This document shows, in pieces, positions 1-10,683 of a DNA stretch of 10,683 nt. Source of the stretch: Cenarchaeum sp. GTDB taxonomy: Archaea > Thermoproteota > Nitrososphaeria > Nitrososphaerales > Nitrosopumilaceae. Each line of letters opens with the position of its first letter. Position 1 is the first letter of the stretch. The stretch covers positions 1 through 10,683 of the forward strand of contig JAHRAJ010000010.1 of NCBI GenBank assembly GCA_020027365.1, given 5' to 3'. A program made the translations under genes and the position numbers. The notes below the pieces were generated by a model. It did no database searches and was not told the DNA's origin. It saw only the letters and a program-made list of their open reading frames with translations.

Positions 1-45
1 GCCTACAACAGGCTGGTGGGCCTGGCAGAGGAGGCGGCGGTGTAG
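1..45 (+). CDS. C-terminal end of an unidentified protein (partial)
   Basis: Frame 1 is open from the first base to a TAG at 43-45 and gives AYNRLVGLAEEAAV, which reads like an amphipathic C-terminal helix. A strong inverted repeat starts 14 nt after the stop, as expected near the end of a transcript. Only 14 residues are visible, so no function can be proposed. Frame 2 is open further, to 126, but its translation is Arg/Trp-rich and looks like a high-GC shadow. Confidence 0.5.
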   Translation, partial: AYNRLVGLAEEAAV

Positions 46-58
46 CGGCAACGACCGG

Positions 59-96
59 CCGTGGGCGGCAACGACGTCGGATCAGTACGCCCACGG
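59..96. repeat. Perfect 9-bp inverted repeat (hairpin) after a stop codon
   Basis: Bases 59-67 (CCGTGGGCG) pair with 88-96 (CGCCCACGG), leaving a 20-nt loop that contains the palindrome GACGTC. It begins 14 nt after the stop at 45. A directly repeated GCGGCAACGAC occurs at 45-55 and 65-75. It may be a 3'-end or processing structure of the upstream gene. There is no T-run, so it is not a classical archaeal terminator. Confidence 0.5.
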
Positions 97-141
97 TGAC
101 TCGGTGAAAAGTTACCGGACAGACTAGCGAATCGGCATACC

Positions 142-149
142 CTTATATC
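142..149 (+). promoter_or_regulatory. TATA box of the winged-helix gene
   Basis: CTTATATC is centred 25.5 bp before the GTG at 171. Archaeal transcription starts about 25 bp downstream of the TATA centre, so the mRNA would begin at the start codon (leaderless). Confidence 0.7.
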
Positions 150-170
150 GCAGTATGCGGGTGTTGGTTC

Positions 171-449
171 GTGGCGTATAGAACCAGCATGCAGATAGTG
201 GCAGACCTGCTCACGGCAACGCAGGATTCTGGCCGGCAGGGCATACGGATTACATCGTTGCTGACAAAGGCAAACCTGTCGCATTCGAGGCTGGCAAAGT
301 TTGTCGAAAACCTTACGGGGGCAGAGCTGATCACGCAGATAGAGTATGACGGCAAAAACACCTATGTCATAACCCCCAAGGGCAGGCAGTACCTAGAGTC
401 TTATCAAAAGTTCTCGTCCATTGCAGAGTCTTTCGGGCTGGGCATCTAG
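171..449 (+). CDS. Small winged-helix DNA-binding protein
   Basis: A 92-residue protein with the layout of archaeal single-domain winged-helix regulators (COG3432-like). An N-terminal helix is followed by a helix-turn-helix at about residues 24-52 (IRITSLLTKANLSHSRLAKF). A beta wing follows at about 53-67 (ELITQIEYDGKNTYVITPKG), then a C-terminal helix that could mediate dimerisation. The role would be DNA-bound transcription control, but targets cannot be read from the sequence. The GTG at 171 is preferred because the TATA box is placed for a leaderless message; ATG at 189 would remove only six residues. The stop TAG shares CTAG with the stop of the convergent membrane-protein gene, a 4-bp tail-to-tail overlap. 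The fold call is fairly secure; the function is not. Confidence 0.8.
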   Translation: MAYRTSMQIVADLLTATQDSGRQGIRITSLLTKANLSHSRLAKFVENLTGAELITQIEYDGKNTYVITPKGRQYLESYQKFSSIAESFGLGI

Positions 450-697
450 TAGCCGTCTTTGCCATCGTTGGCGTCGTCGGCGCCGGCAGAGGAGGTACCG
501 CGCCTGTGCCTTTTATCGGCATCCCTGCGCTTTTGACGCTGTATGCCCCTCCGGGTCTTGAGCGCGCCGTACAGGATTATGCCGATGACGCCGGCCAGCA
601 TCGTGTAAAACATGACCAGGTTGGGCGGGCTCGTCGTTATTCCAATCCCCATGCCCCCGATCAGGAAGATCATGATGACGGTGTGGTACTTGTCCAT
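446..697 (-). CDS. Small two-helix membrane protein with basic tail
   Basis: An 83-residue protein with two likely membrane helices, about residues 6-21 (TVIMIFLIGGMGIGI) and 27-46 (LVMFYTMLAGVIGIILYGAL). A strongly basic stretch follows (KTRRGIQRQKRR, about 47-58) and then a polar, Asp/Gly-rich end. By the positive-inside rule the tail is probably cytoplasmic. I do not recognise the family. ATG at 697 is chosen because a TATA box is centred 25.5 bp upstream. The gene is divergent from another small two-helix protein at 748 and appears to share that TATA box, so the two may be co-expressed or may be partners (inference). Its stop overlaps the stop of the winged-helix gene. Confidence 0.7.
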   Translation of the reverse strand: MDKYHTVIMIFLIGGMGIGITTSPPNLVMFYTMLAGVIGIILYGALKTRRGIQRQKRRDADKRHRRGTSSAGADDANDGKDGY

Positions 698-718
698 GAT
701 CGGCTACGGCCGCAAAAC

Positions 719-726
719 AATATATC
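719..726. promoter_or_regulatory. Single TATA box midway between two divergent genes
   Basis: AATATATC lies exactly at the centre of the 50-bp gap between start codons at 697 (minus) and 748 (plus), 25.5 bp from each. The ATATAT core is self-complementary. A-rich stretches that could serve as TFB recognition elements lie on both sides (CAAAAC before it on the plus strand, CAAAAAG on the minus strand). No second TATA candidate is visible in the gap. Confidence 0.7.
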
Positions 727-747
727 TTTTTGATCACAGGCACATGT

Positions 748-933
748 ATGAAAAAACTGCTAGAACTGGCCGGATTCGGCCTGATCGGTGGCACCATCTA
801 TGCGTTTTTGGGTCCCATTGTGCAAAAAGATCCCTGGGGATGGCCGATCTTTTGGGCGTGTGCCGGCGGGGCGCTGGTGATCATCATATACAAACGCCAC
901 CTTGCCAAAAAAGAAGAGGCCGGACAGACATAG
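748..933 (+). CDS. Small two-helix membrane protein
   Basis: A 61-residue protein beginning MKKLLELAGF. It has two probable membrane helices, about residues 8-25 (AGFGLIGGTIYAFLGPIV) and 32-48 (WPIFWACAGGALVIIIY), joined by a short loop (QKDPWG). A charged end follows (KRHLAKKEEAGQT). I do not recognise the family. ATG at 748 is favoured over the in-frame TTG at 730, because the central TATA box is 25.5 bp upstream of 748 and because the polypeptide then starts with a Lys-Lys pair before the first helix. It is the divergent partner of the membrane protein at 697-446. Confidence 0.65.
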   Translation: MKKLLELAGFGLIGGTIYAFLGPIVQKDPWGWPIFWACAGGALVIIIYKRHLAKKEEAGQT

Positions 934-959
934 CGATCGGCGGCGGGCAACCGACAGAT

Positions 960-967
960 CTATAAAG
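960..967 (+). promoter_or_regulatory. TATA box with no assigned gene
   Basis: CTATAAAG is a good match to the archaeal TATA consensus. It predicts transcription from about 988-990, into a stretch with a 6-bp hairpin (984-989 with 996-1001) and a 27-codon ORF starting at 992. It could drive a small RNA or a very short mRNA. Confidence 0.45.
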
Positions 968-991
968 GACGGTTTAGGCCATACGCTTGTC

Positions 992-1075
992 ATGGCAAGC
1001 GAGGGAGCGCACTGGTGGATTGGACTGGGCAAGGATCTCGAGGCAGACATCGAATCATCGTCTCGCGGCGAGTAG
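992..1075 (+). CDS. Possible 27-residue small protein
   Basis: ATG at 992 to TAG at 1073-1075 encodes a 27-residue peptide: MASEGAHWWIGLGKD, then an acidic end (LEADIESSSRGE). The only support is a TATA box centred 28.5 bp upstream, close to the leaderless spacing of the neighbouring genes, and a plausible composition. The start codon lies in the loop of a short perfect hairpin (984-1001). It may equally be a non-coding transcript or chance. The rest of 934-1121 contains no other gene I can support. Confidence 0.3.
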   Translation: MASEGAHWWIGLGKDLEADIESSSRGE

Positions 1076-1118
1076 ACGATCGGGTTTGTGTTGGCAGGCT
1101 GGTTGGTTGGTTGATAGC

Positions 1119-1122
1119 AAAA
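1119..1122 (-). terminator. Oligo-T after tRNA-Thr
   Basis: On the minus strand, TTTT follows directly on the last acceptor-stem base (the first T is the discriminator). Short T-runs are the usual archaeal termination signal for tRNA genes. Confidence 0.5.
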
Positions 1123-1195
1123 GCCCCGAACGGGATCTGAACCCGCGACCTAACGCTTACGAAGCGTTTGCTCTACCGGACTGAGCTACCGAGGC
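1122..1195 (-). tRNA. tRNA-Thr, anticodon CGU
   Basis: A complete 74-nt cloverleaf, intron-free, without an encoded CCA. The acceptor stem GCCTCGG pairs with TCGGGGC, with two G-U pairs. The D arm is GCTC/GAGC with G18G19. The anticodon stem AACGC/GCGTT encloses the loop TTCGTAA, so the anticodon is CGU. The variable loop is AGGTC. The T arm is GCGGG/CCCGT with loop TTCAGAT. The discriminator is U73, as known for archaeal tRNA-Thr. It decodes ACG. Position 58 in the T loop is G, where A is nearly universal. The tRNA is divergent from the mutase gene, with exactly 50 bp between its 5' end and that ATG. Confidence 0.95.
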
Positions 1196-1216
1196 ACAGG
1201 CACAGGACGGTCAGAG

Positions 1217-1226
1217 TTAATAAAAA
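1217..1226. promoter_or_regulatory. Shared TATA region of tRNA-Thr and the phosphohexomutase gene
   Basis: TTAATAAAAA on the plus strand (TTTTTATTAA on the minus strand) is the only AT-rich stretch in the 50-bp gap. It lies about 25 bp before the ATG at 1246 and about 26 bp before the tRNA 5' end at 1195. Both transcripts would start at the first base of their product. Confidence 0.65.
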
Positions 1227-1245
1227 GCCTTGCCGTTTGCAGGGT

Positions 1246-2583
1246 ATGAAAAAGTCAATCTCGGGCATACGGGGGGTGTTTGGCGGCGGTGGCGGGGGGG
1301 ACTTTGAGCTGGGCCACGTGATCGAGTTTGTCGGGAATTTTTCGCGCCTGATCGGCGAGGGCGGGGCGTGCGTGATCGGGAGGGACACCCGGCCGTCTGG
1401 TCCCGTTGTGGAGGAGGTGGCGGTGGCGGCGTTGCTGCAAAACGGGGTTGACGTGTACACGCTGGGGGTGGCACCGACGCCGGTGGTGTTCAGAGAGGCC
1501 CGTCGGCGGGGGGCCGGCGGGGTGGTCGTGTCATCGTCACACAACCCGCTGGACTGGAACGGGCTAAAGTTCATCGTAGGCGGCAGGGGGATTAACGAGG
1601 ACGAGCTAAAGACCGTGGTCTCGGGGAGCGGGGGCAGGGGCATTTCAGGATCGGTTGGCGAGCAGACATACATCGAGTCAGAATACATACATGATGCGCT
1701 AGAGCAGATTGGGCCAGTGGCGGGCCTCCGCATGCCCGGCGTCACGGTAGACGCGGGGGGAGGGGCCGCGGCGGGCACGGCACCGGATCTTTTGGAGAGG
1801 CTCGGGTGCAAAGTCGACGTGATAAACGGATCGGTGTCGGGTTCGACAAGGGGTCCGGATCCGACCGGTGACGCCCTGGCCGACCTGGTGAGGGCATCGG
1901 CCTGCCGCGATATTGGCTTTGCATTTGACCTTGACGGCGACAGGCTGGTGGTCGTAAAGGACGGCGTAAAGCAGGCCCCCGATGTGACGCTCGGGCTCGG
2001 GGTCGCAAGGTCGCTGGAGCTGGGGCACAGGAAGTTTGTGTTTAGCGTGGACACCAGCGTATCGATCGAAAGATTTGTCAGGGAGAGGGGAGGGAGCGTG
2101 CAGAGATCAAAGGTGGGAGAGGCAAACGTGATAGACGCGATGCTCAAGGCAGGGGCAGATGCAGGCGGCGAGGGCAGTAGCGGCGGGTTTATCCTGCCAG
2201 AGTTTAACTATTGCAGGGACGGGATCCTGACTAGCGGTCTTGTGGCCGCGATGCTGGGCGACAGGGGGGACGGGCGTCTGGCGGAGATTATGGAGTTTAT
2301 GGGAGGATACTGCGGGGTCAGGGACGTGGTTGCGGTCGAGTCTGATCTGCATGATGCCGTGATGGCGGAGCTTGAAAAGGAGGTTCGATCGGGGTTTTCC
2401 GAGACGGTCACCATAGACGGCATCAAGGGGATTGCAGACGAGGACTCGTGGGTGCTGGTCAGAAAGTCAAACACCGAGGACATCATCAGGGTGTCGGCAG
2501 AGTCTGACGACCCCCAAAAAGCAAGGAGGATGGTGGAGGATGCAAGGAGGATGGTGGTCCGGTGCCATGAAAGGGTTGGATGA
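1246..2583 (+). CDS. glmM: Phosphoglucomutase/phosphomannomutase/phosphoglucosamine mutase family enzyme
   Basis: A 445-residue alpha-D-phosphohexomutase, near full family length. It interconverts hexose 1- and 6-phosphates in the cytosol, feeding sugar nucleotides or UDP-GlcNAc precursors. Visible motifs are the N-terminal SGIRG (residues 6-10), the phosphoserine loop SSSHNP with catalytic Ser98, and the Mg-binding loop DLDGDR (228-233). The sugar-binding loop is GGEGSSGG (307-314), and the C-terminal phosphate-binding loop is RKSNTED (406-412). Glucosamine, mannose or glucose specificity cannot be settled from sequence, so the symbol is tentative. ATG at 1246 is used because the TATA box is 25 bp upstream; an in-frame extension to 1168 would run through the tRNA. 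Odd features are a run of six glycines (13-18) and a duplicated ARRMV heptad near the C terminus. The stop overlaps the start of thiL. Confidence 0.9.
   Translation: MKKSISGIRGVFGGGGGGDFELGHVIEFVGNFSRLIGEGGACVIGRDTRPSGPVVEEVAVAALLQNGVDVYTLGVAPTPVVFREARRRGAGGVVVSSSHNPLDWNGLKFIVGGRGINEDELKTVVSGSGGRGISGSVGEQTYIESEYIHDALEQIGPVAGLRMPGVTVDAGGGAAAGTAPDLLERLGCKVDVINGSVSGSTRGPDPTGDALADLVRASACRDIGFAFDLDGDRLVVVKDGVKQAPDVTLGLGVARSLELGHRKFVFSVDTSVSIERFVRERGGSVQRSKVGEANVIDAMLKAGADAGGEGSSGGFILPEFNYCRDGILTSGLVAAMLGDRGDGRLAEIMEFMGGYCGVRDVVAVESDLHDAVMAELEKEVRSGFSETVTIDGIKGIADEDSWVLVRKSNTEDIIRVSAESDDPQKARRMVEDARRMVVRCHERVG
2521..2557 (+). repeat. 16-bp tandem direct repeat at the 3' end of the mutase gene
   Basis: GCAAGGAGGATGGTGG occurs at 2521-2536 and again at 2542-2557, a period of 21 bp or seven codons. 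In the mutase it encodes two ARRMV heptads. Each copy contains AAGGAGG, a strong Shine-Dalgarno sequence, just upstream of the two possible thiL starts. Confidence 0.8.
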
Positions 2584-3556
2584 GGATCAGATAATCAGAA
2601 TCGTACGGTCGGAGATTGGGGACAAGGGGGGGTTTGTGCCGGATGATGTCGAGGTGTTCAAGCAGGGCGGAATCCGGATGGCAATGGCCGTGGACACCAT
2701 GACGCAGGGGACCGACATGCCACGCGGGATGTGGATGGACGAGGTTGCACGAAAGAGCGTGGCCGCGTGCGTCAGTGACTTTGCGGCCAAGGGCGTCAGG
2801 CCCGAGTTTGGCTCCGTCTCGCTGACCGTGCCGGCTGACATGTCTGCAGGACAGATACGCCGGATGGCGCGTGGTTTCAAGGCGGCATCCAGCGAGTTTG
2901 GCGTGAGGATTCTGGGCGGCGACACCGGCGGCGGGGCGGAGCTTGTGATCAGCGTCTGGCTGTGCGGCGCGGCGGCCCATGGCATCGTATCCAGGGGAGG
3001 GGCGGCGGCAGGCGACATAATCTTTGCGACCGGGGCGTTTGGCAACACGGCGGCGGGCCTGCATCTGATGCTGTCATCCGGCGGCAGGAGGCGTCCAAGG
3101 CTGGGCAGTGCAGACCGCAGGTATGTAGACGCGTTTTGCAGTCCGAGTCCCAGACTGGAGTTTGGGATCCGGATTGGCAGGCACATCACCTCGGCGATGG
3201 ATTCTAGCGACGGCCTGGCCGCAACCCTCAACGAGATGTCAAGACAGAGCGGCAGGCGGTTTGTGGTGTCAAGGCTTCCGTATGATACATCCCTGGAGGG
3301 GTTTGCAAGCAGACACAATGTGTCGGCGACGGATTTGGTGCTGTTTGGAGGCGAGGAGTATGAGATTGTTTTTACGGCACCCAGAGGCAGCGCGGCGAGG
3401 ATTTGCAGGATTGCGGCAGGTTGCGGGGTGGAGCTGACAAGGGTCGGGACGGTCGGTCGGGAGAGCAAAGGTGGCGGCGATGTGGTCATGGAATCAGGCG
3501 GCGTGACAAAGGCGGTCAAAGACAGGGGGTGGTCGCACCTGCGCGGGGAATCATGA
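2567..3556 (+). CDS. thiL: Thiamine-monophosphate kinase
   Basis: A 329-residue ThiL, which phosphorylates thiamine monophosphate to thiamine diphosphate with ATP, the last step of cofactor synthesis. Family landmarks are the Asp pair (residues 26-27) in the region of the usual GDD motif and DT at 43-44. The SDFAAKG segment (70-76) corresponds to the usual SDLAAMG. GGDT (117-120), ATGAFGNTAAGL (154-165), PSPR (193-196), MDSSDGL (211-217) and GGEEYE (261-266) complete the set. The glycine normally before the Asp pair is replaced (VPDD). ATG at 2567 overlaps the mutase stop by 17 bp, which implies co-transcription and translational coupling. An in-frame ATG at 2540 sits 10 nt after AAGGAGG, a better Shine-Dalgarno distance, but its extra residues (MQGGWWSGA) do not resemble the family, so I prefer 2567. 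I see no metabolic link to the mutase. Confidence 0.93.
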   Translation: MKGLDEDQIIRIVRSEIGDKGGFVPDDVEVFKQGGIRMAMAVDTMTQGTDMPRGMWMDEVARKSVAACVSDFAAKGVRPEFGSVSLTVPADMSAGQIRRMARGFKAASSEFGVRILGGDTGGGAELVISVWLCGAAAHGIVSRGGAAAGDIIFATGAFGNTAAGLHLMLSSGGRRRPRLGSADRRYVDAFCSPSPRLEFGIRIGRHITSAMDSSDGLAATLNEMSRQSGRRFVVSRLPYDTSLEGFASRHNVSATDLVLFGGEEYEIVFTAPRGSAARICRIAAGCGVELTRVGTVGRESKGGGDVVMESGGVTKAVKDRGWSHLRGES

Positions 3557-3571
3557 CGCAGGTGGGCCGTG

Positions 3572-3607
3572 CGTGGGCGGGGAGAATAACCCCCCCCTCT
3601 TCCCACG
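3572..3607. repeat. Inverted repeat after the thiL stop
   Basis: CGTGGG (3572-3577) pairs with CCCACG (3602-3607), starting 15 nt after the stop. The enclosed G-rich and C-rich halves (3579-3584, 3591-3599) can add a few pairs. It resembles the hairpin at 59-96 in position and in the GTGGGCGG sequence. No T-run follows. It is the only notable structure in the 174-bp gap up to uS11. Confidence 0.4.
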
Positions 3608-3685
3608 TTGTTGACCTCTGCCTAAAGCCACCCGGTCAGATCCAGGGCCGAATTTGTGATAAACCCGGCAAAACGACGCTCAATG

Positions 3686-3695
3686 TTTTTTAAAC
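3686..3695 (+). promoter_or_regulatory. Probable TATA box of the uS11 gene
   Basis: TTTTTTAAAC is centred about 40 bp before the ATG at 3731. Transcription would start near 3716, giving a leader of about 15 nt, unlike the leaderless genes around it. I see no clear Shine-Dalgarno sequence in that leader. Confidence 0.5.
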
Positions 3696-3730
3696 CCCCT
3701 TGGAACCGTTTGGTATTGTCCGAATCCGAG

Positions 3731-4381
3731 ATGGCAGATGATGCCGAAAAGGCGGCAGGCGAGGAAAAGGCCGCAGAGGATGTAGAAAAGGACGTAAAAG
3801 ATGAGGCTCAGGATCAGGTTCCCGTAGAGGTGTCCACAGGAGACGGGACGGCGGTAATCCAGGAGCCGGCACCGGCGGCGGGTGACGCTGTGGGGGGCGA
3901 GTCCAAGCCGGCAGATGCGGCGGCGGCGGCAACAGCAGGCGAAAAGGTGACCGAGTCAAAGGAGGCAGAGGCCGCCCCCGATGCAAAAAAGGAAGAGATT
4001 GAAAAGTGGGGAATCGCCCACATTTACAGCAGCTATAACAACACGATCATACACATGACGGATCTCACAGGGGCCGAGACCGTGTCCATCAGCTCTGGCG
4101 GGATTCATGTAAACGCCGACAGATACGAGTCGTCGCCGTTTGCCGCGATGAAGGCCGCAAACCAGGTGGTAGAGGCCACGCGGACAAAGGGATTTACCGG
4201 GTTTCACATAAGGGTGAGGGCCGTCGGCGGCATGGGCTCAAGGGTTCCCGGTCCGGGCGCGCAGGCGGCAATCAGGGCGCTGGCAAGGGGCGGATTTAAG
4301 ATTGGCAGGATTGACGACGTTACCCCAATCCCGCACGATACAACGCGCAAAAAGGGCGGCAAGCGCGGAAGAAGAGTCTAA
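3731..4381 (+). CDS. rps11: 30S ribosomal protein uS11 with acidic N-terminal extension
   Basis: Residues about 91-216 are a complete archaeal uS11, from [17 protein letters not shown] through [20 protein letters not shown] to the basic end [13 protein letters not shown]. It sits in the platform of the small subunit, near the mRNA exit. Archaeal uS11 is usually about 130 residues. Here about 90 residues rich in Ala, Glu, Asp and Lys precede the core ([19 protein letters not shown] and similar), low-complexity and probably disordered. ATG at 3731 is the best start. In-frame ATGs at 3656 and 3683 lie upstream of or at the TATA box, and every acidic segment lies after 3731, so the extension is not a start-site artefact. 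The stop overlaps by 4 bp that of the convergent gene. No rps13, rps4 or rpoD lies beside it. Confidence 0.93.
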
Positions 4382-4689
4382 GACTCGACGGTTTTGAGCC
4401 GAACCTTGCATCCCTTGGATTCCAGATAGTCGGCCAGAAACCGTGCCAGTCTTTCCTCGGGTTGCCCGTCGCGGTATCTTTGCAGCATGTCCGCAAACTC
4501 TTTTTCCATCCCCTCTGCCAGAGAAGCCTTTATGGCAATCTGGAAGAACGTCCAACCAAACTTGGAGACCGGCTTGCCCAGCATGCAGGTACCGGGCCCT
4601 CCGCAGCGCGTCTCAATGTGGGACAACGCCCGCTTGATCAGCACAATGTCGTCGTCATAGGTGGTGGTGCCCGCCTCAAAGAGAAGCAT
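4378..4689 (-). CDS. Unrecognised 103-residue protein
   Basis: ATG at 4689 to TAG at 4378-4380. I do not recognise the family. The sequence looks globular: a short N-terminal strand (MLLFEAG), a helix ([13 protein letters not shown]), a central segment with Cys29 and Cys35 ([19 protein letters not shown]), and a helical C-terminal half ([34 protein letters not shown]) ending in a strand-like KVRLKT. The start overlaps the end of the PDCD5-like gene by 14 bp and has GGGAGG 10 nt upstream, so it is probably translated from the rtcB message. The reading frame is open further upstream, but there it only mirrors the low-complexity tail of its neighbour. A link to RNA or translation is suggested by context alone. 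Confidence 0.75.
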
Positions 4690-5251
4690 CGTGGTTGTTC
4701 CTCCCGCTGTTGTTGCCGTTGTCGTCGCCGCTGCTGCCGCTGTTGTCGTCGTCGTCCCGCCCGGCGTCGTCATCCGCCGCATGCTTGTCCGGTGTGCCGC
4801 GAGGTGCGTTGTCGTCGTTCTCGTTTTCGTCGTTTTCGTCCCCCAGCCTGTCAGACAGCGACACAAGCTCGCCGTCCTTTTCGACGTGTATCTTGGTGTC
4901 TATCCGAATGTAGAGGCCCACCGAGCGAAACAGGGCGAGTAGCCTCCCGCCGTCAAGCCGCTCGCGGAGCTCGCCGGACGCGACCATCTCGCCCAGCTTG
5001 TGGATTATCGGTCCGGCCTGCGCCGGAAACTGCGACTCGGCGCCGTATACAACCTCGGCCCCGCGATATCCCAGGTTTTGGAGCAGGATTTTACGATAGT
5101 CCGGCCGTCCGGGCGGGGTTTGTTGTGTGCCGGCGCTGGCGCCTCGGTCGGCGTTGTTGTCGTTAGAACCGTCGCCCCTTGACGACATGTTGCGCTGCAT
5201 CTCTGCCAGCCGTCTGGCCTTTAGCCTTGCCAGCTCCGAGTCCTCGCTCAA
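4676..5251 (-). CDS. PDCD5-family (TFAR19) protein with acidic C-terminal tail
   Basis: A 191-residue protein. The PDCD5-like part begins SEDSELARLKARRLAEMQR, has a polar linker (about 22-48), then a helical core (about 50-115) and the family's end region around RIDTKIHVEKDGELVSLSD (116-134). Archaeal members are about 110-120 residues, have been reported to bind nucleic acid, and lack a firmly defined role. Residues about 139-191 are an added tail rich in Asp, Asn, Gly and Ser, including DDDDNSGSSGDDNGN. The TTG start at 5249-5251 overlaps the rtcB stop TGA in the quartet TTGA, so translation is coupled to rtcB. No other start fits the family N terminus. The tail DNA (4679-4837) is GAC/AAC triplet-rich. 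Confidence 0.85.
   Translation of the reverse strand: MSEDSELARLKARRLAEMQRNMSSRGDGSNDNNADRGASAGTQQTPPGRPDYRKILLQNLGYRGAEVVYGAESQFPAQAGPIIHKLGEMVASGELRERLDGGRLLALFRSVGLYIRIDTKIHVEKDGELVSLSDRLGDENDENENDDNAPRGTPDKHAADDDAGRDDDDNSGSSGDDNGNNSGRNNHDASL
4700..4705 (-). promoter_or_regulatory. Shine-Dalgarno sequence of the 103-residue gene
   Basis: GGGAGG on the minus strand lies 10 nt before the ATG at 4689 and supports that start over longer in-frame alternatives. It is inside the coding sequence for the acidic tail of the upstream gene. Confidence 0.6.
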
Positions 5252-6717
5252 CCCTTGATCACCCCCACAGGGGCAAGCCTGACCACCCGGGTGGCTATGC
5301 CAAGATCGTGCGAGACGGCCGCGATAGAGTCCACGTCCTTGTAGGCCTCGGGGGTCTCCTCCACCACGCCGTCGCGGGTGAGCGCCCGGATGTGGATGCC
5401 CTTGTCCTGGAGAGACTGCTTGACCCCCTGTTCCGTAAAGTTTCTGCGCGCCTTGGATCGTGACATTGTTCTTCCCGCCCCGTGCGCCGTCGAGCCAAAG
5501 CTGAGATCCATCGAGCCGGGCCGTCCCAGCAAGACCCAGCTGGCGGTGCCCATCGATCCCGGGATGAACACGGGCTGTCCGATGTCGCGGTATCTGGACG
5601 GGACCTCGTCTCGGCCCGCGGGAAACGCGCGCGTGGCCCCCTTGCGGTGGACGACCAGCCTCTTGCGGTCGCCGTTCACGGTGTGCTCCTCCACCTTGGC
5701 AATGTTGTGGGACACGTCGTACACGAGCCGCATGTCCAGGTCGGATTCGGACATCCCAAACACGCGCTCAAACGACCTCCGCGTCCAGTGGGTTATCATC
5801 TGCCTGTTTGCCCATGCAAAGTTGAGCGCCGCAAACATCGCCGCACGGTATGATTCGCCCTCCTCGGACGTGTTGGGGACGCATGCAAGCTCCCTGTCGG
5901 GCAGGGTGATGCCGTATTTTGACATGGCGCGCTCTGAAATACGCAGATAGTCGCTGCACACCTGGTGTCCGAATCCCCGGGAGCCGCAGTGGATCAGGAT
6001 TGCGACCGATCCCCGTTCGAGTCCCATCCGGGCGGCGGCCTCTTTGTCGTGTACCTCGTCCACCCTCTGAATCTCCAAAAAGTGGTTGCCGGATCCCAGG
6101 CTGCCCAGCTGCGGCGCGCCGCGCTTGCGGGCCCTGTCTGACACCTTGCCCGGGTCGGCGCCGCCAATCCTGCCGTTTTCCTCGCACACGTCCCCGTCCC
6201 CGGATGCGCCATACCCGTTGTCCATGGCCCAGTCCACCCCGCGGACCAGCACCTCGTCAAGCTGCGACGGGGTCAGCTTGACGGCACCGCGCGAGCCGAC
6301 GCCCGACGGGATTGAGTTGAACAGGTCGTTGACCAGGTCTTTGAGGCGGGGGCGGACCTCGTCCTCGGTCAGGTTTGTACGCACCAGCCTGACTCCGCAG
6401 TTTATGTCATATCCGACGCCCCCCGGGCTTATCATCCCCTCGTCGGCGTCCATTGCGGCCACGCCCCCGACCGGAAAACCGTACCCCTCGTGGCCGTCCG
6501 GGAGTACGACGCCGTGGCTGACAATGCCGGGGATGGAGGCGACGTTTGCGGCCTGCCGGAGCGTCCTGTCCGACGTCATCTTGGAGATTAGCGCGTCGTT
6601 TGCATAGATTCGGACGGGAACCCTCATCTCGTTTTGCGGGCCGGGTTTTATGACGTACGTGTTGGTTCCCTCCTGCTGGGGCACGGGTGCGGGGGGTTGG
6701 GGGTGGAGAGGCGGCAC
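5248..6717 (-). CDS. rtcB: RNA-splicing ligase RtcB (3'-phosphate/5'-OH ligase)
   Basis: A 489-residue RtcB, which joins RNA 2',3'-cyclic-phosphate or 3'-phosphate ends to 5'-OH ends using GTP and Mn; in archaea it seals tRNA exons after intron removal. All metal and guanylylation residues are visible: Asp104 and Cys107 (YDINCGVR), His212 (GSGNHFLE), His243 (HCGSRG), His337 (VSHN) and His412 (AHGAGR). These track the Pyrococcus enzyme (D95, C98, H203, H234, H329, H404) with an offset of 8-9. No intein is present. The GTG at 6717 is about 31 bp from its TATA box, giving a leader of about 5 nt. A GTG at 6684 would remove a Pro-rich start (PPLHPQPPAP) and is possible. It is the first gene of a three-gene minus-strand operon. 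No archease gene is in the window. Confidence 0.96.
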   Translation of the reverse strand: MPPLHPQPPAPVPQQEGTNTYVIKPGPQNEMRVPVRIYANDALISKMTSDRTLRQAANVASIPGIVSHGVVLPDGHEGYGFPVGGVAAMDADEGMISPGGVGYDINCGVRLVRTNLTEDEVRPRLKDLVNDLFNSIPSGVGSRGAVKLTPSQLDEVLVRGVDWAMDNGYGASGDGDVCEENGRIGGADPGKVSDRARKRGAPQLGSLGSGNHFLEIQRVDEVHDKEAAARMGLERGSVAILIHCGSRGFGHQVCSDYLRISERAMSKYGITLPDRELACVPNTSEEGESYRAAMFAALNFAWANRQMITHWTRRSFERVFGMSESDLDMRLVYDVSHNIAKVEEHTVNGDRKRLVVHRKGATRAFPAGRDEVPSRYRDIGQPVFIPGSMGTASWVLLGRPGSMDLSFGSTAHGAGRTMSRSKARRNFTEQGVKQSLQDKGIHIRALTRDGVVEETPEAYKDVDSIAAVSHDLGIATRVVRLAPVGVIKG

Positions 6718-6744
6718 GGCGGTACGTTACGGGATTTTGCAGAC

Positions 6745-6752
6745 AATTTAAA
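6745..6752 (-). promoter_or_regulatory. TATA box of rtcB
   Basis: TTTAAATT on the minus strand is centred about 31 bp before the GTG at 6717. The rtcB-purB gap, unlike the two 50-bp gaps near 722 and 1221, holds two separate TATA boxes. Confidence 0.6.
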
Positions 6753-6762
6753 CCATAAGTAG

Positions 6763-6771
6763 ATTTATTTT
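6763..6771 (+). promoter_or_regulatory. TATA box of purB
   Basis: ATTTATTTT is centred about 24.5 bp before the GTG at 6791 and predicts a leaderless message. Confidence 0.6.
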
Positions 6772-6790
6772 CGATGGCGGCGCGTTTTGC

Positions 6791-8224
6791 GTGTTGGCAA
6801 TCCTACCCATCGACGGACGCAGGTATGGGACGGCCCAGATGGTGTCCCTGTTTGACGAGCAAAGCAAGGTGGACTATCAGCTGCGGATAGAGGGGGCTGC
6901 GGCCATCGCGCAGGGCGAGATCGGGATGATCCCGGCGTCGGCGGGACGCGACATACACAGGGTTGCAAACTCGGGCAGGATTACGGCCAGGCGCACAAAA
7001 CAGCTAGAGGCAAAAAGCGACCACGACACAGCCGCGCTGGTAGAGGCGCTCAGCGAGAGGTGCAAAGAGTCGTCAAGGCCGTGGGTGCACTTTGGGCTGA
7101 CCAGCAACGACTTGGTGGACACCAGCAACGCGATGCAGATGCACGACGCGTTGCGGATAATCAGGCCCAGGGTGGCCGGCCTGGCAAAGACGCTTGCGGC
7201 CATGGCGGTCAAGTACAAAAGGCTGCCCGCGGTGGGGAGGACGCACGGACAGCATGCCAGCATAATCCCGTTTGGGCTAAAGTTTGCAAACTGGGCCTCG
7301 GAGATGGCCGCCCACCTTGACAGGCTGGACGGGGTTGCCCGCCGCGTCCTGGTGTGCAAGACGCTTGGGGTAGTCGGGACGGGCTCGCTGATGGGCAGTG
7401 GGGCCGTCAGGGTCCAGGCAAGGGTGGCAAAGAGGCTGGGGCTGTATCCCGTGCAGGTGGCCACCCAGGTGGTGGCCAGGGAGAGGTATGCCGAGTATGT
7501 GTTCGGGCTGGCGCTGATCGGATCCACGCTTGAAAAGATCGCCGTCGAGGTCAGGAATCTGCAGCGCACCGAGATTGGCGAGGTCGCCGAGCTGTTCCGC
7601 AAGGGCCAGATGGGGAGCAGCGCGGTCCCCGTAAAGCGAAACCCGATTAAAAGCGAGAGGGTGTCCTCGCTGGCAAGGATCATGCGGTCCCAGATCGGGC
7701 CCGCGCTTGAGAACATACCGCTGTGGCACGAGCGCGACCTGTCAAACTCGGCAAACGAGAGGTTTTTGCTCCCCACGTCGGCGATTCTTGCCGACGAGAT
7801 GCTGCACACCACGGCCGCCGTCGTTGACGGGCTGTTTGTAAACAAGGACAGGATTGCGGCAAACCTGCGCGTGACGGGGGGGCAGATATTTGCAGAGTTT
7901 GTCCTCAAGGCGCTGATTGGCAAGGGCGTCCCGAGGTTTGTCGCGTACAGGGACGTGCAGCGGGTAGCCTTTGAGGCGCTAGAGAGCGGGCAGGACTACA
8001 TGGAGGCGGTCATCGGCGACGGCGCCATATCGTCACACCTGACGCAAAGGGAGATTCGCGCGGTCTTTGTGTCCGAAAACCACCTGGGCGCGGCGCCGGG
8101 CATCATTGACGGCGTGTACAGGACGGTGCAGAGGGCGTGCAGGCGGGCCGCCGCGTTTCCCCCCCTCCCCACCAATCCTCCGCCTCGCCGCCGCAGTCCC
8201 AGCCCGCGCCCCGGCCGCCGCTAG
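6791..8224 (+). CDS. purB: Adenylosuccinate lyase
   Basis: A 477-residue member of the fumarase/aspartase superfamily. It removes fumarate from SAICAR in purine synthesis and from adenylosuccinate in AMP synthesis. The N-terminal ILPIDGRRYGTAQM is typical of PurB. Substrate-binding TSNDLVDTSN is at 104-113, catalytic-His segment GRTHGQHA at 149-156, and the superfamily signature GSSAVPVKRNP, with the mobile-loop serine, at 275-285. GTG at 6791 is chosen from the TATA spacing and the family N terminus. The core ends near residue 455. The last 20-odd residues (PPLPTNPPPRRRSPSPRPG and flanks) are a Pro/Arg-rich tail. The stop is only 3 bp from the stop of the convergent PP-loop gene. Confidence 0.95.
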   Translation: MLAILPIDGRRYGTAQMVSLFDEQSKVDYQLRIEGAAAIAQGEIGMIPASAGRDIHRVANSGRITARRTKQLEAKSDHDTAALVEALSERCKESSRPWVHFGLTSNDLVDTSNAMQMHDALRIIRPRVAGLAKTLAAMAVKYKRLPAVGRTHGQHASIIPFGLKFANWASEMAAHLDRLDGVARRVLVCKTLGVVGTGSLMGSGAVRVQARVAKRLGLYPVQVATQVVARERYAEYVFGLALIGSTLEKIAVEVRNLQRTEIGEVAELFRKGQMGSSAVPVKRNPIKSERVSSLARIMRSQIGPALENIPLWHERDLSNSANERFLLPTSAILADEMLHTTAAVVDGLFVNKDRIAANLRVTGGQIFAEFVLKALIGKGVPRFVAYRDVQRVAFEALESGQDYMEAVIGDGAISSHLTQREIRAVFVSENHLGAAPGIIDGVYRTVQRACRRAAAFPPLPTNPPPRRRSPSPRPGRR

Positions 8225-8227
8225 CCG

Positions 8228-9025
8228 CTACTGTTGCCGCTGCTGCCGCCGCCCCCGCTCGTCGCGTCTGCGCGCCTTTAGCATCACGCCGTGTATGCGC
8301 GTGCCATACTGCATCGCCTTTTTGCGCTTTTGGCACGAGCCGGGCGGGACCCCGCACAGGGCCGCCAGCCGCCTGATCACGTGCTTGCGCATCACGTCGT
8401 CTGCACCGGTAATCTTCTCGTCCAGGGGGACCGACCTTGCAATCCTGACAAACCGCTCGGACTGCAGCAGCGGCTGCCGGACGCGTATGCCGTGCTCCGC
8501 GGACGCGACCGAGTTGATGGCACGCATCATCGCCAGCTCGTTTTCGAGCTTTTTGTCCATCAGCCGCTCAAGCGCGGCCGGTCCGCGGTCAAACTCCCTC
8601 CGGTACGCGTCATACCCGCAGAACAGCTCGTCAATGCCGTTTGCGGCGACCACCTCGCGGATGCCCAGGCTGCGCGCCAGCCGCGATACATAGTAAAACG
8701 CCACGCAGTTTTCGTTCCATGACAGGTCGTCTGTGTCCACGGTGCGCCGGACCGCCGCCATCGCGGCCCCCAGCCCGCCGGGGGCAATCTCCAGGGTGCG
8801 GTGTGCAAACCCAAGCCCCCCGGTTTTGCGGGCGTAGAGCAGGTCGTGCGACCCGGGCAGGCCGACGGTGAGCAGCGTGACGTCATACCCCATGCGGCCG
8901 CATATGTTGGCCATCAGCGAGCTGTCCACGCCTCCGGAAAAGGCGACTGCGATCCGCGGGCCCCCCACCGACGAGGCGACCGCGCGTTCAAACTCGCCCA
9001 GCAGCAGGCCCGCGTCGTACCCCAT
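8228..9025 (-). CDS. Asparagine-synthetase-like PP-loop ATPase without glutaminase domain
   Basis: A 265-residue protein matching the C-terminal synthetase domain of AsnB. The adenylating PP-loop SGGVDSS is at 30-36. ANGIDELFCGYDAY (128-141) corresponds to AsnB's GADELFGGY, and a late basic QKRKKAMQYG (232-241) corresponds to its conserved lysine segment. It should activate a carboxylate with ATP for amide formation. The N-terminal class II glutaminase domain (catalytic Cys2) is absent, so ammonia would have to come directly or from a partner; substrate unknown. ATG at 9025 fits a weak TATA-like element and the motif spacing. The extension to 9172 runs across the promoter of the divergent gene and looks non-coding. 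The C terminus is Arg/Gln-rich (RRRDERGRRQQRQQ). asnB is possible, but I leave the symbol blank. Confidence 0.85.
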   Translation of the reverse strand: MGYDAGLLLGEFERAVASSVGGPRIAVAFSGGVDSSLMANICGRMGYDVTLLTVGLPGSHDLLYARKTGGLGFAHRTLEIAPGGLGAAMAAVRRTVDTDDLSWNENCVAFYYVSRLARSLGIREVVAANGIDELFCGYDAYRREFDRGPAALERLMDKKLENELAMMRAINSVASAEHGIRVRQPLLQSERFVRIARSVPLDEKITGADDVMRKHVIRRLAALCGVPPGSCQKRKKAMQYGTRIHGVMLKARRRDERGRRQQRQQ

Positions 9026-9047
9026 GCGTGGCAGGAGGGCGCGGCGG

Positions 9048-9057
9048 CTAAAAGTTG
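9048..9057 (-). promoter_or_regulatory. Weak TATA-like element of the PP-loop gene
   Basis: CAACTTTTAG on the minus strand is centred about 27 bp before the ATG at 9025. The stronger TATA at 9067-9074 could also serve this strand, giving a leader of about 20 nt. Confidence 0.35.
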
Positions 9058-9066
9058 TTGCAAATG

Positions 9067-9074
9067 TTATAATT
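9067..9074 (+). promoter_or_regulatory. TATA box of the pterin dehydratase gene
   Basis: TTATAATT is centred 25.5 bp before the ATG at 9096 and predicts a leaderless message. The motif is nearly symmetric and may also work on the other strand. Confidence 0.65.
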
Positions 9075-9095
9075 GCAGGCGCGCCGATCCGCATC

Positions 9096-9377
9096 ATGAA
9101 GAGGCTGTCGGATGCAGAGGTCGCCGCCGGGGTGGACTCGCTGGGCGGGGGGTGGAGCGTGCGCGGCGGCAAGCTTCACAGGGACTATGAGTTTGCCAGC
9201 TTTGTAGAGGCGTTTGGATTCATGACCCGCGCGGCCATGGAGGCCGAGAGGATGAACCACCACCCAGAGTGGTTCAACGTGTACAACAGGCTGACGGTCG
9301 ACCTGACCACCCACGATGCGGGGGGCATAACCGACGCGGACATCAGGCTTGCAAGGGCGCTGGACGGCCTGGCATAA
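9096..9377 (+). CDS. Pterin-4a-carbinolamine dehydratase (PCD/DCoH family)
   Basis: A 93-residue, full-length single-domain PCD. It dehydrates 4a-hydroxytetrahydrobiopterin during regeneration of pterin cofactor after aromatic amino acid hydroxylation. The signature NHHPEW (54-59) provides two active-site histidines, and the third is in TTHD (His73). The segment FASFVEAFGFMTRAAMEAE is the helix that precedes the signature. ATG at 9096 is supported by the TATA distance and the family N terminus (LSDAEV...LGGGW). No hydroxylase gene is nearby. Some prokaryotic members are thought to act with molybdopterin enzymes, so the physiological pterin is uncertain. A T-run follows the stop. Confidence 0.92.
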   Translation: MKRLSDAEVAAGVDSLGGGWSVRGGKLHRDYEFASFVEAFGFMTRAAMEAERMNHHPEWFNVYNRLTVDLTTHDAGGITDADIRLARALDGLA

Positions 9378-9380
9378 TCA

Positions 9381-9385
9381 TTTTT
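9381..9385 (+). terminator. Oligo-T terminator after the pterin dehydratase gene
   Basis: TTTTT starts 4 nt after the TAA at 9375-9377. Archaeal RNA polymerase terminates at such T-runs without needing a hairpin. Confidence 0.5.
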
Positions 9386-9456
9386 GTAGAGGGCACCTAC
9401 CACCCAACCCCGGTCACATCATGCGATCACCCCGATCTAATAACCACGGGCCCCAA

Positions 9457-9676
9457 TCTGTTCAATCCGAGTGTACTCGGCTTCTAGTCGTTCAAAAGTG
9501 CGCTAGGCATACTTCCCCCCATTGTCGAGAGACTGGCGATCTGCCGTATGATGGCATCGCATCAATTTTGGGCGAATCAATCATGACGGCGTTTATGCGG
9601 CAAACTCGAAAATCCTGGGAAGTGTGCTAGCTCACTTTTGAACAGACAATGGCCAAACGTACGCAGATTGAACAGA
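9457..9676. repeat. 220-bp imperfect palindrome (MITE-like or large RNA hairpin)
   Basis: This fills most of the 343-bp non-coding stretch 9378-9720. The inner part, 9490-9643, folds on itself almost completely. GTTCAAAAGTG (9490-9500) pairs perfectly with 9633-9643; 9502-9506 pairs with 9627-9631; 9511-9517 pairs with 9617-9623. Pairing continues with small bulges (for example TCGAG 9525-9529 with 9605-9609, and GCCGT 9543-9547 with 9586-9590) to a loop of about 11 nt at 9561-9571. I count about 56 pairs over a 71-nt arm. An outer 10-bp pair, TCTGTTCAAT (9457-9466) and ATTGAACAGA (9667-9676), shares exactly the same centre, with 23 nt between inner and outer parts on each side. I see no target-site duplication and no ORF. 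Confidence 0.8.
9467..9480. repeat. Short perfect hairpin CCGAG-TGTA-CTCGG
   Basis: A 5-bp stem with a 4-nt loop, in the 23-nt spacer between the outer and inner arms of the large palindrome, on the left side only. It may be an independent local structure. Confidence 0.4.
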
Positions 9677-9691
9677 GCCTACAGATACCAT

Positions 9692-9700
9692 CCTTATATG
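9692..9700 (+). promoter_or_regulatory. TATA box of the repeat-protein gene
   Basis: CCTTATATG, with core TTATAT (9694-9699), is centred 24.5 bp before the ATG at 9721. It begins only 16 bp beyond the end of the large palindrome. Confidence 0.7.
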
Positions 9701-9720
9701 TATTAGACATCGTATAAACT

Positions 9721-10683
9721 ATGATGTATAGCGACATGAAGACAAACAACAACAAAACCTCCTTTTCCCGCCTTTTTTCGACAAGGTACAGGATTTGGGT
9801 GGTGGGCGCGGCGGCTCTGCTGCTGCTGTTGTTGTTGTTATTGCTTGCGCTTGCGCTTGCCGCACCCCCGGCCGGATGGTTCGGTGACGGCGGTACACCC
9901 GAGGCGGGGCCCGCCATAGTGCTGTCCCCGGCGCCGAGCACGCCGGACAAGGTCGCCTCGGATGTTGCGTACATAATGGAGGAAACGGGCATCGAATCAT
10001 GGGAGGTGGCACGGGCCGTGTACTGGCAAGAGTACGAGGACGTGGGGGCGGCGATCAGGGTGGTTGAGAGGTTAAAGTCAGAGGGCTCGTTCAACGCCGG
10101 ATACTCGGCGGGCAACAACCCCATACAGATCATATCTGCAAGGTATATTGAAAAGGATGCCGCGGACGCGGCGTACGTCTGGGTCAACTCGAACGCGTCG
10201 TCCTCCCGGGATATTGCATCTGTGACAGGCTGGACCTATGATCTGGGCGAGGCGATCAGGCTGCTAAACGTGCACCACTTTGACGTAGAGGCTGCGAGTC
10301 TGGACGAGATGTACGTCTGGACGCACTCTGACCCCCTGTCTGGCAGGGATGTCCCCAAGGCACTGGCGGACGCCGGCGGCGACGTAGACGAGGCGGTCAG
10401 GCTGATAAAAGAGCACTATGACGCCCGTAGATCAGACACAGATCCCTTTTACTCCGGCCCAAGCGAGCCGTGGGCCGAGGTGTATAACCCGGATGCAGGA
10501 GAGGACGGGGTGCGGGAAGATGACGCGGATCCTGCATGCTCCGTCCCTTGGCGGTACGAGGCGCCCGTCTGGGACGATCCGGCGGGGCCGATAATAACGC
10601 CGGCCGGATACTCAGAGGGGATAATCTGCTCCGACATTGCGCACATAATGGATGTGACCGGCGCAGGATCCGAGGAGGTGGCA
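9721..10683 (+). CDS. Membrane-anchored or exported protein with tandem 40-residue helical repeats (3' end outside window)
   Basis: An open frame of 321 codons from ATG at 9721 to the window edge, with no stop. A basic N terminus (K7, R17, R22, R24) precedes a hydrophobic segment at about 26-48 with ten leucines in a row. The ALA-like end before PPAG could be a signal-peptidase site, so the protein is either exported or anchored with its bulk outside. After a Pro-rich linker come four similar modules: about 80-119 (SDVAYIMEETG...), 148-187 (ADAAYVWVNSN...), 194-233 (LDEMYVWTHSD...) and 304 onward (SDIAHIMDVTG...). Each has xDxxY/H-I/V-M/W near its start. The three complete ones end in D-V/L-x-x-A-I/V-R. 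The pattern recalls UBA-like three-helix bundles, but that is inference. I recognise no named family. The TATA position predicts a leaderless mRNA; Met6 is an alternative start. Confidence 0.8.
   Translation, partial: MMYSDMKTNNNKTSFSRLFSTRYRIWVVGAAALLLLLLLLLLALALAAPPAGWFGDGGTPEAGPAIVLSPAPSTPDKVASDVAYIMEETGIESWEVARAVYWQEYEDVGAAIRVVERLKSEGSFNAGYSAGNNPIQIISARYIEKDAADAAYVWVNSNASSSRDIASVTGWTYDLGEAIRLLNVHHFDVEAASLDEMYVWTHSDPLSGRDVPKALADAGGDVDEAVRLIKEHYDARRSDTDPFYSGPSEPWAEVYNPDAGEDGVREDDADPACSVPWRYEAPVWDDPAGPIITPAGYSEGIICSDIAHIMDVTGAGSEEVA

Follow-up and report, generated by a model that had tools for sequence, protein, structure and literature searches.

The question raised by this locus is what kind of DNA forms the 220-bp imperfect palindrome at positions 9457-9676 of the window (the whole stretch analysed, 10,683 nucleotides), and how it came to stand behind a conserved pterin gene. 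The contig is archaeal and comes from a Nitrosopumilaceae archaeon. The last gene of its conserved block is pcd, encoding a pterin-4a-carbinolamine dehydratase (9096-9377, plus strand; Pterin_4a, E 2.9e-31). The gene order wHTH gene to pcd is common, with gaps, to Nitrosopumilaceae and other ammonia-oxidising archaea, and breaks after pcd. The pcd gene is present in 18 relatives, and a search with the PTPS-domain gene of locus L001 (PF01242) as reference identified a homologue downstream on the same contig in 13 of these, 31-188 bp away in nine and 2.35-3.61 kb away in four (L009, L015, L016 and L047). Among the five relatives with no PTPS match, the contig ends at pcd in two (L003 and L007) and 0.5 and 0.9 kb past pcd in two others (L010 and L011), while L006 lacks PTPS. 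The place taken by PTPS in the relatives is filled in the window by the palindrome, followed by an orphan gene; an insertion in the pcd-PTPS junction of the window is not proven, the far side lying beyond the contig end. PIN-like and transposase-like proteins were recognised by eye within the long pcd-PTPS junctions of relatives, and the junction DNA of L016 includes the apparent end of an IS110-type transposase. L016 (uncultured Cenarchaeum) and L047 (isolate IBTHAUMO2) are sponge symbionts.

The orphan gene (9721-10683, plus strand) is cut by the contig end, and its product has a probable N-terminal membrane helix followed by UBA-like repeats; the UBA_4 match (E 0.0012, 19.0 bits) lies below the Pfam cut-off of 21.8. 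No homologue of the protein was found at E<=0.001 among 7999 scored candidates, and its structure model was too poor for use (mean pLDDT 43.6). A TATA-like box at 9694-9700 (within 9685-9707), located by our own rough consensus scan and readable on both strands, starts 18 bp past the right end of the palindrome and is probably the promoter of the orphan gene.

The palindrome itself is real and non-random, far beyond chance: its self-complementarity score is 80, whereas none of 1000 dinucleotide shuffles exceeds 44 and the best other place in the window reaches 39. An earlier sequence-only reading had described nested arms on one centre, and its coordinates and centre of 9566.5, which the inner part (9490-9643) shares exactly, were right. 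Alignment of the two 110-nt halves gave 83 matches, 18 mismatches and 18 gap columns, and the inner part aligned alone gave 58 matches, close to the "about 56 pairs" counted previously. The mismatches include two G·T and three A·C, where a single T-G opposition had been claimed. Both strands of 9440-9700, folded as that reading had proposed, form about equally good structures, with z scores of -7.1 (plus) and -5.3 (minus) and energies of -105.4 and -101.6 kcal/mol on the two strands. The statement that nothing is encoded here holds so far, as the 93-aa TTG-start ORF which runs across the region (9349-9630) has no Pfam match, and its residues 36-93 had no homologue in our search.

From the outside inwards the palindrome consists of distinct layers. 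The outer left arm (9457-9467, TCTGTTCAATC) is a perfect inverted repeat of the outer right arm (9666-9676, GATTGAACAGA), equalled in 0/2000 shuffles; the inverted pair reported earlier is present, its length being 11 bp and not 10 bp, and the spacers are consequently 22 nt and not 23 nt. These spacers (9468-9489 on the left, 9644-9665 on the right) have the same length and unrelated sequences, and pair at chance level (886/2000 shuffles equal). They are followed by a 33-bp inner core, of which the left part (9490-9522) begins with GTTCAAAAGTGCGCTAG and its partner on the right (9611-9643) ends with CTAGCTCACTTTTGAAC (0/2000 shuffles equal; 94% over 17 nt), and by a middle up to the loop (9523-9610) with weak self-complementarity (2/2000 shuffles equal; fold z -1.8). 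Outer arms and inner core are clearly non-random and the middle weakly so, whereas the spacers are random but of equal length. Exact copies of the word CTGTTCAA are found at 9458-9465 (plus), 9638-9645 (minus) and 9668-9675 (minus), with TCGTTCAA at 9488-9495 occupying a fourth word position, so that each arm holds CTGTTCAA-like words at a distance of 30 bp; the direct recurrence of TTGAACAGA at this distance (9638-9646 and 9668-9676) had been noted before and is present. The window contains four exact copies of CTGTTCAA against 0.18 expected, one of them at 6317 inside rtcB. Spacers which are unrelated in sequence and equal in length, combined with words at 30 bp, suggest double-stranded DNA read by a protein, and this layout points to protein binding sites, which it would suit better than a base-paired stem.

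We tentatively read the palindrome as a decayed foldback (MITE-like) element, an interpretation to which we give slightly less than an even chance. It draws on the strong self-complementarity bounded by perfect 11-bp ends, on the CTGTTCAA-type words 30 bp apart with their unrelated but equal spacers, on the three A·C and two G·T mismatches, which give no sign of kept G·U pairing, on a G+C content of 48.6% versus 61.2% for the window, and on the acceptance of other DNA by the pcd-PTPS junction in relatives (4/13). In its behaviour the palindrome resembles such an element at a junction prone to insertions. A passage of PMC7848895 reports that some sponge-associated thaumarchaeota are enriched in transposases, and this is also in keeping with the foldback reading. 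The low G+C of the palindrome may simply be the composition of an intergenic region, with the right flank at 34% and the left flank at 54%. Against the reading stand the absence of a second copy in the genomes searched, of a target-site duplication above chance and of a recognised transposase gene in the window, and end patterns which are not above controls.

Foldback elements have long inverted arms meeting near the centre, as does the palindrome, which differs in that each of its arms is broken by an unrelated 22-bp spacer and carries two end words. Compared with prokaryotic MITEs, as they are described in passages of PMC10969869, the palindrome is likewise short, non-coding and intergenic, AT-rich in that its G+C lies below the window average (though the right flank is lower still), able to form a stable stem-loop, and furnished with terminal inverted repeats in its 11-bp perfect ends; unlike them, it yielded no second copy, target-site duplication or partner IS in our searches, and its arms fill the whole element. 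The best target-site repeats were 4 bp at the outer ends and 6/7 at the inner ends, which is not above chance, since 377/400 random placements reached at least 4 bp; according to a passage of PMC10969869, such repeats fade with time. Searches of 250 genomes with the end patterns of the palindrome found a match in no more genomes than did their reversed controls (3 vs 6, 6 vs 15 and 10 vs 13), and the three loci from the first of these searches showed no foldback (scores 17, 34 and 30). The earlier proposal of a MITE or a relic of an inverted duplication fits best as regards the synteny break, the G+C below the window average, the conserved end words and the lack of an RNA-type mismatch bias; the second copy, whose absence that reading had named as telling against it, did not turn up in the genomes searched. 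MITE membership is not established, and we withhold the label because no target-site duplication was found and the copy counts cover other genomes only.

The search for further copies, which had been suggested from the sequence, gave none in genomes outside the source species (250 from the family and 400 at class level, in overlapping sets) and none in the 11 genomes of relatives judged nearest, with only a few candidates scored per genome in each of these searches, and none in plasmids or phages. The 250 family genomes yielded 22 short matches at E<=0.1, for 20 of which the loci were examined; together with nine from the 11 nearest genomes these made 28 distinct loci, none with a foldback (best 34 vs 80), and in 25 of the 28 the matched stretch lies within a stop-free frame of at least 114 aa. 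A single match at E<=0.001 in the 400 class genomes fell at a place already matched in the family set. In viral contigs, three end-pattern scans returned no stretches, a fourth returned 26 stretches with matching ends and no foldbacks (best 31), and a fifth at least 120 stretches with matching ends. Two candidates were looked at and rejected. The first, L090, is one match in 250 genomes at E 9.3e-4, where about 0.2 would be expected; it seems to lie between genes and has no foldback. The second (L092/L162, genome G211; E 0.0125, about three such expected in 250 genomes) aligns with the right arm across 51 columns and was judged to be due to chance: the L162 match (around 1497-1543) codes for the C-terminal end of a protein of 64 residues, with the window frame reading SLLNR...RRLNRA, but the N-terminal part of that protein is absent from the window, and its relatives (17 matches in 13/101 genomes) never match past residue 59, whereas the shared words are at 50-64.

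For comparison, 1.26 Mb of loci were scanned in steps of 50, and with runs of N left out only L066 (score 82, 14192-14283) scored as high as the palindrome. The two highest scores of all, in L069 and L003, were runs of N, and L016:8651-8867 (score 77) was a G+C-rich tandem repeat. Separately, another Nitrosopumilaceae genome has at L014:708-890 an AT-rich foldback which at 183 bp is similar in size, and a search of that genome returned only the foldback itself (40/48 candidates scored). At L016:17169-17258 lies a G+C-rich palindrome of 90 bp, for which its 3.2 Mb genome gave 19 further partial matches, possibly a repeat family or possibly only shared base composition.

The main rivals of the foldback reading are a fixed site for protein binding and an inverted duplication of local origin, both of which we consider unlikely. 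Four sites of CTGTTCAA type, arranged as inverted pairs with 30-bp spacing, could form a fixed binding array that serves the orphan gene at 9721 as operator or recombination site. The even site spacing, the spacers free in sequence and the nearness of the TATA-like box speak for this; the 33-bp inner core and the self-complementary middle exceed what an operator needs, and nothing similar was found in the family and class genomes searched. A single-locus inverted duplication that decayed without mobility, which we rate as equally improbable, would account for the 83 matches kept between the halves amid indels and all mismatch types, and for the lack of another copy in family and class genomes, plasmids and phages, while uniform decay poorly predicts random spacers lying between perfect or near-perfect stretches.

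More doubtful still is a structured RNA some 220 nt long, made from either strand, with a minus-strand start placed near the right end, from the TATA-like box read as 9700-9694 and an upstream TCTAAT resembling a BRE. The fold z scores of both strands speak for such an RNA, as does the box, with a score of 11 on either strand (the rough scan found six such sites in the window), yet there was no Rfam match for 9378-9720 even at E<=10, the strands fold about equally well, and pairing between the spacers is at chance level. In an RNA stem under selection G·U should outnumber A·C, and the counts of two against three show no such excess, though numbers this small can only hint. Archaeal SRP RNA is a long rod-like RNA, which the palindrome resembles in folding into a rod a few hundred nucleotides in length, and from which it differs in matching no Rfam family. 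The earlier idea of a large structured RNA finds no support in Rfam or in the mismatch spectrum, and this reading is unlikely. Chance or an assembly artefact is very improbable, as the best of the 1000 shuffles fell far short of the palindrome and an inverted misjoin should leave near-identical arms, not arms with these mismatches and gaps, even if the contig's Asn-synthase-like protein, whose nearest listed relative has 60% identity, is known from this contig only and leaves the sequence without independent confirmation.

If the palindrome is a decayed foldback element, it would be non-autonomous mobile DNA made of two inverted ends joined at the centre. Each of these would carry two CTGTTCAA-like recognition words separated by about three helical turns, to be bound in double-stranded form by a transposase encoded elsewhere. 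Either the element or a rearrangement using it would then sit where the orphan gene replaces the usual neighbour of pcd, and the two may have arrived jointly. It is a long shot that the palindrome represents an undescribed Nitrosopumilaceae family of foldback mobile elements, with ends made of two words on roughly one helix face, that eases the entry of cargo genes at the pcd-PTPS junction. A literature search pairing MITEs with Thaumarchaeota found nothing on the subject, judged by title. Should the palindrome be mobile DNA, it would give Nitrosopumilaceae a non-autonomous element, and it could bear on the entry of foreign genes between the two pterin genes of this junction in the family.
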